The notes beneath the pieces are model-generated. The model ran no database searches. It saw nothing but the letters and a program-made list of their open reading frames with translations, and had not been told where the DNA came from. A stretch of DNA of 64,000 nucleotides, taken from positions 108,834 through 172,833 of IMG/VR virus record IMGVR_UViG_3300027754_005796. One strand, 5' to 3'. Position numbers and translations under genes: made by a program. Origin of the DNA: a virus. Positions within the stretch are counted from its first letter, which is position 1. Every line of letters begins with the position of its first letter. This document shows positions 1 through 64,000 of the stretch, piece by piece.

Positions 1-2
1 AG

Positions 3-1487
3 AGATTTTATGATTCTTCTGGAAGCCTTTATTATGAAGCCGAATATGTTAAAAATTATTTTATCAATCAAGACATAGACGAAAATTTTAAAAAGTATTT
101 TGCCCCCACAGACATTCAAACTCTTCGTATCGATGAAGATATTACAAATTACGGCAACACTTGGAACGGGAGGTTTTTGCCACTAATTCCTTCTACCATT
201 GATAAAGCTGAAAGAAAATTTAGATCATTTATAGAAACTGCAAAATCCGCCCTTGAAGGAGATAATTTTTTTAAACTCAAAAAAGGAGATCAAGTCGTTG
301 GTATAAAAGGAGACCTGCTTGGCAAATCTAAAATAGGCTTTCGATATGGACAAATTGGTCGGGTAGCTGATTTAGTGATTGACGACGGTGTACAAGTGCA
401 TATTAGCTGGAGAGATGAAAATGCTTTAAAGGATATGGAGTTATATCAACAAGTTTATAAAAACACTCCTGCTCTCTCGGTTACAAGACGGTATCATGAG
501 CAAGATTATGACGACGCAGTCGGTATTGGTTTAACTTTCCAAAAGTTAAGCGATGAAGCAGTTGAGAAGGCAAAATCCAATTTGAAAAATGAATATCAAA
601 AAGAGTATTTGGATTTTGTTGAAAATCCTGCATATAATCCAGAGAAAATTAAAGTCGGAGACACGGTTTTTGCGACTTACAAAACAACTAATTTCGCAAG
701 ATGTATGACCGTATCTTATTTTGGTGTGGTATCCAAAGTAGAATCTATTGATGTTTATCCAGATCAAAAAGTAGTGACTTTTAATCTTGTTGTTGACAAA
801 ACAAAAACAGCAAGCTTGATGCCTCAGGAAATTTCATTGAGCGGTTTTAGCATTTCTTCATATGATTTCTGTATAAAGCTTATGCATTATAATCCAGCGA
901 ATGTGTTGCTGCATAAGAAATTGGCACATATGTTTGACATCGGCAAAGATGTATTTACAAGTCGAAGTGATTGGCAAAAGCGTTTTCAATCAAATTTAGA
1001 TGGTCAACAGTTCCAACAAAATCAAAAAGTAAAAGTTGCTGCTGGCTGGAAAACTGATGGCACAAGTGGTCAGCCATTTGTGGGTTATTTCTATCGTATG
1101 ATTAGCAACAGATTAGCACGAGTTATGAATCCAGACGGAGATTTTGAAGGAGTGCGTATCGAAAAAATGTCACCCGTAGGTAAACCAGATTTAAGACGCA
1201 ATTTATTGCAGCAAATTCAATCCTCGTCCTTATCGATTGGAGATGCTGTTAAAGTATCAAAAGGTATGCATGTCAACAAACTCGGGCATATCGTGAATTA
1301 TTCGCCTAAGAAAGGATTTGCAGGCTATTATGTCATTGTTAAGACCATGCCCAGCGACAATGCTCATAGTGAGAGAATAGTGGTAAATGCGGACGATCTT
1401 GTTCCAAGCGATGAAGTATCAAAATTGGAATCATACAAAACCATCTTAAATCGCATGAATAGATATTTTGAATGGAAAAAATTATGA
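3..1487 (+). CDS. Large protein with SH3/KOW-like repeats, 5' end outside the window
   Basis: The frame is open from base 3, so the gene starts before the window; the first in-window candidate start (TTG at 177) is probably internal because coding-like sequence continues upstream of it. I do not recognise the family. Two segments recur in the next gene: a KKGDQ segment followed by a GQIGRV turn (residues about 35-65 counted from the TTG), and the last 85 or so residues (IGDAVKVSKGMHVNKLGHIV, then PS...SERIVV...LVPSDE). Short beta segments around G-D and G-x-I/V turns look like KOW/SH3 folds; this is inference. Soluble, no signal peptide. It ends in an ATGA overlap with the following gene, which suggests coupled translation of two related subunits. 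Confidence 0.75.
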   Translation, partial: RFYDSSGSLYYEAEYVKNYFINQDIDENFKKYFAPTDIQTLRIDEDITNYGNTWNGRFLPLIPSTIDKAERKFRSFIETAKSALEGDNFFKLKKGDQVVGIKGDLLGKSKIGFRYGQIGRVADLVIDDGVQVHISWRDENALKDMELYQQVYKNTPALSVTRRYHEQDYDDAVGIGLTFQKLSDEAVEKAKSNLKNEYQKEYLDFVENPAYNPEKIKVGDTVFATYKTTNFARCMTVSYFGVVSKVESIDVYPDQKVVTFNLVVDKTKTASLMPQEISLSGFSISSYDFCIKLMHYNPANVLLHKKLAHMFDIGKDVFTSRSDWQKRFQSNLDGQQFQQNQKVKVAAGWKTDGTSGQPFVGYFYRMISNRLARVMNPDGDFEGVRIEKMSPVGKPDLRRNLLQQIQSSSLSIGDAVKVSKGMHVNKLGHIVNYSPKKGFAGYYVIVKTMPSDNAHSERIVVNADDLVPSDEVSKLESYKTILNRMNRYFEWKKL

Positions 1488-4408
1488 GAAATCCTTTTTT
1501 ACCAATTACTTTCGATTATTTTGAGACAGTTGCCACCGAGGATTTGCCCAAAATAAAGCCTTTGAATGGGGAATGGAAAAATTTAGATAATCCTAATGCA
1601 TATTCTGTTATTTACAATTTTGATGCCACAAAAACCGATCCAAACGATTCCACCAAAATTATAAAAGATGTCTGTGGAACAGATCGTCCCGCATATGATG
1701 TAAGATTCAGCGGTAATGATTATGGTCATGAAGGAATTAGCATCTCCTTTTACAGATGCGGAAGAACAGCAGATCATCCAGAGGGATTTGGGGGATCGGT
1801 TTTTCAAGGGGTTCAAAGAGCAATTTATGATTATGTTATGGCCAGAAAGCCATTCGCTTTGAATTGGACTCCTGTGTCAAGATCAGATGGACAGGCACGA
1901 GAAAGAGAGAGACAAAAGAGCACAAGTTCAAGACATAGAGTTTATGAAATGTTGTCCATAAGTCATTTGTTTCCCGATTATGTTTCTTATAAACCCAATC
2001 ATTGGTTGAGAAGAGATTTGTATGAAAAGGTAGCAGCACCAGAGGGTATGCCTCCAGTTGAAGATGAAATAAAAGTCAATAGTCCTCTTGCCAAAAAAAA
2101 AGCAGCGATTAATGATATGCGACAAAAAAGTTCGCAGAAGCTATTGGCAAATGCCAATCTTGCTTCAGATATAGTAAGTAAAATCAACGAATTTGGAATT
2201 CAAATAAAGAATAAAGCTTTAGAGGATATTAAAGCCAAGAGATTAGAAGCTTTGAATTTACAAATAAATGACCCTCAACAGAATCCTCATCGCTTAAAAG
2301 TTGATGATTTGGTGCATGTCAGTTTGGATTACCCAGAGGCATATAAATCCTATTTAAATGTCGAATCTAGTCATAGTTCGGTGCAGAAGATGGTGAATTC
2401 GGGTCGGGATTACGGCAAAATTGCTGATTTTAAATTTGAAAGTGTGCCTTGGGAAAATGGCAATAAAGAGATGTTGTTGGCAAAAGTTTTTCTAGTTGAT
2501 TCGAGTAATGAAGAGCACCATGATGATTCTCAATTTACAGATTATTATATTTGGTTGCCAGCAAACCTTTTGGAAAAATACGGTCACGAAAAGCGTGAAG
2601 GCAAAAGAATGTCACGCTTACAGAAATTACTTGATAACGAAACAGAAAATCCAAAAAGGTTCCAAATAGGTCAAGAAATCATTTGTGTTCCAGATGGTAA
2701 TTATGCTTATAAAGTTAGGAGAAACGCTGATGGTTTCCAAAATGCTGGCGTAGGTGAAAAGTTTAAAATTACTGATGCATACATTGATCCGATTAGTGGT
2801 TCAATAGATCTAAAAGCAAAATTTTTAGAAAATGTTTTAGAAGCCGAAGTTCCTGATTGGTTAAGCGCAATAATAAATCCATCTGATGTTGGTGTTTATA
2901 GTGATCGGACCATAGGATTTCATCCTAAAGACCGTGCTGTAAAACATGCAAATAGCACATCAATTGCAAAAGTAAAGATAGACTATAAAAAAGTTTATGA
3001 CGCACTCAGTCGTCTCGTGGTAGGAGGTGAAAACCGTCTTGGTTTAAAAAAAGGCGACCAAATTGTTTTTGTAAAATCAGTAGATATTTCAGAAATTGCA
3101 AAAAACCTACCCATTGGTCAAATTGGAAAGGTTCATAAGATTATATTAGAAAGTAGCCTAGTTCCAGATCAGATAGAAATAGACAATGTCGAATTTATAA
3201 TTAATTGGACTAACAAAAACATACTTGAAGATGACTCTAGATTTATAGATGTATACGCCGGAATAGGAAGAACATTAAGTTTGGCGAAAAGCAATGGTAA
3301 TAAAGACGAAAAATATTCACAAGATGATGTGAGAATTAAAAAACTAAATGAAGAATCGCAGGCTCTTGTCAAAAATAATTTTGAAAAGATGTATAAGAAA
3401 TATCAAGAAATTATCAATCAAGAAATGACCAATAGTGCCAACAAATATGGTTTGAAGCCGGGGGACGAAGTAATTGTGACTTCCAAGAAAAATCCTAAAT
3501 TTATTTATAATTTTTGTCAACAATATTTAAAGTACATAGGTGTAGGTAAGCTGCTTTCTTTTAAACTTCAAATTTCATACGATTTTTTAGAAGACCAAAA
3601 TTACACAAGCGTAAAAGCAGATATCGAATATGATGTAGAAAAAACACAAGCTTTGACTGGACAGAAGTCAAACAGCAATCGTGGGCTTATCGATGTTGGT
3701 TTAGAAGATTGTTTAGATGTCGTGCCTTACAATCCAGCACAAATTCTCAATGTGAAAAATCTATTGCACAACATCCAAGTTGTTACAAAAACCAGTAAAA
3801 CCAAAGACTTTATTGACAGGCAAGTCAACAAATATTATAGTGATGCAGGTGCTTTCCACACAACCGATGGCGACAAAATATTTCCTAAGGATGCTATTTT
3901 TTACAATGTGAATGATGAATGGCATCGTGGAATATATATTGGAAATAAAAATGAACGCTTGGCGTATGTGGCTAAAAATACAAACACACAGTTTGAAGAG
4001 GTGCCTTATGAAGACATCAAGTCTGTTAATCCTCAAAAATCAAAAGCAAAAAAATCTTTTTTGAAACATGGCGGTACAGCTTTTCTTCCTACTTCTTCCC
4101 CGGATGCAATTTTTGGGATGGTTGGTCTAGCATTAGGAGATCCGGTTGATGTGGTTGCTGGAGAGCACGCAAACAAATCTGGACACATTGTAAGCTGGAG
4201 GCGTTTACGGGGAGTTCCTTTTGCCAGCCCCTCTGATGGTCGTGGAGATATGGGTGCAGTCATTTCAACTTATCCATCGCCTGACAAGCCGAGCGAAACT
4301 ATCGTTGTCCCAGCATCTTCTCTCAAAAAGAGCGAAACCCTACATAGATTTGAATCTTTTAGCGGTTTTCTCTCCCTGCTCAACCGTTTTCTTGTTGAAA
4401 GACTCTGA
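1484..4408 (+). CDS. Very large paralogue of the preceding gene, unknown function
   Basis: About 974 residues. The ATG at 1484 overlaps the upstream stop (ATGA); an in-frame ATG at 1472 is the alternative. It repeats the architecture of its neighbour in longer form: a KKGDQIVFV segment with a GQIGKV turn near residue 520, and a C-terminal GDPVDVVAGEHANKSGHIV block ending in IVVPASSLKKSE and NRFLVERL, which parallels IVVNADDLVPSDE and NRYFEWKKL of the first protein. The N-terminal part carries a stretch ending GGSVFQGVQRAIYDYV and a region with alanine- and lysine-rich helices (about 200-260). No catalytic motif is recognisable. The pair looks like an old tandem duplication. A virion or nucleic-acid-associated role is possible but unproven. 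Confidence 0.85.
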   Translation: MRNPFLPITFDYFETVATEDLPKIKPLNGEWKNLDNPNAYSVIYNFDATKTDPNDSTKIIKDVCGTDRPAYDVRFSGNDYGHEGISISFYRCGRTADHPEGFGGSVFQGVQRAIYDYVMARKPFALNWTPVSRSDGQARERERQKSTSSRHRVYEMLSISHLFPDYVSYKPNHWLRRDLYEKVAAPEGMPPVEDEIKVNSPLAKKKAAINDMRQKSSQKLLANANLASDIVSKINEFGIQIKNKALEDIKAKRLEALNLQINDPQQNPHRLKVDDLVHVSLDYPEAYKSYLNVESSHSSVQKMVNSGRDYGKIADFKFESVPWENGNKEMLLAKVFLVDSSNEEHHDDSQFTDYYIWLPANLLEKYGHEKREGKRMSRLQKLLDNETENPKRFQIGQEIICVPDGNYAYKVRRNADGFQNAGVGEKFKITDAYIDPISGSIDLKAKFLENVLEAEVPDWLSAIINPSDVGVYSDRTIGFHPKDRAVKHANSTSIAKVKIDYKKVYDALSRLVVGGENRLGLKKGDQIVFVKSVDISEIAKNLPIGQIGKVHKIILESSLVPDQIEIDNVEFIINWTNKNILEDDSRFIDVYAGIGRTLSLAKSNGNKDEKYSQDDVRIKKLNEESQALVKNNFEKMYKKYQEIINQEMTNSANKYGLKPGDEVIVTSKKNPKFIYNFCQQYLKYIGVGKLLSFKLQISYDFLEDQNYTSVKADIEYDVEKTQALTGQKSNSNRGLIDVGLEDCLDVVPYNPAQILNVKNLLHNIQVVTKTSKTKDFIDRQVNKYYSDAGAFHTTDGDKIFPKDAIFYNVNDEWHRGIYIGNKNERLAYVAKNTNTQFEEVPYEDIKSVNPQKSKAKKSFLKHGGTAFLPTSSPDAIFGMVGLALGDPVDVVAGEHANKSGHIVSWRRLRGVPFASPSDGRGDMGAVISTYPSPDKPSETIVVPASSLKKSETLHRFESFSGFLSLLNRFLVERL

Positions 4409-4431
4409 TACAACATCGGAGGTATTTGATC

Positions 4432-4650
4432 ATGGATAAATATTTAAAAATACTTGCAGCCTTTGAACAGGCTGGTGCTTTTATGCAAGTGGTGGCAAGT
4501 TTTCTTGCTACCTACCACAAAAGCTTAATTGAAAACGGCTTCCAGCGAGATGAAGCCCTGAAACTCGTCTCGGCACTTCAAAGAGAAATGATTCGTGAAG
4601 GTTTGCGCATGAACGATGACGATGAACCCGAAGAGCAAAGTGAAGAATAA
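4432..4650 (+). CDS. Small acidic-tailed protein
   Basis: 72 residues, unrecognised. The start is the ATG at 4432 because GGAGG lies 8 nt upstream; a TTG six bases earlier is in frame but badly spaced. The chain looks helical (KILAAFEQAGAFMQVVASFL) and ends in a strongly acidic tail (DDDEPEEQSEE). Its stop codon abuts the start of the peptidyl-tRNA hydrolase gene, so the two are probably translated together. Confidence 0.7.
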   Translation: MDKYLKILAAFEQAGAFMQVVASFLATYHKSLIENGFQRDEALKLVSALQREMIREGLRMNDDDEPEEQSEE

Positions 4651-5055
4651 ATGTCTGTCAAGCAAGTCATAATTTGGAGGCACGATCTTAAGTGTCGTCT
4701 GGGTAAAAAGATGGCGCAAGCAGGTCACGCTGCTCTTGCACCCTTCTTTGAAACATTTCAAAATAGTACAGATGCAGATGGAAATGTCGTTTTTAAAATG
4801 ACACTATCCCAGTTCGAGTGGTATTTGGGAAATCAAAAGAAAATTGTTTTACGGGTGGATACTGAAGCTGATTTGTTGTTTTTGTATCAAAGGGCCAAAG
4901 AGTTGCGAATTCCTGCTTATTTGATTGTTGACAGCGGTTTGACTGAGTGGGATGAGCCCACCAAGACTTGCATATCACTTGGTCCATCTGAAGAAAAGAT
5001 TATTGATGAATTGACAGGAGAGAAAGGACCTTTGGGTAAGTTGCAACTCCTTTAA
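4651..5055 (+). CDS. Peptidyl-tRNA hydrolase, Pth2 (archaeal/eukaryotic) type
   Basis: 134 residues, close to the usual Pth2 length of about 115-120. Pth2 enzymes cleave the ester bond between a nascent peptide and its tRNA, which recycles tRNA after ribosomes drop off. The signature KKMAQAGHAAL (19-29) matches the conserved K-x-A-AQ-x-x-HA-A segment, with K19/K20, Q23 and H26 as the catalytic region. Later landmarks also fit: KIVLRVDTEADLLFLYQRAK, PAYLIVDSGLTEW and LGPSEEKIIDELTG. Bacteria normally use the unrelated Pth1 fold, so a Pth2 here is unusual for a bacterial genome but is seen in some large phages. It starts directly after the stop of the preceding gene. Confidence 0.85.
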   Translation: MSVKQVIIWRHDLKCRLGKKMAQAGHAALAPFFETFQNSTDADGNVVFKMTLSQFEWYLGNQKKIVLRVDTEADLLFLYQRAKELRIPAYLIVDSGLTEWDEPTKTCISLGPSEEKIIDELTGEKGPLGKLQLL

Positions 5056-5099
5056 AATATGCTCCACATAGAAGTAGATACTTTTATATGGAGGTGCGG

Positions 5100-5714
5100 G
5101 TGTCTGTTGCTCATAGGAAAGTTCTGGTTTTGAATAAATCGTGGCGACCAGTTGGTGTCATCACGGTCGAAAAAGCTTTACAAAAAGTATTTTCAACATA
5201 TATTGATGGCACTCCAAAAGCCAAAATCGTTGATGCCGTTAATGATTTTGCCACATTTACTTGGGAAGACTGGTCTAAATTAATTCCCAAAGATGATGAA
5301 CTTAAACTAAGGACAGTAAATGCTGTTTTCCGTGTGCCTGAAGTAATTCAATATACCCGTTATGACAAAGTGCCTAACCATAAGGTGCATTACAATCGAA
5401 GAACTATTTATCGGCGTGATAATTTTCGCTGTCAATATTGCGGCAAGCGGAAAACCACCAGCGAATTGAGTCTTGATCATGTGATCCCAAGATGTCAGGG
5501 AGGTCTGACAAATTGGGAAAATATTGTGGTGGCATGCACAGACTGTAATAGTCGCAAAGCTGGCAGAACTCCGAAAGAGGCTGGTATGAAGCTGTTGCGA
5601 CCACCTTTTAAACCCAAGCATGATTTCCTTGTCGAAGATATTCGTGTTGATTCTTGGACCGCTTTCTTAGGAGAAGCATATTGGAATGTTATGTTGGAAA
5701 ATGACATAAAATAG
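5100..5714 (+). CDS. HNH endonuclease
   Basis: About 204 residues. I prefer GTG at 5100 because GGAGG lies 5 nt upstream; the ATG at 5088 would place that GGAGG inside the gene. The N-terminal VLVLNKSWRPVGVITVEKAL block is typical of a family of stand-alone HNH proteins common in planctomycetes and cyanobacteria. The nuclease core follows: RDNFRCQYCGKRKTTSELSLD (CxxC, then LDHVIP as the HNH metal/catalytic centre), GGLTNWENIVVAC, and a second CxxCN pair. All expected Cys, Asp, His and Asn residues are present. It could be a free-standing homing or recombination nuclease; the substrate cannot be read from the sequence. Confidence 0.85.
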   Translation: MSVAHRKVLVLNKSWRPVGVITVEKALQKVFSTYIDGTPKAKIVDAVNDFATFTWEDWSKLIPKDDELKLRTVNAVFRVPEVIQYTRYDKVPNHKVHYNRRTIYRRDNFRCQYCGKRKTTSELSLDHVIPRCQGGLTNWENIVVACTDCNSRKAGRTPKEAGMKLLRPPFKPKHDFLVEDIRVDSWTAFLGEAYWNVMLENDIK

Positions 5715-5746
5715 CTTAAAATTGATTATTTAAAGGAGTCCTGCGA

Positions 5747-5935
5747 ATGTGGTTGAAATTATCGACGCAATGGATTAATATGGCGCACATGGTGCGTGTA
5801 GAGATTAAGGTTGAAGGTGGCAAGAAAATTGCCACCTTTTATTCTACAAAAACTGGTGGTCAGGACCGCACATTTGTTGAAGGTGCTGACGCAGAGGTAG
5901 TTGAAAAACACCTCTCCCAAAACAGCTTTGCTTAA
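5747..5935 (+). CDS. Small protein, unknown
   Basis: 62 residues with AAGGAG well placed before the ATG. A beta-rich core (RVEIKVEGGKKIATFYS) is followed by VEGADAEVVEKHL. No family recognised. It lies just upstream of the AAA ATPase gene in what appears to be one transcript. Confidence 0.65.
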   Translation: MWLKLSTQWINMAHMVRVEIKVEGGKKIATFYSTKTGGQDRTFVEGADAEVVEKHLSQNSFA

Positions 5936-5951
5936 TGAAAGCGAGACGGGG

Positions 5952-7103
5952 ATGTTGTCTATATTTTTAACATTTGCAGCATCCTTCGTTGGTTTGTGGG
6001 CGTTCTTCAAATATATTTTGTTGATTGAAATTCGAGTTGATGCCAACACATTCAAAACTTTCTATGAATATTTCAAAAATGACAGGATGTTTCTATTACA
6101 TGAGGAATTCACCTCTGAAACAAGACATCCAATTCATTACGCTGCCTTTTGTTGCCCACGCAATATGCCTTGGTTTTTTCTTTCTCACTCAGAAAGACTG
6201 ATGCAGGCTGGCTGGATCAGCAAAGATTATGTGACAATAATTACCTGTTTTAGATGGCGTTATCGTTTCTTGAAAAATTTTCTGCAAACAAAATTAGTTG
6301 AGTCCAGTTTCAAGACTCATGGCATACCAGTTCAATTGTTGTTGCCATATGGTTTGGATCGTATTGGCGCATTGAAAGAACAAGCTCCTGAGCCTGTAGT
6401 CGATAGGTCGCTCTGGGAAGACTTGGAGAAAGAAGTTCAAGAAATTCTTAAGGGTTCCAGAAGAAAGACGGGAGCTTTGCTCTACGGTCCACCCGGAAAT
6501 GGCAAAACAAGTTTGGTCAAGTATATTGCAACCAAATACAGGTTGCCGATTATGATTTTTACTTTGAATCCCGAATGGAATAATCAGGACATGCTAATGT
6601 TGTTCAGCAATATTCCTCAAGGCTGTATAGTCTTAATGGAAGATTTTGATAATTATTTTGACAAGCGTGTATGCATTGTCGGAAATGGCGATAAAGGTTG
6701 TGTTAAATTCACATATGATGTCATTTTGAATGGTCTTGACGGCGTTTACAACACATATGAGCGTGTCGTATTCATAATGACCGTCAATGATAAAAACAAA
6801 GTTGATGATGCCCTGATGAATCGGCCAAGTCGATTTAAGTTTGCTCGTGAGTTTGCTAATCCAGACCTTGCTGTGCGAATAAAACTTCTTGGAGAGGATT
6901 GGGCTGCAAGCACAGAAGGACTAAATTTGGATCAAATCTACAGACTGCAAGAGTATCAAAAACAAGGAAACAGTCTGGTTGAAGGCACCAAGAAATTAAA
7001 CATCAAAGCAAACGCTGTTGAGAAAAAAGAGGCTTTGTCTGTTTTTCTCGCAAGCGCCATCTCATCAAATCAAGACATAGTCAATGAATTCAAGTTCAAG
7101 TAA
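5952..7103 (+). CDS. Membrane-anchored BCS1-like AAA ATPase
   Basis: 383 residues from the ATG at 5952; a TTG at 5901 is in frame but overlaps the previous gene. An N-terminal hydrophobic segment (MLSIFLTFAASFVGLWAFF) predicts one membrane anchor. The AAA module has Walker A GPPGNGKT (179-186), Walker B IVLMEDFD (226-233) and the second region of homology ending in MNRPSRFKF with likely arginine finger(s). The order of an N-terminal membrane helix, a roughly 120-residue BCS1-specific-like segment and an AAA domain is that of Bcs1, the mitochondrial protein translocase. Homologues occur in bacteria and large phages with unknown substrates. The last 39 bases overlap the convergent methyltransferase gene. 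Confidence 0.85.
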   Translation: MLSIFLTFAASFVGLWAFFKYILLIEIRVDANTFKTFYEYFKNDRMFLLHEEFTSETRHPIHYAAFCCPRNMPWFFLSHSERLMQAGWISKDYVTIITCFRWRYRFLKNFLQTKLVESSFKTHGIPVQLLLPYGLDRIGALKEQAPEPVVDRSLWEDLEKEVQEILKGSRRKTGALLYGPPGNGKTSLVKYIATKYRLPIMIFTLNPEWNNQDMLMLFSNIPQGCIVLMEDFDNYFDKRVCIVGNGDKGCVKFTYDVILNGLDGVYNTYERVVFIMTVNDKNKVDDALMNRPSRFKFAREFANPDLAVRIKLLGEDWAASTEGLNLDQIYRLQEYQKQGNSLVEGTKKLNIKANAVEKKEALSVFLASAISSNQDIVNEFKFK

Positions 7104-7976
7104 ATTTCTCGGAAATTCTTCACCGGATGCAAACTTTTGATTTGCGCTATTTTTGAATTTCTCCTTGATTCTTCGTAAAATGTTTGGATTGTGTGTGAAA
7201 AACATTTCCACATCTCTCTTTGTTTCTTTTTCGCTGAGAATTGAGTAGCCTGCTGTCTTAAAGGTTTTTTTGTAGCTTTCCTGTGGATCAAGCAATTTGT
7301 GCGAAGTTAGTGTTTTGACACCCATGTTGCCGAGTTCTTCTTCGTTAAAAATAAGATGAATAAATGCTTTGTTGTTATCAGCATGGGCACCATGTCTGGA
7401 CACCCAAGGATGACATCTTAAACATATCTTGCAATCTTCGGTTTTTATAGATTTTATTTTTTCCAAAGTCTGATCAAAGTCTCCTGTGTGATCCATCACA
7501 TCGTGCGCTAGGATGATGTCGTAAGGACCGTTTTTTTCCACATCTGTCCATGAATTTGTGAGTAATAAATTATTTGTGTTTTCAAATTTCCAATCTTGTT
7601 TTTTTGCGTCACATCCTACAACTTTTCTTGGTCCGTGAAGGTTGGTCATCACATACGCAACATGTCCTTCACCGCAGCCGATTTGCAGCACAGTTTTGTC
7701 AATCATATCTACTTTGATCAACTCGTGGACTATTTTTGCGCCTTGGTGCAATTTTTCATCTTCAGTTGTGCATATTTCCTCTGAAGGGATCGCATCTGGC
7801 CACACGCCTGATTTGGATAACATTCTGAGTTCTGTAATTTCTTTTAATTTTTCGTGATCAGTCTTGGGTTCAGGAGGCAGGGCTTTTTCTTCTGCAAGCA
7901 ATTTTTGCATAAAATGCATCATGGCTTCCATATGGCTAATAAACTGTTTGACCGTTTGAATTTCAATTTTCGTCAT
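7065..7976 (-). CDS. SAM-dependent methyltransferase
   Basis: 303 residues from ATG 7976, which has GAGGT upstream; it starts 2 nt after the stop of the gene before it. The Rossmann-type motif I is VLQIGCGEGHVAYVM, followed by the acidic residue of motif II in VVGCDAKK and by IILAHDVMDHTGDF (motif IV region). The N-terminal 70 residues are helical. Class I methyltransferase of unknown substrate. It sits next to a glycosyltransferase-methyltransferase fusion, so a sugar or small-molecule target on a surface glycan is a reasonable guess. It runs convergently into the AAA ATPase gene. Confidence 0.8.
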   Translation of the reverse strand: MTKIEIQTVKQFISHMEAMMHFMQKLLAEEKALPPEPKTDHEKLKEITELRMLSKSGVWPDAIPSEEICTTEDEKLHQGAKIVHELIKVDMIDKTVLQIGCGEGHVAYVMTNLHGPRKVVGCDAKKQDWKFENTNNLLLTNSWTDVEKNGPYDIILAHDVMDHTGDFDQTLEKIKSIKTEDCKICLRCHPWVSRHGAHADNNKAFIHLIFNEEELGNMGVKTLTSHKLLDPQESYKKTFKTAGYSILSEKETKRDVEMFFTHNPNILRRIKEKFKNSANQKFASGEEFPRNLLELEFIDYVLI

Positions 7977-7978
7977 GA

Positions 7979-9253
7979 TTACCTCTGAACCACTAAGAGT
8001 TTGTTGTTGCAATATAGACTGAATTGAACGCCTTCATTTTGTAGGTGGGCAACGATCCTATTGTCGCAATGCAGGTCTTCTATGATGTAAAGACCGTTGT
8101 TGTCCAGAAGTTTGAAGAAGTTGTTGAAGGATAATATCTGCGCATCATAAACATGAGGTCCATCATCTATAATTATGTCATATTTTTGTCCTAGTTTGAC
8201 AATTTTATCGTGATCTTTTTGTTCAAACTGGTTGATCTGATGAAACCCGAAGTTCGGCATGGTTTGTTCCAAGTCTGAACAATCTGCGATGTCAAGCCCT
8301 GTGATTTCGATGTTCTGGAAGTATGAATCCCATATTTTGATTGAGGCATAAGGAAATCTGGGATCGCTGATGCCTATTTCTAGTAGCTTTGTAGGACAAA
8401 GTCTTCTGCTTGTAAACAGACTTTCATAAACCTCTGTGTAAGAATGTTTTTCACCAACTTCTGTGCCTTTATCTGAACCTATGTAATTAGTAATTTTCGT
8501 CAAAGGCATAGAGGTGGAGAGTGCCTTAAGTCTTTGAAATTTTTCGACTTGTTCATTATTCATTTTTGTTTGGAAGAACTCAGTCCAGAATTCGTCATTT
8601 AGTGCATCAAAGTTGTAATTGTAATTTGTATTTGCAATGCAATAAGAGTCGGATATGGGCGCTACCTTGCCGCAAATTGATTCTGCTGCCCATCTGCTTG
8701 TTTCGGCTGGAAGTTTCATTTCCAACATTCTCTGCGTGTTGAACCAGAAATAAGTTCCGCTGAAATGCCAGTCGCTGCAAACCCAAGGAGCGCATGAAAC
8801 ATCTTTTCTCAAGCATCCGGCAAAAATGTTGTAAAACATGTTCAATTCAATGTGTGGAGTAAATTCTTTTTCAAGGTTGAAGTAGTACATGGCGATGATC
8901 CAGTTCAGGCAATTTTGGTAAGTATCATCGTGAGTTGTTCCTTTGTTGTGGCAATAAAAAGTGATGCTGCGTTGGTTTTTCAGCCGATGTATTTGTTCTT
9001 GAAAATAGGCGCTTTCTCGGCACTCGGAATCATTTTTGACAAATTCAATTTCTTTGTTGGGGAAAAAACTGAAAAGATCGATAATTCTCTTTTTATTTTT
9101 GATGGATTTATCGGAAGCCAAGTAAATTATGATTTGTCCGTCAAAAACATTGTTGTAATGTTTGAGTAGGTTGAGATGTGTCAAAAAATTCTTGTCTATG
9201 AAGTCTTCGTTTTGAAGATAGGCATAGAACATGAGATTTTTCGTAAATGACAT
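7979..9253 (-). CDS. Fusion: glycosyltransferase-like N-terminus and CmcI/TylF-like methyltransferase
   Basis: 424 residues. The N-terminal half (about 1-240) contains FYAYLQNEDFI, a segment on the length scale of a GT-A fold, and CSDWHFSGTYFWFNTQRM, which resembles the acceptor-side region of capsule-type glycosyltransferases. The C-terminal half has LLEIGISDPRFPYASIKIW (SAM motif I), ITGLDIAD (motif II) and KYDIIIDDGPHVYDAQ. That last motif is typical of Mg-dependent sugar O-methyltransferases of the TylF/MycE/CmcI group. A two-domain enzyme that adds and methylates a sugar is the simplest reading. First gene of a two-gene minus-strand operon. Confidence 0.75.
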   Translation of the reverse strand: MSFTKNLMFYAYLQNEDFIDKNFLTHLNLLKHYNNVFDGQIIIYLASDKSIKNKKRIIDLFSFFPNKEIEFVKNDSECRESAYFQEQIHRLKNQRSITFYCHNKGTTHDDTYQNCLNWIIAMYYFNLEKEFTPHIELNMFYNIFAGCLRKDVSCAPWVCSDWHFSGTYFWFNTQRMLEMKLPAETSRWAAESICGKVAPISDSYCIANTNYNYNFDALNDEFWTEFFQTKMNNEQVEKFQRLKALSTSMPLTKITNYIGSDKGTEVGEKHSYTEVYESLFTSRRLCPTKLLEIGISDPRFPYASIKIWDSYFQNIEITGLDIADCSDLEQTMPNFGFHQINQFEQKDHDKIVKLGQKYDIIIDDGPHVYDAQILSFNNFFKLLDNNGLYIIEDLHCDNRIVAHLQNEGVQFSLYCNNKLLVVQR

Positions 9254-9311
9254 TTGAGGCTCCGTGTTAATCTACTCTAATAGAGAAAACCTAGATTAAT
9301 TTGGAGTTTTC

Positions 9312-10079
9312 ATGGAAGACAAAATATTTGTTAAACGCAGCGTAACGGATCAGCCTTTTTACATGATGCCGGTTGAAATAATTATTCCATATCATAATCA
9401 ACTCACCAAAGTTGCTAATCTTTTGAATGATATATTTTCCACAGTCACCACAAATCGATATCTTGTTACTTTAGTTGATGATGGCTCGGACAACAACACT
9501 TTACCCGATCAGATTAAAGACCGAAAATTAGATGGAATACGCATCTTGTCACATGCTAAATGCCAAGGATTTGGAGCAGCAGTCAATACTGCGCTTAAAA
9601 ATCCATTTTCAGATAAAATTCCATATGTCCTGATTTTGCACTCCGATGTCGGACTCAGAGATTTGAGTTGGTTGCAAAATTTGGGGACATCTTTGATAAA
9701 AATGAAATCAGATGGAGTTAAGATGATATCTCCAACCACCAATAATCCTGTGGCAAGCTATGATTGTATGAAAGCCACAAATTCTTTGGAAAAGCCTGAT
9801 TTTATTTTAAATAATGAATATTTGCCAATGTACGCAGCACTTTGCCACCGTGAACTTTTTTCGAGAGTTGGGCTGATGACAGAGTGTCCTTATGCTGGCA
9901 CGGAGGTAGAGGAGTTTGCAGATCGTATGCGGAAAAATAATTTCCGACAGGCGATTTGTGGTTCAAGTTGGGTTTACCATGAAGGAAATGCAAGTTTGTC
10001 GCATTTTTCCAAAAATAAAAAAATTCAGGAAATTATAAGCAAAACCAGACAGGAGTATTTGTCTAAAAAATTGGTTTGA
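9312..10079 (+). CDS. Family 2 glycosyltransferase
   Basis: 255 residues; GGAG lies 6-7 nt before the ATG. The start of the GT-A fold is clear: VEIIIPYHNQ, then VTLVDDGSDN (nucleotide-binding Asp). The DxD-type motif is present as LHSDVGL in YVLILHSDVG. An ETEVEEF-like acceptor motif appears as GTEVEEFADRM near residue 200. Soluble, no membrane segment. It is divergent from the minus-strand fusion gene and belongs to the same glycan-modification group. Confidence 0.85.
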   Translation: MEDKIFVKRSVTDQPFYMMPVEIIIPYHNQLTKVANLLNDIFSTVTTNRYLVTLVDDGSDNNTLPDQIKDRKLDGIRILSHAKCQGFGAAVNTALKNPFSDKIPYVLILHSDVGLRDLSWLQNLGTSLIKMKSDGVKMISPTTNNPVASYDCMKATNSLEKPDFILNNEYLPMYAALCHRELFSRVGLMTECPYAGTEVEEFADRMRKNNFRQAICGSSWVYHEGNASLSHFSKNKKIQEIISKTRQEYLSKKLV

Positions 10080-10145
10080 CATAGTAAGTGTGAAAGGTTA
10101 GAGTCTTGGACTCTTGGCCAATCACTTCGAGTATGGAGGTAAGTC

Positions 10146-10607
10146 ATGGGTAAGATAGTGAGCGTTATTTTTGGTTTTTTTGGGTTTTTTGCGACTTTGG
10201 TCAGTTTGTATTTTGTCTACGATGCCTGCAATGTGCATCAACGATTTGAAATGAAAGAGATTGCGCTGCAAACGGAACGATTTAGAGCAGAAAATCTATA
10301 TGATGAAGTTTCTGCTCTAAGGTATAAGTTATCAGACAGACCAACATATCTGGATGGTTATCGAGACGCTGTTTTGCGTGCTGGAGTCCCCAACAATTCC
10401 GGTTCGTACAAGGATGGATTTTACGCAGCGTTTACCATGATGGGCGAAGGATCGTTTTTGGATGGCATGAATGTCGCAAGAGCGCAATTTGGCCTGTCTC
10501 AAATCGTTTTGCCAACCAAAGAAACCGTAGGTCCACCCACCATGATGGATAGGGTAAAGCTTTTGGAGGAATTTGAAAAAACTTCACCACTCAAAACAAA
10601 CAAGTAA
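10146..10607 (+). CDS. Single-pass membrane protein, unknown
   Basis: 153 residues, GGAGGT 6-7 nt before the ATG. An N-terminal membrane helix (IVSVIFGFFGFFATLVSLYFV) is followed by a coiled-coil-like segment and then a soluble part with YLDGYRDAVLRAG and YKDGFYAAF. The repeated Y-x-G-Y/F-x-A pattern recurs in the minus-strand membrane protein at 42687-43271 (YVKGYHQAAED), which suggests a shared small repeat. No function assigned. Confidence 0.7.
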   Translation: MGKIVSVIFGFFGFFATLVSLYFVYDACNVHQRFEMKEIALQTERFRAENLYDEVSALRYKLSDRPTYLDGYRDAVLRAGVPNNSGSYKDGFYAAFTMMGEGSFLDGMNVARAQFGLSQIVLPTKETVGPPTMMDRVKLLEEFEKTSPLKTNK

Positions 10608-10660
10608 TTTTCGTGTTATATTGGTTCTAGAGGATGAGCAAACTACGCAGGAGGTGACGG

Positions 10661-10837
10661 ATGTTGGTACTGAGTCGTAAATTGAACGAAGCTATTATGA
10701 TTGGAGATAATATCAAAATTACAATTATAGATCTTGATAAAGGTCGTGTTCGGCTTGGCATCGAAGCTGATCGTAATATCCCTGTTCATCGTATTGAGGT
10801 ATACAAGTCAATACAGGTAAAAAATGAGCAATCCTAG
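10661..10837 (+). CDS. csrA: CsrA/RsmA-type carbon storage regulator
   Basis: 58 residues, near the normal CsrA length of 60. It starts MLVLSRKLNEAIMIGDNIKI and contains GRVRLGIEADRNIPVHRIEV, matching the five-strand CsrA dimer, including R6 and the conserved VHR region that binds GGA loops in mRNA. CsrA blocks or stabilises target messages. AGGAGGTGACGG precedes the ATG, and its GGA could itself be a CsrA target (inference). The last 14 bases overlap the next gene. This is one of two CsrA genes in the window. Confidence 0.93.
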   Translation: MLVLSRKLNEAIMIGDNIKITIIDLDKGRVRLGIEADRNIPVHRIEVYKSIQVKNEQS

Positions 10838-11018
10838 ACTTTGTCCGCAATGTAGGCAAATCATCCCTACAGACTGTGGTTATCAATTTGATAGCAGTTT
10901 GAATATGATTTGTCTGCAATGTGGATCTTATGTTTTGATATCTGGACTAAACACAGAGCATTCTTATGCAGAAAATAATCAGCAGTCTGTTTCAGCATCA
11001 CAACAAGAATCTATTTAA
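10824..11018 (+). CDS. Small zinc-ribbon protein
   Basis: 64 residues. Two CxxC pairs (CPQC near residue 8 and CLQC near 31) form a likely zinc ribbon, followed by a polar Gln/Ser-rich tail. It overlaps the end of csrA and the start of the SprT-like gene, so three genes appear translationally coupled. Function unknown. Confidence 0.7.
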   Translation: MSNPRLCPQCRQIIPTDCGYQFDSSLNMICLQCGSYVLISGLNTEHSYAENNQQSVSASQQESI

Positions 11019-11610
11019 CAATTCACTTCAAATTCCACGAATTGAAATTGATTTTGACCGCAAATTCATTATGCGGTGGATTGAAGATGCCATTTATATT
11101 GGTGTCGAAATTGCAACTATATCTTTGCCCGAACTGCATTGTCATGTCATTCACGAAATGGTACATATCAGCAATGCCGAGCAAGACATAGAAGATGTCG
11201 GCGTAAATCAATATCACAACAAATTGTTTTGCAACAAATGCCTTAATTTAGGCTTTTTTGTTGTCAGACATTGGACGCAGGGTTGGAGTTTGAACACAAC
11301 TTTGCCGTTGAGAAATGTTCGTGACAAGAATATGTTTAAATCCCCCACGCAGCATGATCGTGAAAACCTGCTCAAGGCTATCAAAGAGTTCAAAATGCAT
11401 CGTGGTGAGTTCAGCAACAACATCGCCTGTGTGCGTTCGCAAATTTCTGCAAAAATTCCTAGTAAAACCTTTTTTTTGAAGTATGTATGTCAATGCCCCT
11501 CTCCGCACAATAGCATTAGATCGGGACGCAGGCCAGACGGCAGAAACTCTCTCGATATCAAATGCAAGCGTTGCAATTGCGACTTTAGTTGTGTTTCTCC
11601 CCTAGTTTAA
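10966..11610 (+). CDS. SprT-like zinc metalloprotease with C-terminal zinc ribbon
   Basis: 214 residues. HEMVH at 63-67 is the HExxH metalloprotease motif, and QYHNKLFCNKCLNLGF downstream supplies the third-ligand region typical of SprT/Spartan proteins. A Cys-rich C-terminal segment (VCQC ... CKRCNCDF) resembles the SprT zinc ribbon. Spartan-type enzymes remove proteins cross-linked to DNA, which would fit the other repair genes here; in phages the role is unproven. It overlaps the small zinc-ribbon gene by 53 bases. A terminator-like hairpin overlaps its stop. Confidence 0.75.
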   Translation: MQKIISSLFQHHNKNLFNNSLQIPRIEIDFDRKFIMRWIEDAIYIGVEIATISLPELHCHVIHEMVHISNAEQDIEDVGVNQYHNKLFCNKCLNLGFFVVRHWTQGWSLNTTLPLRNVRDKNMFKSPTQHDRENLLKAIKEFKMHRGEFSNNIACVRSQISAKIPSKTFFLKYVCQCPSPHNSIRSGRRPDGRNSLDIKCKRCNCDFSCVSPLV

Positions 11611-11629
11611 AATCTGGGGATATTTTTTT
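11598..11629 (+). terminator. Intrinsic terminator overlapping the SprT-like stop codon
   Basis: TCCCC(T)AG pairs with CTGGGGA (one bulged T) and is followed by ATTTTTTT. The hairpin begins inside the last codons of the metalloprotease gene. Confidence 0.6.
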
Positions 11630-11896
11630 AATTACTTTGATATAAAAAAAATATAGCAAAGCTGTAGTAATTGAAAATTCTAAAAAACCGGATGTTATTT
11701 TTCCAATTTCAAAGTCCATGTCTGTGACGGGCGTAAACACTATAGTGTGGTCTATCCTCCAGACCATGATACAAAGCACACAAGATAAAAAGCATCAGCG
11801 ACGATGAAAGAACATTGATGTTTCATATTCCAGAACTGATGGACTATAGTAAGACAGTTGTGGAATTTAAAGAAAATTCAAGACTGGAGAAACAAA

Positions 11897-12547
11897 ATGA
11901 ATCCCCTTCCTCCTGAAGATTTATTGCCGCCTCAATACGAAGGTTGGAATTATGAAAATCAAATATTTGAAAATCTGGTAAAAGAAATCAATCCAAGAGT
12001 TATAATCGAAGTTGGTTCTTGGAAGGGCATGTCTGCAATAAAACTTTATAAGGCTGCTGAAAACATAAGTAAAGATTTTAATTTGTATTGTGTCGATACA
12101 TGGTTGGGAGCATCTGAGCACATGGACGATATGTCTCATGGTGGTCTTTTTGAAAAGCGGCATGGATATCCGATGCTTTATTTTCAATTTTTATCCAACA
12201 TGCAGCATCAGAACTGCTTGGAAAATCTTCACCCTATGCCAAATACCTCTGCCAATTGTGCCAGATGGTTCGGTAAGAAAAAAATCAAAGCGGATTTGAT
12301 TTATGTTGATGGAAGCCATGAAATTCCAGATGTGTATTATGATTGCTGCAATTATTGGGAGCTATTGAGTCCCGGCGGCATTATGTTTGGTGATGACATT
12401 CGTTACGGACCAGTTGAAGCCTGTGTCAATAATTTTTGTGAACTTGTGAAAATCAATAAAACAGAGATTGACAACAATTATTGGCTTGTGAGAAAACCAG
12501 CCCCGCTTTCTGCATGTAGCATTTTATCGTACTGTCCGGTTTGGTGA
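11897..12547 (+). CDS. Class I methyltransferase (Methyltransf_24-like)
   Basis: 216 residues from ATG 11897, which has GGAG 7 nt upstream; an in-frame TTG at 11858 lacks such a site. Motif I is RVIIEVGSWKGMSAIKL, motif II NLYCVDTWLG, and motif IV ADLIYVDGSHEIPDVYYD. LSPGGIMFGDD follows as the post-motif IV strand. This pattern is typical of methyltransferases found beside glycosyltransferases in capsule and phage glycan clusters. Its 3' end overlaps the small minus-strand ORF at 12478-12663. Confidence 0.8.
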   Translation: MNPLPPEDLLPPQYEGWNYENQIFENLVKEINPRVIIEVGSWKGMSAIKLYKAAENISKDFNLYCVDTWLGASEHMDDMSHGGLFEKRHGYPMLYFQFLSNMQHQNCLENLHPMPNTSANCARWFGKKKIKADLIYVDGSHEIPDVYYDCCNYWELLSPGGIMFGDDIRYGPVEACVNNFCELVKINKTEIDNNYWLVRKPAPLSACSILSYCPVW

Positions 12548-12663
12548 TAAAGACCAGCCAATCGAGCAAGTTCACGATTGTGGTCATTGCCAAATAGAAG
12601 TTTATTGCTTGTTATATTATAGTGATAGCTTTTACCAATATAATAAATGTGATCAGTCTGCAT
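12478..12663 (-). CDS. Short ORF resembling a glycosyltransferase C-terminal helix-turn repeat
   Basis: 61 residues, starting 2 nt after the stop of the glycosyltransferase upstream on the same strand. It contains NRELARLAGLYHQTGQYDKML, which resembles NEHLARLAELHQAKGR near the C-terminus of the glycosyltransferase at 21537-22676 and has TPR-like character. It may be a real small gene or the detached tail of a once longer glycosyltransferase. The overlap with the opposite methyltransferase gene lowers confidence. Confidence 0.35.
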   Translation of the reverse strand: MQTDHIYYIGKSYHYNITSNKLLFGNDHNRELARLAGLYHQTGQYDKMLHAESGAGFLTSQ

Positions 12664-12664
12664 C

Positions 12665-14167
12665 TTAAAGGTGTGCTTGCCACTTGTTTATAAATTTTGT
12701 TTTTAATTCTGCGCTGAGTTCTTGGATGTCTCTATCGATAAGTTCCAAAGACGCATAACATTCGTGTCTTACTTTTGAAGAATTTACAAGATGATGTTCG
12801 ATGTTGTTTGTTTTTAAAAACATAGCATAGTCATCATCTTGATAATAAAGATCGAATTGTTCATCAAATTGACCCATTTTTTCAATCACTTCTCGGGTTG
12901 TGCAAATGCACCATCCCGCTATTTCATGCATGGTGCGGTATCCCAAAATAGATTCATTTGCCAACTGTTCTGGGGTGAAAAATTTTGAATGCCAATTTGG
13001 TTCTTGTGGACAGGCGGACAAAATTTTATTTTTTTCCATATAATCAACAAGATTAACAATTGAATCTTCTAGGAAAAAAAGATCATTGTTGCAAATTAAA
13101 ATATATTTGTTTTTGCAGTATTGCAATCCAATATTTAAAAATTTGTTGTAATTAAATTTTTGATCAATCACAATAGTTGTGGTTTCTGGATATATGTAAC
13201 TTTTTTCAGCAGCATTTACATTTCCTTCAATCACAGTAATGTTGAAGTTTAATGATTTGTTTCTATTTTTCATTGTCTGAATGGTGCGTTGTGTAAGTCC
13301 GTAAAAGTTTAGGTCTTTTGTATAAGTCAAAATGACTGCATCAATTATTGTGTTTTCTTTTTTTCCCCACTCATATTCTTTCGTGCCATTGAAGCTGTTT
13401 TTGTCAATTTCATTTTGACATGTTATCATTTTATATTTTTTGGGCAAATATGGATTTTCACTTGGACTTATGAATGAAAATGAATTATCACTAAAAAATG
13501 GATCTTTGAAATTTTTGATAGAATCTAATATATTTTGTTCATTGCAGATTTTTTCGTTGTTGAATTCTTGGTGGGAGAAGTTTTGAATTTTGTTCAATAT
13601 AAATTCAACGCCACCAAAGTATGAGAAATGCCACCCGCCTTTTGGCAAAGTTTTATTGCTGTGAAATCGAGCTTGTTCAGCACATCCTATTTCTTCAAAT
13701 GTTTGCAGGTCCATAATTTTGGAATGATACCATTTTTCAGAATTTTTGCAGCTTATGTTGTAATAATAAAAATCTTGTTCTAAAGCACATGGGCCTTTTA
13801 TTGGATTTTTTTTCATTTGTTTTAAGAGATCGGCATCTGGAATTTCGTCAATATCTGCAATTATGACAAGATCATCTCTTGTCATATCACACATTTTCAA
13901 ACCTTTTCCGATACCGTTTCTTTGATGTGCCTCTCTAATCCACGGATTGTCTCCATCAGGCATATCATTTACAACAACATGAATCAGTTTTTCGCAGTTA
14001 AAAAGGTGTTTGTTTTCTTGGAAAAATAAAGGCTTTGGTTTATTATTGAAGGTTTTGTTTGCTTCCACCAACACAAAATAATCAACAACATCGCTTAATT
14101 CTGCGATTCTAAATTTGAGCATTTTAAGCTCGTTGTAAAATGTAAAGCAATCGGCTATTTTAATCAT
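12665..14167 (-). CDS. Two-domain glycosyltransferase (GT17-like plus GT2-like)
   Basis: 500 residues. The N-terminal domain (about 1-250) opens with KIADCFTFYNELKMLKFRI and has VVDYFVLVEANKTFNNKPKP and LVIIADIDEIPD; these are hallmarks of family GT17, beta-1,4-N-acetylglucosaminyltransferase-like enzymes. The C-terminal domain (about 280-500) is a GT2-type fold with DAVILTYTKD, YILICNNDLFFLEDSI (DxD region) and FDEQFDLYYQDDDYAMFLK. Two catalytic domains in one chain suggest successive sugar additions. Single gene on the minus strand between plus-strand genes. Confidence 0.8.
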   Translation of the reverse strand: MIKIADCFTFYNELKMLKFRIAELSDVVDYFVLVEANKTFNNKPKPLFFQENKHLFNCEKLIHVVVNDMPDGDNPWIREAHQRNGIGKGLKMCDMTRDDLVIIADIDEIPDADLLKQMKKNPIKGPCALEQDFYYYNISCKNSEKWYHSKIMDLQTFEEIGCAEQARFHSNKTLPKGGWHFSYFGGVEFILNKIQNFSHQEFNNEKICNEQNILDSIKNFKDPFFSDNSFSFISPSENPYLPKKYKMITCQNEIDKNSFNGTKEYEWGKKENTIIDAVILTYTKDLNFYGLTQRTIQTMKNRNKSLNFNITVIEGNVNAAEKSYIYPETTTIVIDQKFNYNKFLNIGLQYCKNKYILICNNDLFFLEDSIVNLVDYMEKNKILSACPQEPNWHSKFFTPEQLANESILGYRTMHEIAGWCICTTREVIEKMGQFDEQFDLYYQDDDYAMFLKTNNIEHHLVNSSKVRHECYASLELIDRDIQELSAELKTKFINKWQAHL

Positions 14168-14482
14168 GGGTCACCATTTTAATTTTATGTCAAATAATTG
14201 GTTTTTTCAAATTTAGTGCTAAATAATTTTAAAGTTGGAGGATATGTGCGCCGTTCAATAAACATTCGGCGACTTGATTCTGTTTTGGTACAACATAGCC
14301 ATTAAATTTTTGCTATAGGCAAAATCGGCATATTGTTTGAATTCTTGTTGAATTTTGTCTTTAGATATAAAACTTTTTTATTCCATGATATAAAGATAGC
14401 AAGTTTAAATTAGAACTCCTTGATGCAACTCTTGTTAAAAATCGTGTTAAGTTGTTTGACTGGACGCAAGGAGGTGTATTCA
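14168..14482 (+). other. AT-rich gap with an orphan promoter/RBS and a decayed reading frame
   Basis: No intact gene. CTAAATAAT (14219-14227) followed by GGAGGAT and an ATG at 14244 has the layout of the late-type genes elsewhere in the window, but the ORF stops after five codons. On the minus strand, 14255-14377 is open without a start codon and reads like a protein tail (FKQYADFAYSKNLMAMLYQN). Both look like remnants of lost genes. Confidence 0.45.
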
Positions 14483-15118
14483 ATGCGTATTTTATTTCCA
14501 CCAAGACCCAAAGGAAGAATGCTTCCTACCGATTTACCTCACTATGAGGCATCCGGCAATTGGGTTGCTCAAAGAAAATTTCGTGGCAGTCGTGCTGTTC
14601 TGCACATTTCTACCGACAGGGTTGTTACGCTTGGCAATCGTCATGGTTCTCAATTTGCCAAGTTTGTTTTAGATCAAGGTTTCAAACAGGAAATACTCGA
14701 TGGCTTGGATTTGAAGGACGGGTTGGAATATTGGCTTGATGGTGAATTGATGAACAAGGATATAAATGCGACTAACGAGATTATCTTGTTCGATCTTTTG
14801 CAAGTTGGTAAGTATTTGTTCGGAGGGCCTAGCCAAATTGCCAGACTAAACATGTTGCACCAGATTTGCAGACATCCATCAAAAAATTGTCGTAATGGTC
14901 TTGCGCTGGAGGTGACTCCTCGTTTATGGCTTGCAGAGACATTTGAAAAAGATTTCGTGGTACACTTTGAAGAGGCTCTGTCTACCGAGCAAATCGAGGG
15001 TCTTGTGCTACGAAAAAAATCATCTTGTCTCGACAACTTTGGAGTTTCTGAATATGAGACTTCAAATCTGATTCGCTGTCGCAAGCCGTTTGCGAAAGAC
15101 AAGGGTTACGATTTCTGA
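14483..15118 (+). CDS. DNA/RNA ligase-like covalent nucleotidyltransferase domain protein
   Basis: 211 residues from ATG 14483, with AAGGAGG about 8 nt upstream. It contains the ligase/capping-enzyme motifs in order: motif I RKFRGSR (K32 would take AMP, KxxG), motif III-like YWLDGELM, motif IV IEGLVLRKK, and a motif V region LIRCRKPF. There is no separate OB-fold, so this is a minimal adenylation domain. Nick sealing is the usual role, but short stand-alone versions can act on RNA or as polynucleotide adenylyl-transfer enzymes. Confidence 0.75.
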   Translation: MRILFPPRPKGRMLPTDLPHYEASGNWVAQRKFRGSRAVLHISTDRVVTLGNRHGSQFAKFVLDQGFKQEILDGLDLKDGLEYWLDGELMNKDINATNEIILFDLLQVGKYLFGGPSQIARLNMLHQICRHPSKNCRNGLALEVTPRLWLAETFEKDFVVHFEEALSTEQIEGLVLRKKSSCLDNFGVSEYETSNLIRCRKPFAKDKGYDF

Positions 15119-15194
15119 AAGGGGGAGCGTTTTATAGCTTAATTTTTCATGGTTTCAAGGTGAATTTCAAAATCTCATCAAAGGATGGTGCATT

Positions 15195-16448
15195 ATGTCG
15201 AAGAAGACTGACATGAATTTCCCAATTGAAAAAATGCCAGCAGGCACGAAGCATCTGTTTGGCAACATGTACATGGTGTCATTCAATAGTATAAAAACCC
15301 CTGACCCTGAGGAGGCCAAGGATGGTGAATACCAGTTTCGCAATCCTAGGCTTTTGACAGAGCGAGGGCAGGCCGATCTATTGGACCGCAGGCTCTCCAC
15401 GGAGCTTCGTGAAAGCATCAAGAATCGCACTCTTTTGAACCCTTTGGTCTGTAGGTGGGTTGAGGATGGCGATAACTTCATCCCTATGGTGATCGGTGGT
15501 GATCGCCGGTATCGTGCCCTTGAGTATCTTATCCGTAAAAAGGAAGAGGTTCTCGATCCTCGTGGCGTTAAAGCAAGTGAGGATGGTTGGAAGTACGGCA
15601 AGGTTTCAGCCGATGTTGCCTATGAGTTTGTCCCCTGCCAAATATTTGTTTGCAACAACGATTTGCAAGCTCTTGCTTTGGCTTGGGCTGAAAACAAGAG
15701 TCGCATTAATTTGACGGAGGGGCATGAGATAGCCGAAGTCGTGAAGCTTCGTGCTGCGAATGCAACTGATTCCCAGATTGTTGGAATTCTTCAGCAAGAC
15801 AGCAAGTGGTTGGCCGAGACAGATCGTTTGATCAATAGTCTTGATGCCAATACCTTGTCGGACCTTTTTGAAGGAAGGATTGATCGCCAGAGCGCCATTG
15901 AGCTTGGTGCGATTGATGACGAGGAGATTCGTGAACAGGTTCGCACAGTAGCGAATGACGCTGCTGCGGAAACCTGTCAGAAACGGATTGGTCGTATCCA
16001 ATCGCAGATCGAGAAGGCTTTGGATCGTAAGGAAATCGCAGAGGGCAATTTGGCTGTTGCTGAAACACCAAAGCAGCGAAAAAAGGCGCAGCAAGAAATT
16101 GAGTCTGCGACACAAGAAGTTGCGACTATGGACAATAAGCGGAATGCGATGCAGCCGGTTGTCAATTCTCGTGATGTTCGACAGGCATCGAGGGATATTA
16201 CGGGAGATGTTCCTAAGCCCAAGGGCAAGCGTGGCCCCCAAAGCGGGCCTCGCAAGATGCGTGAGAACAAGATCAAAGAAGGCCGTGAGTATCTCACCGG
16301 CATTTTACGCAACAACGGTCGTTGCCCTGAGGATACCTTCACGGCACAGATCGATTCCATCAAGTTAGTTTTGCGTGTTTTTGAGGAAAACATCATGTCG
16401 GGCAACGATGATTGGGCCGGGACGCTTCGTCGTCATTACGGCGCATAA
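15195..16448 (+). CDS. ParB/Srx-domain protein with HTH
   Basis: 417 residues. The ParB N-terminal nuclease/CTPase-like motif appears as VIGGDRRYRAL (99-109), after LTERGQADLLDRRLSTELRESI. A ParB-like helix-turn-helix region follows (LTEGHEIAEVVKLRAANATDSQIVGIL), then a long charged coiled coil (about 260-320) and a basic Lys/Arg-rich segment. Bases and codons are clearly more GC-rich than in neighbouring genes, which suggests recent acquisition or strong expression. Likely binds DNA for segregation or transcription control. A strong terminator follows. Confidence 0.8.
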   Translation: MSKKTDMNFPIEKMPAGTKHLFGNMYMVSFNSIKTPDPEEAKDGEYQFRNPRLLTERGQADLLDRRLSTELRESIKNRTLLNPLVCRWVEDGDNFIPMVIGGDRRYRALEYLIRKKEEVLDPRGVKASEDGWKYGKVSADVAYEFVPCQIFVCNNDLQALALAWAENKSRINLTEGHEIAEVVKLRAANATDSQIVGILQQDSKWLAETDRLINSLDANTLSDLFEGRIDRQSAIELGAIDDEEIREQVRTVANDAAAETCQKRIGRIQSQIEKALDRKEIAEGNLAVAETPKQRKKAQQEIESATQEVATMDNKRNAMQPVVNSRDVRQASRDITGDVPKPKGKRGPQSGPRKMRENKIKEGREYLTGILRNNGRCPEDTFTAQIDSIKLVLRVFEENIMSGNDDWAGTLRRHYGA

Positions 16449-16474
16449 TCGCTGCTTGCAAATTCAATAAAAAA

Positions 16475-16501
16475 GCCTCACCAATCGGTGAGGTTTTTTT
16501 A
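16475..16501 (+). terminator. Intrinsic terminator after the ParB-like gene
   Basis: CCTCACC pairs with GGTGAGG around an AATC loop and is followed by T7. Confidence 0.9.
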
Positions 16502-16523
16502 TTGATCAAGAATAAATACATCA

Positions 16524-16829
16524 ATGATTCAAGTGTGTCCCTTCTGCGGTCATGAACTAGAAACTGCTTTGACAGACGGGTTGACACATTGTGCTCATTG
16601 TAACCAAAATTTAGATTCCAGCGACCTGAATCAACTTTTAGCTGCTGGATGGCAAATAAGAAAGCATCATTACAGCTTGGAGCAAATCAAGCACATCGCC
16701 AAATTAAACGATGATTTTGCAATTCTGGTTTACACCTTTGTTGGTGAATATGGTTATTCACATGATGAGTTTTTTAAATTGCTTAGAAAGTTAGGCGTTG
16801 CGCATAAATCTTACATAAATTTTCATTAA
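16524..16829 (+). CDS. Zinc-ribbon protein, unknown
   Basis: 101 residues. An N-terminal zinc ribbon is clear: CPFC near residue 5 and CAHC near 23. The remaining 70 residues are helical, with LVYTFVGEYGYSHDEFFKLLRK. Function unknown. It lies between two hairpin terminators, so it is probably a monocistronic unit. Confidence 0.7.
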   Translation: MIQVCPFCGHELETALTDGLTHCAHCNQNLDSSDLNQLLAAGWQIRKHHYSLEQIKHIAKLNDDFAILVYTFVGEYGYSHDEFFKLLRKLGVAHKSYINFH

Positions 16830-16842
16830 ATATGAAATTGTA

Positions 16843-16877
16843 GCCCCACATATTGTGGGGCTTAGATATTTTTTTTG
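16843..16877. terminator. Hairpin terminator between convergent genes
   Basis: GCCCCACA and TGTGGGGC flank a short TAT loop, with a T-rich tail on the plus strand. It separates the zinc-ribbon gene from the convergent csrA. Confidence 0.7.
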
Positions 16878-16897
16878 GAAACAAAAAAACCAGCTTA

Positions 16898-17113
16898 TTA
16901 GGCCGTTTCTGCGGATATTTGTCCGATGGGGAAGAGTGTTTCACCGTTCGTTGTTTCTAGTTCCGAGCGTATCACGGTAACCTTTTTATCTGCTTCAATC
17001 CCTAACCTGACTTTGTTTCTGTTGTCGATCCTAACAACTGTGATTCTGATGTCCTCTTGACCGGGTTGTTTCAGAATGATAACTTCGTCCTTCTTTCGTG
17101 ACAGTACCAGCAT
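16898..17113 (-). CDS. csrA: Second CsrA-family RNA-binding regulator
   Basis: 71 residues: MLVLSRKKDEVIIL, then IRITVVRIDNRNKVRLGIEA and VTVIRSELE. It is longer than the copy at 10661 (58 residues) and has the extended C-terminus seen in host-type CsrA. AAGGAAT precedes the ATG. Two diverged CsrA proteins in one genome suggest either two target sets or one that competes with the host regulator (inference). Confidence 0.93.
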   Translation of the reverse strand: MLVLSRKKDEVIILKQPGQEDIRITVVRIDNRNKVRLGIEADKKVTVIRSELETTNGETLFPIGQISAETA

Positions 17114-17284
17114 TTTTATTCCTTTCGTGCCAAAGTCCTTGTACTATATTAAAGAAGTATGTATCCTTTTTTTTTGATGAGATGATAATATTTTTTTGAT
17201 TTTGACTTTACAATCAAAATACCTCGTACTAATATCAATCTGTCAGGATGGACCAGCCGGTATGAAATCGGCAGGTATAAAGGT

Positions 17285-17313
17285 GTTGTGATAGTCACCT
17301 CAAGTGTCACAAC
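17285..17313. promoter_or_regulatory. Inverted repeat, possible operator
   Basis: GTTGTGA and TCACAAC form a 7-bp inverted repeat separated by 15 nt, about 35 bases before the winged-helix gene. The rest of the gap 17114-17346 is AT-rich with no gene. Confidence 0.4.
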
Positions 17314-17346
17314 TGATTTTATTGAGGCTAGTTTGGGAGTTTTTTC

Positions 17347-17814
17347 ATGAGTAGCCAATGGTATGTCGAACTCACTACGCTTCGTTCTCAGCGTGAGAAG
17401 ATTGATAAGCAAATCGCTTTGCTCGAGGAGTTGGTTGATCTTGAGGCGCAGCATGGCGGTCACCAAGCGAGGCCTGTCGCTGCCCGCAAGCCTGCTGCAC
17501 GCACCGCTTTTGCCGATAAGCCGAAACCCCGCAGGGCTAAGAACACATCTCGTCAGATTGGCGCTGTTGTTTCTTCTGATGGTAAGAATATTCGTCTTCC
17601 TCAATTGCTGGTCAGTATCAGTCAGCAGCAGTCCTCTCCCGTGAAGCTGGAAGAGTTTTGTAAGCTCGTCAAAGAGGCTGGCTATGAAAGCAATGCTAGC
17701 AATTTCAGCAACATGGTTTACCAGTCTTTGCAGAAGCTTATCAAGAAGGGGTTTTTCGCCCGCAACGACGAAACCCGTGAGTATGCTTTCACCGGCAACC
17801 TCCAGACTGCCTGA
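17347..17814 (+). CDS. Coiled-coil, basic-linker, winged-helix DNA-binding protein
   Basis: 155 residues. It begins with a coiled coil (RSQREKIDKQIALLEELVDL, about 13-32). A basic Ala/Lys/Arg-rich linker with KPKPRR follows. The C-terminal winged helix (about 84-150) has LPQLLVSISQQQSSPVKLEE, ASNFSNMVYQSLQKLI and a turn ending FFARND. The same order is common in small planctomycete nucleoid- or regulator-type proteins. GC-rich relative to its surroundings. The long minus-strand ORF on the opposite strand is a shadow. Confidence 0.75.
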   Translation: MSSQWYVELTTLRSQREKIDKQIALLEELVDLEAQHGGHQARPVAARKPAARTAFADKPKPRRAKNTSRQIGAVVSSDGKNIRLPQLLVSISQQQSSPVKLEEFCKLVKEAGYESNASNFSNMVYQSLQKLIKKGFFARNDETREYAFTGNLQTA

Positions 17815-17830
17815 TTGTTTGTCGCTAACC

Positions 17831-17854
17831 ACGCCTCCTCCGGGGCGACTTTTT
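17831..17854 (+). terminator. Weak intrinsic terminator
   Basis: CGCCTC pairs with GGGGCG (one G-T pair) around CTCC and is followed by ACTTTTT. Confidence 0.5.
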
Positions 17855-17881
17855 AACTCACTACTCAAGGAACTGTGTACT

Positions 17882-18256
17882 ATGTCAAACGAACTGAATC
17901 AGAATAAGGACAAGAGCAAAGCCGATTGTGTGCGGGCGATTCTGAAACAGATTGGGGCCATCAAGGCTCATCCACCAGAAGGCTGGCATAAGAAAACTGA
18001 AGAAGAATTGCTTGCTAAGTACAATATTAAGGTGCATACGACTCACATTTACGCTATTCGTAACGCTATGCTCTCTAAAAGGCATTCAGCGGTTCTTTCT
18101 GAAACCAAAGAGGTTCTTCCCGAAACCAAAGATGATCATATCAAAGGTGTGATTTGTCTGTCGGATTTGGTTGCGGTCAAGTCTCTTAGTAAGCAGATTG
18201 GTGGTCTTTCTAGGTTGAAGGAATGTATTCGGGCTTTGGAGCAAATCACGACCTGA
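17882..18256 (+). CDS. Planctomycete-type HTH regulator
   Basis: 124 residues from ATG 17882. The N-terminal half (KADCVRAILKQIGAIKAHPP, then YNIKVHTTHIYAIRNAML) matches the small helix-turn-helix domain that recurs widely in planctomycete proteins. The C-terminal LSDLVAVKSLSKQIGGLSRL is the helical tail often paired with it. Likely a DNA-binding regulator. It follows the winged-helix gene and ends at a strong terminator. Confidence 0.7.
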   Translation: MSNELNQNKDKSKADCVRAILKQIGAIKAHPPEGWHKKTEEELLAKYNIKVHTTHIYAIRNAMLSKRHSAVLSETKEVLPETKDDHIKGVICLSDLVAVKSLSKQIGGLSRLKECIRALEQITT

Positions 18257-18280
18257 GGCACCTAACAGTTTTATTCGACA

Positions 18281-18313
18281 AAGGCGCTCTGATTACAGAG
18301 CGCCTTTTCTTTT
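18281..18313 (+). terminator. Strong intrinsic terminator
   Basis: AAGGCGCTCT and AGAGCGCCTT form a 10-bp perfect stem with a 6-nt loop and a T-rich tail. Confidence 0.92.
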
Positions 18314-18363
18314 ACCTTTGATAGATATTGGGGTAAAATGGATTATAACTAGGAGTTCGAGTC

Positions 18364-19605
18364 ATGCCTCGTAAGCGTCAAATTGTTTGTAATTATTGTG
18401 GCAATAATGCCACCTCTGGACCATTGGTGGAGAGCCCTATCAGTAAGGTCTACATTTGCGGAGCTTGCATTAAAGTGTGCGATGCATTCTTGACTCAAAA
18501 AAGCGAGTGTCCCGTGCCTCAATTACATCTGAATTCAGCCAAACAGATAGTGGAACACTTAGATCAACATATTATAGGACAGGACAGAGCCAAGCGTGCC
18601 TTAGCGGTTGCTGTAATCAACCATTATAAAAGACTTTTGGATTTCACTACCCAATTTGAAAAGAACAATCCATATAAAGATGTCAATTTAGAGAAGTCTA
18701 ATATTTTGCTTGTTGGCCCCACGGGTTCAGGCAAGACGCTTTTGGCCAGCACTTTGGCTAAAATTATGAATGTGCCGTTTGCTGTGGGTGATGCAACCAC
18801 GCTCACAGAAAGTGGTTATGTTGGTGAGGATGTTGAGAATTTAGTTCTGAAATTGATCCGTGCTGCCGATGGCGACATAGAGTTGGCACAGCATGGCATT
18901 ATTTTTCTTGACGAGGTAGACAAACTTGCTCGTAGTGGCGGGAATGTTTCCATCACAAGGGATGTAAGTGGTGAGGGTGTCCAACAATCGTTGTTGAAAA
19001 TGTTTGAGGGTACAATTTGCAATGTTCCTCCGCAGGGTGGCCGTAAGCATCCTGAGCAAAAGTACATCCCAGTCGATACCCGCAATATTTTGTTTATATG
19101 CGGGGGAGCTTTTAATGGTTTGGAGGACATCATCAAGCGTCGATTGGGCAAATCGATGATGGGATTTAATTCGCAGCCAAATGAAGAAACTGATTGGTTG
19201 TTGGGAAGTGTTTCTGAAGCCGATTTGGTTGAATTCGGAATGATCCCTGAGTTCATAGGTCGGTTGCCTGTGGTCACTCCTCTGAGAGGCTTAGATGAAG
19301 AAGCTCTAATGCAAATTCTGACTAAGCCAAAAAATGCCATAACCAAGCAATACAAAAAACTTTGTTATAGTGAAGGTGTGGATTTGAATTTCACCGAAGA
19401 TGCCCTGAAGGCAATTGCTAAAAAAGCTTTGGACAAGGGGACAGGTGCTCGTGGACTCAGATCTGTGTTGGAAGATTTTATGCTTGATGTAATGTTTCAA
19501 TTAGTGGATAATGAAGGAAAATCGACAACAATAACCAAAGAAGTTGTAGCTGGTGCTTCTGCGACTTTTGAAAAAAACACACTCATTTATTCTGGGGCTG
19601 TTTAA
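18364..19605 (+). CDS. clpX: ClpX, ATP-dependent protein unfoldase
   Basis: 413 residues, near the usual 420. The N-terminal zinc-binding domain has C9, C12, C32 and C35. Walker A is GPTGSGKT (118-125), the substrate-gripping pore loop is GYVG (151-154), and Walker B is IIFLDEVDK (183-186). The RKH-type loop region and a sensor II GARGLRS follow. ClpX feeds proteins to ClpP; no ClpP gene is visible here, so it may use the host protease or act alone. GGAG precedes the ATG. The stop overlaps the start of a broken phosphoesterase gene. Confidence 0.95.
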   Translation: MPRKRQIVCNYCGNNATSGPLVESPISKVYICGACIKVCDAFLTQKSECPVPQLHLNSAKQIVEHLDQHIIGQDRAKRALAVAVINHYKRLLDFTTQFEKNNPYKDVNLEKSNILLVGPTGSGKTLLASTLAKIMNVPFAVGDATTLTESGYVGEDVENLVLKLIRAADGDIELAQHGIIFLDEVDKLARSGGNVSITRDVSGEGVQQSLLKMFEGTICNVPPQGGRKHPEQKYIPVDTRNILFICGGAFNGLEDIIKRRLGKSMMGFNSQPNEETDWLLGSVSEADLVEFGMIPEFIGRLPVVTPLRGLDEEALMQILTKPKNAITKQYKKLCYSEGVDLNFTEDALKAIAKKALDKGTGARGLRSVLEDFMLDVMFQLVDNEGKSTTITKEVVAGASATFEKNTLIYSGAV

Positions 19606-19733
19606 TGAAGCCACATCTTAGATTGATTGGTGATGTTCATGGCGGGGCGTTCTCTTCCAAAATCAAAGTGCTGGTCTATGTCTTGGTCTTGGTCTATGTC
19701 TTGGTCTATGTTTTGGCCTTGGCCTTGGTCTAG
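19605..19733 (+). pseudogene. 5' fragment of a metallophosphoesterase gene cut by TGGTCT repeats
   Basis: Starts at an ATG overlapping the clpX stop. The first residues, MKPHLRLIGDVHGG, carry the GDxHG motif I of calcineurin-like phosphoesterases. After about 20 codons the frame runs into the hexamer array (VLVYVLVLVY) and stops. No later phosphoesterase motif (GDxxD, GNH) appears downstream, so only the beginning survives. Confidence 0.65.
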
Positions 19734-19824
19734 GTCTTGGTCTTGCTATTTTTCTAATTTTTTGGTTAAATCTTGGTCTGTGTCTTGGTCTTATTGGTCA
19801 AAAAATTGGAGCAACAATATATGA
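19639..19824 (+). CDS. Trp-Ser repeat ORF, copy 1 (uncertain)
   Basis: Reads MAGRSLPKSKCWSMSWSWS and continues as a WS dipeptide repeat ending YWSKNWSNNI. No ribosome binding site is evident. Its TGA overlaps the ATG of the next WS ORF. It may be real or an accident of the hexamer repeat. Confidence 0.25.
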   Translation: MAGRSLPKSKCWSMSWSWSMSWSMFWPWPWSRSWSCYFSNFLVKSWSVSWSYWSKNWSNNI

Positions 19825-19990
19825 TCCTTAAAACAAATTCACATAGTGATAACCATTGTTTTGGATTTGTTAATTCAAAATTAGCATGTCGCTCTTTTTT
19901 TTGGTCTATGTTTTGGTCTGAGTCTTGGTCTTTGTCTTGGCAAAATTGTGACTCTTGGTCTTGGTCTACGCCTTTGTCTTTTCATTGGAG
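19668..19990 (+). repeat. TGGTCT hexamer-rich locus 1
   Basis: Two blocks of imperfect TGGTCT units (about 19668-19800 and 19900-19990) with variants such as ATGTCT and TGGCCT, separated by a conserved leader that begins ATGATCCTTAAAACAAATTC. The same block and leader recur at 54196-54660. Confidence 0.85.
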
Positions 19991-20003
19991 TATAGAACAA
20001 TGA
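19821..20003 (+). CDS. Trp-Ser repeat ORF, copy 2
   Basis: 60 residues. The leader MILKTNSHSDNHCFGFVNSK is followed by WS-type repeats (FWSMFWSESWSLSW) and ends HWSIEQ. The leader matches MNIKTNSYSNNNCFGFNNPK of the ORF at 54428, so the non-repeat part is conserved as protein. Start and stop are linked by ATGA overlaps to neighbours on both sides; a 16-codon ORF (20000-20050, MILKTIFF) bridges to the next gene. Function unknown. Confidence 0.4.
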   Translation: MILKTNSHSDNHCFGFVNSKLACRSFFWSMFWSESWSLSWQNCDSWSWSTPLSFHWSIEQ

Positions 20004-20046
20004 TCCTTAAAACAATTTTCTTTAGCAGAGGGCGGTATTCAAGATT

Positions 20047-20643
20047 ATGAATTATTCGGCAGCAACTTGCTTCGATGAAAAGGATTGGAACAAATATGGA
20101 TTGAATTGGTTGCGTGCAGCCCGTTCAAATTCTATGACTGGTTTTGTGGTTGGTATAGACCTTCCAGAACAAGCCGTGGCAAAAATTGGAGAATTGAATT
20201 TCACCCATTTGCCCATCGTTCGCAAATATAATTTTAAATGCGATTTATTTTACACACTTCTTCAGGCATTGGATCGTGATTCTTTTTGCTTATGGACTGA
20301 AAATAATTTGCTGCCTAGGCATGATCTCGAGCCAAAGTTTGATGCTTGTTGTCAATTAAGCGAATATACAGCATATGCAATTACAAGTCCCGTAATAAAC
20401 TTGCATGATCGTGCTGCCATGATTAGTTCGCTTGAGGAACAAATCCAAAAAGTTCATGGAAGCATGTTATCAACTCGATATATATTAGGAAGCTATAATT
20501 TTTGGAATGGTTTTTTGGGTTGTCAAAGTTATTTGTATCAGAAGCAATATCTGGATTCAAATATGCCTTGTGACGATTTGATTCTGAATTTCTTTATGGC
20601 TTTTGCAAATTCCGTTTCTCTAGAAATTAAAAAATATGAGTAA
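20047..20643 (+). CDS. Unknown protein, possibly nucleotide-sugar-transferase-like
   Basis: 198 residues. The start ATG overlaps the stop of the short leader ORF. Soluble, with FVVGIDLPEQAVAKIGEL and a C-terminal LGSYNFWNGFLGCQSYLY. DDLILNFFMAF near the end is reminiscent of the acceptor-side acidic motif of GT-A enzymes, but no DxD is clear. I do not recognise the family. It overlaps the following membrane peptide by 8 bases. Confidence 0.7.
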   Translation: MNYSAATCFDEKDWNKYGLNWLRAARSNSMTGFVVGIDLPEQAVAKIGELNFTHLPIVRKYNFKCDLFYTLLQALDRDSFCLWTENNLLPRHDLEPKFDACCQLSEYTAYAITSPVINLHDRAAMISSLEEQIQKVHGSMLSTRYILGSYNFWNGFLGCQSYLYQKQYLDSNMPCDDLILNFFMAFANSVSLEIKKYE

Positions 20644-20740
20644 TTTTTTTTATGAAATAGGGTCTTTTGTGTTTTTTATGACTGTAATGTTTATAATTTG
20701 TTTGATCCTCATGGCATTTGAAGGTAAATCAAACAAATGA
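20636..20740 (+). CDS. 34-residue single-pass membrane peptide
   Basis: Reads MSNFFYEIGSFVFFMTVMFI and ends in a polar EGKSNK tail: one hydrophobic helix. It overlaps the upstream gene by 8 bases and the downstream gene by ATGA, so its position in a coupled chain supports it as real. Confidence 0.6.
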   Translation: MSNFFYEIGSFVFFMTVMFIICLILMAFEGKSNK

Positions 20741-21162
20741 ACATCTTGCTCTGTGTTTACGGCACCTTGAAGCAATGCTTTCAAAGATCGCAGTTTCTTC
20801 GTGATCAAAGATACTTAGGTGTTTGCAAAACCACTCCTGAGTATGGAATCTATGCCTATGGTGGATTTCCAGCACTTGTCGATTCCAATTTGGCTCAGTC
20901 ATCTGATGTAAAAGCCAATTCGCATATCTATGGCGAATTGTATGAGGTCGATGAAAATTGCCTTGTTTTGCTTGATGATATTGAAGGCGTTGGTGATGGA
21001 TTGTTTTTTAGGCAAACCCTTAATCTTCAGGAAATTAATTTTTTTCGTCTGCCTTTGACACAAGAATGTTGGAATATGGTTGAAGCAAAAAAAGCGGAAG
21101 CGTATTTTTTTAAGCGTAGCGTAAAAGGTGCAGCGAATTGCGGTTCTTTCTGGTCAAAATAA
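20737..21162 (+). CDS. Gamma-glutamylcyclotransferase-like (AIG2/GGCT) protein
   Basis: 141 residues. VYGTLKQCFQRSQFL at the N-terminus matches the YGxLxxG substrate loop of the family, followed by TTPEYGIYAYGGFPALV and IYGELYEVDENCLVLLDDIEG, which carries the expected catalytic acid region. These enzymes release 5-oxoproline from gamma-glutamyl compounds. The start overlaps the membrane peptide by ATGA and the stop lies 1 nt before the next start. Confidence 0.8.
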   Translation: MNILLCVYGTLKQCFQRSQFLRDQRYLGVCKTTPEYGIYAYGGFPALVDSNLAQSSDVKANSHIYGELYEVDENCLVLLDDIEGVGDGLFFRQTLNLQEINFFRLPLTQECWNMVEAKKAEAYFFKRSVKGAANCGSFWSK

Positions 21163-21163
21163 A

Positions 21164-21553
21164 ATGTCTTACGCAGATGTAGCACTTGTTGTAATTGTTC
21201 TTGTCGCAAGCTTTTTGTTGTTTGCCTTTTTTGTTGTTCGCAGTTACGCTGTGGAAAACGAAAGGTTAAAAATACAAGGAGTTCTTGAAGATTTGCAATA
21301 TGCAACAACTGATCAATTGCTGAAAGAATTTCGTAGTAGACCGAAAAACATATATGTATTGATAAAGCCTATAGACACGCCACAAGAACAGGGTTTCAAA
21401 ATTGAGTTAAATGGAATGTCTCTGTTTAATTCATTGACCATGATGCATCTTGGTCTAAATCTAGTACGGCGTGAAATGCAAAATAAAGGCATGGAAATTC
21501 CAGAATTACCTGTTTTATTCAAAGAGGATGATGACGATGAACAAACAGGTTAA
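21164..21553 (+). CDS. Membrane-anchored small protein
   Basis: 129 residues from ATG 21164. An N-terminal helix (VALVVIVLVASFLLFAFFVV) anchors a soluble domain with IYVLIKPIDTPQEQGFKIEL and a very acidic end (KEDDDDEQTG). Unknown. The last 17 bases overlap the glycosyltransferase gene. Confidence 0.65.
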   Translation: MSYADVALVVIVLVASFLLFAFFVVRSYAVENERLKIQGVLEDLQYATTDQLLKEFRSRPKNIYVLIKPIDTPQEQGFKIELNGMSLFNSLTMMHLGLNLVRREMQNKGMEIPELPVLFKEDDDDEQTG

Positions 21554-22676
21554 AATCTGCTTAAACACGATGGTAGCAAATGAGTCTCATGTGATTTTAC
21601 GCATGTTGGAGTCATGCTATCGATACATCGACTACTGGGTAATTCAAGACAACGGTAGTAAAGACAACACCAAAGAATTGATCGCCAGTTTTTTTGAAGA
21701 AAAAAACATTCCCGGCTGTCTCTACTCAATTCCTTGGCAATTTCCCGGCTACAACCGGGACCATGCTCTGCAAACTTGTTTAAAACACAATCATGGTTGT
21801 GATTGGATTTTACGGATTGACGCTGACGAGAAGATTGAAGTAGAGCCGGACTTTGATTGGTCGCCAATTAATCAAACATCTGTTCAAAGCTATAACATTA
21901 TGGCCTATCAAAGCTTGTGTTCGTACAGAAGGTGTTGGCTGTGGAACGCCAAATTGCCTTGGAAGTTCAAGCACGACAAGCGTCATGAAATCATTTATCT
22001 TGACCAAGATAATATCGGGGAAGGATTCCAAAGATGTGATTTAGATTCTAAATTCAGGCATATCGTCGTTGGCGATGGCAAAACTTGGCAAAACAGTACA
22101 AAGTTTTTCCAAGATGCTTTGGAAATTGAAAAAGATTTGTTGGCTGAAAATTCTATGTTGACTGATTTTTATCATCTCTATTACACAGCTAAAAGCTACA
22201 GGGATTCATTTTGCGCTCCCGGCTCTTATTTTCCTTTTGGTTTCAGCCATGTGCAAGAGTGCGCCAGACGCTGTCTTTTTTATTTTGATCGCTGGATGGA
22301 TTTAATGCACGACTACAGTACAACGCAAAAGCCCAAGTTTATCGATGAATCTGGATACATGGCTTGCATTTTTAAGGCTGAGGCATATTCAAGATTGAAT
22401 GACGAAGAAGCAGAGCTAAGATCGCTTCATCAAGCAGAAGCATTTTGTCCGGCAAGAAATGAACATTTGGCGAGATTGGCAGAACTACATCAAGCAAAGG
22501 GTCGCAGGGTGGAATTTATTAACACAACCATGCGATTGATGGAAAAAGATAGGAAAAACCCTCTTGCTGTTTTTTCTTTGTTTATCAATAGTGATGCATA
22601 CTACGACACGGGAAGTAAAGTTCAAGAGCTTCATCGGCAGGCATGTATGTTGCACAACATATCCTCCGTGGAATAA
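21537..22676 (+). CDS. Family 2 glycosyltransferase with TPR-like tail
   Basis: 379 residues from ATG 21537, with AGAGG upstream. GT-A motifs: ICLNTMVANESHVILRMLES, then YWVIQDNGSKDNT (nucleotide-binding), GCDWILRIDADEKIE (DxD) and an acceptor-side KFKHDKRHEIIY. The C-terminal 150 residues are helical repeats (YSRLNDEEAELRSLHQAEAF, NEHLARLAELHQA) typical of TPR-tailed glycosyltransferases. Likely adds sugars to a glycan. Confidence 0.85.
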   Translation: MNKQVKICLNTMVANESHVILRMLESCYRYIDYWVIQDNGSKDNTKELIASFFEEKNIPGCLYSIPWQFPGYNRDHALQTCLKHNHGCDWILRIDADEKIEVEPDFDWSPINQTSVQSYNIMAYQSLCSYRRCWLWNAKLPWKFKHDKRHEIIYLDQDNIGEGFQRCDLDSKFRHIVVGDGKTWQNSTKFFQDALEIEKDLLAENSMLTDFYHLYYTAKSYRDSFCAPGSYFPFGFSHVQECARRCLFYFDRWMDLMHDYSTTQKPKFIDESGYMACIFKAEAYSRLNDEEAELRSLHQAEAFCPARNEHLARLAELHQAKGRRVEFINTTMRLMEKDRKNPLAVFSLFINSDAYYDTGSKVQELHRQACMLHNISSVE

Positions 22677-22747
22677 AAGTTTAAAATATTACTTACCATG
22701 AAAAAATATATGGCATATACTTTCCCTATCCACAGGGAGTATTGTTT

Positions 22748-23695
22748 ATGCTTTCTAATTTTGATCGGTATGAAAAACTCGTTTCTAGCAACTTGAAATC
22801 CTTTTGTCACGAGATTTTTGATGATGTGAAGCAAAGGAAGGCTATAACTGCCGAAATGCCCGACTTTGAGGAATTTCAGAAAGCTACTCAGAAGATACAG
22901 AAAGCAAAAAGTGGCAAAATAAATCCAGAAATGCTTCCTTGTTATGAATCGCCTCTTTTGAATAGCCAACAAGAGCAGCATCTCTTTCGCAAGATGAATT
23001 TTTATAAATATAAAGCCAAGCTTGTTTTAAGCACTATAAATTCGCAGAATCCAAATACAATAAAATTAGAGAATGCCGAAAATTTTGTTGCAAAATACAA
23101 GGAAATTAGAAACCTCTTGGCTGAAAGTAATTTCAGACTTGCCACCCAAGTGATGAAACACCGCCATATTTTGCAGAATGAGCAAAATCAGCATGACACC
23201 ATATTAAGCGATGCGTATTACGATGTTCTAAAGGCTGTTGATTATTTTAACTGGACATTGGGACATAAGTTTTCAACTTACGCTACTTGGGTAGTGAAGA
23301 AAAATTTTTTCCGTGATGCAAAGATGAAGTTCGCACACAACGAAAGGTTGTCATTTTTCAACGATTCAATTCCAGACATGGAAGACGAAAAGACTAGTGG
23401 CTTGGTAGATGAGCGTGATCAACAAAGCCGTCAGACTTTGATTTTCAAATTAATTGGTTTACTTGTAAAAGAAAATATTGGCACGGATCGCATCAGGCAG
23501 GCTTATGTTCTTGAAAATTATTTCGGGGTAAATGGCAGAGAAAAGAAAACTCTTGAAAAAATAAGCGAAGAAATCGGTGTGACCAAGGAAAGAGTGCGCC
23601 AGTTAAAAGAAAAAGGATTGGAATGGATTCGCAGCAGGGTCGCAGTAATGAATTTGGACTATGATAACGAAAAACCAGATGAAAGTGTTTTCTAA
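22748..23695 (+). CDS. Sigma-70-family factor
   Basis: 315 residues from ATG 22748, with AGGGAG about 8 nt upstream. Region 2 is visible as DAYYDVLKAVDYFNWTLGHK followed by FSTYATWVVKKNFFRDA, the core-binding and -10 recognition helices. Region 4 has LEKISEEIGVTKERVRQLKE, the -35-reading HTH with its RVRQL signature. Regions 2 and 4 are both intact, so it should direct RNA polymerase to its own promoter class. It precedes the RNA ligase gene. Confidence 0.88.
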   Translation: MLSNFDRYEKLVSSNLKSFCHEIFDDVKQRKAITAEMPDFEEFQKATQKIQKAKSGKINPEMLPCYESPLLNSQQEQHLFRKMNFYKYKAKLVLSTINSQNPNTIKLENAENFVAKYKEIRNLLAESNFRLATQVMKHRHILQNEQNQHDTILSDAYYDVLKAVDYFNWTLGHKFSTYATWVVKKNFFRDAKMKFAHNERLSFFNDSIPDMEDEKTSGLVDERDQQSRQTLIFKLIGLLVKENIGTDRIRQAYVLENYFGVNGREKKTLEKISEEIGVTKERVRQLKEKGLEWIRSRVAVMNLDYDNEKPDESVF

Positions 23696-23730
23696 AAGTG
23701 TTATAGTATTTTCTGGTAGGAGAAAACACT

Positions 23731-24825
23731 ATGTTCACGCTGGAAGATGCCTATCATGCAGTTGAAGGTCGTTCTGAGTTTGCAATCAAACTTACAGATA
23801 AGACTGTTTGCTTTGACTACATCGTAATTCTTAGTGACACTTTTGTAGCGGGAGATGCATCAAAAACAGGTTGGATTCGTCGCAATTTTCGTGGCGTAAC
23901 ATTTTGCCGTGAAACTGGCAAAATGCTAAGTTTGCCTTTTCATAAATTTTTCAATATCAATCAGAATTCAGAAACTGATTTCAATTTATATAAAGGAAAA
24001 GATGCCACCATCTATGAAAAACTAGATGGAAGTATGGTTCATTTTTACAGGTTGACAGATGGCGCTTTACAAGCTTCTACCCGTCGCTCTCCTCATTCTA
24101 CACAAGCTCAGGGTGCTTTGGCTTTTGTTCTTAGTAGTCCAGAGTTGGAGCGCAACATCCTTGAAACGATTGATTGCGGTTTCACGCCTATTTTTGAATG
24201 GGTCTCGCCTCGTAATCAGATAGTTGTCAGGTATGACCAATGCAGACTGGTGTTCTTAATGTCTCGCAGCAGGGAGACTGGAAAGTATTTTTTTGAAAAT
24301 AAGTATTCTGATCGTGCTCTTGAATATCGTTTTAAATTTGCTGAAATATTGCAGAATTTGCATCATTCTGAATTTGAAGGATATGTTTGTCATTTTGAAA
24401 ATGGCGACATGCTGAAAGCTAAAACACCTTGGTATTTGGAGAGACATCGTGCTGTTGATGCTCTCATGCGTCCCACATACAAGGTTTATGAAGTCGCTTT
24501 AGATGGTTTGATGGACGATCTTATTGCCATTTCGGTTGAATCCTACAAAATTCGCTTACAGTCTATTCATGATGAAGTACAAAAAGATATATTGCAATTA
24601 AATTTGCAAATGGAGTCTGTATATCAAGAAATTAATTCTAAAATAGTTTATGATATCAAGTCAAATCAAAAAGAGCATCGAAAATCTTTTGTGGAGATGG
24701 CTAAAACAACAAATTGTTTTTCAGAATTGATGCAGATTTATCAAGGAAAAAATCCAGAAAGTCTTTACAAGAAAAAACTTATGGAAAAATACACAGAAAT
24801 GTATCCAGAAAGATTTTTCAGTTAA
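23731..24825 (+). CDS. RNA ligase, T4 Rnl1 type
   Basis: 364 residues, close to T4 Rnl1 (374). Motif I is EKLDGSM (96-102) with K97 as the adenylated lysine. IFEWVSPRNQIVVRY contains motif III-like residues, and EGYVCHFENGDMLKAKTPWY holds motifs IV and V. Rnl1 seals single-stranded RNA breaks and in T4 repairs tRNA cleaved by the host anticodon nuclease PrrC, so a similar counter-defence role is plausible. AGGAG precedes the ATG. No polynucleotide kinase gene was seen nearby. Confidence 0.9.
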   Translation: MFTLEDAYHAVEGRSEFAIKLTDKTVCFDYIVILSDTFVAGDASKTGWIRRNFRGVTFCRETGKMLSLPFHKFFNINQNSETDFNLYKGKDATIYEKLDGSMVHFYRLTDGALQASTRRSPHSTQAQGALAFVLSSPELERNILETIDCGFTPIFEWVSPRNQIVVRYDQCRLVFLMSRSRETGKYFFENKYSDRALEYRFKFAEILQNLHHSEFEGYVCHFENGDMLKAKTPWYLERHRAVDALMRPTYKVYEVALDGLMDDLIAISVESYKIRLQSIHDEVQKDILQLNLQMESVYQEINSKIVYDIKSNQKEHRKSFVEMAKTTNCFSELMQIYQGKNPESLYKKKLMEKYTEMYPERFFS

Positions 24826-24835
24826 TTGTATTTCG

Positions 24836-24858
24836 GCAACAAAACTTCCTGTATGACT
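24836..24858 (+). promoter_or_regulatory. Conserved promoter-like motif, copy A
   Basis: TTGTATTT, a 5-nt variable stretch and ACAAAACTTCCTGTATGACT. The same block occurs before the SNF2 gene and the sigma gene at 49283 (copies B and C). A small hairpin (AACCCGA/TCGGGTT, 24863-24881) follows in the leader. Confidence 0.65.
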
Positions 24859-24986
24859 TTACAACCCGACAAAATCGGGTTACAGAGAAGGTGACGGCGT
24901 TACACTATTAGACTGCCTCCACAATGGAGTGGGTTGAGCAGTTTTTATCTGATAGCTGTGCCCGTCTGTTTGAGGTTCTTGACCCT

Positions 24987-25844
24987 ATGGCTACTAAGAA
25001 AACTGCTGCTCCTAAGTCAGCTAAGGATGTTTTGGCACAATTGGGGGCACTTGCAGGCTCTGCAAAGCCTGCTGCAAAGACCGCCCAAAAGTGGCAGCTT
25101 CCTGTGACTACCGATTTTCAAGCCGTTGCTGCCCGCTGGGCGGGAGCAAAGATCGTTTCTGATGTATCCAAGGCTCGTTTGGAATCAACCAAGGACGAGC
25201 TATGCGAATACGCAACAGGCGTGCTGGTCGAGAGACTTTGGGAAAACGGCAGTAAGCCGAGTAACCCCAGCGTCACGCTGGTCAAGGCAGATGGTTCTGC
25301 TGATCACAGCTTCCTGTACATCTTGCAGGATCGATTCAGCGTTCAACTGCCTGAGTGCCAGCAGGGCGAGGAAGTAGATTCCGCTGTTGGTGTTTTCGAG
25401 GGCTTGGGCCTGCATCCTGACGATGCACGCAATTTGGTCGAGAACGAACTTGACTTCTCGCCAATCGTGGGTTTTCGGCCTCTTTCCGAGCTCTTAAACG
25501 GCACCTACGGGGAGAGCCGTGAGTTCATTCCTGCCAGCGATGTGGAGCAGTCCGCTGGCATGAAATTGGCTGCGTTGGTGGCATGGGACGGGACTTCGCC
25601 CGTCAAGCCCCTGACCCCTGCCGAAAAGGCTGTTGTGGTGGACCGCAGCAATAAAGTCGCCATAAAGGCGGGGTTCTACGACAGGGTCAAGGGCTACTGC
25701 CGTAGCGTTGATCAACTGAAGGCGGTCCTGAAGGTGGTTAAGCCCTCAGCTTACCCTTCCCACCTGAAGTTCGCTCCTGCCGACAGCGTGGTAGAGCAGA
25801 CGCAGCGTAAAATTGCTGCTGCATCTGAACTGTTTCAAGGTTAA
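24987..25844 (+). CDS. GC-rich protein, unknown
   Basis: 285 residues from ATG 24987; an ATG at 24924 is in frame but lacks a ribosome binding site. An Ala/Lys-rich N-terminus (MATKKTAAPKSAKDVLAQLG) is followed by a globular domain with WAGAKIVSDVSKARLESTKD and SFLYILQDRFSVQLPECQQG. No family recognised. Codon choice is far more GC-rich than its neighbours. Preceded by promoter-like copy A and followed by a strong terminator, so it is probably a strongly expressed single gene. Confidence 0.75.
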   Translation: MATKKTAAPKSAKDVLAQLGALAGSAKPAAKTAQKWQLPVTTDFQAVAARWAGAKIVSDVSKARLESTKDELCEYATGVLVERLWENGSKPSNPSVTLVKADGSADHSFLYILQDRFSVQLPECQQGEEVDSAVGVFEGLGLHPDDARNLVENELDFSPIVGFRPLSELLNGTYGESREFIPASDVEQSAGMKLAALVAWDGTSPVKPLTPAEKAVVVDRSNKVAIKAGFYDRVKGYCRSVDQLKAVLKVVKPSAYPSHLKFAPADSVVEQTQRKIAAASELFQG

Positions 25845-25871
25845 TATTAATCGTGTGAGGATGGACTCGAA

Positions 25872-25901
25872 GGGGACCGGAGAAATCCGGTCCCCTTTTT
25901 T
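25872..25901 (+). terminator. Strong intrinsic terminator
   Basis: GGGGACCGGA and TCCGGTCCCC form a 10-bp stem around GAAA, followed by T6. Confidence 0.95.
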
Positions 25902-25923
25902 CGTTTTCTCACTCAATTAATTC

Positions 25924-26493
25924 ATGCTCGATAAAGTCAAAAAAACAAAAAATCCCAGAGAAAAAGCTGAAATTATTTGGGAATTTTATTGTACTCGTAA
26001 ACTTGTGATGAATTTGGAGCCATCTTGGACTCACCCGTCCTATCATTTAGTTGAAAAATACCTAAATAATACCATTCAAAAAAATGAATTGCCCCAGCTT
26101 GTTGAGGTTATCAAAAGCCATGAACAGCAAGATGGCAAAGAAGTTCTACAATTCGTAAATCGCCCCTCTGGGCCTGTCAGAATTATGCATGAGGGTTGGA
26201 AGATTGGCAGTCCCACTTGGGTATTTATGGGTCGAAATCTTCATCCAAATGCTACTCAATATCTTGGCAACGGTTGGATAGCAGTTTGTCGGGAAGTACC
26301 CTCAGAACTTTATAAATTGTTTGATCCAAGCATTCCTAACCTTGTATGGATTGCTTATCACCGAGATAGATCTATGGCTTTCACAGAGAGTGAAAATTGT
26401 ATAGGTCCAGCAGTTTTTTATGATGTGTTCATGAAATTAACTGCGAAAATTGCAGGAAAATTGCCTGAAAATCCAGACCCGAAGGTGAATTGA
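25924..26493 (+). CDS. Unknown protein
   Basis: 189 residues, ATG just after the terminator. The N-terminal third is helical and charged; the rest is probably alpha/beta, with GWKIGSPTWVFMGRNLHPNA and NLVWIAYHRDRSMAFTE. No recognisable motif. Its TGA overlaps the ATG of the YqgE-like gene (TGATG), so they form an operon. Confidence 0.7.
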   Translation: MLDKVKKTKNPREKAEIIWEFYCTRKLVMNLEPSWTHPSYHLVEKYLNNTIQKNELPQLVEVIKSHEQQDGKEVLQFVNRPSGPVRIMHEGWKIGSPTWVFMGRNLHPNATQYLGNGWIAVCREVPSELYKLFDPSIPNLVWIAYHRDRSMAFTESENCIGPAVFYDVFMKLTAKIAGKLPENPDPKVN

Positions 26494-27176
26494 TGTACAC
26501 GAATAAAATTTTGGTGAGCAAGGCAGTCCAAGGCTCACAGTTTTGCGATGAGTTTCTTTTAAAAAATCCCTATTCTTTAATTTATGTGCTAAGTCACAAC
26601 AGTAAGGGTGCGGTCGGCATTATGTTGAACGGTCCTAGTATCGGCAAATTAAATTCAATTTATTTAAAAGATGTGGTTGATGCGCCTGAAGGCCAATATG
26701 ATAAATTCAAACAAATGTACATGGATGGTGTTTTCAAAGATTTACAGCTTCATCTTGCTGGCCCAAGAAAAACTAAAGGGGTCTATTTCCTGCACGGTTA
26801 TGGTGATTCTGCTTGTGTCTTGAAGCCATCTCAGGAGCCGACCTTAAATGATGCTCTCCAAGAAACTATTTTTGGCCAGCCTGAAAAATCCAAGAAAAAA
26901 TATGAAGTGGTTGATGGAGTTTTCTTTGGCACTCCATATACCTTTGCGCACATTGTCGAAAACGATAGACTTTTAGAAAATAAATACAAGTTTTTCACAG
27001 GAGAAACTTGTTGGGTTCCGGGGCAGTTGGAAACTGAGGTTCAAGCTGGCTTCTGGGCCGTGGTTGACTACAACTCTGATTATTTTTTTGACCATATAAA
27101 ATGCGAAAGTTTGGCTCGATCTTATAGAAAAATCGAGCCAAACTTTTTTTCTCGCATCAAACCTTCGCTAAATTAA
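26493..27176 (+). CDS. YqgE/AlgH-family protein
   Basis: 227 residues from ATG 26493. [20 protein letters not shown] matches the family opening (a strand, then the conserved HN..G..G..LN stretch). [15 protein letters not shown] aligns with the GGP..G...LH segment, and [20 protein letters not shown] with the GW.PGQLE.E...G.W block. The family is widespread in bacteria with no proven biochemical role and is unusual in a phage-like setting. A perfect terminator-like hairpin lies inside the last 25 codons, and the gene meets the pseudopilin gene at a shared TTAA. Confidence 0.75.
27106..27150 (+). terminator. Terminator embedded in the 3' coding end
   Basis: AAAGTTTGGCTCGAT (27106-27120) and ATCGAGCCAAACTTT (27132-27146) form a perfect 15-bp stem with an 11-nt loop, running into T7. 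It lies 26 bases before the stop codon. Confidence 0.8.
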
Positions 27177-28240
27177 TCCAGAGATACAATCTCGCCACCT
27201 TCGGGAGTGCAGATTGATCTCAAGATTAATGTGGTAATTTTATCATTAACAAACTGCACATGCCCATCGCCAAAGACTGCGTTGACACCACTTGAATGAT
27301 AGGAGAAAGGTTCGTCATTGGGACCGCAGTTGTTGAGACTCCAAGGGCAAGTAGTAGGGCCACCTATTGGAGATGCATTGTTGTTGATTTTAGCGACTTT
27401 GCTGTCGGTTGCTTGGTGGGGGCCAGAAACACCATTGCCAACATCTGGTTCTGCCCAACGATAGTTGTTTCTCATGCCACTTGGGGAGGCTACGGAGGAA
27501 CCGCCGTAAGCTTTGTAGTTGGATTTCATGTAAGGACTGATGCTCTCGTGTGATTTGCCAGCATCTTCAATAATTGCAATTGTGTTGCTTGTGCCGTCCA
27601 TTACAGCAGCAATGCTTCTGCCGCCTCTGCGAATTACATTCATCCCATTGGTGCTGATGTTTGTGATTGTAGGAGGACTGGCTGTTCCAGCGCCAATAAC
27701 TTCGTAGTGAAGAGTGAGAAGACCCGGAGTTTTGTATAGGTTGCATGTATTGCTGATTGTACAACGGCAACTTGTGTTTGGGTCGATGTCAACATATGCA
27801 ACTGGCATGTAATCAACTTGTCCATAGTTTTGGGGATCATTCTTTGAACCAAAAGATGGACAGAGGAAGGATTTGATAACTTGTTGCCCTGCTCCATTTG
27901 CAACATTTGTTGGATGATCATAAGGAATTGTGGTATCGAATAGCTTGGCAGCGTTGTCCTGTTCGACATATGGAAGAATGTGTGTGTAGGTTGAATTTAC
28001 ATCAAAAGTGGTAGACAAATTGGCAGAAAGACCTTCACCGCTTGTTGGCAAGTAGCCCATAGTGCTTTGATAATTATGAAGAGCCAACCCGATTTGCTTC
28101 ATGTTGTTACTGCAACTCATTCTGTTTGCAGCCTCCCGTACCTTCTGCACGGCTGGGACCAGTAAACCTACCAATACGGCGATAATTGCAATTACGACCA
28201 ATAGTTCAATAAGCGTAAAAGCTTTTCTTTTTGCGTTCAT
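27173..28240 (-). CDS. DUF1559-type pseudopilin-like protein
   Basis: 355 residues. The type IV prepilin/pseudopilin signal [20 protein letters not shown] follows a short basic leader (MNAKRKA), with E at position +5 of the mature chain. [20 protein letters not shown] and [15 protein letters not shown] are diagnostic of the DUF1559 family, which is greatly expanded in planctomycetes. The H-x-GGxN-type tail is present in altered form ([12 protein letters not shown]). It is a host-type surface or secretion protein in a phage-like context. AAGGAG precedes the ATG. Confidence 0.92.
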
Positions 28241-28394
28241 ATAAATTCTCCTTTAGTTCACTAATAATTACAGTTTTTTAAAAAAATATCATGTGTGCTT
28301 ATGATGAAACAATTGCGAAGATTTTATGAGGAAAATTTTGTTACTTTTTGCATTTTCGTGGGGTATACACAAGTAATACCTTCAGGAGTTCAGC

Positions 28395-28652
28395 ATGTTA
28401 CATACTTTTATTTTGCCTGTTGTAAAACCCGAAACTTGTTTCTCGGTCGAACATGAAATTGAGGATAATGAAAAGGCTTTTATTCGTCGTTCTTTGCATC
28501 ATTTGATGAACAATAATCCAATCCTAGGAATGTGGATCAAACAATATGCAAAGGGCACCAAAGACCCCAAAAGCACCATGATCTGTGCGCTGGTTTTGTA
28601 CAAGTTGCTTGAAAGTCAGGGAGAGGCAGATTTCATGAATGACAATTTTTAG
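28395..28652 (+). CDS. Small protein, unknown
   Basis: 85 residues, CAGGAG at a normal distance. Helical, with AFIRRSLHHLMNNNPILGMW and KSTMICALVLYKLLES. No family recognised. The gap before it (28241-28394) is AT-rich with no further gene. Confidence 0.65.
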   Translation: MLHTFILPVVKPETCFSVEHEIEDNEKAFIRRSLHHLMNNNPILGMWIKQYAKGTKDPKSTMICALVLYKLLESQGEADFMNDNF

Positions 28653-28717
28653 CTAGTTTTCGAGACAATTTAATATGTATCTCGTACATATTTTATTGTC
28701 TCTGACCAAGGAGTTCG

Positions 28718-29122
28718 ATGGAACCCGTTGATGATCGTACCTTGGGCGAAAAAGCAAGTGACTCAGTCGCAAAATTCGGCGGTTCTTGGTATTTCATCAT
28801 ATTGGGTTTTTTTGTTGTTATTGTTTGGGTGTTTGTCAATTTAATTCCTTGGTGTCTGACTTGGGACGACTATCCTTTTGTTTTGCTCAATCTCGTTCTC
28901 TCATTGATTGCTGCTTTTCAAGCACCTTTTATTCTTATGTCTCAGCGTCGTGTCGAGCGCAAGCAAGATGCGATTTACCGCACTCTATTTAGAGAAATCA
29001 AGGAGTTGGTTGAAGTCAGCCTTAGCCTTGAGCATGAGGTTTTGGAATCCAATAAAAAACTCGAGCAAGAATTTGAAATTATCAAGGAAAAAATAGAAAA
29101 AATTGAGGCGAAATTACGATGA
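28718..29122 (+). CDS. DUF1003 membrane protein
   Basis: 134 residues. The order VAKFGGSWYFIILGFFVVIV, DDYPFVLLNLVLSLIAAFQA and PFILMSQRR is the DUF1003 signature: two membrane helices joined by a D-x-Y-P-F loop. A coiled-coil tail follows (LEHEVLESNKKLEQEFEIIK). Function unknown. AAGGAG precedes the ATG; the stop overlaps the next start (ATGA). Confidence 0.85.
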   Translation: MEPVDDRTLGEKASDSVAKFGGSWYFIILGFFVVIVWVFVNLIPWCLTWDDYPFVLLNLVLSLIAAFQAPFILMSQRRVERKQDAIYRTLFREIKELVEVSLSLEHEVLESNKKLEQEFEIIKEKIEKIEAKLR

Positions 29123-30012
29123 AATATCGGGCAACTTGCACCATTATTTGGGATTTTGAATCAGAGCTACCTCAAGAACAAGCGATTAAGTTTGCCAGAA
29201 AACACCTCGATGAAATACCAGCTAAAGATGGTATGGAGGATGTTCGATTCGTTATCAATCTGGACAAATTGAGAAGTAAGGTTGAGAGAATCAAATTAGG
29301 CGAGGCATTCTTGGAGGAGGTCTTTCCTTTTATTACGGAACAAAGCAGCAAAAAAGAATATGTCTTTGACGGGGAATCATATCAAGTAAAAATGAATGTG
29401 GACAGGTATCATGTTTTCAAAGCTAACAGTAAATGTGTAGCCTGTGGGCTACAGGGCACCAGAATGCACCTTGAGTGTCACCCATCAGACAAAACACCGC
29501 ACTTCAATTTGTATGGCGAGGAAAATGGCAAATTAATTCTGTTTACCAAAGACCACATTAAAGCAAAGGCTTTTGGTGGTGAAGATGTTCTGGAAAATTA
29601 TCAAACTATGTGTGTTATCTGCAACAGCATCAAAGCGCACAGCAACCTAAGTATTGAAAATGTCAAAAAGCTGAGGGATTTAATTGAAGAAAAACGAAAG
29701 GTCCTAACAAAAAAGAAATTACACATGCTGGTCGAGGAAGAGAGGATGAAGCTGGAAGACCCGTGGCCACATGAAGCTGTCAAAGCTGTAAAGCCTAATA
29801 AATATTGTGTTAAAGTATTACAAAATCTTGTAATTTATGAAGAAAATTTGCAATTGGTTGGTTTTCCAGCAACCGAAGCACACGGCCTGAAAAAGGCCAT
29901 GACGGTTCAGAAAGATTCATGGCTGGAGTCCGTACTCGAAGTTAATGAATATTTGTACTGCAAATTGACTGAACATAAGATTGCCAAAATTCATAAAAAT
30001 CTCGTCAATTAA
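29119..30012 (+). CDS. HNH-type nuclease
   Basis: 297 residues. A CxxC pair (KCVACG), then LFTKDHIKAKAFGG (the catalytic DH) and TMCVICNSIKAHSN (second CxxCN) form an HNH core in the middle of the protein. The N-terminal 90 residues and C-terminal 110 residues are unrecognised. Coupled to the DUF1003 gene. It could be a homing nuclease or a DNA-processing enzyme. Confidence 0.75.
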   Translation: MKYRATCTIIWDFESELPQEQAIKFARKHLDEIPAKDGMEDVRFVINLDKLRSKVERIKLGEAFLEEVFPFITEQSSKKEYVFDGESYQVKMNVDRYHVFKANSKCVACGLQGTRMHLECHPSDKTPHFNLYGEENGKLILFTKDHIKAKAFGGEDVLENYQTMCVICNSIKAHSNLSIENVKKLRDLIEEKRKVLTKKKLHMLVEEERMKLEDPWPHEAVKAVKPNKYCVKVLQNLVIYEENLQLVGFPATEAHGLKKAMTVQKDSWLESVLEVNEYLYCKLTEHKIAKIHKNLVN

Positions 30013-30043
30013 TATATAATTTTGTAGCTGTAAAAGGAGTGAC

Positions 30044-30658
30044 ATGAAACTCGAACCTTGGGAAATTGAACTGCAAAATCAATTAGGCTCTAATTTTGTG
30101 CCTGAAGTGCCAAAAATTAAACCAGTTCCTGTTGAGTCAGTTGTTTCTGAGCCAGAGGTTGTTTCCGAACCAAATCCTGTTGTTGAGGAAAGTAAGGGAC
30201 CCGGAACTTGGGCTTTTTTGATTCTTTTTACGGTTTTGGCTTTGTCCTCTTTGTATATTTATGATGGCAAAACTGGAGGCAAGATGAAGTCTTGGGTAGC
30301 CAGTCGGTTTCATACTGTTCCCCAAGAGCAAAATCTAAAGGAAAACAAGGCTGTCGAGCAACCTAAGTTGGAGTTTGAAGATGCTGAGGTTGCGAAGTTG
30401 CGTACAGAACTTTATAAACTGAAAAATGAGAATAAATCTCAATACGATGCAGTCATGGGTAAGCTCAATTTAGTTGGAAACAAGGTTGTGCTGATAGGTT
30501 TGCTTTTAAATGAAAACTTCAACATAATTCGGCAGAGTGCAAATTACGAAGACATGGTCTTCTTCAACAGAGATTGGACCCTGAATAAGATGCCAAAATA
30601 CATCGATCTAAGTGATGATGACAGGGAATATCTTCGTAAGTATGTGAATAAAAGCTAA
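30044..30658 (+). CDS. Single-pass membrane protein with Pro/Val/Glu-rich N-terminus
   Basis: 204 residues. A cytoplasmic-looking stretch rich in PVESVVSEPEVVSEPNPV repeats precedes one membrane helix (WAFLILFTVLALSSLYIY). A coiled coil (AEVAKLRTELYKLKNENKSQ) and a small domain follow. AAGGAG precedes the ATG. Unknown function. It ends 4 bases into the convergent amidohydrolase-like gene. Confidence 0.7.
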   Translation: MKLEPWEIELQNQLGSNFVPEVPKIKPVPVESVVSEPEVVSEPNPVVEESKGPGTWAFLILFTVLALSSLYIYDGKTGGKMKSWVASRFHTVPQEQNLKENKAVEQPKLEFEDAEVAKLRTELYKLKNENKSQYDAVMGKLNLVGNKVVLIGLLLNENFNIIRQSANYEDMVFFNRDWTLNKMPKYIDLSDDDREYLRKYVNKS

Positions 30659-31347
30659 TATGTCTTGAAGTTTGTCGGGCCGTTATAGGCTACTGCATAA
30701 CTTAGGTCTTTGATTGAAGCAGCAAGATAGTCCGCTGTCAAAAGTGCCAAGTCTTTTTCGTTCCTCAGATCATAAATGATTTCTAATTGCATCGAGTAAA
30801 CATCAGAATCCAGTTCCCATTTTCTGAAATATTGATTCATGTTGTTGCGGGACCAGCCACTCATGGGACCGCCTTTTTTTCCCTCGTATGAAACAATTCC
30901 AGATTTATTCAATGAATTTAAAAGGAAATTCTTCTGCCAGCCCTCACAGGTGTAGCTGTTGGGGCTTCCAGAACCGTATCCTAAAACCAAGTCCAAATCG
31001 GGGTCTTTGGCAATTTGCCTATGTTTGTTTGACATTCCGTGGATGTAAAAAATGTACACACATTCCTTGTACTGAAGTATTCTGTTTTTGAATCTGATGA
31101 TGGGTTCTAAAAATTCTTCTCGAACAACATCTTCTTGGCAATGATAAACATTGTTACAATCTGCTTTGTCTTTCAGATAATCAACAGTTTCTGATCGCTC
31201 CCACCCACGGTTGATAACAGCGTATCCTTTGATTTGTTCAGCGATTTTTTCCGCAATAAGACCTGTGTTCTGATCGTCAGGATCATAGCCGTGTGGTGCC
31301 ACCAAAATGACTGGAGCTTTGCCGGAAATGACACTTACTCTTTCCAT
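30655..31347 (-). CDS. N-formylglutamate amidohydrolase-like protein
   Basis: 230 residues. APVILVAPHGYDPDDQNTG resembles the first metal-binding H-G segment of the family. VYIFYIHGMSN gives a second histidine, GGPMSG matches the substrate loop, and MQLEI supplies the late Glu. These enzymes hydrolyse N-acyl amino acids; relatives in phages act on poly-gamma-glutamate or peptide links. Substrate unproven. Confidence 0.6.
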   Translation of the reverse strand: MERVSVISGKAPVILVAPHGYDPDDQNTGLIAEKIAEQIKGYAVINRGWERSETVDYLKDKADCNNVYHCQEDVVREEFLEPIIRFKNRILQYKECVYIFYIHGMSNKHRQIAKDPDLDLVLGYGSGSPNSYTCEGWQKNFLLNSLNKSGIVSYEGKKGGPMSGWSRNNMNQYFRKWELDSDVYSMQLEIIYDLRNEKDLALLTADYLAASIKDLSYAVAYNGPTNFKTY

Positions 31348-31369
31348 GCCTTATGATCCTTGAGCCAAG

Positions 31370-31396
31370 AAAACCCCCCTGACTTTAGTCGGGGGG
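31370..31396 (-). terminator. Minus-strand terminator after the HAD gene
   Basis: CCCCCC(T)GAC and GTCGGGGGG form a stem with one bulge; in the minus direction it ends in GGGGGGTTTTC. Confidence 0.85.
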
Positions 31397-31402
31397 AGGA
31401 TT

Positions 31403-31780
31403 TCAATTAGTCTCCACAAGCACGGCTTCGATGCCATGCTCAAGAGCGGCATTGATCTGTTCCACTTCATCATCATAGTGTTTATAGACTCCAATTCTTT
31501 TGAGAATTGGACCTTTGGGTGCGTGATTGCAAAAATGGGTTTGTTTTATCGGTAGATTTTCAAGTTTAATGAATTCTTTTATTCTCATCCTGTCGGGCTG
31601 ATTTTCTTTGATCCATTTGATGTTTTCGTGGTTTTTATTTCTTGCTGTAACTATATAGCATCTATACCCTTTATGGTCATAGTCTCTAACTAGATCTACC
31701 ATTTTTTGGTTAACTTCACCATTTCTCATATACAGAGTATCGTCAAAGTCAAAAGAAACTATCTTATTAAGCTTGCCCAT
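31403..31780 (-). CDS. HAD-superfamily phosphatase-like protein
   Basis: 125 residues. Motif I IVSFDFDDTLYM (two Asp), motif II in CYIVTARNKNHENI (T) and a late acidic motif in HYDDEVEQINAAL. No cap domain, so the active site is open, as in small phage HAD proteins such as polynucleotide 3'-phosphatase-like or nucleotidase enzymes. AAGGAG precedes the ATG. Confidence 0.85.
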   Translation of the reverse strand: MGKLNKIVSFDFDDTLYMRNGEVNQKMVDLVRDYDHKGYRCYIVTARNKNHENIKWIKENQPDRMRIKEFIKLENLPIKQTHFCNHAPKGPILKRIGVYKHYDDEVEQINAALEHGIEAVLVETN

Positions 31781-31810
31781 TATTTTCTCCTTAATAAATT
31801 ATATGGTTAA

Positions 31811-32008
31811 ATGCTAAATAATTTTTTGGACTCAATCTTTAAGGATTTAATGACAGACAAGAAATGCGTGATAGATTTGCGTGAAAAAAAACCAGAAGAA
31901 ATTTTCGTATTTCTCCAAGCTTTGCTGGCAGTTCGTTGCAAACTGAATCAGTCCACAGGTCATAAGATATCATCATCAAAAACAAAAAAGAAATCAAAGA
32001 TTGCTTAA
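31811..32008 (+). CDS. Small protein, unknown
   Basis: 65 residues, ending in a Lys/Ser-rich tail (SSSKTKKKSKIA). There is no strong ribosome binding site. It diverges from the HAD gene and converges on the SMR-like gene. Confidence 0.5.
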   Translation: MLNNFLDSIFKDLMTDKKCVIDLREKKPEEIFVFLQALLAVRCKLNQSTGHKISSSKTKKKSKIA

Positions 32009-32027
32009 ACAAATTGACGACGATAGT

Positions 32028-32354
32028 TCATGATTTTGATTTGATGATTATCGTTCCAAGCACTATCAACGACAATCCAAAAATTCTTATCTTGTCTAAC
32101 TTGATTCCAAAGAAAAAAACAGGAAAAAGAAAATAAATTCCAATCATCAAACAGTCCCAAAACATTGAAAAAACATACAACTGAGACCTGTTGCCAATAG
32201 TTTTCGCAGCTAAAAACCATAAGCCATTGCTAAGCAATCCGATCAGGAGACCAATCGGAATAAACCACCAACGATCATAGAACTTTTCGTTAAATGTTAA
32301 ATAGCAACAAATACAATGAATCGTGCCTATCAAGACCAAAAATATTAGCCACAT
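32028..32354 (-). CDS. Small four-helix membrane protein, SMR/EamA-like
   Basis: 108 residues with four hydrophobic helices. It opens WLIFLVLIGTIHCICCYLTF and ends FGLSLIVLGTIIIKSKS, which is the pattern of small multidrug-resistance and EamA half-transporters. No conserved membrane Glu is obvious, so transport is unproven. Confidence 0.6.
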   Translation of the reverse strand: MWLIFLVLIGTIHCICCYLTFNEKFYDRWWFIPIGLLIGLLSNGLWFLAAKTIGNRSQLYVFSMFWDCLMIGIYFLFPVFFFGIKLDKIRIFGLSLIVLGTIIIKSKS

Positions 32355-32386
32355 GTCTACAAAATAGTATATGCGCAGTAGAAAAA

Positions 32387-32406
32387 TGGCGAGAGAGGGA
32401 TTTGAA
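32387..32406 (-). other. Sequence resembling the 3' end of a tRNA
   Basis: Read on the minus strand, TTCAAATCCCTCTCTCGCCA looks like the T-arm and acceptor 3' half of a serine-type tRNA. The matching 5' acceptor half is not found upstream, so this is at most a tRNA remnant or an attachment-type core. Confidence 0.3.
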
Positions 32407-32494
32407 ATATTTCAGTATACCTGCTCTCCTTGGATGTAATTAGCACAGCATAGGTTCACTAAGCAATATACTCAAAATTTTTCAAGAATACGGT

Positions 32495-32502
32495 CTAAAT
32501 AT
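32495..32502 (+). promoter_or_regulatory. CTAAATA late-promoter-like box
   Basis: CTAAATAT, 29 nt before the ATG of the following gene and upstream of an AAGGAGC ribosome binding site. Similar to the T4 late -10 element TATAAATA. Confidence 0.45.
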
Positions 32503-32523
32503 CAATAGACAAGGAGCAACATA

Positions 32524-32988
32524 ATGATCAGTTTAAATGAATTTAAAAAGGGCAAGCCAGCACAAAATGAGGCTAAATCTCCTAAAGTAGATGGCAAGCA
32601 AACTAAAATTAATTCCAAGCCTCAAGGTGGAGCTTCAACTCTATTTGCAAAGCTTTTTGAGGCAAGAGACTTTGCTCATTATGTTCACCTACAAACAGAG
32701 TCTTTTGCCCAACATAAGGCTTTGGGTAAGTTTTATGAGGGTGTTGTTGACTTGGCCGACACTTTTTACGAGACACACGCAGGACAATATGGCAAATCGT
32801 CTTTTTCGCCTACAAGTGGAGGTCTGAATAAGGGTGAGAATCCAATTTCTTATCTGGAAAATTTGGCAAAAATGTTGACTGAGGCTCACTCTTTTTTTGA
32901 TGAGAAAGATACTCATCTGCACAATATTCTGGATGAGATCACGGCATTGACCTATCACACAGTTTACAAGTTGAAATATTTAAAATAA
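32524..32988 (+). CDS. T4-like phage protein of unknown function with a candidate targeting motif
   Basis: 154 residues. It starts MISLNEFKKG, a weaker version of the N-terminal motif discussed in the findings. A linker rich in Lys/Ser leads to a helical domain: LFEARDFAHYVHLQTESFAQ, HKALGKFYEGVVDLADTFYE. I know this domain (from memory) as a conserved protein in cyanophage and other T4-like genomes with a ferritin-like look. Function unknown. Confidence 0.75.
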   Translation: MISLNEFKKGKPAQNEAKSPKVDGKQTKINSKPQGGASTLFAKLFEARDFAHYVHLQTESFAQHKALGKFYEGVVDLADTFYETHAGQYGKSSFSPTSGGLNKGENPISYLENLAKMLTEAHSFFDEKDTHLHNILDEITALTYHTVYKLKYLK

Positions 32989-33912
32989 TTATTCTGCTTG
33001 ATAAAGCATCGGTCGAAGCGGTTTCGGATTCATTTCAATCTCAACTGCTTCTTTCATAAATGCACAGACGGCTGCAAAGTTTTCATCTACGCTTGGCTCA
33101 AGATCAGAAAAAGACACAAATTTTTTGGAGTTTTTGCTCCATAGCATATTCACGCTGCAAGCTCCTACGCTATAAAACCAATCGACATCACTTCCCGTTC
33201 CTTGGAGGTTGTCTGTTCTTTCTGTTTTGAATCCGTTCATGCCTGACAATTTTAGAAGCAGATGTTCGATTTTGTCGCCATCTTGTCCATTGCAGATTTG
33301 GGGTTGGACAAATTTTTCCCCATAAGTGTGGCTGCTTAGAACTGCTTTAAATTTGAGTTCGTTGGTTAAATCCATAATCAGTTTCACGGGAGATGGCGAT
33401 TGATTGTTTGGTTTAGCTGGGTGTGGGAAACTTTTTATTGTTTCAAACCCCTCAATATCGTGTGACTTGAGAAATGTATCGGGACTTAATACAGGTATGA
33501 AATAAATGTCCCTGTTTTTCACTAGCCAGTTAACATCATCATCTGTGTCGATCCGACAAAGAAATTTTTCCATGAATTTCATATTGGCTAAAATGGCGAA
33601 TTCCTCATCGCCCTCCAATCCAGCTTGAATAAGCACTTTAGGCTTGCCGACTTTGCCAACACGCAAATAGTTGCAAAGAGTTCCCAAAGATGTTTTGCCG
33701 TAGGCTCCAATCTCTGTTGTCTCTGGCAGTTGTTGGTGCCAGATATTCAGTTGCTCTACGACTTCATCATATGTTTTAAAAACTTTTGGAGACTTGCTGA
33801 CACATTTTGGTTCTGTCATTGTGCGAACATGGTTTTTTTTGTGAAAAGCAACAGCTTGTGTCACTCCGAGGAGCACGATAGCGAACATCATAGCCATGCT
33901 TTTCTTTTTCAT
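32989..33912 (-). CDS. Secreted M14-like carboxypeptidase, probably altered active site
   Basis: 307 residues from ATG 33912, chosen because AAAGGTG precedes it and a signal peptide follows directly (KKKSMAMMFAIVLLGVTQAV). The zinc carboxypeptidase fold is indicated by VLIQAGLEGDEEFAI, where the family has GxHGxE, by SSHTYGEKFVQPQ (third-ligand histidine), and by a late SFSDLEPS that could hold the catalytic Glu. The first zinc-ligand histidine appears replaced, so the enzyme may bind rather than cut. Exported by the host or acting at the envelope. Confidence 0.6.
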   Translation of the reverse strand: MKKKSMAMMFAIVLLGVTQAVAFHKKNHVRTMTEPKCVSKSPKVFKTYDEVVEQLNIWHQQLPETTEIGAYGKTSLGTLCNYLRVGKVGKPKVLIQAGLEGDEEFAILANMKFMEKFLCRIDTDDDVNWLVKNRDIYFIPVLSPDTFLKSHDIEGFETIKSFPHPAKPNNQSPSPVKLIMDLTNELKFKAVLSSHTYGEKFVQPQICNGQDGDKIEHLLLKLSGMNGFKTERTDNLQGTGSDVDWFYSVGACSVNMLWSKNSKKFVSFSDLEPSVDENFAAVCAFMKEAVEIEMNPKPLRPMLYQAE

Positions 33913-33926
33913 GTCGCACCTTTGAT

Positions 33927-34322
33927 TCAAATTTTATGGGGGTCTCGCCAAACTGGCTCATACGAATTTCTTGAAGCATCTTGGTCTAAAGTGCGATAAT
34001 CTCTACCGTACTTGTCTGTAAACATTTTTCTTTTCTTGGTGTATTCATCACGCTTTTTGGCCAAAAAACGACTGAATGCAATCTTGGGAGACTCACCGGG
34101 TTTGGAGAATTTTTTGAATCCACCACCTGCTTTCATCATTCTAACCCAAAGATCATATGCTTGTTCAGGCATCTTGTCTGGATTGAAAATTTCTAGTCTT
34201 TCAACTTGGTTGGCATCATCAATCATTTTTTCTTGTTTTACTATTTTGGGATCAGCCCAACGACCTCTTCCAAAAAAATAATCTCCAACAACTCCTTCGT
34301 CCATATCGCTTTTGTAATGCAT
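33927..34322 (-). CDS. Unknown basic protein following the intein gene
   Basis: 131 residues from ATG 34322, which overlaps the stop of the intein-bearing gene (ATGA). Charged and helical: AYDLWVRMMKAGGGFKKFSK, then FLAKKRDEYTKKRKMFTDKY. Probably translated together with its upstream neighbour; function unknown. Confidence 0.65.
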   Translation of the reverse strand: MHYKSDMDEGVVGDYFFGRGRWADPKIVKQEKMIDDANQVERLEIFNPDKMPEQAYDLWVRMMKAGGGFKKFSKPGESPKIAFSRFLAKKRDEYTKKRKMFTDKYGRDYRTLDQDASRNSYEPVWRDPHKI

Positions 34323-35575
34323 CAGTCTTTTCTCCAACTAATTGGTTTACTGGTTTTTTTTCTTCTAACTCCGACTTTATTGCAAGCTGACAGGGTTGGT
34401 CGGCAAGCTGGATATTTGCGATCTGCACCTTTACCCGTCTTTTGCCTTCCACAAGGCACTAGCTTGCCCTTTTTGCTTGCCCTGCAATCAATCCAACCCT
34501 TTCCCTTATTTCTGCTAAACCATCCGTGTAAGCCTTGCTCTTTTTCGGCTTTAAAAATGCTTTCTTGCATATGCGATTCGTCTGTGGAATTTCCCCAATT
34601 GGCTGCTCCTACTTTACGGCATTTGACTAGTGCTCCTGAATTGCCGGTAATTGATATTGTTCCTCGCCCGTCAGTCTCTTGCATCATGACCCAAGTGCCA
34701 TTACTTGTTTGCGGACACCAAACATCTGCTTGCCTTTTTTCAGTAAGTCTGAAGCCTTCCCAGCTTTTAGTTCCGTTATAGGCGACATAATTACAATTAT
34801 AAATATTGTGGTTTTTGCGTTTATTGAAAGTCACCAATCCTTTATTCAAAAAAGCACTTAAAAGAAAAGCGTCTCTGTGATTTGTGTCTTTTTGTTTAAA
34901 TCCAAACGACTGTTTTTCTAGTGGAGTATCAAACATATATTCATGATTTTTTTCATTTGTTTGTTTGACAAGTCTTTGTGTTTTTCTCTGATTACCATCA
35001 TAAATTATTGCGCTGTACAGCCAGCTTTGCCTTTGTTCGGGAGTACAGGCCAAAAGATATTCAATCCAATTGGTTTGATATTTGTAAATTTTTTCTAGTT
35101 CAATCGGTTGTCCATCATAATACTTTGAACTTATTACCAACTTTCTATTACTGCCACTTTGATTTAAAAGTTCTTCAGTCGTGGCTAATCTCATATTGTT
35201 AATTATGTCGTTGTATTTTTTTCTACCTCTATTGCCATTGCAGGCAGGGTATTTGACAACCCATTTGTGATTTGGAGTACATTCAAATTTCCATCCTGTG
35301 TTTCCATTTTTTATAACATATGTATCGGCATTTTCATAGAAATGCAAATTTTGAATTTCTTGAAATTCCAATTGATCGCTTTCCATGCTGTATGTCAAAA
35401 TTTCGTCTCCAACTTTAAGTTGATGATGAAATTTCCATCCATCTCTGGTTAAAGCTTTAGAAGTTTCGACCGGCACGCAAGCATATGCGCTAGGAAAAAC
35501 CCGATACCTTCTCTTGACCTTGTGGTAGCAGGCATCCTTTACTTCACGCAACAGCAGCCATTCTTGAAATTTCAT
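34322..35575 (-). CDS. Phage YASGALVKCRKVG-family protein (DUF5872-like) interrupted by an intein
   Basis: 417 residues from ATG 35575, with AGGAGC upstream. It starts MKFQEWLLLRE, a capsid-targeting-like motif. The mature protein after splicing would be residues 1-32 joined to 313-417, giving RRYRVFPSAYA + SGALVKCRKVGAANWG, then GLHGWFSRNKGKGWIDC and repeated PCGR/PACRP cysteine motifs. This matches a small Cys-rich protein known (from memory, DUF5872) in cyanophages and giant viruses. The intein sits in its most conserved segment. It is coupled by ATGA to the gene after it. Confidence 0.8.
   Translation of the reverse strand: MKFQEWLLLREVKDACYHKVKRRYRVFPSAYACVPVETSKALTRDGWKFHHQLKVGDEILTYSMESDQLEFQEIQNLHFYENADTYVIKNGNTGWKFECTPNHKWVVKYPACNGNRGRKKYNDIINNMRLATTEELLNQSGSNRKLVISSKYYDGQPIELEKIYKYQTNWIEYLLACTPEQRQSWLYSAIIYDGNQRKTQRLVKQTNEKNHEYMFDTPLEKQSFGFKQKDTNHRDAFLLSAFLNKGLVTFNKRKNHNIYNCNYVAYNGTKSWEGFRLTEKRQADVWCPQTSNGTWVMMQETDGRGTISITGNSGALVKCRKVGAANWGNSTDESHMQESIFKAEKEQGLHGWFSRNKGKGWIDCRASKKGKLVPCGRQKTGKGADRKYPACRPTLSACNKVGVRRKKTSKPISWRKD
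34640..35479 (-). other. Intein, about 280 residues
   Basis: Starts with Cys (CVPVETSKALTRDGW, block A) and has the block B motif FECTPNHKWVV (TxxH). The end is block F/G (GRGTISITGN) followed by Ser as the +1 residue. The usual penultimate His is Gly here, which some active inteins tolerate. The middle contains SWLYSAIIYDG and AFLLSAFLNKG, possible degenerate LAGLIDADG helices, so the homing nuclease is probably inactive. Confidence 0.8.
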
Positions 35576-35600
35576 CTTGTTCGTGCTCCTGTTTTTACTT

Positions 35601-35611
35601 AAAATATTTAG
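35601..35611 (-). promoter_or_regulatory. CTAAATA late-promoter-like box
   Basis: On the minus strand CTAAATATTTT, about 36 nt before the ATG of the intein-bearing gene, with AGGAGC between them. Confidence 0.45.
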
Positions 35612-35641
35612 CATCCTTGATGCATTTTTTGGGATTTATTT

Positions 35642-36316
35642 ATGCACCCCATGTTGCTTGTCAATAATTTTGTCCCTCCTTACTGGTTGATGAGAATTCC
35701 ACAGGACAATATTGCAATTGATAACATGATTTTGCAGAGATTTGGCAACAAATACATAATTAGCACACAGGAAAGTCTGTGGATGACCTATAGCTTCGAT
35801 ACCGAAGAAGAGGCTCTTGAGCTTTACTCACATTATTATTGGGCTCAGGGGCATTGCGTTTGTACAGGACTAGGATTGGGAGTTCGGGAAGGTTGGTTGC
35901 TAAGAAATCCCAAAGTAACAAAAATTACCGTGATTGAGAAGAATGCATCAGTCATTGAGTTGCACAGAAAATACAATCCAGATTTTTCTAAATTAAACAT
36001 TATTCAGGCTAACGCAAATGAAGTCAAAATGTCGTGCGACACTTTGTTGCCAGATCACTACAGCAAGGAAGATATCAATTTAATTCTATTGGATTTAGAC
36101 AAACTGGCAGCTAATATTGACTGCAAAGTTATGTGGTTCTGGCCATTGGAGGAATTTTTGTTAGAGTTGGCAGCTTGTCGGACCTACATGAAAAAGTACA
36201 TGGAGTTCAAAACGCAGCGTTATCCAAAGCTGCCTGACTGCACCACGCACGAACTCTACAATATTCTTTCTACTTGGTATACAACCTATGCGACAAGAGA
36301 AATTGAAGGTCGTTAG
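35642..36316 (+). CDS. Methyltransferase-fold protein
   Basis: 224 residues. CVCTGLGLGVREGWLLRN is a SAM-binding motif I, TKITVIEKNASVIELH the acidic motif II, and INLILLDLDKL a motif IV-like strand. Related in layout to spermidine-synthase-type enzymes. The reaction cannot be assigned. It ends 4 bases into the convergent small gene. Confidence 0.65.
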   Translation: MHPMLLVNNFVPPYWLMRIPQDNIAIDNMILQRFGNKYIISTQESLWMTYSFDTEEEALELYSHYYWAQGHCVCTGLGLGVREGWLLRNPKVTKITVIEKNASVIELHRKYNPDFSKLNIIQANANEVKMSCDTLLPDHYSKEDINLILLDLDKLAANIDCKVMWFWPLEEFLLELAACRTYMKKYMEFKTQRYPKLPDCTTHELYNILSTWYTTYATREIEGR

Positions 36317-36522
36317 AACTTAGAAACTTCCAAAATGCATTCTTGTCCGCCTGCTGTATAAGGCCAAGGATCGAAAACGCAGGCGGTCACATCAACAGCT
36401 TCGTCTTTAGGCCAGTCATTTTTATTTTGATCAAAACTTGGCATTCTCGAATGCCAATGGATTCTGCCTTTTGATCCTTTGGTGAGGAAACCCGGATATA
36501 GATTTATGATTGAATCTCGCAT
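36313..36522 (-). CDS. Small protein, unknown
   Basis: 69 residues with AAGGAAAC before the ATG. It contains GRIHWHSRMPSFDQNKNDWP and a C-terminal TAGGQECILEVSKF. Not recognised. Confidence 0.6.
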   Translation of the reverse strand: MRDSIINLYPGFLTKGSKGRIHWHSRMPSFDQNKNDWPKDEAVDVTACVFDPWPYTAGGQECILEVSKF

Positions 36523-36621
36523 TGTTCTTGTTTCCTTGAAAATTTAACCAAAAATAATCAAAAAAAATTAATTTGTCAATCGGCAAATAATAAATAATAT
36601 GTCCGATGAGTAAGGAGGCTT

Positions 36622-36747
36622 ATGGTCATAATAATTGTGATTTTGTGTATTTTGATGTGTTTTTCTTGGTTTAGAACTTTTCAATTGCCTGAAATGAAAA
36701 AAATCAGTCGCATGAATGTGCGACTTTTAAGAAAAAGAATGAAGTAG
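36622..36747 (+). CDS. 41-residue membrane peptide
   Basis: MVIIIVILCILMCFSWFRTF, then a very basic tail (MKKISRM, VRLLRKRMK). AAGGAGGC precedes the ATG. One membrane helix with a cationic end; function unknown. Confidence 0.65.
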   Translation: MVIIIVILCILMCFSWFRTFQLPEMKKISRMNVRLLRKRMK

Positions 36748-36748
36748 G

Positions 36749-37009
36749 TTATTCAAGAATATCATCAATATCATCAACGAATACTGGTGTATTCTCACCA
36801 AGCCATGCGCCAAGAACATTGAATTCAAAGTATTCAATAGCATCTTCAGTTGACATATCTTTGCTAAGAATTTCTATGCATTTTTGAACGCTGTAAGAAA
36901 CAACGCATGGCTCCCCGCATCTCCTCGCAATTCCGATAATCGCCTCGTCAAATCCATCGGCAAAAAGAGCATCTGGATTTGACTCGGCAATTATCTCACG
37001 CAAACTCAT
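36749..37009 (-). CDS. Conserved small phage protein
   Basis: 86 residues: FADGFDEAIIGIARRCGEPC, VVSYSVQKCIEILSKDMSTE and DAIEYFEFNVLGAWLGENTP. I recognise this as a family common in tailed phages but without known function. The first codons overlap the upstream gene by 4 bases. Confidence 0.8.
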   Translation of the reverse strand: MSLREIIAESNPDALFADGFDEAIIGIARRCGEPCVVSYSVQKCIEILSKDMSTEDAIEYFEFNVLGAWLGENTPVFVDDIDDILE

Positions 37010-37440
37010 TTTTTTGCTTCCTTATCGAGGCCTAGAATTTCTGCTGGCTTTTTGGCTTTGCCCAGCAACTTTTCCTTTTTCTCAAAATAAGCACTCCACA
37101 GTTCTGCGGATGCTTTTTTGTCTGATTCTTTTCCGAAAGGTCCAAAATCAACTAATTCTTTGTTCTGAGTTTTGGCGATGATCACGCAGGACTCATGGGC
37201 AGCTAAACTCACGAGAGGATGCCTGTCCTCTAGCAATCTAATAAGGCAGTCTGTAGGATCTTTCTTGATGCCAAAATACCATGCTGCTGCGACTCTGTGG
37301 TTGTAATCGGTGCTTTTGACACTCAGTTCCACTAGCTCATCGTTGTTTTGATTTGCGAGGCTTTTTGCCATCGCCATGCAACGATTTGCAATCACCGCCA
37401 TCTCAAGCCGAGTAAAGGTTTTTTCCTCGTCTGGGACCAA
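37006..37440 (-). CDS. HEAT-repeat-like protein, N-terminus cut off by an in-frame TGA
   Basis: 144 residues from TTG 37440. Helical: RLEMAVIANRCMAMAKSLAN and DDELVELSVKSTDYNHRVAA, with LLEDRHPLVSLAAHESCVI resembling HEAT repeats. Coding-like sequence continues upstream in the same frame to 37500, then a TGA (37501-37503) and beyond it a signal-peptide-like leader starting at ATG 37569. The functional gene may therefore be longer (see next entry and findings). Confidence 0.65.
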   Translation of the reverse strand: MVPDEEKTFTRLEMAVIANRCMAMAKSLANQNNDELVELSVKSTDYNHRVAAAWYFGIKKDPTDCLIRLLEDRHPLVSLAAHESCVIIAKTQNKELVDFGPFGKESDKKASAELWSAYFEKKEKLLGKAKKPAEILGLDKEAKK

Positions 37441-37569
37441 TTTAGAGTCCGATGTGCTACCAGCACCTCCTTGACCAAGGGGGGCAGCAGCGGGTTTAGC
37501 TCAACCTGCTTCTGCCTTATGTTTCAAACATGTAAATACAACACCTATAACAACAAGATAGCGAAACAT
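37441..37569 (-). other. In-frame leader separated from the HEAT-like gene by one TGA
   Basis: ATG 37569 reads MFRYLVVIGVVFTC..., a hydrophobic leader, then TGA at 37503-37501. After it the frame continues as AKPAAAPLGQGGAGSTSDSK into the HEAT-like protein. Removing one stop would give a 187-codon secreted or lipoprotein-like gene. TGA is used as a normal stop by many genes here. Confidence 0.6.
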
Positions 37570-37582
37570 AAACACCGTGGGG

Positions 37583-37870
37583 TTAGGATTTGGAAAATCT
37601 CCAACCCAATATACTACGCTTTTTTTTGGTTGTAAAAGCAGAAATAAAAATTTCTGGTTCTGGCTCTTTTGGCTTGCCTTCTTTGACCTTAATTTTTAGG
37701 TGGTCGGTATCTGGATTATGGTTCACAGGCAACTCAGCCACGCTGATGGAGAAAACACTTCCATCCGTAAATTCCATGATGAATTCTTCAACATCTTTAT
37801 TTTTCTGTAAGGCGGTTTCGATAGTTGGAATTTTTCTAACATTTTTAATCGTCTTGCCTTCAAGGTTCAT
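37583..37870 (-). CDS. Small protein, unknown
   Basis: 95 residues with AAAGGAT before the ATG. Beta-rich centre (FIMEFTDGSVFSISVAELPV) and a basic end. Upstream member of the minus-strand operon containing the HEAT-like gene. Confidence 0.65.
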   Translation of the reverse strand: MNLEGKTIKNVRKIPTIETALQKNKDVEEFIMEFTDGSVFSISVAELPVNHNPDTDHLKIKVKEGKPKEPEPEIFISAFTTKKKRSILGWRFSKS

Positions 37871-37939
37871 GGTGAAATCCTTTCAGAAATGTTTATACAG
37901 TACAATAACCTTTTCTCTCATTTAAGGCAACAGGAAATT

Positions 37940-38227
37940 ATGGCAAGTTTAGCGTTGTTGGCGGGTATCATTTTTTTAACGGTTTTATTTTCTGGACCAA
38001 TTGCATATATTGCTGCTCTTATCAGATTTGTTCCACAGCTAATTGTTAGTTTTCTTGCCACCGTTGCAATGTTTGCTGGATTTTATTGGTTGTTTTTGCC
38101 TATTAGTTTTATGAGATTATTTGGATTAATTCCAATTTATTTTTCTTTTAAGGCATTTGGACACAGAATAGACAAGCTGGACGAAATTCACAACAATAAA
38201 CAGGATACTAATGAAAATTCTTTTTAA
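37940..38227 (+). CDS. Small membrane protein
   Basis: 95 residues from ATG 37940, with AGGA upstream. Two or three hydrophobic helices (LALLAGIIFLTVLFSGPIAY, LIVSFLATVAMFAGFYWLFL) followed by a polar tail. Unknown function. Confidence 0.6.
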   Translation: MASLALLAGIIFLTVLFSGPIAYIAALIRFVPQLIVSFLATVAMFAGFYWLFLPISFMRLFGLIPIYFSFKAFGHRIDKLDEIHNNKQDTNENSF

Positions 38228-38294
38228 GCGTTTGTTTCAATTGCTGCTGGTTTTATTCTCATTGCATGAATACATATTCAATATTGGAGCATAA
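38211..38294 (+). CDS. 27-residue ORF, uncertain
   Basis: MKILFKRLFQLLLVLFSLHE and a short tail. A hydrophobic leader-like peptide that overlaps the end of the preceding gene; no clear ribosome binding site. Confidence 0.3.
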   Translation: MKILFKRLFQLLLVLFSLHEYIFNIGA

Positions 38295-38301
38295 GTGAAT
38301 T

Positions 38302-38652
38302 ATGAGTTATTTATTGAAACTTGCAGGTCTTCTGAATGAATCCACAGGACAGGAAATGGAGACATTTGCCCAAAAACGACATGATGGTGCGGAAAAGATT
38401 GCAGACACCGCCAAAGACAAGGGTGGTTCAGCACTCCTGACTTACAATCACTTTAAGGTCAAACTCCCTTATTACAAAAAGGCAGCACAGGGAAAGTTTG
38501 ATTTTGATTCTTATAAAAAAGAATATGTAAAGCTTTGCAGCGAGCTACACTCGCATATGAATAAAATAGAGCAGTTTGACCAGACTAAGTTCCAAGAACT
38601 GGTTGGCAAGCTCGAGGCTGTGGGTGAGTTATTGATTAGCAGCAAGTCTTAA
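38302..38652 (+). CDS. Conserved phage helical protein with candidate targeting motif
   Basis: 116 residues, GGAGC upstream. It starts MSYLLKLAGLLNES, a possible targeting peptide with an L-x-E cleavage-type site. The core (FAQKRHDGAEKIADTAKDKG, LTYNHFKVKLPYYKKAAQGK) is a family I have seen in T4-like phages, often after a similar N-terminus. Function unknown. Confidence 0.7.
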   Translation: MSYLLKLAGLLNESTGQEMETFAQKRHDGAEKIADTAKDKGGSALLTYNHFKVKLPYYKKAAQGKFDFDSYKKEYVKLCSELHSHMNKIEQFDQTKFQELVGKLEAVGELLISSKS

Positions 38653-38679
38653 AAGGCGAAAGTAACCTTACATATTCTT

Positions 38680-40326
38680 TTATTTACTTGTTGTAGCACC
38701 ATATAGATAATTTCTTCTCCATTTTCTTGTATCGTCTTCTTGCTTCTTTATAGACAACATCCTTTCTTTTCTGTTTTTTTGAGTGTCTGATAATTTTTGA
38801 ATAATATCTTTTTCTTTTTCAGGATGTAGCAATAAAATACGATCAAGAAATGAATTGTTCAATAAAATTTTATGGTCATACCAAGTGAATATGTTGTTGG
38901 CAAATGTTTTAATTAATTTATCATAAATCCTATCCATTTTACCAGTTGTTCCTGAAAATTGCAAATAGTCAATGTTTTTTGTCTCTAATAATTTTCTTAT
39001 AACTAACATCAATTTTGTGTAGATGGCAATACTATTGCCGTCTTCTAATTCAGTAGCATTAAAACCATTAGGACCTATGAAATCAACACCATAACCGTTT
39101 GCTTTGATCGTTATCGGCAAATCTTTTGTGGCACCACTAAAAAACCATGCATTTTTCTTACTAGTGGTTGGCAATTGAAAATTTTCAATTTTATTGAAAA
39201 AAACATTATATTCTTCGTTGTTGTAATGCCAGCTATGATAATATCCATGACCAGTTCTATTGATTTCAATGTTGCTTATATCTGCTTTATTAAGGTCGAT
39301 GAATTCAACAATATGCTCCATTTGTTTTATTCTATCAGTTCTAAAGATTCCAGCATTCTTAATTGCCGACAAGTGGCCAAGACTAACTCCAGAGCCAGTC
39401 ACTTCAGGATCAACAGAACCTAAAAAATTCTTCTCTCTGTCTAGCAAATCTGCTAAGTTTCTTTTAGGGGCATAAGGATTTATATTGAATATTTGATTAT
39501 TTACATTTAATGTGATCTTCCCTTTTCCGGCTTTCACAATTTTTTGACTAACAATCTGGCACCAATCGTCCCATAAAATTTTTGACACATTATCCTGATA
39601 CAGTTCCTCTAAAGCATTTAGAAAATTAACATAACCAGAAAGTCCAACATCGCTTGTCTTTACATTGATTACATTATCTTTATTCATTGAAAATCCAGAT
39701 TTTCTGCCCTTTTCTCGTATGTCGTTTTGAATCATACCAGAATAAGCTCTAACATTGACTGAATCCAAACAACCAAATTTTCCAATTATCAACTGACAAG
39801 CAAAAGCTGATTTTATAATTCCCAAACCATTGATGTTTTCTATAATATATTTAAATATTCTATAATCAGATGAATCACTTAGGCTTGTATGTGATGAATC
39901 CTTCATCATGCTCATAATATTTGCATAAGTAGTATTTCTTTTTCCCCAAAGTTGTTCAAGATAAACTGCTCGACTCGGCGACTTTTTGCGGCTAGCTCCT
40001 AAAAGATTTGCATATTGATTAAAAGATGTATTAGCGTAATTCCAATCTCCTGTAGGAACTGCCTCTTCAAATACCCATTTAATGAAATCTGCAAATGTGT
40101 GGTGAACTATTTGCCATTCTTTTTGAATTGTGTAAAGAACAAAAGCAAAAACTATAAACATATGAGTCGAATTCTCTTTGGCAAAAGTATTGATTTGAGG
40201 ATTGTGTGAACAAAATCCACTCAAATGGGAATCTCTTTTTTTTCCAAGATTTATCATGTCAGCCTGATTAGGAGCCAACAAAGGACTTTCTTCTGCAAAT
40301 AGCCAATCTTTAAAATTAATATGCAT
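38680..40326 (-). CDS. Two-domain protein with targeting motif: helical (HhH-like) domain plus shared C-terminal domain
   Basis: 548 residues. N-terminal MHINFKDWLFAEES matches the common motif. The first half contains YIIENINGLGIIKSAFACQL followed by GCLDSVNVRAYS, a helix-hairpin-helix-like segment I associate with phage proteins of DNA-glycosylase fold. The second half, from IVEFIDLNKADISNIEI to about KILLNNSFLDRILLL, is shared with the next gene and more distantly with the proteins at 57619 and 58632. Likely packaged or virion-associated; catalytic role unknown. Confidence 0.7.
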   Translation of the reverse strand: MHINFKDWLFAEESPLLAPNQADMINLGKKRDSHLSGFCSHNPQINTFAKENSTHMFIVFAFVLYTIQKEWQIVHHTFADFIKWVFEEAVPTGDWNYANTSFNQYANLLGASRKKSPSRAVYLEQLWGKRNTTYANIMSMMKDSSHTSLSDSSDYRIFKYIIENINGLGIIKSAFACQLIIGKFGCLDSVNVRAYSGMIQNDIREKGRKSGFSMNKDNVINVKTSDVGLSGYVNFLNALEELYQDNVSKILWDDWCQIVSQKIVKAGKGKITLNVNNQIFNINPYAPKRNLADLLDREKNFLGSVDPEVTGSGVSLGHLSAIKNAGIFRTDRIKQMEHIVEFIDLNKADISNIEINRTGHGYYHSWHYNNEEYNVFFNKIENFQLPTTSKKNAWFFSGATKDLPITIKANGYGVDFIGPNGFNATELEDGNSIAIYTKLMLVIRKLLETKNIDYLQFSGTTGKMDRIYDKLIKTFANNIFTWYDHKILLNNSFLDRILLLHPEKEKDIIQKLSDTQKNRKERMLSIKKQEDDTRKWRRNYLYGATTSK

Positions 40327-40329
40327 AAA

Positions 40330-41091
40330 TTATCTATGTATCAGCCGTCTAAATGATGGTAATTTTTTATTTGTGAAAACTGATGGAACATCAACTATAG
40401 TTGATGGAGTTGATGGAGTTGATGGAGTTGATGGATTTAATGGAGTTAATGGAGTTGATGGATTCTTAATCATATTCTTACGCTTCAATATTCTCTTATC
40501 ATCTTCTTGTTTTTTTATAGAAGACAACCTTTCTTCTCTGGATTTTTTTGTATCTGATAATTTATCCATAATATTTTTTGAATTTTTTGGATATAGCAAT
40601 AGAATGCGATCAAGAAATGAATTATTCAATAAAATTTTATTATTATACCAAGTAAATTTATTGCTAGCGAATGATTTTACAAATTTGTCATAAATCCTAT
40701 CCATTTTATCGGTCATTCCTGCAAATCTTAAAAAGTCAACACTTTGCATCTCTAATAATTTTCTTATAATCAATATCATTTGCTTGTAGATGACAAGACT
40801 ATCTTCTCCTGATGAGTCGGTAGGCTGAAATCCTCTCGGACCTACAAAATCAACAATATAGCCATTTGCTTCGATGTTTTTTGGCGAACCCAAAGAATTC
40901 GCTGGCATTTCAAAAACATGAATTCTATCAAAATAGACATAATATTCTTGATTTTTATGTTCCCAAGAAGATTCATATCCATAACCATTGCTTTTTAATT
41001 CAATATTGTTTATATCTGATTTATTAGGGTCTATAAATTCAATAATTTTATTATCTTCTAAAAAAAACCACTCTTTGAAATTAATTTCCAT
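40330..41091 (-). CDS. Paralogue of the shared C-terminal domain, with targeting motif
   Basis: 253 residues. MEINFKEWFFLED is followed immediately by IIEFIDPNKSDINNIEL, YVYFDRI, IVDFVGPRGFQP, RIYDKFVKSFASNKFTWYNN and KILLNNSFLDRILLL, all matching the C-terminal half of the downstream 548-residue protein. The tail is a Ser-Thr-Pro repeat (STPSTPSTPST). This looks like a duplication that kept the N-terminal motif but not the helical domain. It diverges from the gene at 41138. Confidence 0.75.
   Translation of the reverse strand: MEINFKEWFFLEDNKIIEFIDPNKSDINNIELKSNGYGYESSWEHKNQEYYVYFDRIHVFEMPANSLGSPKNIEANGYIVDFVGPRGFQPTDSSGEDSLVIYKQMILIIRKLLEMQSVDFLRFAGMTDKMDRIYDKFVKSFASNKFTWYNNKILLNNSFLDRILLLYPKNSKNIMDKLSDTKKSREERLSSIKKQEDDKRILKRKNMIKNPSTPLTPLNPSTPSTPSTPSTIVDVPSVFTNKKLPSFRRLIHR
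40400..40462. repeat. 9-bp tandem repeat coding for STP
   Basis: Seven copies of GTTGATGGA (two with one or two changes), read on the minus strand as a Ser-Thr-Pro linker. Confidence 0.9.
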
Positions 41092-41137
41092 AACTTATTT
41101 ATTGATTTATTTTTTAAAAAATGTTATAAATAAAAAT
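41092..41137. promoter_or_regulatory. Divergent AT-rich region with TATAAATA-type boxes
   Basis: 46 bp between two divergent motif-bearing genes. TATAAATA at 41125-41132 (plus) and ATAAATAA at 41103-41096 (minus). Both lie only 5-6 nt from the start codons, so if they are promoters the transcripts would be nearly leaderless. Confidence 0.4.
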
Positions 41138-41494
41138 ATGAATACATTTATTCAATACATTGAATCTCAACAAAATGTAACTCGTTATGTACACTTAAAT
41201 GGAATGGGCATACTTAACAATGCCGCTCTCGACTATAGCAAATTATCTGACTCGCAATATGAATCTGTGGAAGAAGAAATGTTAGGGATGCAACAACCTC
41301 CAAGCTTTCTGCATGGAAAATCCGCAATATTTGCATTCACCCCAGAAGGTGAACAAAAACATAAAAAATTGATCAAACTTCTAAGCAAAGCTTCTAAAAC
41401 CAAAGTTATCAAAAAAATCCTTAAAATAAATCAGTATGATATAGTATGGACAAGCGTAGACGGACAAGTTGCTCTAATTCCAAAGTTGATTTAA
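41138..41494 (+). CDS. Small protein with targeting motif
   Basis: 118 residues from ATG 41138. MNTFIQYIESQ matches the shared N-terminal motif. The rest includes YVHLNGMGILNNAALDYSKL and KKLIKLLSKASKTKVIKKIL. Unknown function. The long upstream extension of the frame covers the divergent gene and is not coding. Confidence 0.65.
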   Translation: MNTFIQYIESQQNVTRYVHLNGMGILNNAALDYSKLSDSQYESVEEEMLGMQQPPSFLHGKSAIFAFTPEGEQKHKKLIKLLSKASKTKVIKKILKINQYDIVWTSVDGQVALIPKLI

Positions 41495-41916
41495 TCGCCA
41501 AAATTTGTACACCAATAGGGTTGACCTTTTGAATTTCTCGCCATGCCAAATCCGACTTTGGTGAAGTTTTTATTGAGAATATTGTGCCTATGAGGTTTTG
41601 AGTGCATCCAAGTATCTGTCACTACAGCTTCGTCTTTTTGGTTCCATGCAATATTTTCACCGGTAATTCTGTACTTGCCTACTAAATTGTCGATGTTGCT
41701 ATGTTTCATCCAGCTACGGCTGGACATCCATTGTGCATGTTTTTGAGCGTAATCTGCCAAATAAGAATCCATAACCAATGGCTTAAGTTCGTTCTCTGAT
41801 CGTTGTTGGTTATGCAGCGTAAGCAGCAGTTCTGCGTCGAGCGGTTTTTGATTTTGCTGGCCACAGCCCGCAACGAACACAAGCAGGGCTGTTGCAATGC
41901 CGAATAATTTTCTCAT
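41491..41916 (-). CDS. CAP/SCP-domain lipoprotein
   Basis: 141 residues. A lipoprotein signal (LFGIATALLVFVAGC, lipobox VAGC) leads to a CAP domain: LLLTLHNQQRSENELKPL (CAP helix 1), YAQKHAQWMSSRSWMKHSN, GENIAW (the conserved GENI motif) and TDTWMHSKPHRHNILN, with the HRxNIL signature. Bacterial CAP proteins sit in the envelope and may bind or cut peptides or peptidoglycan. AAGGAG precedes the ATG. Confidence 0.85.
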   Translation of the reverse strand: MRKLFGIATALLVFVAGCGQQNQKPLDAELLLTLHNQQRSENELKPLVMDSYLADYAQKHAQWMSSRSWMKHSNIDNLVGKYRITGENIAWNQKDEAVVTDTWMHSKPHRHNILNKNFTKVGFGMARNSKGQPYWCTNFGD

Positions 41917-41934
41917 GTGTCTCCTTGCACATAT

Positions 41935-42327
41935 TTAGTCAAGCTCCTTCAGTAACAATTTGTGTGTTTCTTCAATCTGCTTCATTATTGTCTCTGAAGG
42001 CGAGATGAATGTGAATTCAACTGTGTTTCCAGTTGTGGTCATGACGGGAGTTTCAAAAATGCGATGAACCAATTTGATGTTGTTGTAATGATTACGGAGT
42101 CTTCTTGACAAATGAATTCGGGCAGCTTGCATTAAAATGTTTGCAGCTAGTAACAATCCAAGTACCAAAGAAGCGATATATTCGCTTTCACGGAGTACGG
42201 CTATAAAGGAGCAAAGACAAAGACAAAAACAAAAAATCATCGTCGGTTCAAAATAAGGCAAGGGTTTTGGTATTTGAAGTTTGATGATATTTTTGCGTTC
42301 TTCAGGGGGTAAAAAATTTGTAATCAT
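41935..42327 (-). CDS. Membrane protein, unknown
   Basis: 130 residues from ATG 42327; a GTG at 42354 is an alternative start and neither has a clear ribosome binding site. Two membrane helices (MIFCFCLCLCSFIAVL, ASLVLGLLLAANILMQAA) are followed by a soluble tail. Unrecognised. Confidence 0.55.
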   Translation of the reverse strand: MITNFLPPEERKNIIKLQIPKPLPYFEPTMIFCFCLCLCSFIAVLRESEYIASLVLGLLLAANILMQAARIHLSRRLRNHYNNIKLVHRIFETPVMTTTGNTVEFTFISPSETIMKQIEETHKLLLKELD

Positions 42328-42382
42328 TATTATGTTGGATAAATAAGGTTTCACTTGTGGTTAAAACACGAAAAACAAAAAA

Positions 42383-42412
42383 AGCGGGAAGGATCATATG
42401 GTCCTTCCCGCT
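42383..42412 (-). terminator. Strong hairpin terminator
   Basis: AGCGGGAAGGA and TCCTTCCCGCT, 11-bp stem. In the minus direction it is followed by T7, ending the operon that starts near 45442. Confidence 0.92.
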
Positions 42413-42418
42413 GTATTT

Positions 42419-42676
42419 TTAATGGTTCTTGCAACACTCATTTGCATGAGTGTGCTCATGTCTGGTACAAGTTTGGGTTTCTCCGCAACTAGCATCTCCT
42501 TCCATTTTTTCGGCAGCGTCATGGGCGTGTTCGTATAGTCGAAGCATACTGACTGCCATGCGGTGGGCATCGGTTGCTTCTAATGCCAGATTTTCCCAAT
42601 CTACGGCGACATCGGAATCGAGCTTGACTGTTACGCCGTCTTCGACATCGGTAAGCGTAATGATAACGGTGGACAC
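42419..42676 (-). CDS. Small protein with His/Cys-rich tail
   Basis: 85 residues from GTG 42676, with AGGAGT 7 nt upstream; the longer ATG-started frame would overlap the upstream gene. A beta-type start (STVIITLTDVEDGVTVKLDS) leads to a helix and a tail with CGETQTCTRHEHTHANECCK, which should bind metal. Unknown function. Confidence 0.65.
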   Translation of the reverse strand: MSTVIITLTDVEDGVTVKLDSDVAVDWENLALEATDAHRMAVSMLRLYEHAHDAAEKMEGDASCGETQTCTRHEHTHANECCKNH

Positions 42677-42686
42677 AGGTTTACTC

Positions 42687-43271
42687 CTATTTTTTGGGCT
42701 GTGATTCTTTCTTAGTAGTATCATTCTGCGTTTTTTTCTTTTCATCCTGTGCTTTTTGCTTGGACTCTTGGATTTCCTTGCGTGCTTCTGCGTCTATTCC
42801 ACGGGCTTCTTCACGCATTTTTGCAAACTTTTTTTCTGCTAATTCAATCGATTTTTCACGAATTTCAGGAGGGCAGTTCAAGTCTTCTGCTGCTTGGTGA
42901 TAGCCTTTCACATAGGCGTTTTCTTCCATGAATTCAGCCTGCGAGAGACCTTTGTAATACCATTCATGACCGAATGCAGAGGCGATATTTTGATCAGGGG
43001 CAAGATTGGTTGCTACTGAAACCATTCCTTCCACCCTTCCTTGGTTGCGGGCATTTTCTATGTTTTGCTCACGCAGTTCGCTCATTCTGCTGAGGACGAT
43101 TTCGTTAAAACCATCATTCAACAGACTTTCTTTTTCCTTGGTGATATCTTTGATCATGCTCAATCTGTTGATTTGATTTTGTTGGACAATGTTGTAGCCA
43201 ACCGACATGGCAGCAGCAACAGAGGTCAAGACCGCAAAGGCGGTGCTATTTTTGTTGAAAAAGTCGCTCAT
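42687..43271 (-). CDS. Single-pass membrane protein with charged coiled-coil tail
   Basis: 194 residues. A weak membrane helix (FAVLTSVAAAMSVGYNIV) is followed by helices with NARNQGRVEGMVSVATNL and YVKGYHQAAED, similar to the repeat in the protein at 10146, and a long Lys/Glu/Gln-rich C-terminus. GGAGT precedes the ATG. Unknown. Confidence 0.7.
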   Translation of the reverse strand: MSDFFNKNSTAFAVLTSVAAAMSVGYNIVQQNQINRLSMIKDITKEKESLLNDGFNEIVLSRMSELREQNIENARNQGRVEGMVSVATNLAPDQNIASAFGHEWYYKGLSQAEFMEENAYVKGYHQAAEDLNCPPEIREKSIELAEKKFAKMREEARGIDAEARKEIQESKQKAQDEKKKTQNDTTKKESQPKK

Positions 43272-43348
43272 CGACAGACTCCAATTTGAGGCGGGAAAAC
43301 AAGCTTTTCAGAGTCTGCCAAAATATTAAATAATTTGCAAGGTTGAAA

Positions 43349-43750
43349 TCACTTTTTTTTGGTTGGAAATTTGCGCTTTATTGCGGTTTTTTCCTCGCCA
43401 TGAATATCAATTTCAAGAGCTTCTTCAGCTTCTTGATCGTTTTGCCTTTCTACTTCTTCGGTGAAGATACTTGCAGTTTCTCCCATGATTTGCATGTCAT
43501 CGGGCTGGTCTTGTATCAATTGAAGGACTACGCATCCGCTCTTGGTGAGTTCCAGTTTGAGTGCGTTTATGTCGTAGTCTTTAAAGTTGTCTGGATAAAG
43601 CTCATCTCGTCGCCATTTAATTTTCCAACACGAAGGATCATCCTCTTCATCATCTCCCTTCAGATAATTCTCTGCCATACAAATGGCAATTTCTGGGCTT
43701 GTGGCTCCCTTGGGGACAGGGTCATATCCCACATGGACGAAACAATTCAT
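43349..43750 (-). CDS. Small acidic/basic protein, unknown
   Basis: 133 residues from ATG 43750, which overlaps the upstream stop (ATGA) and has GGGAGG before it. NCFVHVGYDPVPKGATSPEI, then IMGETASIFTEEVERQNDQE and a basic end. Not recognised. Confidence 0.65.
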   Translation of the reverse strand: MNCFVHVGYDPVPKGATSPEIAICMAENYLKGDDEEDDPSCWKIKWRRDELYPDNFKDYDINALKLELTKSGCVVLQLIQDQPDDMQIMGETASIFTEEVERQNDQEAEEALEIDIHGEEKTAIKRKFPTKKK

Positions 43751-43977
43751 AGTTTTCCTCCCATGTATTCGTCCATGCATTTAACGATCTCATGCTTGAT
43801 GTGGTCCAAGCCTCGATTCCTGCATAATGGACAAACAGCACACTTGTATGTATACAGAGTGCGATAGAAAGGTGGCAGACCTTCGTTTTCTACCAGTCTG
43901 AACGACTGGCATTCTCTGCTGATTTTTAAGCAGAAAATACATTGCCCAAGCCCTTTTGCGGAAAATTCAATTTCCAT
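43747..43977 (-). CDS. Cys-rich zinc-binding protein
   Basis: 76 residues with CIFC and CAVCPLC clusters, suggesting one or two zinc sites. It overlaps genes on both sides by a few bases in a tight minus-strand operon. Confidence 0.65.
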   Translation of the reverse strand: MEIEFSAKGLGQCIFCLKISRECQSFRLVENEGLPPFYRTLYTYKCAVCPLCRNRGLDHIKHEIVKCMDEYMGGKL

Positions 43978-44407
43978 CGGTGCTAGGCTCCGCTTTAAGG
44001 TAAATATTTTCCGGTGGCTTGTTGTAGTACATGGTCATATATGGGCAAATCCAAGCGCATTGTCCCGGCATAACACTCTTGAAGTTCAATTCCTCGATAG
44101 AGTAGACCCAACCATCGAATTTGGTTTCTTGGTATTTCAGCAGGACATCGGCGTTAGGGAAATAATTCTCTGAAAATAGTGCAATAAAACCCTTATTTTC
44201 AATGTCTGGAATTTTCAGGGCTTTGCATCCTGAAACAATCAGTCTGTCGATGCCGATAATCAGAGGGCTTAGACAGTAGTCTGTAAACTCTGCCGGTGCG
44301 AAGTCAAAAAGCCTTCCTTTGTGCTCAAAGACCCATCTGCCATTTTTGAGTGAACACAAAAGGGTATTGACCCCGATTTTATCAAAATCGTTTTTATCAT
44401 TGTTCAT
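43967..44407 (-). CDS. Conserved phage/bacterial protein, unknown
   Basis: 146 residues. NGRWVFEHKGRLFDFAPAEF, LSPLIIGIDRLIVSGCKALK, LFSENYFPNADVLLKYQETK and WICPYMTMYYNKPPENIYLK. The pattern matches a DUF of small proteins seen in phages and some bacteria (exact family number not recalled). No catalytic motif. Confidence 0.7.
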   Translation of the reverse strand: MNNDKNDFDKIGVNTLLCSLKNGRWVFEHKGRLFDFAPAEFTDYCLSPLIIGIDRLIVSGCKALKIPDIENKGFIALFSENYFPNADVLLKYQETKFDGWVYSIEELNFKSVMPGQCAWICPYMTMYYNKPPENIYLKAEPSTDGN

Positions 44408-44846
44408 GGCGAGGGAACCTGACTTCCTGTTTAATGGTGTCGATTATTTCCATCGGTTCAATATTCTTGTCGGGTTCTAGCAAAACCCGGAGGAAAAAAT
44501 TGTAGCTTCTCTTGCCGTGCTGCAATTTGCCCCTCAGCATCAACTGCGGTCTGGCAAAATTGTCGTCCGTGGTACAAGTTGAACCTACGGCCATGTTAGT
44601 AATAGTAATGTCATCATGAGCCGTAAAAGATGATACATCAAAAATAAAAGGTGGCCAGAATTTCTCGCCGTCCTTTGCTCCTCCATAAAGCTCCTGCACG
44701 CATGGCGCAGCCCAAATTTCCCAAACCTTAAGCTTCGGATTACGGTCAATTTTGACCGCAAAACGAGCAGAGGGTGCTCGATATTGCCAGTTTTCCCAGC
44801 AAATATCGAGCACCCTCTGAAGCCATTTTGGAGCGTCATTCTGCAT
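44397..44846 (-). CDS. Unknown protein
   Basis: 149 residues from ATG 44846, chosen because it overlaps the upstream stop (TAATG) and has GAGGT 8 nt before it. WLQRVLDICWENWQYRAPSA and a beta-rich C-terminal half. Unrecognised. Confidence 0.65.
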   Translation of the reverse strand: MQNDAPKWLQRVLDICWENWQYRAPSARFAVKIDRNPKLKVWEIWAAPCVQELYGGAKDGEKFWPPFIFDVSSFTAHDDITITNMAVGSTCTTDDNFARPQLMLRGKLQHGKRSYNFFLRVLLEPDKNIEPMEIIDTIKQEVRFPRHEQ

Positions 44847-45442
44847 TAGACTACCTCGGACAGACAAAATTTACGCCAGCTTTGTTCTGGCGTTGGTACA
44901 GCGTACATGACGGGAACCGCCATGTCGGTCACTTCATGCTCCTTGCGAAAAAGATTGTACACTTTTTCCAAGGAGTCGAGAGAGCAAAATGCGATTGTCT
45001 CAAGAGTGAAATTTTTGGTCCAGTCAGGGTAAGGCCTTAAATTTTTGGCGCATGTGATCGTCATAATTTCTGGTGAGATTTTAAACAAATCGCTCAGATT
45101 AACCAATTTTTCTTCTGGTGTTGCTCCATCTACAAAATCATCAGTTGTAAGGGTTCGACCGTTCTGAAATTGCGCTACCCAATAGCTGGGCCACTTACTC
45201 GTGAGAGCGTCGAAATCATTGATTACTAGCGTGCGCATTTCCTCTGGGGTGATTTTTCTACTAACAACTGAGCTAGAATATTTGATGTATTCGTCAAGTG
45301 CCGATCTCATTTCCTCGTGTTTGTTCAATAAATCTTCAATGGAAAAAATCTGCCCCTTCAATTGATCCGAACCACTTCTGAGGCATGTGTTCTTGGCGAA
45401 AATCGACATCATCGTGTCGGCAATATTGTTGTTGTGGCTCAT
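44846..45442 (-). CDS. Unknown protein, first gene of the 42.4-45.4 kb operon
   Basis: 198 residues with AAGGTAG and GGAGG upstream. Helical N-terminus (EDLLNKHEEMRSALDEYIKY) and a region ITPEEMRTLVINDFDALTSK. Not recognised. Five closely overlapping genes follow it. Confidence 0.65.
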   Translation of the reverse strand: MSHNNNIADTMMSIFAKNTCLRSGSDQLKGQIFSIEDLLNKHEEMRSALDEYIKYSSSVVSRKITPEEMRTLVINDFDALTSKWPSYWVAQFQNGRTLTTDDFVDGATPEEKLVNLSDLFKISPEIMTITCAKNLRPYPDWTKNFTLETIAFCSLDSLEKVYNLFRKEHEVTDMAVPVMYAVPTPEQSWRKFCLSEVV

Positions 45443-45493
45443 GGGTCTACCTTACCTCCAAAAGCGGTGAAAATAAAGTCTTTCTAATAAAAA

Positions 45494-45523
45494 AACCCCC
45501 CAAGTTTTTTGCCTTGGGGGGTT
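45494..45523 (-). terminator. Strong terminator after the SNF2 gene
   Basis: AACCCCCCAAG and CTTGGGGGGTT, 11-bp stem, followed by T7 in the minus direction. Confidence 0.95.
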
Positions 45524-45539
45524 GGAGAAACAGGTTGCA

Positions 45540-47726
45540 CTAGGCAACTTTGTTACTGTTGCCGAAAAGCAGGGGGAACTGCTCGGACAACTGACGGCGG
45601 TAGCGAGACAAGATCAGGAACCCAGCCTCAAGCTCTTGGGCCGTTTCAAGGCCAGCGTTAAGCAACCAATGGGCAACAGCAGCATCAGGCTTGTTGAACC
45701 CGTGACCGTCACGCTGGTTGGCACCATCGCAAACGCCCAGCATATAGCCGAACGCAGCACGGACCTCAGCGGAACGATCAGGCGTGAGCTCAAGGCGCAC
45801 TCCCTTCTTGGCACGGGTGACTTCCCGTTCATGGATGCCTTCTACCTTGCTCTTGGCCTTGGCCTTGAGCTTGGCAGCTTCCAACTTGCCCTGCTCCTCC
45901 ACCGCCCGTTGCAGACGAGCTTGGAATTCCTCCTCGCTCTCAACCTCGGGCTGGGAAGCGCCCACGGGAGTAGCCGTGAGGCGCTGACCTTTAATGCTGT
46001 TATCGATAGATCGTTGGATCGTATCGATCTTGTCTACCAGCAGCTTCTGGATGTGGATGTCCAGCGGGTGGTTGCTGACCATGCGGACGATCTCCACCTT
46101 GTTCGCAGTCTGTCCCAAACGGCAGATGCGATCCTCGGCCTGCCAGTTGGCAGCGGGGGTCCAGTCGAGATCGACAAACAGGGCCTTGGCAGCGTGCGTG
46201 AGAGTCAATCCCACACCGCCTGCACGGATGGTGATGCCAATGCCCTTGAATTGACCCGCTTGGAACGCACGCACGATCTCCTGTCGGCGTTCAGGAGAGG
46301 TGTCGCCCGTGATGAGTGCCCAGCCGGGACGAGCCAGTAAAGCATTCATCGGGGCGAGGTGTGCGCTGAACACGATCAGCGGGCATTCTTGCTCCTCGCA
46401 GTCCTGCACATATTCGAGCATGGCAGGAACACGAGACTGGGCCAGTTCCGCACGCAAGGCAGCGAACTGCGTGAACGGAGGCAGCGAGTCCTCGAGCTCG
46501 TTGTCATACCCAGACCACGCCTCGTCAAGCTTTTTAACAAGCTTTTGGGAGGGGTCCACCATGACATTGGTGTATGTCTTGGTGGGCAGTTCAGGCAGAA
46601 CATCGGCACGCAGACGGCGCAGCATCACACGGCGCAGCAACTCAGGCACGATGGGCTGAGGCTTGCCGTACTCGAAGGCGTAGCCGTTATGGTGGGCGTT
46701 GAACAACCCTTGGAAGTTCTCGAAAGACCGAAACACTTCCTTAGCCACACCCACGGTGTCCAGCACACCCCACAAATCTTCAGGGTGGTTGGTCAGCGGG
46801 CTACCAGTAAGAGCGGTGACCTTGGCAACAAGGTTACCAATTTCTTTTGTCTTGCGGGTGCGTGCAGCCTTTTTGTTTTTGTAGTCGTGAGCCTCGTCCA
46901 CGATCAGGTTGACCTGTGAGGCTTGCGGGTATTTGTCCCTCAAAGCTTGGCGAAAAGCGTTGAGGGTTGCGAAGTATCGATCAACTGGTTGACCTTTTAC
47001 CTTCGCAGGTGTAATGAACTCTTCAGGAAGAATGTCATTGTTAATGATGACAATCTCGCCCTGCTTGGGCCAGCGGAACGACTCACGACCGTTCAGCACG
47101 GTCGGGGCCAGATCGGGTCGCCATTTGCGAACCTCGTCAACCCAATTGTACTTGAGTCCTGCACGGCATATGACCATGCCCTTGCCTCCCTGCTCAATGC
47201 CCATGAGGGACTGAACAGTTTTGCCAAGGCCCATCTCGTCGCCCAGCAGAGCACGCTTCTTGCTAGACAAGAAGCTCACTCCCTCGACTTGGTAGGGGTA
47301 CAGGCCAAGATCAGCAGCTTTCTGCGCCTGTGCGTTGACTTGCACGATGCGCAGGCTGGGAGCAACCTCGAGGCCGATACGGTCGGCAACCTCGAGGATT
47401 CGGGGGCGGTCAGACACATCGGCGCTGACAGTCCACCACTTGTTGGCCTTGTCCCATCGTGCGCCGGGAAGGGAACGAAGCAGATCGAGATTTTCGGGCT
47501 CGTAACCCGTGATGACCTTGAGGTCGCTCGTGAGAACACGATGCACGCTCTTCTGTTGGATGTCCACACCCTTGCGTGCTGGCACGCAATTGGTGCAAAA
47601 GTTTGTGTACTTGGCTTTTCCAGTCGTCTCTTCTTCGGTGCGCTGGGTGAAACCCGCACCCATCAAAACCTGCGCCTTGCAGGAGTTGCAGCGCACATTG
47701 AACTTGTTCTTGAAGAAATGAGCCAT
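45540..47726 (-). CDS. SNF2-family DNA translocase, SMARCAL1-like
   Basis: 728 residues. An N-terminal zinc site (CNSCK ... CTNC, 13-47) and a HARP-like segment (GARWDKANKWWTV) precede the motor. Motif I is LLGDEMGLGKT (160-170), motif II LIVDEAHD (274-281), motif III ALTGSPLTNHPEDLW, motif V AGGVGLTLT (502-510) and motif VI QAEDRICRLGQ (529-539). SMARCAL1-type enzymes rewind or remodel forked DNA, useful at stalled replication forks. Much more GC-rich than neighbouring genes. Preceded by promoter-like copy B and ended by a strong terminator. The long plus-strand frames opposite are shadows. Confidence 0.93.
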   Translation of the reverse strand: MAHFFKNKFNVRCNSCKAQVLMGAGFTQRTEEETTGKAKYTNFCTNCVPARKGVDIQQKSVHRVLTSDLKVITGYEPENLDLLRSLPGARWDKANKWWTVSADVSDRPRILEVADRIGLEVAPSLRIVQVNAQAQKAADLGLYPYQVEGVSFLSSKKRALLGDEMGLGKTVQSLMGIEQGGKGMVICRAGLKYNWVDEVRKWRPDLAPTVLNGRESFRWPKQGEIVIINNDILPEEFITPAKVKGQPVDRYFATLNAFRQALRDKYPQASQVNLIVDEAHDYKNKKAARTRKTKEIGNLVAKVTALTGSPLTNHPEDLWGVLDTVGVAKEVFRSFENFQGLFNAHHNGYAFEYGKPQPIVPELLRRVMLRRLRADVLPELPTKTYTNVMVDPSQKLVKKLDEAWSGYDNELEDSLPPFTQFAALRAELAQSRVPAMLEYVQDCEEQECPLIVFSAHLAPMNALLARPGWALITGDTSPERRQEIVRAFQAGQFKGIGITIRAGGVGLTLTHAAKALFVDLDWTPAANWQAEDRICRLGQTANKVEIVRMVSNHPLDIHIQKLLVDKIDTIQRSIDNSIKGQRLTATPVGASQPEVESEEEFQARLQRAVEEQGKLEAAKLKAKAKSKVEGIHEREVTRAKKGVRLELTPDRSAEVRAAFGYMLGVCDGANQRDGHGFNKPDAAVAHWLLNAGLETAQELEAGFLILSRYRRQLSEQFPLLFGNSNKVA

Positions 47727-47766
47727 TGTAGTCGCTCCGCTTGTGTTGAAAGTGACTGTTGTCTAT

Positions 47767-47799
47767 AGTCCTACAGGAAGTTTTGTTTCTTAAATACAA
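47767..47799 (-). promoter_or_regulatory. Conserved promoter-like motif, copy B
   Basis: Minus strand TTGTATTT, AAGAA spacer and ACAAAACTTCCTGTAGGACT, about 45 nt before the SNF2 start. The rest of 47727-47906 holds only the next terminator. Confidence 0.65.
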
Positions 47800-47847
47800 T
47801 TAAATTCAAAATTTTTTGAATTTTTGAAAAATTTATTTTGATATAAG

Positions 47848-47880
47848 AAAAGACGACAAGAACCTAAGTCCTTGTCGTCT
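47848..47880 (-). terminator. Minus-strand terminator
   Basis: AGACGACAAG and CTTGTCGTCT flank a 10-nt loop; in the minus direction TTTTCTT follows. Confidence 0.8.
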
Positions 47881-47906
47881 CATGGTTTAGCTAATTTTTT
47901 CTTAAA

Positions 47907-48233
47907 TTAGCGTCGAAGACGGCCCAAAAGGCCAGTCTTGCCAGCAACAGCATTACAGGAGCCGTTACAGCAGTCACATGGGGCTGCTGTCTTGACGGGC
48001 TCGACCTTCTTGACTTCAACAGCCTTGACCTCGACGGGCTTGACAAGGTTCAGGCGAACCTTCTCACGGCGAGTGAGGGGTTGATAGACAGTTGAGGCGT
48101 TACAGTTGCTACACTCGCCTTTGGCAGCAGCCTTCGCAACGGTTGCGGGAGCTTGGGCCTTAGCGGGGCCTTCTCCTGCAAACACGGTGGTGGCAGCGAA
48201 AACAAAAGCGATAGCAGCGATAAAATTCTTCAT
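47907..48233 (-). CDS. Secreted Cys-rich small protein
   Basis: 108 residues. A signal peptide (KNFIAAIAFVFAATTVFAGE) is followed by an Ala/Lys-rich stretch, CSNCNAS, a run of VEVKAVEVKKVEPVK and a CDCCNGSC cluster. Typical of small exported planctomycete proteins. The role is unknown; the clustered cysteines suggest metal binding or disulphides. GC-rich. Confidence 0.7.
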   Translation of the reverse strand: MKNFIAAIAFVFAATTVFAGEGPAKAQAPATVAKAAAKGECSNCNASTVYQPLTRREKVRLNLVKPVEVKAVEVKKVEPVKTAAPCDCCNGSCNAVAGKTGLLGRLRR

Positions 48234-48320
48234 CTTAGAAACTCTCCAAATAAAATAAGCGCCAATCTGGCACTACTAAGGATAATATATCGTGCTTAGC
48301 TTAAATTCGCAATAGCACTC

Positions 48321-49217
48321 CTACTGGGCATATTCCGTGAGTAGACGGCAAACTGCAAGTTCTTTGGCTTTTGCCTCTAATTCTACCGTGAGTTTGCGAC
48401 CTTTCCAGCACTCGGGGAAATCACTCTGGGAAATATAGTCATGGTGTTGATTTTCATTTTCACCACCCCAACCATTTTTTGGACTGGAAAGATGGAAAAG
48501 CGGTTCTCTTCCGTCCCAAGTTTCGCAAGCCAAATCTGTTGCCTCAGCGATTGTGTAGCTGTCGCTGTTGCAGCGGTGATGGTGTGCGTCGTAGACCAAT
48601 GGAACGCCCACGGTTTCGCACAGTTCAAACAGGTCATGCGGAGTGTAAGTAGTGTCATCATTTTCCACGGTCAAAAGGCTACGCACCTTGGGACTCAGAC
48701 GGTAAAAATTCGCTGCAAAATCAATCAGAGCTTGCTTTTTGTTGCCAAAGGCACCGCCCCCATGAATGTTGATGACATCAGCGTTGACCCATTCGGCAAC
48801 CATCCCTTGGTACTCAAGTTCTGCAATTGATTTGCGAACTGTTTCAGGATTCTTACTGTTTAACACCACAAACTGGTCAGGGTGAAAACAGGTACGAATA
48901 TTATTTTCTGCTGCATATCGCCCACACGCTTTGAAGTCGGAAATTATTTTCTCGTGTTCGGGTAGTTGCTCAATTTTATATCCTGCCTTGTCGTGCGTGT
49001 ATATCGGTAGTATATGACTGTTGATACGGAAGCAACCTATGCCCTTGGCCTTGCAGTATTGCAGGGCTTGCATAAGCGAATTTGCGTTGGTTTGGCAGAG
49101 ATTCGATAACTTTTGAATTGCTGTTGACCGTTCCAGTTTCAATATATGCGTGACAGTCGTTGTTACAAACTTGATGGGTTCTTCAGCAAAAGTACAACAT
49201 AGTCCAAATCTTATCAT
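48321..49217 (-). CDS. uvsE: UV damage endonuclease UvsE/UVDE
   Basis: 298 residues from ATG 49217, with GGAGG 5 nt upstream. The TIM-barrel UVDE family is clear: RFGLCCTFAEEPIKF, GIGCFRINSHILPIYTH, TCFHPDQFVVLNS, VINIHGGGAFGNKK, LTVENDD and LVYDAHHHRC, which supply the three-metal cluster (His, Asp, Glu). The enzyme nicks 5' to UV photoproducts and starts an alternative excision repair. It follows a sigma-like gene on the same strand, with a hairpin between them. Confidence 0.92.
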   Translation of the reverse strand: MIRFGLCCTFAEEPIKFVTTTVTHILKLERSTAIQKLSNLCQTNANSLMQALQYCKAKGIGCFRINSHILPIYTHDKAGYKIEQLPEHEKIISDFKACGRYAAENNIRTCFHPDQFVVLNSKNPETVRKSIAELEYQGMVAEWVNADVINIHGGGAFGNKKQALIDFAANFYRLSPKVRSLLTVENDDTTYTPHDLFELCETVGVPLVYDAHHHRCNSDSYTIAEATDLACETWDGREPLFHLSSPKNGWGGENENQHHDYISQSDFPECWKGRKLTVELEAKAKELAVCRLLTEYAQ

Positions 49218-49243
49218 GATCGCCTCCAATGCGTCTCCGAAAG

Positions 49244-49275
49244 CTCCAACCGCATCGATAGGTGCGGTTGGAGCG
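49244..49275. promoter_or_regulatory. 12-bp hairpin between sigma-like gene and uvsE
   Basis: GCTCCAACCGCA and TGCGGTTGGAGC form a perfect 12-bp stem with an 8-nt loop. No good T-run follows in the minus direction, so it may be a partial terminator or a leader structure of uvsE. Confidence 0.6.
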
Positions 49276-49282
49276 GAGTAGG

Positions 49283-50260
49283 TTACTCTTTTTCACGCAG
49301 CCTTTCAATCGCCCTTTGGACTTTTTCTCTGGCTGTGCGATGAATTTGAGACACCCGCATACGACTAAATGGTCTACCATCAGCCGTATGGTACTTGTCA
49401 CCAACATCTTTTTGGAACCCGTGATAGGGGTCCATGCTGGTAATGATTAGATCAAGCTCCATTTGCGACAGATTGGCAGCTTTAAATGTCTTGGACAGGA
49501 ACTCGTTACTTGCAGCCAATTCGCTGGGATCGCCCACAACGCTCCGAACTGTGGTTGCGGGAGCATTTTCGATCCAGCTTGCCTCTGACTCTGGCGAATG
49601 GCTGGTTTCGGTGGTGACCTGCACTAAAGAAGCACTCAGATTTTTAATCTGCTTTTTGGTGAGCTTGAGGTGTTTGACAATTTCCTCAAATGGTTTGTCA
49701 GCACCGAGTTTAGCAAGAGCTTTTCGGTAAATGCTTACCAATCGAATGCTTTCGTTCGTGTGATGAGACAGCAAGGAGCCTTGTTCGTTGGTCACACGAT
49801 TCAACCGATTGAAAATACTGTGAAACAGGTAGGTGGTCAAATTGGCAGCACCGTCATGTTTCCAGCGATAGATTGCCTCAACGATCTGAAAGAGAGCCTC
49901 TTGACTGTAATCCTCGACCGCTAGGCCACGGTGTGCATTCCTTTTCGCATACTTGTTGGCGAAAAAGTATGCCATTTGGGTGTAGCCCTCCATGATGGTC
50001 TGTTCTACATTTCGACCATCAAGATCGGCCTGAACTTCCAAAACCTTACGAATCGTGTTACAGTCTTTTCTGAACTCATCTTGCAATGGGTTTGGGAGAA
50101 TTTTGGCGAGTTCTTCTGGGTTATGGAATGCGCTCTGCCGAAACTGGCGAAATTTCAATTTCGGAAAATGAGATTCCCATTTCGTCAGCAGGGTGTTAGT
50201 GGTTTTGATAATGCTAACGCAGATCTCTCTGTGCTCATGGGACAGATTGTGCTGATGCAT
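49283..50260 (-). CDS. Sigma-70-family factor
   Basis: 325 residues with AGGAGC before the ATG. Region 2 shows VEDYSQEALFQIVEAIYRWK followed by ANLTTYLFHSIFNRLNRV. A C-terminal segment with FSRMRVSQIHRTAREKVQRA matches the region 4 recognition helix. The middle is long and divergent. Preceded by promoter-like copy C. Likely one of three alternative sigma factors encoded here. Confidence 0.8.
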   Translation of the reverse strand: MHQHNLSHEHREICVSIIKTTNTLLTKWESHFPKLKFRQFRQSAFHNPEELAKILPNPLQDEFRKDCNTIRKVLEVQADLDGRNVEQTIMEGYTQMAYFFANKYAKRNAHRGLAVEDYSQEALFQIVEAIYRWKHDGAANLTTYLFHSIFNRLNRVTNEQGSLLSHHTNESIRLVSIYRKALAKLGADKPFEEIVKHLKLTKKQIKNLSASLVQVTTETSHSPESEASWIENAPATTVRSVVGDPSELAASNEFLSKTFKAANLSQMELDLIITSMDPYHGFQKDVGDKYHTADGRPFSRMRVSQIHRTAREKVQRAIERLREKE

Positions 50261-50317
50261 GGTTTTTGCTCCTGCGGTTAAGCCCTATGATAGGCAAAAA
50301 AAACGAAAGCCAGACAA

Positions 50318-50349
50318 GACATACAGGAAGTTTCGTGTGATAAATACAA
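50318..50349 (-). promoter_or_regulatory. Conserved promoter-like motif, copy C
   Basis: Minus strand TTGTATTTATCACACGAAAC then TTCCTGTATGTC, about 60 nt before the sigma-like gene. Confidence 0.6.
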
Positions 50350-50434
50350 AAACATTCAGGATTTTTTTTAAAAAGTTCTTTTTTTAGAAGCAAGTCATTG
50401 ATCCAAAAGGACTTAGATCAAGGAGAAATCTTTT

Positions 50435-50651
50435 GTGAAAGGCATTAATCATAGGCAATTGTTGTCTAATTGGGATGCAATCCTGTGGAAACTGTGTGAG
50501 GAATGCACTCCTTATGACTGTTTAGGACAGATTAAATTCTATCTCGAATCGAGTGCTAAAACCGCTTGTTCTAGTGGCGTACATTTCCCAAATTAACAAG
50601 GCTATTAAGCTTATAGATGAAGCTATGAAGTGCATCGATCCTGAATCATAA
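50435..50651 (+). pseudogene. Frameshifted small gene
   Basis: GTG 50435 with AAGGAG upstream reads NHRQLLSNWDAILWKLCEEC and on to IKFYLESSAK, then stops at 50596. A different frame over the last part reads LVAYISQINKAIKLIDEAMK to a stop at 50651. One frameshift near 50560 would join them into a helical protein of about 72 residues. The rest of 50261-50434 holds only promoter copy C and AT-rich sequence. Confidence 0.5.
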
Positions 50652-50670
50652 TTTTTTGGAGCGATATCAT

Positions 50671-51129
50671 ATGGAAAATTTAGATTTTCCTCAGCCCACT
50701 AAAATAGTGGTGCGAAAATCTGCTGTTCACGGCTCGGGAGTTTTTGCAACAGCCGACATTGAAGCTGGTGAGTTAGTCGAACGGTGCCCTATGGTTGCCT
50801 TGGAATTTCGCTCCAAGTACCACAAGGATTCCAAGCTTTTTGAATACCTTTACCTCTGTAGCGAACAACTGGCAGAGTATGAGCAGAACGGCGTGACCAT
50901 GTGTATGGTGCTGGGCTACGGGATGATTTACAACCATCAAGACAAACCCAACGCCAATTGGAAATTCAACTGGTCTCAAAATTATGCAGATTTAATCGCA
51001 CAGAGGCCAATCGTGAAGGGTGATGAAATATTCACCTATTATGGCCAATATTATTTCAACACACGAACTAAAATTCAGCATCATCCTGACACCAAGGTTT
51101 TTACTCGTCCAATCTTCAAAAAAAAATGA
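50671..51129 (+). CDS. SET-domain protein (probable protein lysine methyltransferase)
   Basis: 152 residues from ATG 50671, with GGAG upstream. VRKSAVHGSGVFATADIEAG is the start of a SET domain, GMIYNHQDKPNANW (84-97) the SAM-binding NH-x-x-x-PN motif, and IVKGDEIFTYYGQYYF the catalytic GDEL-Y segment with the key Tyr. There is no pre- or post-SET cysteine cluster. SET enzymes methylate lysines of ribosomal, histone-like or other proteins; phage examples are few. Confidence 0.85.
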   Translation: MENLDFPQPTKIVVRKSAVHGSGVFATADIEAGELVERCPMVALEFRSKYHKDSKLFEYLYLCSEQLAEYEQNGVTMCMVLGYGMIYNHQDKPNANWKFNWSQNYADLIAQRPIVKGDEIFTYYGQYYFNTRTKIQHHPDTKVFTRPIFKKK

Positions 51130-51261
51130 TGCCGTGAATATGGCATGAGAATAATGCTGTTGTTATTCCCGCAGACCACTAGGGCTGCTCAAAATATTTA
51201 CAGGCAGAATTTTTTGTTTTCAAATCCCTAGATAAATTAATTGTATATTCTAGGGGATATT

Positions 51262-52314
51262 ATGAAAAGTTTTTTTGAGTTTTACCAACAAATTATTGAC
51301 GAAAGTCAAACTCATGGAATTGATGATCCCATACCTTTGAGTGCAGTTGAAAAAAACAAAGAATTAGCTCAAGCTGCTGCTACTGGCGGTCAAGCTGATG
51401 GCAATCCCACAGATGATGTGATTAAAGCTGTGGAGGCAAAAAATACTGGAACGCCTAGTGTATTAAAACCAACTCAGAGTCAGTTGGTGTCTACAAAAGC
51501 ATTGGGCATGGCTTTTTCCTTTTTAAAAGGGACGATGGACCTTGTTAATATGAGAGCTATAGTTTCACAAGATGATGCAATTATGGATGGACATCATAGA
51601 TGGGGCGCTGCTCTCATGGTCAATCCGAATATGGAGATTGTGACGACTAAAATAAATTTACCATTAGAAAAACTCATTAGTATTTTGAACATTTATACTG
51701 CTGGGAAACTAGGACTTAAAGGAAACAATGCAAAAGGCGAGAGTATTGCAACGGCATTTAATAATGCAGCAGATTTAATACCGAAGTATTTCCAAGAAGG
51801 ATTTAGTAATAATGAAACTACTTTTACTCCGCAAGATGTTGCGAACTGTTTGGCTAAAATTCCCGGTGCTAATGGCGATCCACAGGAAGGCATGAAGATC
51901 ATGGTTGGGAATGCCCAAAAAGCAGCCAAAAATAATTCAACATCCGCTACAGGGTTGGCTAGAATTGATATGCCGGTTATTCCTGAAGATAAAATTGCAG
52001 AATTAGTCAAGGATTTAAGTTCGGGAAATGTTGATCATATAACCCCCCTGAGTCAGGCCGTTCTTGCTGCTGTTAAAAAACATCAGAGCGGAAGTGAATT
52101 GCCAACTCCCGGTACTCCAGCAAAACCCGGCGCTCCAGCAGTACCCGGCGCTCCAGCAGTACCAAAGCCTTTTGGCGCAGCACCTGCTGCTCCCGGCGCT
52201 CCTGTTATTCAAAATGCTTCAACAGAATACTTTGGATATAGCGTTATGGAGCAGATGATGATTCTGTCTGGGATCGTTACCTCCGAACAATTAGATCACA
52301 AAAAAGGAAGATAA
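51262..52314 (+). CDS. ParB/Srx-like protein with targeting motif, paralogue 1
   Basis: 350 residues from ATG 51262. It starts MKSFFEFYQQIIDES, the clearest example of the shared motif, with I-D-E as a possible cleavage site. A ParB-like domain follows with VLKPTQSQLVS and IMDGHHRWGAALM (DGHHRW at 109-114). The C-terminal part carries PGAPAVPG repeats and a tail VMEQMMILSGIVTSEQL. The DGHHRW box is the phosphate-binding and catalytic box of the ParB/sulfiredoxin nuclease family. Next to a rearranged paralogue. Confidence 0.75.
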   Translation: MKSFFEFYQQIIDESQTHGIDDPIPLSAVEKNKELAQAAATGGQADGNPTDDVIKAVEAKNTGTPSVLKPTQSQLVSTKALGMAFSFLKGTMDLVNMRAIVSQDDAIMDGHHRWGAALMVNPNMEIVTTKINLPLEKLISILNIYTAGKLGLKGNNAKGESIATAFNNAADLIPKYFQEGFSNNETTFTPQDVANCLAKIPGANGDPQEGMKIMVGNAQKAAKNNSTSATGLARIDMPVIPEDKIAELVKDLSSGNVDHITPLSQAVLAAVKKHQSGSELPTPGTPAKPGAPAVPGAPAVPKPFGAAPAAPGAPVIQNASTEYFGYSVMEQMMILSGIVTSEQLDHKKGR

Positions 52315-53391
52315 ATGAAAAGTTTTTTTGAGTTTTATCAACACATTAAAGAATTCACAGGAGTGCCCACCCCCGGAGCTCCTGCCGTCCCCGGAGCTCC
52401 TGCCGTCCCCGGAGCTCCTGCCGTCCCCGGAGCTCCTGCCGTCCCCGGAGCTCCTGCCGTCCCCGGAGCTCCTGCTGCCGGTGCTCCCGGCGCTGCTGCC
52501 ACCGCTCCCGGCGCACTACCTGCTAATCCAAAGGAACAACAGTTTGCCGTCGATAATTTTATCCAAGAGATTAAAACGATGATGGGTCAAACTGTGAATC
52601 TAGGAAACTTTGTTAAAAAGTTGAAACAATATATTGGCAAAGAAGACTTTGTCAAAGCTTTGGAGACAAGCGGTCCCGAAGACATATTGGGAGTTGAGAA
52701 AAACAAAGCTATAAGCGTGGCTAAATTAATTCCAACACAAAGTGAAATTTTTCTTGAGAAATCACTTGATAATGGTCTTTTAAACAAATTTGGAAATCTT
52801 GATAAGTTGCTTGCGGGTGACCCCAAAGCAATTTCCGGTGCTGTAATTGTTGCACAGGTTGGAGATAGATACCATATTATTGATGGGCACCATAGATGGT
52901 CACAGTATATCAGTTTCAACAAAGGTGGCCAAGCAAATTGCCATGTTATTTCTGGTTTGAAAACTGCTCTTGAGACTTTGAAAGCTACGCACTTGGCAAT
53001 AGCATTAGTTCTTAAAGATGTGCCTCTCGAAGAAGACAAGGGTACAAATATTTTGACTATGGAAGACAATGCCATCAAGAGTTATGCAGTACAAAAAATT
53101 GACGCTGGTGGTATTTTGCCTGTATTTCAACAAAGCGTGACTTCTCAGCCGATGAATTCCAGCGATGATGCAGGCAACTACATCGTAGGTAACACCCAAG
53201 CTATGAAAGACCAAGCTGGCCAAGCTGCCTCTAAAGAAGAAAGAAATGTGATGCCTCAAACCGGCAAGGCTTCAGGATTTGTAGACGATTTAAGTGCTGG
53301 AAAAGTGAATGTTAAGTTTGATCATCTTGTTTTGGCTGGAGTTCTTACTATTGAACAATATTACGCTATGCCAAGTAAAAAGAAGAAATGA
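52315..53391 (+). CDS. ParB/Srx-like protein with targeting motif, paralogue 2
   Basis: 358 residues; the ATG directly follows the stop of paralogue 1. MKSFFEFYQHIKEF is nearly identical to its neighbour's start. Here the PGAPAV repeat linker comes right after the motif (about 18-55), and the ParB-like domain follows (LIPTQSEIFLEKSL, YHIIDGHHRWSQY, DGHHRW 190-195). The tail (FDHLVLAGVLTIEQYYAM) aligns with the end of paralogue 1. Domain order thus differs between the two copies. Confidence 0.75.
   Translation: MKSFFEFYQHIKEFTGVPTPGAPAVPGAPAVPGAPAVPGAPAVPGAPAVPGAPAAGAPGAAATAPGALPANPKEQQFAVDNFIQEIKTMMGQTVNLGNFVKKLKQYIGKEDFVKALETSGPEDILGVEKNKAISVAKLIPTQSEIFLEKSLDNGLLNKFGNLDKLLAGDPKAISGAVIVAQVGDRYHIIDGHHRWSQYISFNKGGQANCHVISGLKTALETLKATHLAIALVLKDVPLEEDKGTNILTMEDNAIKSYAVQKIDAGGILPVFQQSVTSQPMNSSDDAGNYIVGNTQAMKDQAGQAASKEERNVMPQTGKASGFVDDLSAGKVNVKFDHLVLAGVLTIEQYYAMPSKKKK
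52372..52479 (+). repeat. 18-bp tandem repeat coding for PGAPAV
   Basis: Six units of CCCGGAGCTCCTGCCGTC, five identical and the last altered. Confidence 0.95.
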
Positions 53392-53900
53392 AAACATTCC
53401 AGCAATGGCTCGAAGCTATAGCTCATTTGGCTCATGCCAACTATGACGATGTCTACAGAATAAAAAGGTCTTCTGACGACAATATCAATGCGGTCATGGC
53501 CGTTTTAAAGCCATTTGTGGACCCGAGCAGTCATGAAATTTTGGGTCATGGTCTTAGAAGTCAAGATGATGTAGAGAGAGTTTTCAAGCTCGGTTTACAG
53601 GCTCCAAATCAAATATTTCATCGACTCGTTATGACTGTTTTCGAGTCTGGTGCGCCTTTGGAGCATCAACCTAGAGAAGCATTTGATGGATTGCTTCAAT
53701 GGCCTTTCGCACGCAGACAACACATAGTCTTGATTGCTGCTCCACAAGGGAATCCAGATTCGATTTGGAGACCGATTCGTGATGATGAAGAAAAGTCCTA
53801 TTTGGCAACAGCACTTGGCGGTGTGAAAGTTGCAATTGATCCCGAGCATATACTTGGGGTGTTTGATGCACAAAACATTAGGTTTACTCCAAATGCCTAA
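53388..53900 (+). CDS. Protein with targeting motif, possibly ADP-ribosyltransferase-like
   Basis: 170 residues. MKTFQQWLEAIAHL fits the shared motif. The rest includes HEILGHGLRSQDDVERVFKL, VLIAAPQGNPDSIWRPI and a C-terminal PEHILGVFDAQNIRFTPNA. A histidine-glycine near the start and the closing P-x-x-I-x-G-x-x-D strand faintly recall small ADP-ribosyltransferase toxins, but the match is weak. The start overlaps the previous stop by ATGA. A decayed copy of its 5' part follows. Confidence 0.65.
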   Translation: MKTFQQWLEAIAHLAHANYDDVYRIKRSSDDNINAVMAVLKPFVDPSSHEILGHGLRSQDDVERVFKLGLQAPNQIFHRLVMTVFESGAPLEHQPREAFDGLLQWPFARRQHIVLIAAPQGNPDSIWRPIRDDEEKSYLATALGGVKVAIDPEHILGVFDAQNIRFTPNA

Positions 53901-54085
53901 AATGAAAACACTCCAAATGGCTCGAAGCTATAGCTCATTTGGTTCATGCCAACTATGACGATGTCTACAGAATAAAAAGGTCCTTTGACGACAAGATCAA
54001 TTCCGTCATGACCGTTTTAAAACCCGAGCAGTCATGAAATTTTGGGTCATGGTCTTAGAAGTCAAGATGATGGCGACAGCTTACT
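53901..54085 (+). pseudogene. Decayed duplicate of the 5' part of the preceding gene
   Basis: From the ATG at 53903 about 170 bases match 53388-53570 (for example GGCTCGAAGCTATAGCTCAT and GACGATGTCTACAGAATAAA), with several small deletions and substitutions that break the frame. Only the N-terminal third is present. Confidence 0.9.
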
Positions 54086-54427
54086 AAAAGTAATATCCTG
54101 ATAGTTTTTTGGTGCTGGACATTTGTGATGCAGTATGCTGATGTAGTGCTGATTGATCTTCGCTTAGGCATTATTCAACTCATTGGATTATAGTTCAATG
54201 ATACTTAAAACGAATAGTATAGTTTAAAATATACATGCTTGGCCATGTCTTTTTATATTCATTTTGCTATTCATTTTGCTTAAATTTCTCTGATTTTTAA
54301 GTAAAAAAGCTATTCGTAAAGCTATTCGTAAAGCTATTCGTAAAGCTATTCGTAAAGGTATTCTTTAGAACGATTCTATGTCTAATTATATGTCTAGGTC
54401 TAGCTCAACTAATTGGAGCAATAATCA
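54086..54427 (+). repeat. Low-complexity region with decayed WS-module remnants and 12-bp repeats
   Basis: Holds no intact gene. ATGATACTTAAAACGAAT (54200) and the TTGGAGCAATAATCAATGAA junction at 54411-54430 are remnants of the WS modules. AAAGCTATTCGT occurs four times in tandem (54306-54353), and TATTCATTTTGC twice near 54256. Confidence 0.8.
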
Positions 54428-54649
54428 ATGAACATTAAAACAAATTCATATAGCAACAACAATTGTTTTGGATTTAATAATCCAAAATCTCTATGCTGGT
54501 CCATGTCTAGGTATATGTCTAGGTCTTGGTCTGAGCGTTGGTCTTGGTCTTGGTCTGAGCGTTGGTCTATGTCTTGGTCTTGGTCTTGGTCTGAGCCTAT
54601 GTCTTGGTCTTGGTCTTATTGGTCAAAACATTGGAGTACAGGACAATGA
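54428..54649 (+). CDS. Trp-Ser repeat ORF, locus 2
   Basis: 73 residues. MNIKTNSYSNNNCFGFNNPK, then SMSRYMSRSWSERWSWSWSE and further WS pairs, ending YWSKHWSTGQ. The leader matches the ORF at 19821. The TGA overlaps an ATG (ATGATCCTTAAAATG) just upstream of the kinase gene. Start by ATGA-type overlap with the previous remnant. If translated, the product is extraordinarily rich in Trp and Ser. Confidence 0.4.
   Translation: MNIKTNSYSNNNCFGFNNPKSLCWSMSRYMSRSWSERWSWSWSERWSMSWSWSWSEPMSWSWSYWSKHWSTGQ
54496..54634 (+). repeat. TGGTCT hexamer-rich locus 2
   Basis: Imperfect TGGTCT units with variants ATGTCT, AGGTCT and GAGCGT, ending TCTTGGTCTTATTGGTCAAA as at locus 1 (near 19785). Confidence 0.85.
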
Positions 54650-54684
54650 TCCTTAAAATGAATTCCACTAGAAGGAGACATCTT

Positions 54685-55221
54685 ATGATTCGACGCATTT
54701 GTTTGTTTGGTGCTCCCGGCGCAGGGAAAACAGTTTTAACACATGAATTATTTGTTCATTATAAAAAGCAAGGTAGAAATTGCGAGATTGTTAACGAGTT
54801 GGCACGGGAATGGGCCTATTTGGATCGTCCTATTCAGAGTATGGATCAAATTTATTTGTTTGGAACGCAATTAAACAGAGAAGACAGTTTACTGTCCAGA
54901 AATAAAGTTGACTTCGTCATCTCTGATTCTCCTGTGCTTCTGAACTCATATTATGGAGTCAAAAAAGACGGGGATTTATTTCACAGTTATTTTCAGATGT
55001 ATATGGCTTTCGAGAAGAAGTTCCCAAGTATAAATATTTTTTGTATGAATAATCCTAATTATCTTTTTCACACAGAAGGAAGATTCCATACTCGTGATGA
55101 CGCTGACAACATCAGTCGTGAGATGATTAATTATATGAAAATAAGCAGAGTAGAATATCATGTGCTTCCAAACGAGGGTCGTTTGGAAGCAGCGGTGAAA
55201 ATGTTGGAAGGGAAGATTTAG
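54685..55221 (+). CDS. P-loop kinase/ATPase, NadR-like
   Basis: 178 residues from ATG 54685, with AAGGAG before it; an upstream ATG at 54649 belongs to the WS-module leader. Walker A is GAPGAGKT (9-16). VDFVISDSPVLLNSYYG is a Walker B-type strand as in the AAA_28/NadR-like family, and the C-terminal half has a possible lid segment (FHTRDDADNISREM). Members of this group phosphorylate nucleosides or act as regulators. The substrate is unknown. Confidence 0.75.
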   Translation: MIRRICLFGAPGAGKTVLTHELFVHYKKQGRNCEIVNELAREWAYLDRPIQSMDQIYLFGTQLNREDSLLSRNKVDFVISDSPVLLNSYYGVKKDGDLFHSYFQMYMAFEKKFPSINIFCMNNPNYLFHTEGRFHTRDDADNISREMINYMKISRVEYHVLPNEGRLEAAVKMLEGKI

Positions 55222-55508
55222 TCAAAAAGATTGCGAACACCATTTTCGTCAGTCTGCCCAATATGTTTTTTGATTGGACTCCCATTTTCAAACAAGACTA
55301 GAGCAGGGATGCTTGCTATTCCGTATTTAACGCAAAGATTGCTGTTCTCATCAACATTCACGCCTACGATTTTCTTATCGTTGATGCCTTCAATAATAGC
55401 TTTAAGCTTCAAGCATGGTCCACACCAACTGGCCCAAAAATCCACTAGCACTTGGCCTTGGTAGTTGAGGACTTCGTTCTCGAATTGATGTTCAGATATC
55501 TGCTTCAT
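55218..55508 (-). CDS. Thioredoxin
   Basis: 96 residues. VDFWASWCGPCLKLK carries the WCGPC active site (28-32); VGVNVDENSNLCVKYGIASI includes the cis-Pro loop (SIPALVLFENG). Standard thioredoxin fold, slightly short. It reduces disulphides, and in some phages serves as a polymerase processivity partner. GGAG precedes the ATG. Convergent overlap of 4 bases with the kinase gene. Confidence 0.93.
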   Translation of the reverse strand: MKQISEHQFENEVLNYQGQVLVDFWASWCGPCLKLKAIIEGINDKKIVGVNVDENSNLCVKYGIASIPALVLFENGSPIKKHIGQTDENGVRNLFD

Positions 55509-55567
55509 AGTAATTCTCCAAAAAATATATGGTTTTACAATTCAAAAAAACAGGTTAAAGTGTCTAC

Positions 55568-55918
55568 ATGAAAAAGAGTAAGGAAATGGTTTTTGAAGGC
55601 GTGTCCATTAAGGTGGAGTCATTTTCCCAGCTTATAAGGTTTTCTTTTGGTGAAAAAGACACTTTCGGTGTCATGGTCACCAGAGAAAACGGAGTTGCTT
55701 GGCATGTTTATGGAGACGATGGAAAGAAGCTGGGTACAAATATCGCTGTGCAATTTTCCGATGAAGAGCAAGAAAATCATGCTTTTTGCGTGTGGGCTTT
55801 AAATGTTCTTAAAGCTGATAAGTCCGAACACCAAAGGCTTAAAAACCAAGGATTTCACATAAGCAAGCTTCGATCATTGGACGACGATTGGGAAGCGTCA
55901 TCTTATGACTCTATATAG
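55568..55918 (+). CDS. Unknown protein
   Basis: 116 residues. MVFEGVSIKVESFSQLIRFS, then GVAWHVYGDDGKKLGTNIAV and a helical C-terminus. Likely an alpha/beta domain. Not recognised. It lies 3 bases before the HNH gene. Confidence 0.65.
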   Translation: MKKSKEMVFEGVSIKVESFSQLIRFSFGEKDTFGVMVTRENGVAWHVYGDDGKKLGTNIAVQFSDEEQENHAFCVWALNVLKADKSEHQRLKNQGFHISKLRSLDDDWEASSYDSI

Positions 55919-55921
55919 GTC

Positions 55922-56362
55922 ATGTTTTCTCTTGATGAAAAAGACGGCACTTTTACTTTGTTGTTCGACGGCAGTCCCGTGAACTTTACTGCAAGTAGCC
56001 GTGAAGAGCTTTATGAATTGGCCAGTTCTATTCTTCACTATCTGGAAATGATGGAGGAGCGTGGTAGCACCGCAGCTAGGTCTGGAAAATGGTCAAAAAT
56101 TCGCAACGAATTTGTGACAGAGCATCCTAAATGCGCTGCATGCAACTCTGAAAAAATGATCAATTGCCATCATATTGATCCTTTCAGCGAAAACCCAGAA
56201 AGAGAATTGGATAAAAATAATTTAATTTCTTTGTGTTTTTCATGTCACTTTATATTTGGTCACTTGAAATCTTGGATTAGCCACAACCCTAATGTGGTGC
56301 AGGATTCTGCGTGGTACAACCAAAAAATGTTGCATAGACCTCACAACAATAATTCAGAATGA
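55922..56362 (+). CDS. HNH endonuclease
   Basis: 146 residues. The C-terminal half is a compact HNH: HPKCAACNSE (CxxC), INCHHIDPFSENPERE (HH-D), NNLISLCFSCHFIFGH (NL..LC..CH). All core residues are present. The N-terminal 55 residues are a separate small domain. Probably a small mobile-type or packaging-related nuclease; context does not decide. Confidence 0.8.
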   Translation: MFSLDEKDGTFTLLFDGSPVNFTASSREELYELASSILHYLEMMEERGSTAARSGKWSKIRNEFVTEHPKCAACNSEKMINCHHIDPFSENPERELDKNNLISLCFSCHFIFGHLKSWISHNPNVVQDSAWYNQKMLHRPHNNNSE

Positions 56363-56404
56363 TGTTATATTCATATGTTGACATCTAATTGCATGAGGTG
56401 ATTT

Positions 56405-56914
56405 ATGGGTTATACGACTGAATTTGAAGGGGCTTTCTTTTTCGACAAGCCTCTGAAAGAGCATCATGTTGAATATCTCAAGAAGTTTGCCGATACTCGG
56501 CGCATGGCTCGGAATTTCAAGAAAGCATCTATGATGGCCGACCCTTTGCGGGAGCAAGCTGAATTGCCAATAGGCACCGAAGGTGCTTTTTTTGTTGGTG
56601 GAATTGGCTTTGCTGGGCAAGAGGAAGACGATAGCATCATCGATTACAACCGTCCACCTAAGACACAGCCTAGTTTGTGGTGCAAGTGGGTAGCATCTGA
56701 TGACGGTACTCGACTGTTATGGAACGGCGCTGAGAAGTTCTATTCATACCTTGAGTGGTTGCAATATTTGATTGATACTTTCTTTGAGCCTTGGGGTTAC
56801 AATCTCAATGGCAAAGTTGAGTGGCAGGGAGAAGACCCGCATGATGTTGGAACAATCATCGTTGATGACAATAAAATTATCAACACTACGAAATTGCATC
56901 TTATGACTAAATAA
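56405..56914 (+). CDS. Conserved phage/bacterial protein, unknown
   Basis: 169 residues, GAGGTGATTT before the ATG. MGYTTEFEGAFFFDKPLKEH opens a family I have seen in phage and bacterial genomes as a hypothetical protein. LWCKWVASDDGTRLLWNGAE and WLQYLIDTFFEPWGYNLNG are its conserved parts. The stop lies in CTAAATAAG just before the next gene. Confidence 0.75.
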   Translation: MGYTTEFEGAFFFDKPLKEHHVEYLKKFADTRRMARNFKKASMMADPLREQAELPIGTEGAFFVGGIGFAGQEEDDSIIDYNRPPKTQPSLWCKWVASDDGTRLLWNGAEKFYSYLEWLQYLIDTFFEPWGYNLNGKVEWQGEDPHDVGTIIVDDNKIINTTKLHLMTK

Positions 56915-56918
56915 GTTC

Positions 56919-57644
56919 ATGCAAGGCTTTAGGCAATTTTTGATAGAGTCCGAGTTGACTCTGAAGTACCATGACGAACTGAATTCAAAAATTTGGTCGA
57001 AAGATCAGATTAAGGATGCGGTTCGTCAGCATCTTTTGAAGATTGCTGAACAATGGCGTGTCACCGCTAAAATCCCCAAGTCGGCAATCAAGGACATCCT
57101 GTTGACCGGTGGAAATGCAAACTACAATTACACCAAGTTCAGCGACTTGGATGTGCATCTATTGGTTGACAAGAAATTAATTGCTGATTGTGACAAGGAA
57201 ATCCTTGACGATTATTTGAAAGACAAAAAGTTTCTTTGGACCTTGACGCACGATATAAAAATTTACGGTTTACCAGTTGAGCTTTACGCTCAGGACATTT
57301 CAGAAAAAACTTCCAGCAATCAAGGTGTTTACAGTTTGAAAGATGATCGTTGGATAACCAAGCCCGAGAAGGAAAAAGTAAACCTTGCCGATCCGATTTT
57401 AAAGCGCAAGATTGCATCCTTGAAACACACCATCGACATGTTTATCGGTCAGAAATGCGAAGATGTGGACAAGATGAATGAGTTCAAGGAAAAGCTTAGA
57501 AAAATGCGTTCCGCTGCCATCGAGCGTGGTGGTGAGTTTAGCTTGGAGAATTTAGCTTTCAAGGAGCTCCGCAACCTTGGATACTTAGATAAATTCTCCG
57601 ATTACATCAAGCACTTTGTCAATCTAAGTCTGAGTCTGGGCTAG
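56919..57644 (+). CDS. Nucleotidyltransferase-fold protein with targeting motif
   Basis: 241 residues. MQGFRQFLIESE matches the shared motif with a possible L-I-E cleavage site. The nucleotidyltransferase core is LLTGGNANYNYTKFSDLDVH (GG at 64-65, D78 region) with a third acidic residue in LPVELYAQD. These folds transfer NMP to proteins, nucleic acids or drugs. A protein delivered with phage DNA that carries this domain would be a candidate host-modifying enzyme (inference). It converges on the next gene with a 26-base overlap. Confidence 0.8.
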   Translation: MQGFRQFLIESELTLKYHDELNSKIWSKDQIKDAVRQHLLKIAEQWRVTAKIPKSAIKDILLTGGNANYNYTKFSDLDVHLLVDKKLIADCDKEILDDYLKDKKFLWTLTHDIKIYGLPVELYAQDISEKTSSNQGVYSLKDDRWITKPEKEKVNLADPILKRKIASLKHTIDMFIGQKCEDVDKMNEFKEKLRKMRSAAIERGGEFSLENLAFKELRNLGYLDKFSDYIKHFVNLSLSLG

Positions 57645-58635
57645 TAGCCAGATACCTAAGTGAAAATGCGTCAGGAACATCCACTCCGTATTTATTCCAA
57701 ATTTCTTTGGGGATATTTATAGCTCCAGCAGCCATTGCTGCTGCACTCTCTCTGGTTTTTGGATTATTCATGCGCAGCAGCATGGTGAGAATGTGATCCT
57801 CTTTGACTGGTTTTCCCCAATCGATTTCATCTCTGCGGAATTTAGAATTGACACGGAATGATTTTGTACGCAAGTTGTAAACGATGATGAAATAAAATCC
57901 TTGGCTTTCTGCAACAAATGCCAATTCGCTGGGATTATCTTTCATGTAACCGAAAGTGTTTTCGGTTTTCTTTAATTCTGTTGCTCTTTTTTTTCTATCG
58001 GTCCTGATATCCTTGGCTTGTTGCAGTTCGTCTTGGTACTGTTTTCCAACATCTGACAAATGTTTCTTTTCGTTTGCATCAAGCCAATCTCCTGTTGGTG
58101 CAAGAGGCGAACGCTTTTTATTTTGTTGCAGCCACGCTTTTCTGAGATAAATACGATCACCTCTTGAACCTGTGGAAACCAGCATGTAGCCCTTCGGCAA
58201 TAAAAATCTGGACACAAACAGTTCGTAAGGAATTCGCATATCAACTTCTCTCGGAGAGAAAGTAAATCCGTTTATATGTTGGCCTTCCTGATCTTTCATT
58301 TCGGAAAATTTCAGCAGGGCTTCGAGCATCTTGATGTAGATTTTGGATGAGGATGCACCAGCCATGCCAGTCAAGTTAAAGCGTTGTGGACCCGTAAAAT
58401 CAATGTTGTAAACATTCGGCACTCGCACTTGTTCTCCAAACAGACCCACGCTGTCAACACGGTTGATTTCCACTTCAAAATATTGTTTGACCGGACCTTT
58501 GGGTGTTTGTATTTCAACATTAAAGCGGTAGCCGTAATCGTCGGTGCCTGTCTTTCGCAGGCGAACTCCCGAAATATCCCTGTCCATCAAGTCAATGAAT
58601 GCTTCATGGAATTGAAAGAATTCTTTGAAATTCAT
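57619..58635 (-). CDS. Targeting-motif protein with shared domain, paralogue
   Basis: 338 residues. MNFKEFFQFHEAF, then a domain with YNIDFTGPQRFNLTGMAG, SSKIYIKMLEALLKFSEM, INGFTFSPREVDMRIPYELF and YMLVSTGSRGDRIYLRKAWL. The same order (DFxGPxxFN, IYxxML, FS, a basic close) is found in the proteins at 58632, 40330 and 38680. The C-terminal 100 residues are charged and unlike the others. The start overlaps the stop of the upstream gene by ATGA. Confidence 0.7.
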   Translation of the reverse strand: MNFKEFFQFHEAFIDLMDRDISGVRLRKTGTDDYGYRFNVEIQTPKGPVKQYFEVEINRVDSVGLFGEQVRVPNVYNIDFTGPQRFNLTGMAGASSSKIYIKMLEALLKFSEMKDQEGQHINGFTFSPREVDMRIPYELFVSRFLLPKGYMLVSTGSRGDRIYLRKAWLQQNKKRSPLAPTGDWLDANEKKHLSDVGKQYQDELQQAKDIRTDRKKRATELKKTENTFGYMKDNPSELAFVAESQGFYFIIVYNLRTKSFRVNSKFRRDEIDWGKPVKEDHILTMLLRMNNPKTRESAAAMAAGAINIPKEIWNKYGVDVPDAFSLRYLATSPDSDLD

Positions 58636-59255
58636 GATACTACCCTTTTTTCTTTTTTGATGCGCTCAGTTTCTTGACGGACCTCTCGGTTTGTTTTGAT
58701 GATTTGGTATAAATCTTCGGAACTAAAGCTGCCACGATTTTCTCGCATCCATCTTTTTGCGATATATGTATTAGGTTCTGTTAGAAAAAACCCATAACCC
58801 TCTGGTGGATCGGGAAAAAGGAATTTTCGTGCAAACTTGTAATAGACAGGCATCATTTTTGGGTCTGCTGCCGAAAACAATAAGGCGTTGATTGGTTTGT
58901 TTTGTTTTTCTTGAATTTCAAATATCTTCTTGATTCCAAGCAAAACATTTTTGTAAACCAAATTAGCTGCCATACCTGAAATTCCGCTGAGTGCGACTCC
59001 TGTGTCGCCTGAAAAATAAATTTTAAATCCGTTTTCTATACGATGGCCTCGATGTAAAGGAGAGGCTTTAATTGCATTCATAGTGAACGGTTTTTTTTGT
59101 ATTTCGCCATTCACTTCCATTTTGACATCAAATTCATAAATATGGCCCATAGACCAACTATCGATGTGGATGTCCTTTGTGGATTGCATGAGATCGTACA
59201 GTTCATGCAGGCTGTCAAAATTGCCAAGTGCCAAGAATTCTTTAAAACTTTTCAT
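58632..59255 (-). CDS. Targeting-motif protein with shared domain, paralogue
   Basis: 207 residues. MKSFKEFLALGNF, then IYFSGDTGVALSGISGMAAN, LVYKNVLLGIKKIFEIQEKQ and NALLFSAADPKMMPVYYKFA followed by FFLTEPNTYIAKRWM. It aligns with the 57619 protein along its whole domain. ATGA overlaps join it to both neighbours, so three motif-bearing genes form one coupled operon. Confidence 0.75.
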   Translation of the reverse strand: MKSFKEFLALGNFDSLHELYDLMQSTKDIHIDSWSMGHIYEFDVKMEVNGEIQKKPFTMNAIKASPLHRGHRIENGFKIYFSGDTGVALSGISGMAANLVYKNVLLGIKKIFEIQEKQNKPINALLFSAADPKMMPVYYKFARKFLFPDPPEGYGFFLTEPNTYIAKRWMRENRGSFSSEDLYQIIKTNREVRQETERIKKEKRVVS

Positions 59256-59902
59256 GCAGCCACCGCAGGTATTGTTTTGGGAATGGGCATTCCAAGACGC
59301 TTAAGTTGTGTATCGATTGCATCTTTGATGATTTTCGTGTCAATCGTGTGTCCCATTCCGTAAGTTCTGAGTTCAAAGCCGTATCTATCTCGCAACTCGT
59401 AGCTGTATCTGGGCAGGACTTGATTGTCTCTTTCGCCCTGAATAATGATTGTGTCTTCTGGCAAATCCGAAGGGTCTGTGCCAAATATTTTCCAAGCAGG
59501 AGCTCCCAACACGAACTTGGAGTGAGGATAATTATGTGCCACCTGCATGACTACAGCGCCGCCTTGACTTGTGCCTACTACCACATCAGGAACAAAGTCC
59601 GTGTCTTTCATTTCCGTATCGTGTTTTTTTACATTCGTAGCCATATGTGATGGCCCCAAGTCCTTGTATCGGTCACCCAACAATTGCTTTACTGGTTCAA
59701 ATTGTTTCAAAAATCCGAGATATGCTGCAAAACGGTTGGTTGTTGTTCCAATCTGCTTTACATCATAACCTTGCGCAGCAAGTTCACGAGGGCCTTGTCC
59801 CCTGCTGCCCATTCCCGTAATCCAAAGCACTTTTGGAGCTACAAAATTCTGTTCTGTAAACCTTCTGCTTTTGGATTTCATCCATTGGTAAAAGTTCTGC
59901 AT
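59252..59902 (-). CDS. Alpha/beta hydrolase-like protein with targeting motif
   Basis: 216 residues. MQNFYQWMKSKSRR begins with the shared motif. PKVLWITGMGSRGQGPRELA is the first strand and oxyanion loop; VVVGTSQGGAVVMQVA holds the nucleophile elbow (GTSQGG, 110-115). IIIQGERDNQVLP gives the Asp loop, and RTYGMGHTID the His. The triad is complete, so it should be an active esterase, lipase or peptidase. First gene of the three-gene operon. Confidence 0.8.
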   Translation of the reverse strand: MQNFYQWMKSKSRRFTEQNFVAPKVLWITGMGSRGQGPRELAAQGYDVKQIGTTTNRFAAYLGFLKQFEPVKQLLGDRYKDLGPSHMATNVKKHDTEMKDTDFVPDVVVGTSQGGAVVMQVAHNYPHSKFVLGAPAWKIFGTDPSDLPEDTIIIQGERDNQVLPRYSYELRDRYGFELRTYGMGHTIDTKIIKDAIDTQLKRLGMPIPKTIPAVAA

Positions 59903-60002
59903 TTCTTAACCTCAACTTATATAGTTTTTTGCACATTTTTGTTGCAATCATTTATGGCTTGTGGTAAGATGAGTTCAATAATTTTCACATGGGGTGACAA
60001 AA

Positions 60003-60881
60003 ATGGACTACTATGATATTCCCGAACAGTTTGATGACATTAATCAAATCGTTGATTTTACACGACTCAGGCGTTGTAATGATTTGTGTTGGAAATGGGC
60101 GCAGCGATTAGGCGTAAAGAAGCAATACTACCTCCGTTTCGCAGTCCGTATGCGAAATGATTTGGAAGGTCTTAAAAATCAATTAGAAGTGCGATACCGT
60201 TGCCAGTTTGTAAAAGACTGCAAGGTTATGTTCTATGCGATGGAAGTTGAAGAAATCTTGGTCAAACAATATACGGCTATGATTTTTTCAATTTACAGGA
60301 GATTGCGGATTCCACAAAACGAGTACGAGGAGTTGATTACAGAGGGACTTGTTGCTATCAGAAATGCTGTGTGGCATTTTCGCAACATCAGCGGTGCAAA
60401 AGCTAGTTTCACAACCTTTTGCTACAATTCCATAATGCTTCGCATCCGTGGAATACGAATTAAGGACTATAAAAAAAGACAACGCATGGGTCATATGAAC
60501 AACTTATCCGATATGTCGGAAAATTTCAGCTTCGATATTTTTTCCAAAGATTATTCGCAAAATCTCGAGGAATTTAATCCAAGTTGTGAAATTGATAGTA
60601 TTTTGAAGCTTTGCGAATTAACAGAAAAAGAAACCTACTTAATTCGCAGCTTTATGAGCCGTTTTCAGGGCGGACATTTTGAGGATCGACCGGATGGTCG
60701 TTGGTATGACAATTTTATTCAAAAATTTCCTAATCCCCGATTTAATGCAAATTATTCACGACAAGGAGTTTATAATCAGCTTGTCAGGGTGCAGATGAAA
60801 ATTCTTTACATTATGAAAAAACATAAAAAGGTAGATCAAAAATTTGAGCTTCCTTTGAGTTTGAAGCAAATATATCATTAA
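60003..60881 (+). CDS. Divergent sigma-factor-like protein
   Basis: 292 residues from ATG 60003, with GGGGTGA upstream. IPQNEYEELITEGLVAIRNA followed by VWHFRNISGAKASFTTFCYN resembles sigma region 2 (core binding and -10 reading). The C-terminal half is less clear, with a possible region 4 near SRQGVYNQLVRVQMKILYIM. It is the third sigma-like gene here and probably recognises a phage promoter class. Confidence 0.65.
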   Translation: MDYYDIPEQFDDINQIVDFTRLRRCNDLCWKWAQRLGVKKQYYLRFAVRMRNDLEGLKNQLEVRYRCQFVKDCKVMFYAMEVEEILVKQYTAMIFSIYRRLRIPQNEYEELITEGLVAIRNAVWHFRNISGAKASFTTFCYNSIMLRIRGIRIKDYKKRQRMGHMNNLSDMSENFSFDIFSKDYSQNLEEFNPSCEIDSILKLCELTEKETYLIRSFMSRFQGGHFEDRPDGRWYDNFIQKFPNPRFNANYSRQGVYNQLVRVQMKILYIMKKHKKVDQKFELPLSLKQIYH

Positions 60882-61318
60882 CAAATTTCTTCCAGACCGA
60901 ATTGCATGGGACTGCCGTGACGGCTGGATTCAAGCTCGTTTACAATTTTTTTGATACGGTCACGGATTGCACTATAGTATTTGATACCAGTTTCTATCTG
61001 TTTCTCTTTTGAGTCATCGATGTCGCCGTAGACAAGGATGGCAAAGGTTGCTGCAAAAAAGTCATTTTTGTTTTTTTGCAATCTTGCCGTAACAGTTGCC
61101 GTGACATGTTCGGCAATTTGTGCGTCTGTGATTTGGCTTTGGCGCACGAATTCTGCGTAATTTACAGCCTTGCTCAGGCCCAAAGCTCTTTTTAAATCTA
61201 ACGAAAACTTGCAGTTAATAGTGCCTTCTGACAGGTCAACATGGACATTTTCCTCATCAAAGGATTCTTGGTAAAAGTGGGAATTGTTGTCGTAGAATAG
61301 GGTGATTTTGGTACTCAT
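60878..61318 (-). CDS. Unknown protein
   Basis: 146 residues with AGGAG before the ATG. A beta-rich start (KITLFYDNNSHFYQESFDEE) and helical end (ETGIKYYSAIRDRIKKIVNE). Not recognised. Converges on the sigma-like gene. Confidence 0.65.
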   Translation of the reverse strand: MSTKITLFYDNNSHFYQESFDEENVHVDLSEGTINCKFSLDLKRALGLSKAVNYAEFVRQSQITDAQIAEHVTATVTARLQKNKNDFFAATFAILVYGDIDDSKEKQIETGIKYYSAIRDRIKKIVNELESSRHGSPMQFGLEEIC

Positions 61319-61487
61319 TTGTTTCTCCTCTGGATTTCTTGATTGAATCTATCCTAAAATTAGCGTCAACGGAAGCTTTTTTCCATGACTTTAGAGTTAA
61401 TTCTGGTGTATGGCTTGTTAGAAGCGTGGTAAAGAGATTTGCACAGTTGAATCTTGTGCAATTTAACAATCTTTATGGAGGATTTCG

Positions 61488-61874
61488 ATGAGCGCCCAAT
61501 ATACCACAACTAGAGATTCCTTTAATCAAGGAATTCGTGAACTTTTTCTGCAAAGAACTCGCAGACTGCTCAAGCTTTTGAAAAACAATGCTCCAGAAAC
61601 GATAATTTTTAACGAAATCAACCTGTTATACAGCGATTTGCCTGCTTTTGATGCAGATTACAAAAAATTTGTTTCTGAGCGTGCTGAAAAAGATATCGTT
61701 GTTGTAAAATCGAGATTTGGGCTTTGCAAAAATTCTGGATGTTACAATCCGACCAAAAAAATTCAGGATGGTCTCTGCAAGGAATGTCAGAACAGTTGTG
61801 CAGATTATGAGGTGTTTTTTCAAGAGCTTGTGAAGCGTGCTCAGAAAGCTCCTGAAGAAGTAGAGGCTGTGTAA
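61488..61874 (+). CDS. Zinc-finger-type protein
   Basis: 128 residues with GGAGG before the ATG. A helical N-terminal half (GIRELFLQRTRRLLKLLKNN) leads to a Cys cluster LCKNSGCYNP...GLCKECQNSC that could bind one zinc. Ends at a clear terminator. Function unknown. Confidence 0.65.
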   Translation: MSAQYTTTRDSFNQGIRELFLQRTRRLLKLLKNNAPETIIFNEINLLYSDLPAFDADYKKFVSERAEKDIVVVKSRFGLCKNSGCYNPTKKIQDGLCKECQNSCADYEVFFQELVKRAQKAPEEVEAV

Positions 61875-61899
61875 CCTCACTTAAAAAATTTTCCTCACA

Positions 61900-61926
61900 C
61901 CGGAGGCATAAAACCCTCCGGGTTTT
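61900..61926 (+). terminator. Intrinsic terminator
   Basis: CCGGAGG and CCTCCGG, stem of 7 bp, followed by GTTTTTATTT. Confidence 0.85.
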
Positions 61927-61939
61927 TATTTACCCAGCA

Positions 61940-61948
61940 CTAAATAAA
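61940..61948 (+). promoter_or_regulatory. CTAAATA late-promoter-like box
   Basis: CTAAATAAA, 32 nt before the ATG of the following motif-bearing gene, with AAGGAG between them. Confidence 0.45.
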
Positions 61949-61971
61949 ATTAATTGTCTGAAGGAGATACC

Positions 61972-62736
61972 ATGAAAAGATTTGGAAAGTGGCTTGAAAG
62001 TCGTGATCATAGTTTGGTTGAAGAAATTTCTGCCGAGGACATGAAGCGTCATGATTTTGATGCCATGCAATACGCACAACAAACTTTAAAAACTCATAAA
62101 GAACGCTCAGAACAACAAGAGGCTGTAAAGAATCTTGAGACTATTAAAAATCATTTGCAAGATTGGGTTGGTCATGACAAATTTGGCGCTGCCAAGCTGA
62201 AATATATCGCAGCAATCATTCAAACTCACGGCAAAGACCAATTCCCTCATCATGCATACGCAGAATTAGATGATCTGCACAAGGTTGCCAAATTGCTTGG
62301 CAAGGATGAACTTGAAAAAGCCATCGGTGAAAAAGAAGTTCTGAAACAAATTGCACATGCTGTTGAGTCTGATTGGGATACTGAAATTTGGCCCTCCATT
62401 CACGACAAGCAGGCTTCTGATCTTTATGGCAACGACACAGATGCTGTAGAGCAACCCGATGTTCCGGGTATGGAAGATCACTCTCATGGCGACTTGGGCA
62501 AACATTTTGCCGACTTCACAGTTGCTCACATGTTGCATTTGATCAACAAGCTTCAGCACAGCCTAAAGCAAAAGCATGATGATGAGGATAAAGTCAAAAT
62601 GGGAGTAGACAAACCAATTCAACCCCATGATCCCACACCATCTCCTGCTTCCGATGCACAAAAGCAAGACGGCCAAGAAAAGCCAAAGCAAGGAGGTGAC
62701 AATGTCATGATGCCTCCCCAGCATTCTGAGAATTAA
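61972..62736 (+). CDS. Helical protein with targeting motif
   Basis: 254 residues from ATG 61972, with AAGGAGATACC upstream. MKRFGKWLESRDHSLVEEIS starts with the shared motif and an L-E site. Long charged helices follow (HDFDAMQYAQQTLKTHKERS, FADFTVAHMLHLINKLQHSL) and a Gln/Pro/Lys-rich C-terminus. It could be a scaffold or internal head protein; no enzyme motif seen. Confidence 0.7.
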   Translation: MKRFGKWLESRDHSLVEEISAEDMKRHDFDAMQYAQQTLKTHKERSEQQEAVKNLETIKNHLQDWVGHDKFGAAKLKYIAAIIQTHGKDQFPHHAYAELDDLHKVAKLLGKDELEKAIGEKEVLKQIAHAVESDWDTEIWPSIHDKQASDLYGNDTDAVEQPDVPGMEDHSHGDLGKHFADFTVAHMLHLINKLQHSLKQKHDDEDKVKMGVDKPIQPHDPTPSPASDAQKQDGQEKPKQGGDNVMMPPQHSEN

Positions 62737-62750
62737 TCTCTAGGAGGAAT

Positions 62751-62954
62751 ATGGAATTTCCAAGTTCAAATTGTGCGGATTTTATTAAAAAAGGTTATGT
62801 GCCTTTTACGGTAAGAAACACTAATTGCTACATGTGCAAATTTAGAAGGCCAAATATTTATCTTGACAATTTAGAGTATCTGAAAACGGAGTTCGGTGGT
62901 TCGTTGCAAGAAGTAGTTTTGGTTACAGAAAGCGGATGCTACTTGAGAAAATAA
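62751..62954 (+). CDS. Small Cys-containing protein
   Basis: 67 residues with TAGGAGG before the ATG. SNCADFIKKGYVPFTVRNTN followed by CYMCKFRR and SGCYLRK: four or five cysteines that could bind metal. Precedes the fibre gene. Confidence 0.65.
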   Translation: MEFPSSNCADFIKKGYVPFTVRNTNCYMCKFRRPNIYLDNLEYLKTEFGGSLQEVVLVTESGCYLRK

Positions 62955-62958
62955 CAAT

Positions 62959-64000
62959 ATGGTTAAACAACTGACTGTAAAAATTAGTGAACTTCCAAAT
63001 CTGCAAGAGATGCATGATGACACAATCATGGCAGTTGTTGATTCGGGAATTACACAACAAACATCGGTAGTTGATCTCAAGGATTATATTCTTAATGGCG
63101 CTCAAGGTGGTGGCAATCAAGGCAATCAAGGGAATCAAGGCAATCAAGGCAATCAAGGCAATCAAGGCAATCAAGGCAATCAAGGGAATCAAGGCAATCA
63201 AGGCAATCAAGGCAATCAAGGCAATCAAGGTAATCAAGGTAATCAAGGTTTTCAGGGTAGTCAAGGAGCACAAGGCGCTCAAGGTGATACAGGTTTAGGA
63301 GCCCAAGGTGATATAGGAGCACAAGGCGATGCTGGTTTCGGATCACAAGGTGACATAGGAGCACAAGGTGCTCAGGGTGATGCAGGTTTCGGAGCTCAAG
63401 GTGATATAGGTGCTCAGGGTGATATAGGAGCTCAAGGAGCGCAAGGTGATGCAGGTTTTGGAGCCCAAGGCGACATAGGAGCTCAAGGAGCGCAAGGTGA
63501 TGCAGGTTTTGGAGCCCAAGGTGATATAGGTGCTCAGGGTGATATAGGAGCTCAAGGAGCTCAAGGAGCTCAAGGTAATGCAGGTTTTGGAGCCCAAGGT
63601 GATATAGGAGCACAAGGCGATGCTGGTTTCGGATCACAAGGTGCTCAGGGTGATGCAGGTTTCGGAGCTCAAGGTGATATAGGAGCACAGGGCGATGCAG
63701 GTTTCGGAGCCCAAGGTGATATAGGAGCACAGGGCGATGCAGGTTTCGGAGCTCAAGGCGATATAGGCGCTCAAGGCGATATAGGAGCACAAGGCGATGC
63801 AGGTTTCGGAGCACAAGGTGATATAGGAGCACAGGGCGATGCTGGTTTCGGAGCCCAAGGTGACATAGGATCACAAGGTGCTCAGGGTGATGCAGGTTTC
63901 GGAGCTCAAGGTGATATAGGCGCTCAGGGTGATATAGGAGCTCAAGGCGACATAGGAGCTCAAGGAGCGCAAGGTGATGCAGGTTTTGGAGCCCAAGGCG
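62959..64000 (+). CDS. Collagen-like fibre protein, 3' end outside the window
   Basis: At least 347 residues, open to the window end. The N-terminus (VKQLTVKISELPNLQEMHDD, then TIMAVVDSGITQQTSVVDLK) resembles the short anchoring head of phage fibres. It is followed by 15 GNQ units, a GFQGSQGAQ bridge and a long GAQ/GDI/GDA collagen region with regular GF insertions. Gly-x-y repeats form triple helices, so this is likely a trimeric tail fibre or virion surface filament. A large minus-strand frame opposite is a shadow. Confidence 0.85.
   Translation, partial: MVKQLTVKISELPNLQEMHDDTIMAVVDSGITQQTSVVDLKDYILNGAQGGGNQGNQGNQGNQGNQGNQGNQGNQGNQGNQGNQGNQGNQGNQGNQGFQGSQGAQGAQGDTGLGAQGDIGAQGDAGFGSQGDIGAQGAQGDAGFGAQGDIGAQGDIGAQGAQGDAGFGAQGDIGAQGAQGDAGFGAQGDIGAQGDIGAQGAQGAQGNAGFGAQGDIGAQGDAGFGSQGAQGDAGFGAQGDIGAQGDAGFGAQGDIGAQGDAGFGAQGDIGAQGDIGAQGDAGFGAQGDIGAQGDAGFGAQGDIGSQGAQGDAGFGAQGDIGAQGDIGAQGDIGAQGAQGDAGFGAQG
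63112..63246 (+). repeat. Fifteen 9-bp units coding for GNQ
   Basis: GGCAATCAA repeated 15 times with only third-base changes (GGG, GGT), followed by a less regular collagen repeat to the window end. Confidence 0.95.

Follow-up and report, generated by a model that had tools for sequence, protein, structure and literature searches.

The Trp-Ser repeat arrays found in an uncultured virus are copies of a small phage gene, whose products we call XS proteins (a name coined here): a leader followed by [W/R/G]-Ser dipeptide repeats. XS proteins have ~65 residues and are mostly very basic (median net charge +10), with 13% Trp and about one sixth Arg; the residue preceding Ser (X) is W in 1521 cases, R in 1498 and G in 1313. 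We are all but certain that the Trp-Ser (WS) frame is coding, and the arrays described here very probably belong to this class. On balance we think it probable that they represent a two-gene early phage module, in which an LSm-fold protein is paired with a disordered, probably RNA-binding, Trp/Arg/Ser polypeptide of the XS cassette class.

Repeat cassettes at two loci of the window

The stretch analysed (the window) makes up the final 64 kb of an IMG/VR virus record of 172,833 bases (G000), itself an incomplete fragment. (NNG TCT)n arrays lie at two loci of the window and are read in a WSWS frame, with the conserved leader MILKTNSYSNNNCFGFNNPK in front. The array of locus 1 spans 19672-19791 and 19901-19973 and that of locus 2 spans 54505-54617; no third copy was found in the remainder of the record. 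Near-matches to TTGGTCTTGGTCT number 69 against 20.7 expected, and ATGATCCTTAAAAC occurs seven times with two or fewer mismatches (0.97 expected). The features of the two loci, with repeat units as read from the sequence, are:

18364-19605, plus strand: ClpX-like AAA+ gene upstream of locus 1 (Pfam AAA_2 and ClpB_D2-small; ~52% identity to phage clpX); its stop overlaps the next start (TAATG)
19605-19733, plus strand: remnant phosphoesterase ORF, with 14 genuine codons, MKPHLRLIGDVHGG (19605-19646), and then the array in a VLVY frame to TAG
19672-19824, plus strand: headless WS-repeat unit, WSMSWSWSMSWSMF...YWSKNWSNNI and stop
19808-19811, plus strand: GGAG, Shine-Dalgarno-like, 9 nt before ATG 19821, within the terminal Trp-Ser (TGG AGC)
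19821-20003, plus strand: complete WS-repeat cassette of locus 1, MILKTNSHSDNHCFGFVNSKLACRSFFWSMFWSESWSLSW...HWSIEQ and stop (start also given as MILKTNSHSDNHCFGF); the stop TGA overlaps ATG 20000
20000-20050, plus strand: shortened next leader, MILKTIFFSRGRYSRL and stop, with ATGA overlaps with the preceding cassette and the following gene
20047-20643, plus strand: 198-aa gene, its start overlapping the shortened leader by ATGA
54198-54227, plus strand: broken leader of locus 2, MILKTNSIV and stop, followed by a 12-mer repeat, AAAGCTATTCGT, at 54306-54363
54428-54649, plus strand: complete WS-repeat cassette of locus 2, MNIKTNSYSNNNCFGFNNPKSLCWSMSRYMSRSWSERWSWS...HWSTGQ and stop (start also given as MNIKTNSYSNNNCFGF); the stop overlaps ATG 54646
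54646-55221, plus strand: AAA_28 NTPase gene, with the start of a next leader, MILKMNSTRRRHL, in its frame

The preliminary description, made from these letters alone, had reported TGGTCT arrays that encode WSWS-type peptides in ORFs chained by ATGA overlaps, each array end being followed by an overlapping stop. Both loci have this arrangement, with HWSIEQ and its stop at ATG 20000 and HWSTGQ and its stop at ATG 54646. The array ends carry TTGGAG, and GGAG stands exactly 9 nt before the next ATG at every junction. The Ser codon of the window arrays is TCT except in the last Trp-Ser, where it switches to AGC or AGT and thereby writes the GGAG. Because the GGAG for the next ATG is written by this switched codon, the array tail looks dual-purpose, encoding WS and offering a putative ribosome binding site for the next copy.

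A leader conserved between the loci had also been claimed, and a shared leader is indeed present at both, but the first unit of locus 1 lacks one of its own and the extra leader of locus 2 (54198) is broken. The dN/dS of the leader between copies, suggested earlier as a check, is 0.51 with a bootstrap range (0.21-1.33) that spans 1, and the +2 frame gives 0.48; for the leaders of recent tandem copies elsewhere, Ka/Ks analysis gave pS 0.044 and pN 0.082. The leader DNA contains a near-perfect inverted repeat, TTTTGGATT..AATCCAAAA, across the GFNNPK codons (approximately 19847-19885 and 54454-54490 of the window), kept with G-U pairs or shortened stems in several copies; this hairpin is not common to the leaders of the XS class. 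Rfam and tRNA searches gave no match.

At locus 1 the Trp-Ser module was thought to lie inside a broken phosphoesterase gene, and comparison with a relative supports this. The syntenic L151/G418 neighbourhood comprises ClpX, an intact ~208-aa phosphoesterase (RIIGDVHGKIGEYLALAR...), a 198-aa protein that is 43% identical to its window counterpart and a gamma-glutamyl cyclotransferase-like gene, with no array. The intact phosphoesterase of this relative shows that the gene of the window is broken, and the cassette has replaced most of it; around the window array no phosphoesterase remains were found beyond the 14 codons. The start of the phosphoesterase does run into the array, as had been noted, but in a frame that reads VLVY, not WS, and that stops at 19733.

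The search of the full genome and related viral contigs, also proposed beforehand, found the XS class and one record, G001 (IMGVR_UViG_3300027754_005989), with ~11 tandem copies that form two clusters on opposite strands, one of six units and one of about five. Most G001 units read MILKxNxYSNNxCFGFNNPKSxCWS, then the array, then HWSxx[I/Q] and stop, and some are broken by a frameshift or stop. The window cassettes have the Ser at every second position, the short ATG leader, the stop just after the array and the single Ser codon of the XS class; M, L and E are commoner at their X positions (WSMSWSWS...) than in the class.

The window and G001 cassettes might be copies in decay, which spread locally and have ceased to be of use to the phage, while the class as such is functional. 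This alternative is live, because no LSm-fold gene (see below) was found in the window's own incomplete record, the locus 1 cassette is near neutral (net charge about -1, unlike the basic XS class) and some copies are broken: among the about 14 leader-bearing copies of the window and G001, a frameshift or stop interrupts three near their beginning, and a further one is broken at the tail. The destroyed phosphoesterase gene and the distance of 6 kb between the array and the LSm-fold homologue in G001 (E 9.5e-29) also fit decay. Against it, 10 of the 14 copies extend without a break as far as the tail, with the GGAG-9 nt-ATG spacing and the ATGA joins preserved, and the leader retains CFGF and KSxCWS. 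We regard decay as rather unlikely, and read the window cassettes as divergent, amplified and partly broken members of the class.

Several other repeats of the window were noted. Adjoining locus 2, positions 53901-54090 hold a decayed and incomplete second copy of the first part of the gene at 53388-53900. Further coding tandem repeats lie at 52371-52514 (18-mer CCCCGGAGCTCCTGCCGT, 5.8 copies) and 40399-40462 (9-mer AGTTGATGG, 7 copies), and the record ends in long collagen-like Gly-X-Y repeats at 63112-63965 (GAQGDIGAQGDAG...).

The LSm-fold partner gene

Clustering of the proteins that flank XS genes gave one dominant family, found at 68 loci and encoded by the nearest upstream same-strand gene in 66 of them. 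The family has a short form (about 88 aa) and a long form (about 112 aa), related by profile comparison (96.7%, E 4.6e-10), and the AlphaFold2 models of the two have pLDDT of 90.4 and 90.2, respectively. In a Foldseek search of the PDB with the short form, the best 50 matches all were, or contained, chains of Sm/LSm fold. With the long form this applied to 48 of the best 50, with modest E-values (2.3e-3) and with the non-LSm entries 7zs2 and 9bxa low in the list; the probability was 1.00 for either form. The Sm/LSm fold of the partner is thus a confident prediction from the models. The partner sequence has no match in Pfam, NCBIfam or PDB sequences, and in PHROG a single member matches an unnamed family weakly. 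The proteins have private motifs (WIADTGRF/IVYETG), and some long-form members keep RG at the Sm2 position (VIVGRG); since the RG is only partial and family models recognize no Sm1/Sm2, we file the partner as LSm-fold and not as a member of the LSm family. A second LSm-type paralogue occurs at L427:1971-2366; its divergent C-terminal part resembles DUF6948 by eye and has no Pfam match.

An HMM search found the LSm-fold gene in 134 of 201 XS loci among the matches listed, directly upstream of XS in 125 of the 134, and in 14 of 157 other loci (Fisher p 7.6e-31); all of these 14 hold an XS gene that the strict XS filter had missed. Whole-record searches located the gene in further XS records, away from the array examined. 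About a third of XS loci lack a local LSm-fold gene, so the partner is common and not defining. The association was also examined in reverse, free of array ascertainment, by a scan with the long form that gave 411 relatives, of which 79 were kept. XS lay within 500 nt downstream of the LSm-fold gene in 74 of these 79 loci; of the other five, two have short XS genes, one reaches the contig end after MNAACLRTGFD and two are identical loci without XS. These last (L572 and L581, after 3342/3345) are two copies of the sole LSm-fold locus without XS, and a different gene stands directly next.

The two genes are joined by a -4 ATGA overlap in 67 of 119 cases and lie within 25 nt in 107 of the 119. 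No locus contains a fusion of the two, that is, an LSm ORF with an in-frame XS array. It is nearly beyond doubt, in our judgement, that the LSm-XS pair is a functional module.

Other neighbours at XS loci are early DNA-metabolism genes (ssDNA annealing proteins, methyltransferases, replication initiation and polymerase). Two of 50,697 deposited phage records matched, MW202573 and MW202825, which come from uncultured phages of Manatee Spring; the XS gene of MW202573 (MNAAIIRAGLDASWSWSW...) is annotated as hypothetical. Annotation passes XS genes over or labels them hypothetical, since they resemble junk repeats. One stray copy, which looked like a pointer to the host, is present in a Patescibacteria MAG contig (L193); 380 Patescibacteria genomes, 399 and 396 genomes of two other phyla, and plasmids contained no further copy. 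Matches to plain (CGGTCT)n or (TGGTCT)n in bacterial genomes were rejected as low-complexity parts of other genes.

Possible role and known systems

In most phages XS is the second gene, behind a small LSm-fold gene and mostly joined to it by ATGA, in the early DNA-metabolism region. In the mechanism we propose, the LSm-fold protein would form an RNA-binding ring and the XS polypeptide would act as its disordered partner in trans, with Trp and Arg as putative stickers that bind RNA and one another, and with Gly and Ser as spacers; the result would be a phage ribonucleoprotein (RNP) or condensate early in infection. The composition of XS (stickers, spacers and a charge of +10) is what might be expected of a nucleic-acid-binding, self-associating chain. 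A role of LSm-XS as an RNA-binding RNP is a serious possibility that we hold somewhat short of probable. Slightly more tentative is the wider picture of a virus-only RNP in hundreds of uncultured phages, in which a phage LSm ring would work with a separate, hypervariable Trp/Arg/Gly-Ser sticker-spacer chain, its composition (W, R and G at about a third each) being tuned through changes of the first base in a hexamer array prone to slippage.

The pair could instead act on DNA: XS might condense or shield phage DNA, or serve as a decoy for host nuclease or defence, with the LSm-fold ring binding DNA rather than RNA. XS is basic and aromatic and its early region includes methyltransferases and ssDNA annealing proteins, which would suit such a role, but the Sm/LSm fold is known chiefly for RNA, and we consider action on DNA unlikely. 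A basic composition rich in Trp and Arg is also like that of membrane-active peptides, and two small coupled genes resemble a toxin-antitoxin layout, so XS might be a cationic membrane-active (lysis, toxin or antimicrobial-like) peptide whose translation or toxicity is controlled by the LSm-fold gene. This is less likely still, given that the neighbours belong to DNA metabolism and not to lysis, that alternating Ser with Gly at a third of X positions is unlike amphipathic membrane peptides, and that PADLOC gave no match.

Our preferred reading, an LSm-fold protein with a disordered RNA-binding partner, has partial parallels. Sm, LSm, SmAP and Hfq proteins share the predicted fold of the upstream partner (an alpha helix and five strands), but the phage partner has no family sequence match, has its private motifs and is accompanied by a separate XS gene. 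Eukaryotic SR proteins and RG-tailed Sm proteins have Ser/Arg-rich low-complexity chains that work with RNA and Sm cores; in XS, by contrast, Ser takes turns with W, R and G in about equal shares. XS is viral and has ~65 aa, and where SR proteins combine an RRM with RS repeats it consists of leader and repeat only, with no PHROG or NCBIfam match. The nearest described analogue is the Sm ribonucleoproteins of Borg extrachromosomal elements, in which a young, disordered tandem repeat (units of 4-17 aa) is fused to the Sm N terminus, whereas the two-residue XS repeat is a separate downstream ORF, in phages (PMC9879509). The best BFVD fold match of the partner is to the DUF6948 (PF22253) phage proteins (E 6.1e-5, probability 1.00), likewise small phage LSm-like barrels, but Pfam sequence search with the LSm-fold family here does not detect DUF6948, which has no known repeat partner. 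In a survey of low-complexity regions of prokaryotes and phages, aromatic residues and Arg were strongly under-represented; XS is likewise slippage-prone, but rich in just these residues (PMC6821194).

That nothing known matches had been stated in advance, and this was borne out in the libraries and open-access papers searched; the module proved to be one case of a large phage class with a partner gene. Neither the LSm-XS pair nor XS proteins were found in Pfam, PHROG, NCBIfam, PADLOC or the open-access papers searched. Open-access literature on the tryptophan-serine repeat, XS hexapeptides or DUF6948 with phage gave no match, and the papers that matched SWSWSW deal with the engineering of RNA export and with a screen of effectors from a human pathogen. 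If our reading is true, the early regions of phages gain a two-gene module that is common but has gone without a name; it would place an Sm/LSm-fold protein outside cells, with a disordered Trp-rich partner of a kind that composition surveys say prokaryotes avoid. The chain would be a minimal natural sticker-and-spacer polypeptide (a two-residue repeat with three sticker/spacer residues), and so a test bed for bacterial condensation.

Reading frame and codon variation of the XS class

A scan of viral contigs for TTGGTCT arrays gave at least 120 stretches. About half of those listed are unrelated low-complexity genes in other frames; the remainder are small genes with an ATG, a short leader, [W/R/G]S repeats and a stop. 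Retention of the reading frame in copies elsewhere had been set beforehand as the point on which a coding role should stand or fall, and the WS frame is open in 131 of 132 distinct mixed arrays among the matches listed. For the same 132 listed arrays, an ATG lies within 25 codons upstream in 85% for the WS frame and in 0-11% for other frames, and a stop follows within five codons in 74% versus 2-25%. These start, stop and junction statistics ruled out the other frames (Leu-Gly and Val-Leu; Arg-Pro and Asp-Gln on the minus strand).

When arrays with other Ser codons were scanned for, the count rose to at least 298 XS ORFs in at least 203 loci, with two or more XS ORFs in 47 of 203 loci among the matches listed. 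The leaders show two recurrent types, MNxAxLRxG[FYLW][DE]xS and M(I)RSxKQKYRS. Each array is faithful to one Ser codon, and different phages write Ser as TCG, TCA, TCT or AGC; the constraint is therefore on the protein and not on a DNA motif. In TCT-type hexamers variation is confined to the first base, which had made a DNA motif of GGTCT every 6 bases attractive; the scans with other Ser codons ruled this motif out. That the arrays are simple repeat DNA with no coding role, or a DNA-level GGTCT array for binding or recombination, is thus very improbable and for the XS class as a whole refuted: the arrays are of low complexity, variation is lowest at their silent third positions (T6 1.1%) and the +2 frame (Leu-Gly) stays open too, but the Ser codons give no common DNA motif across phages, and ATG, stop and ATGA join occur in the WS frame only.

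The array scans were built on NGG hexamers, which biases codon statistics, and these were repeated on an array-blind set found via the LSm-fold gene. There, 89% of X codons are NGG, with R 534, G 517 and W 439 of 1627, and the share of the main Ser codon within an array has a median of 1.0. Departures from the array consensus occur in 55% of units at the first base and in 3-8% at the other five hexamer positions, silent ones included, silent positions being no more variable than replacement positions. This hypervariability of the first NGG base is noted for arrays L523-L601 and L032-L509. We read this pattern as fast repeat turnover with selection for a W/R/G mix, the alternative being a mutational cause. 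Array length would change through slippage and unequal exchange, leaving one Ser codon per array, while the W/R/G variety at the first position would be upheld by selection or another process. In the window the cassette has a private leader and stands in tandem copies, the last Trp-Ser of one supplying a Shine-Dalgarno-like GGAG for the next, and it has replaced most of the phosphoesterase gene. Targets of diversity-generating retroelements have adenine-specific variation, a template repeat and a reverse transcriptase; XS varies at the first base of NGG to all four bases, and its A-rich leaders are stable. In XS arrays changes of length can be followed independently of amino-acid composition, which makes them a test bed for repeat-array evolution. 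At one locus, L566, the XS gene is degenerate and its codons are mixed (MCAAIVYSGFRQSVTRSKSNTRGG...); it may be an old array that is no longer homogenised.
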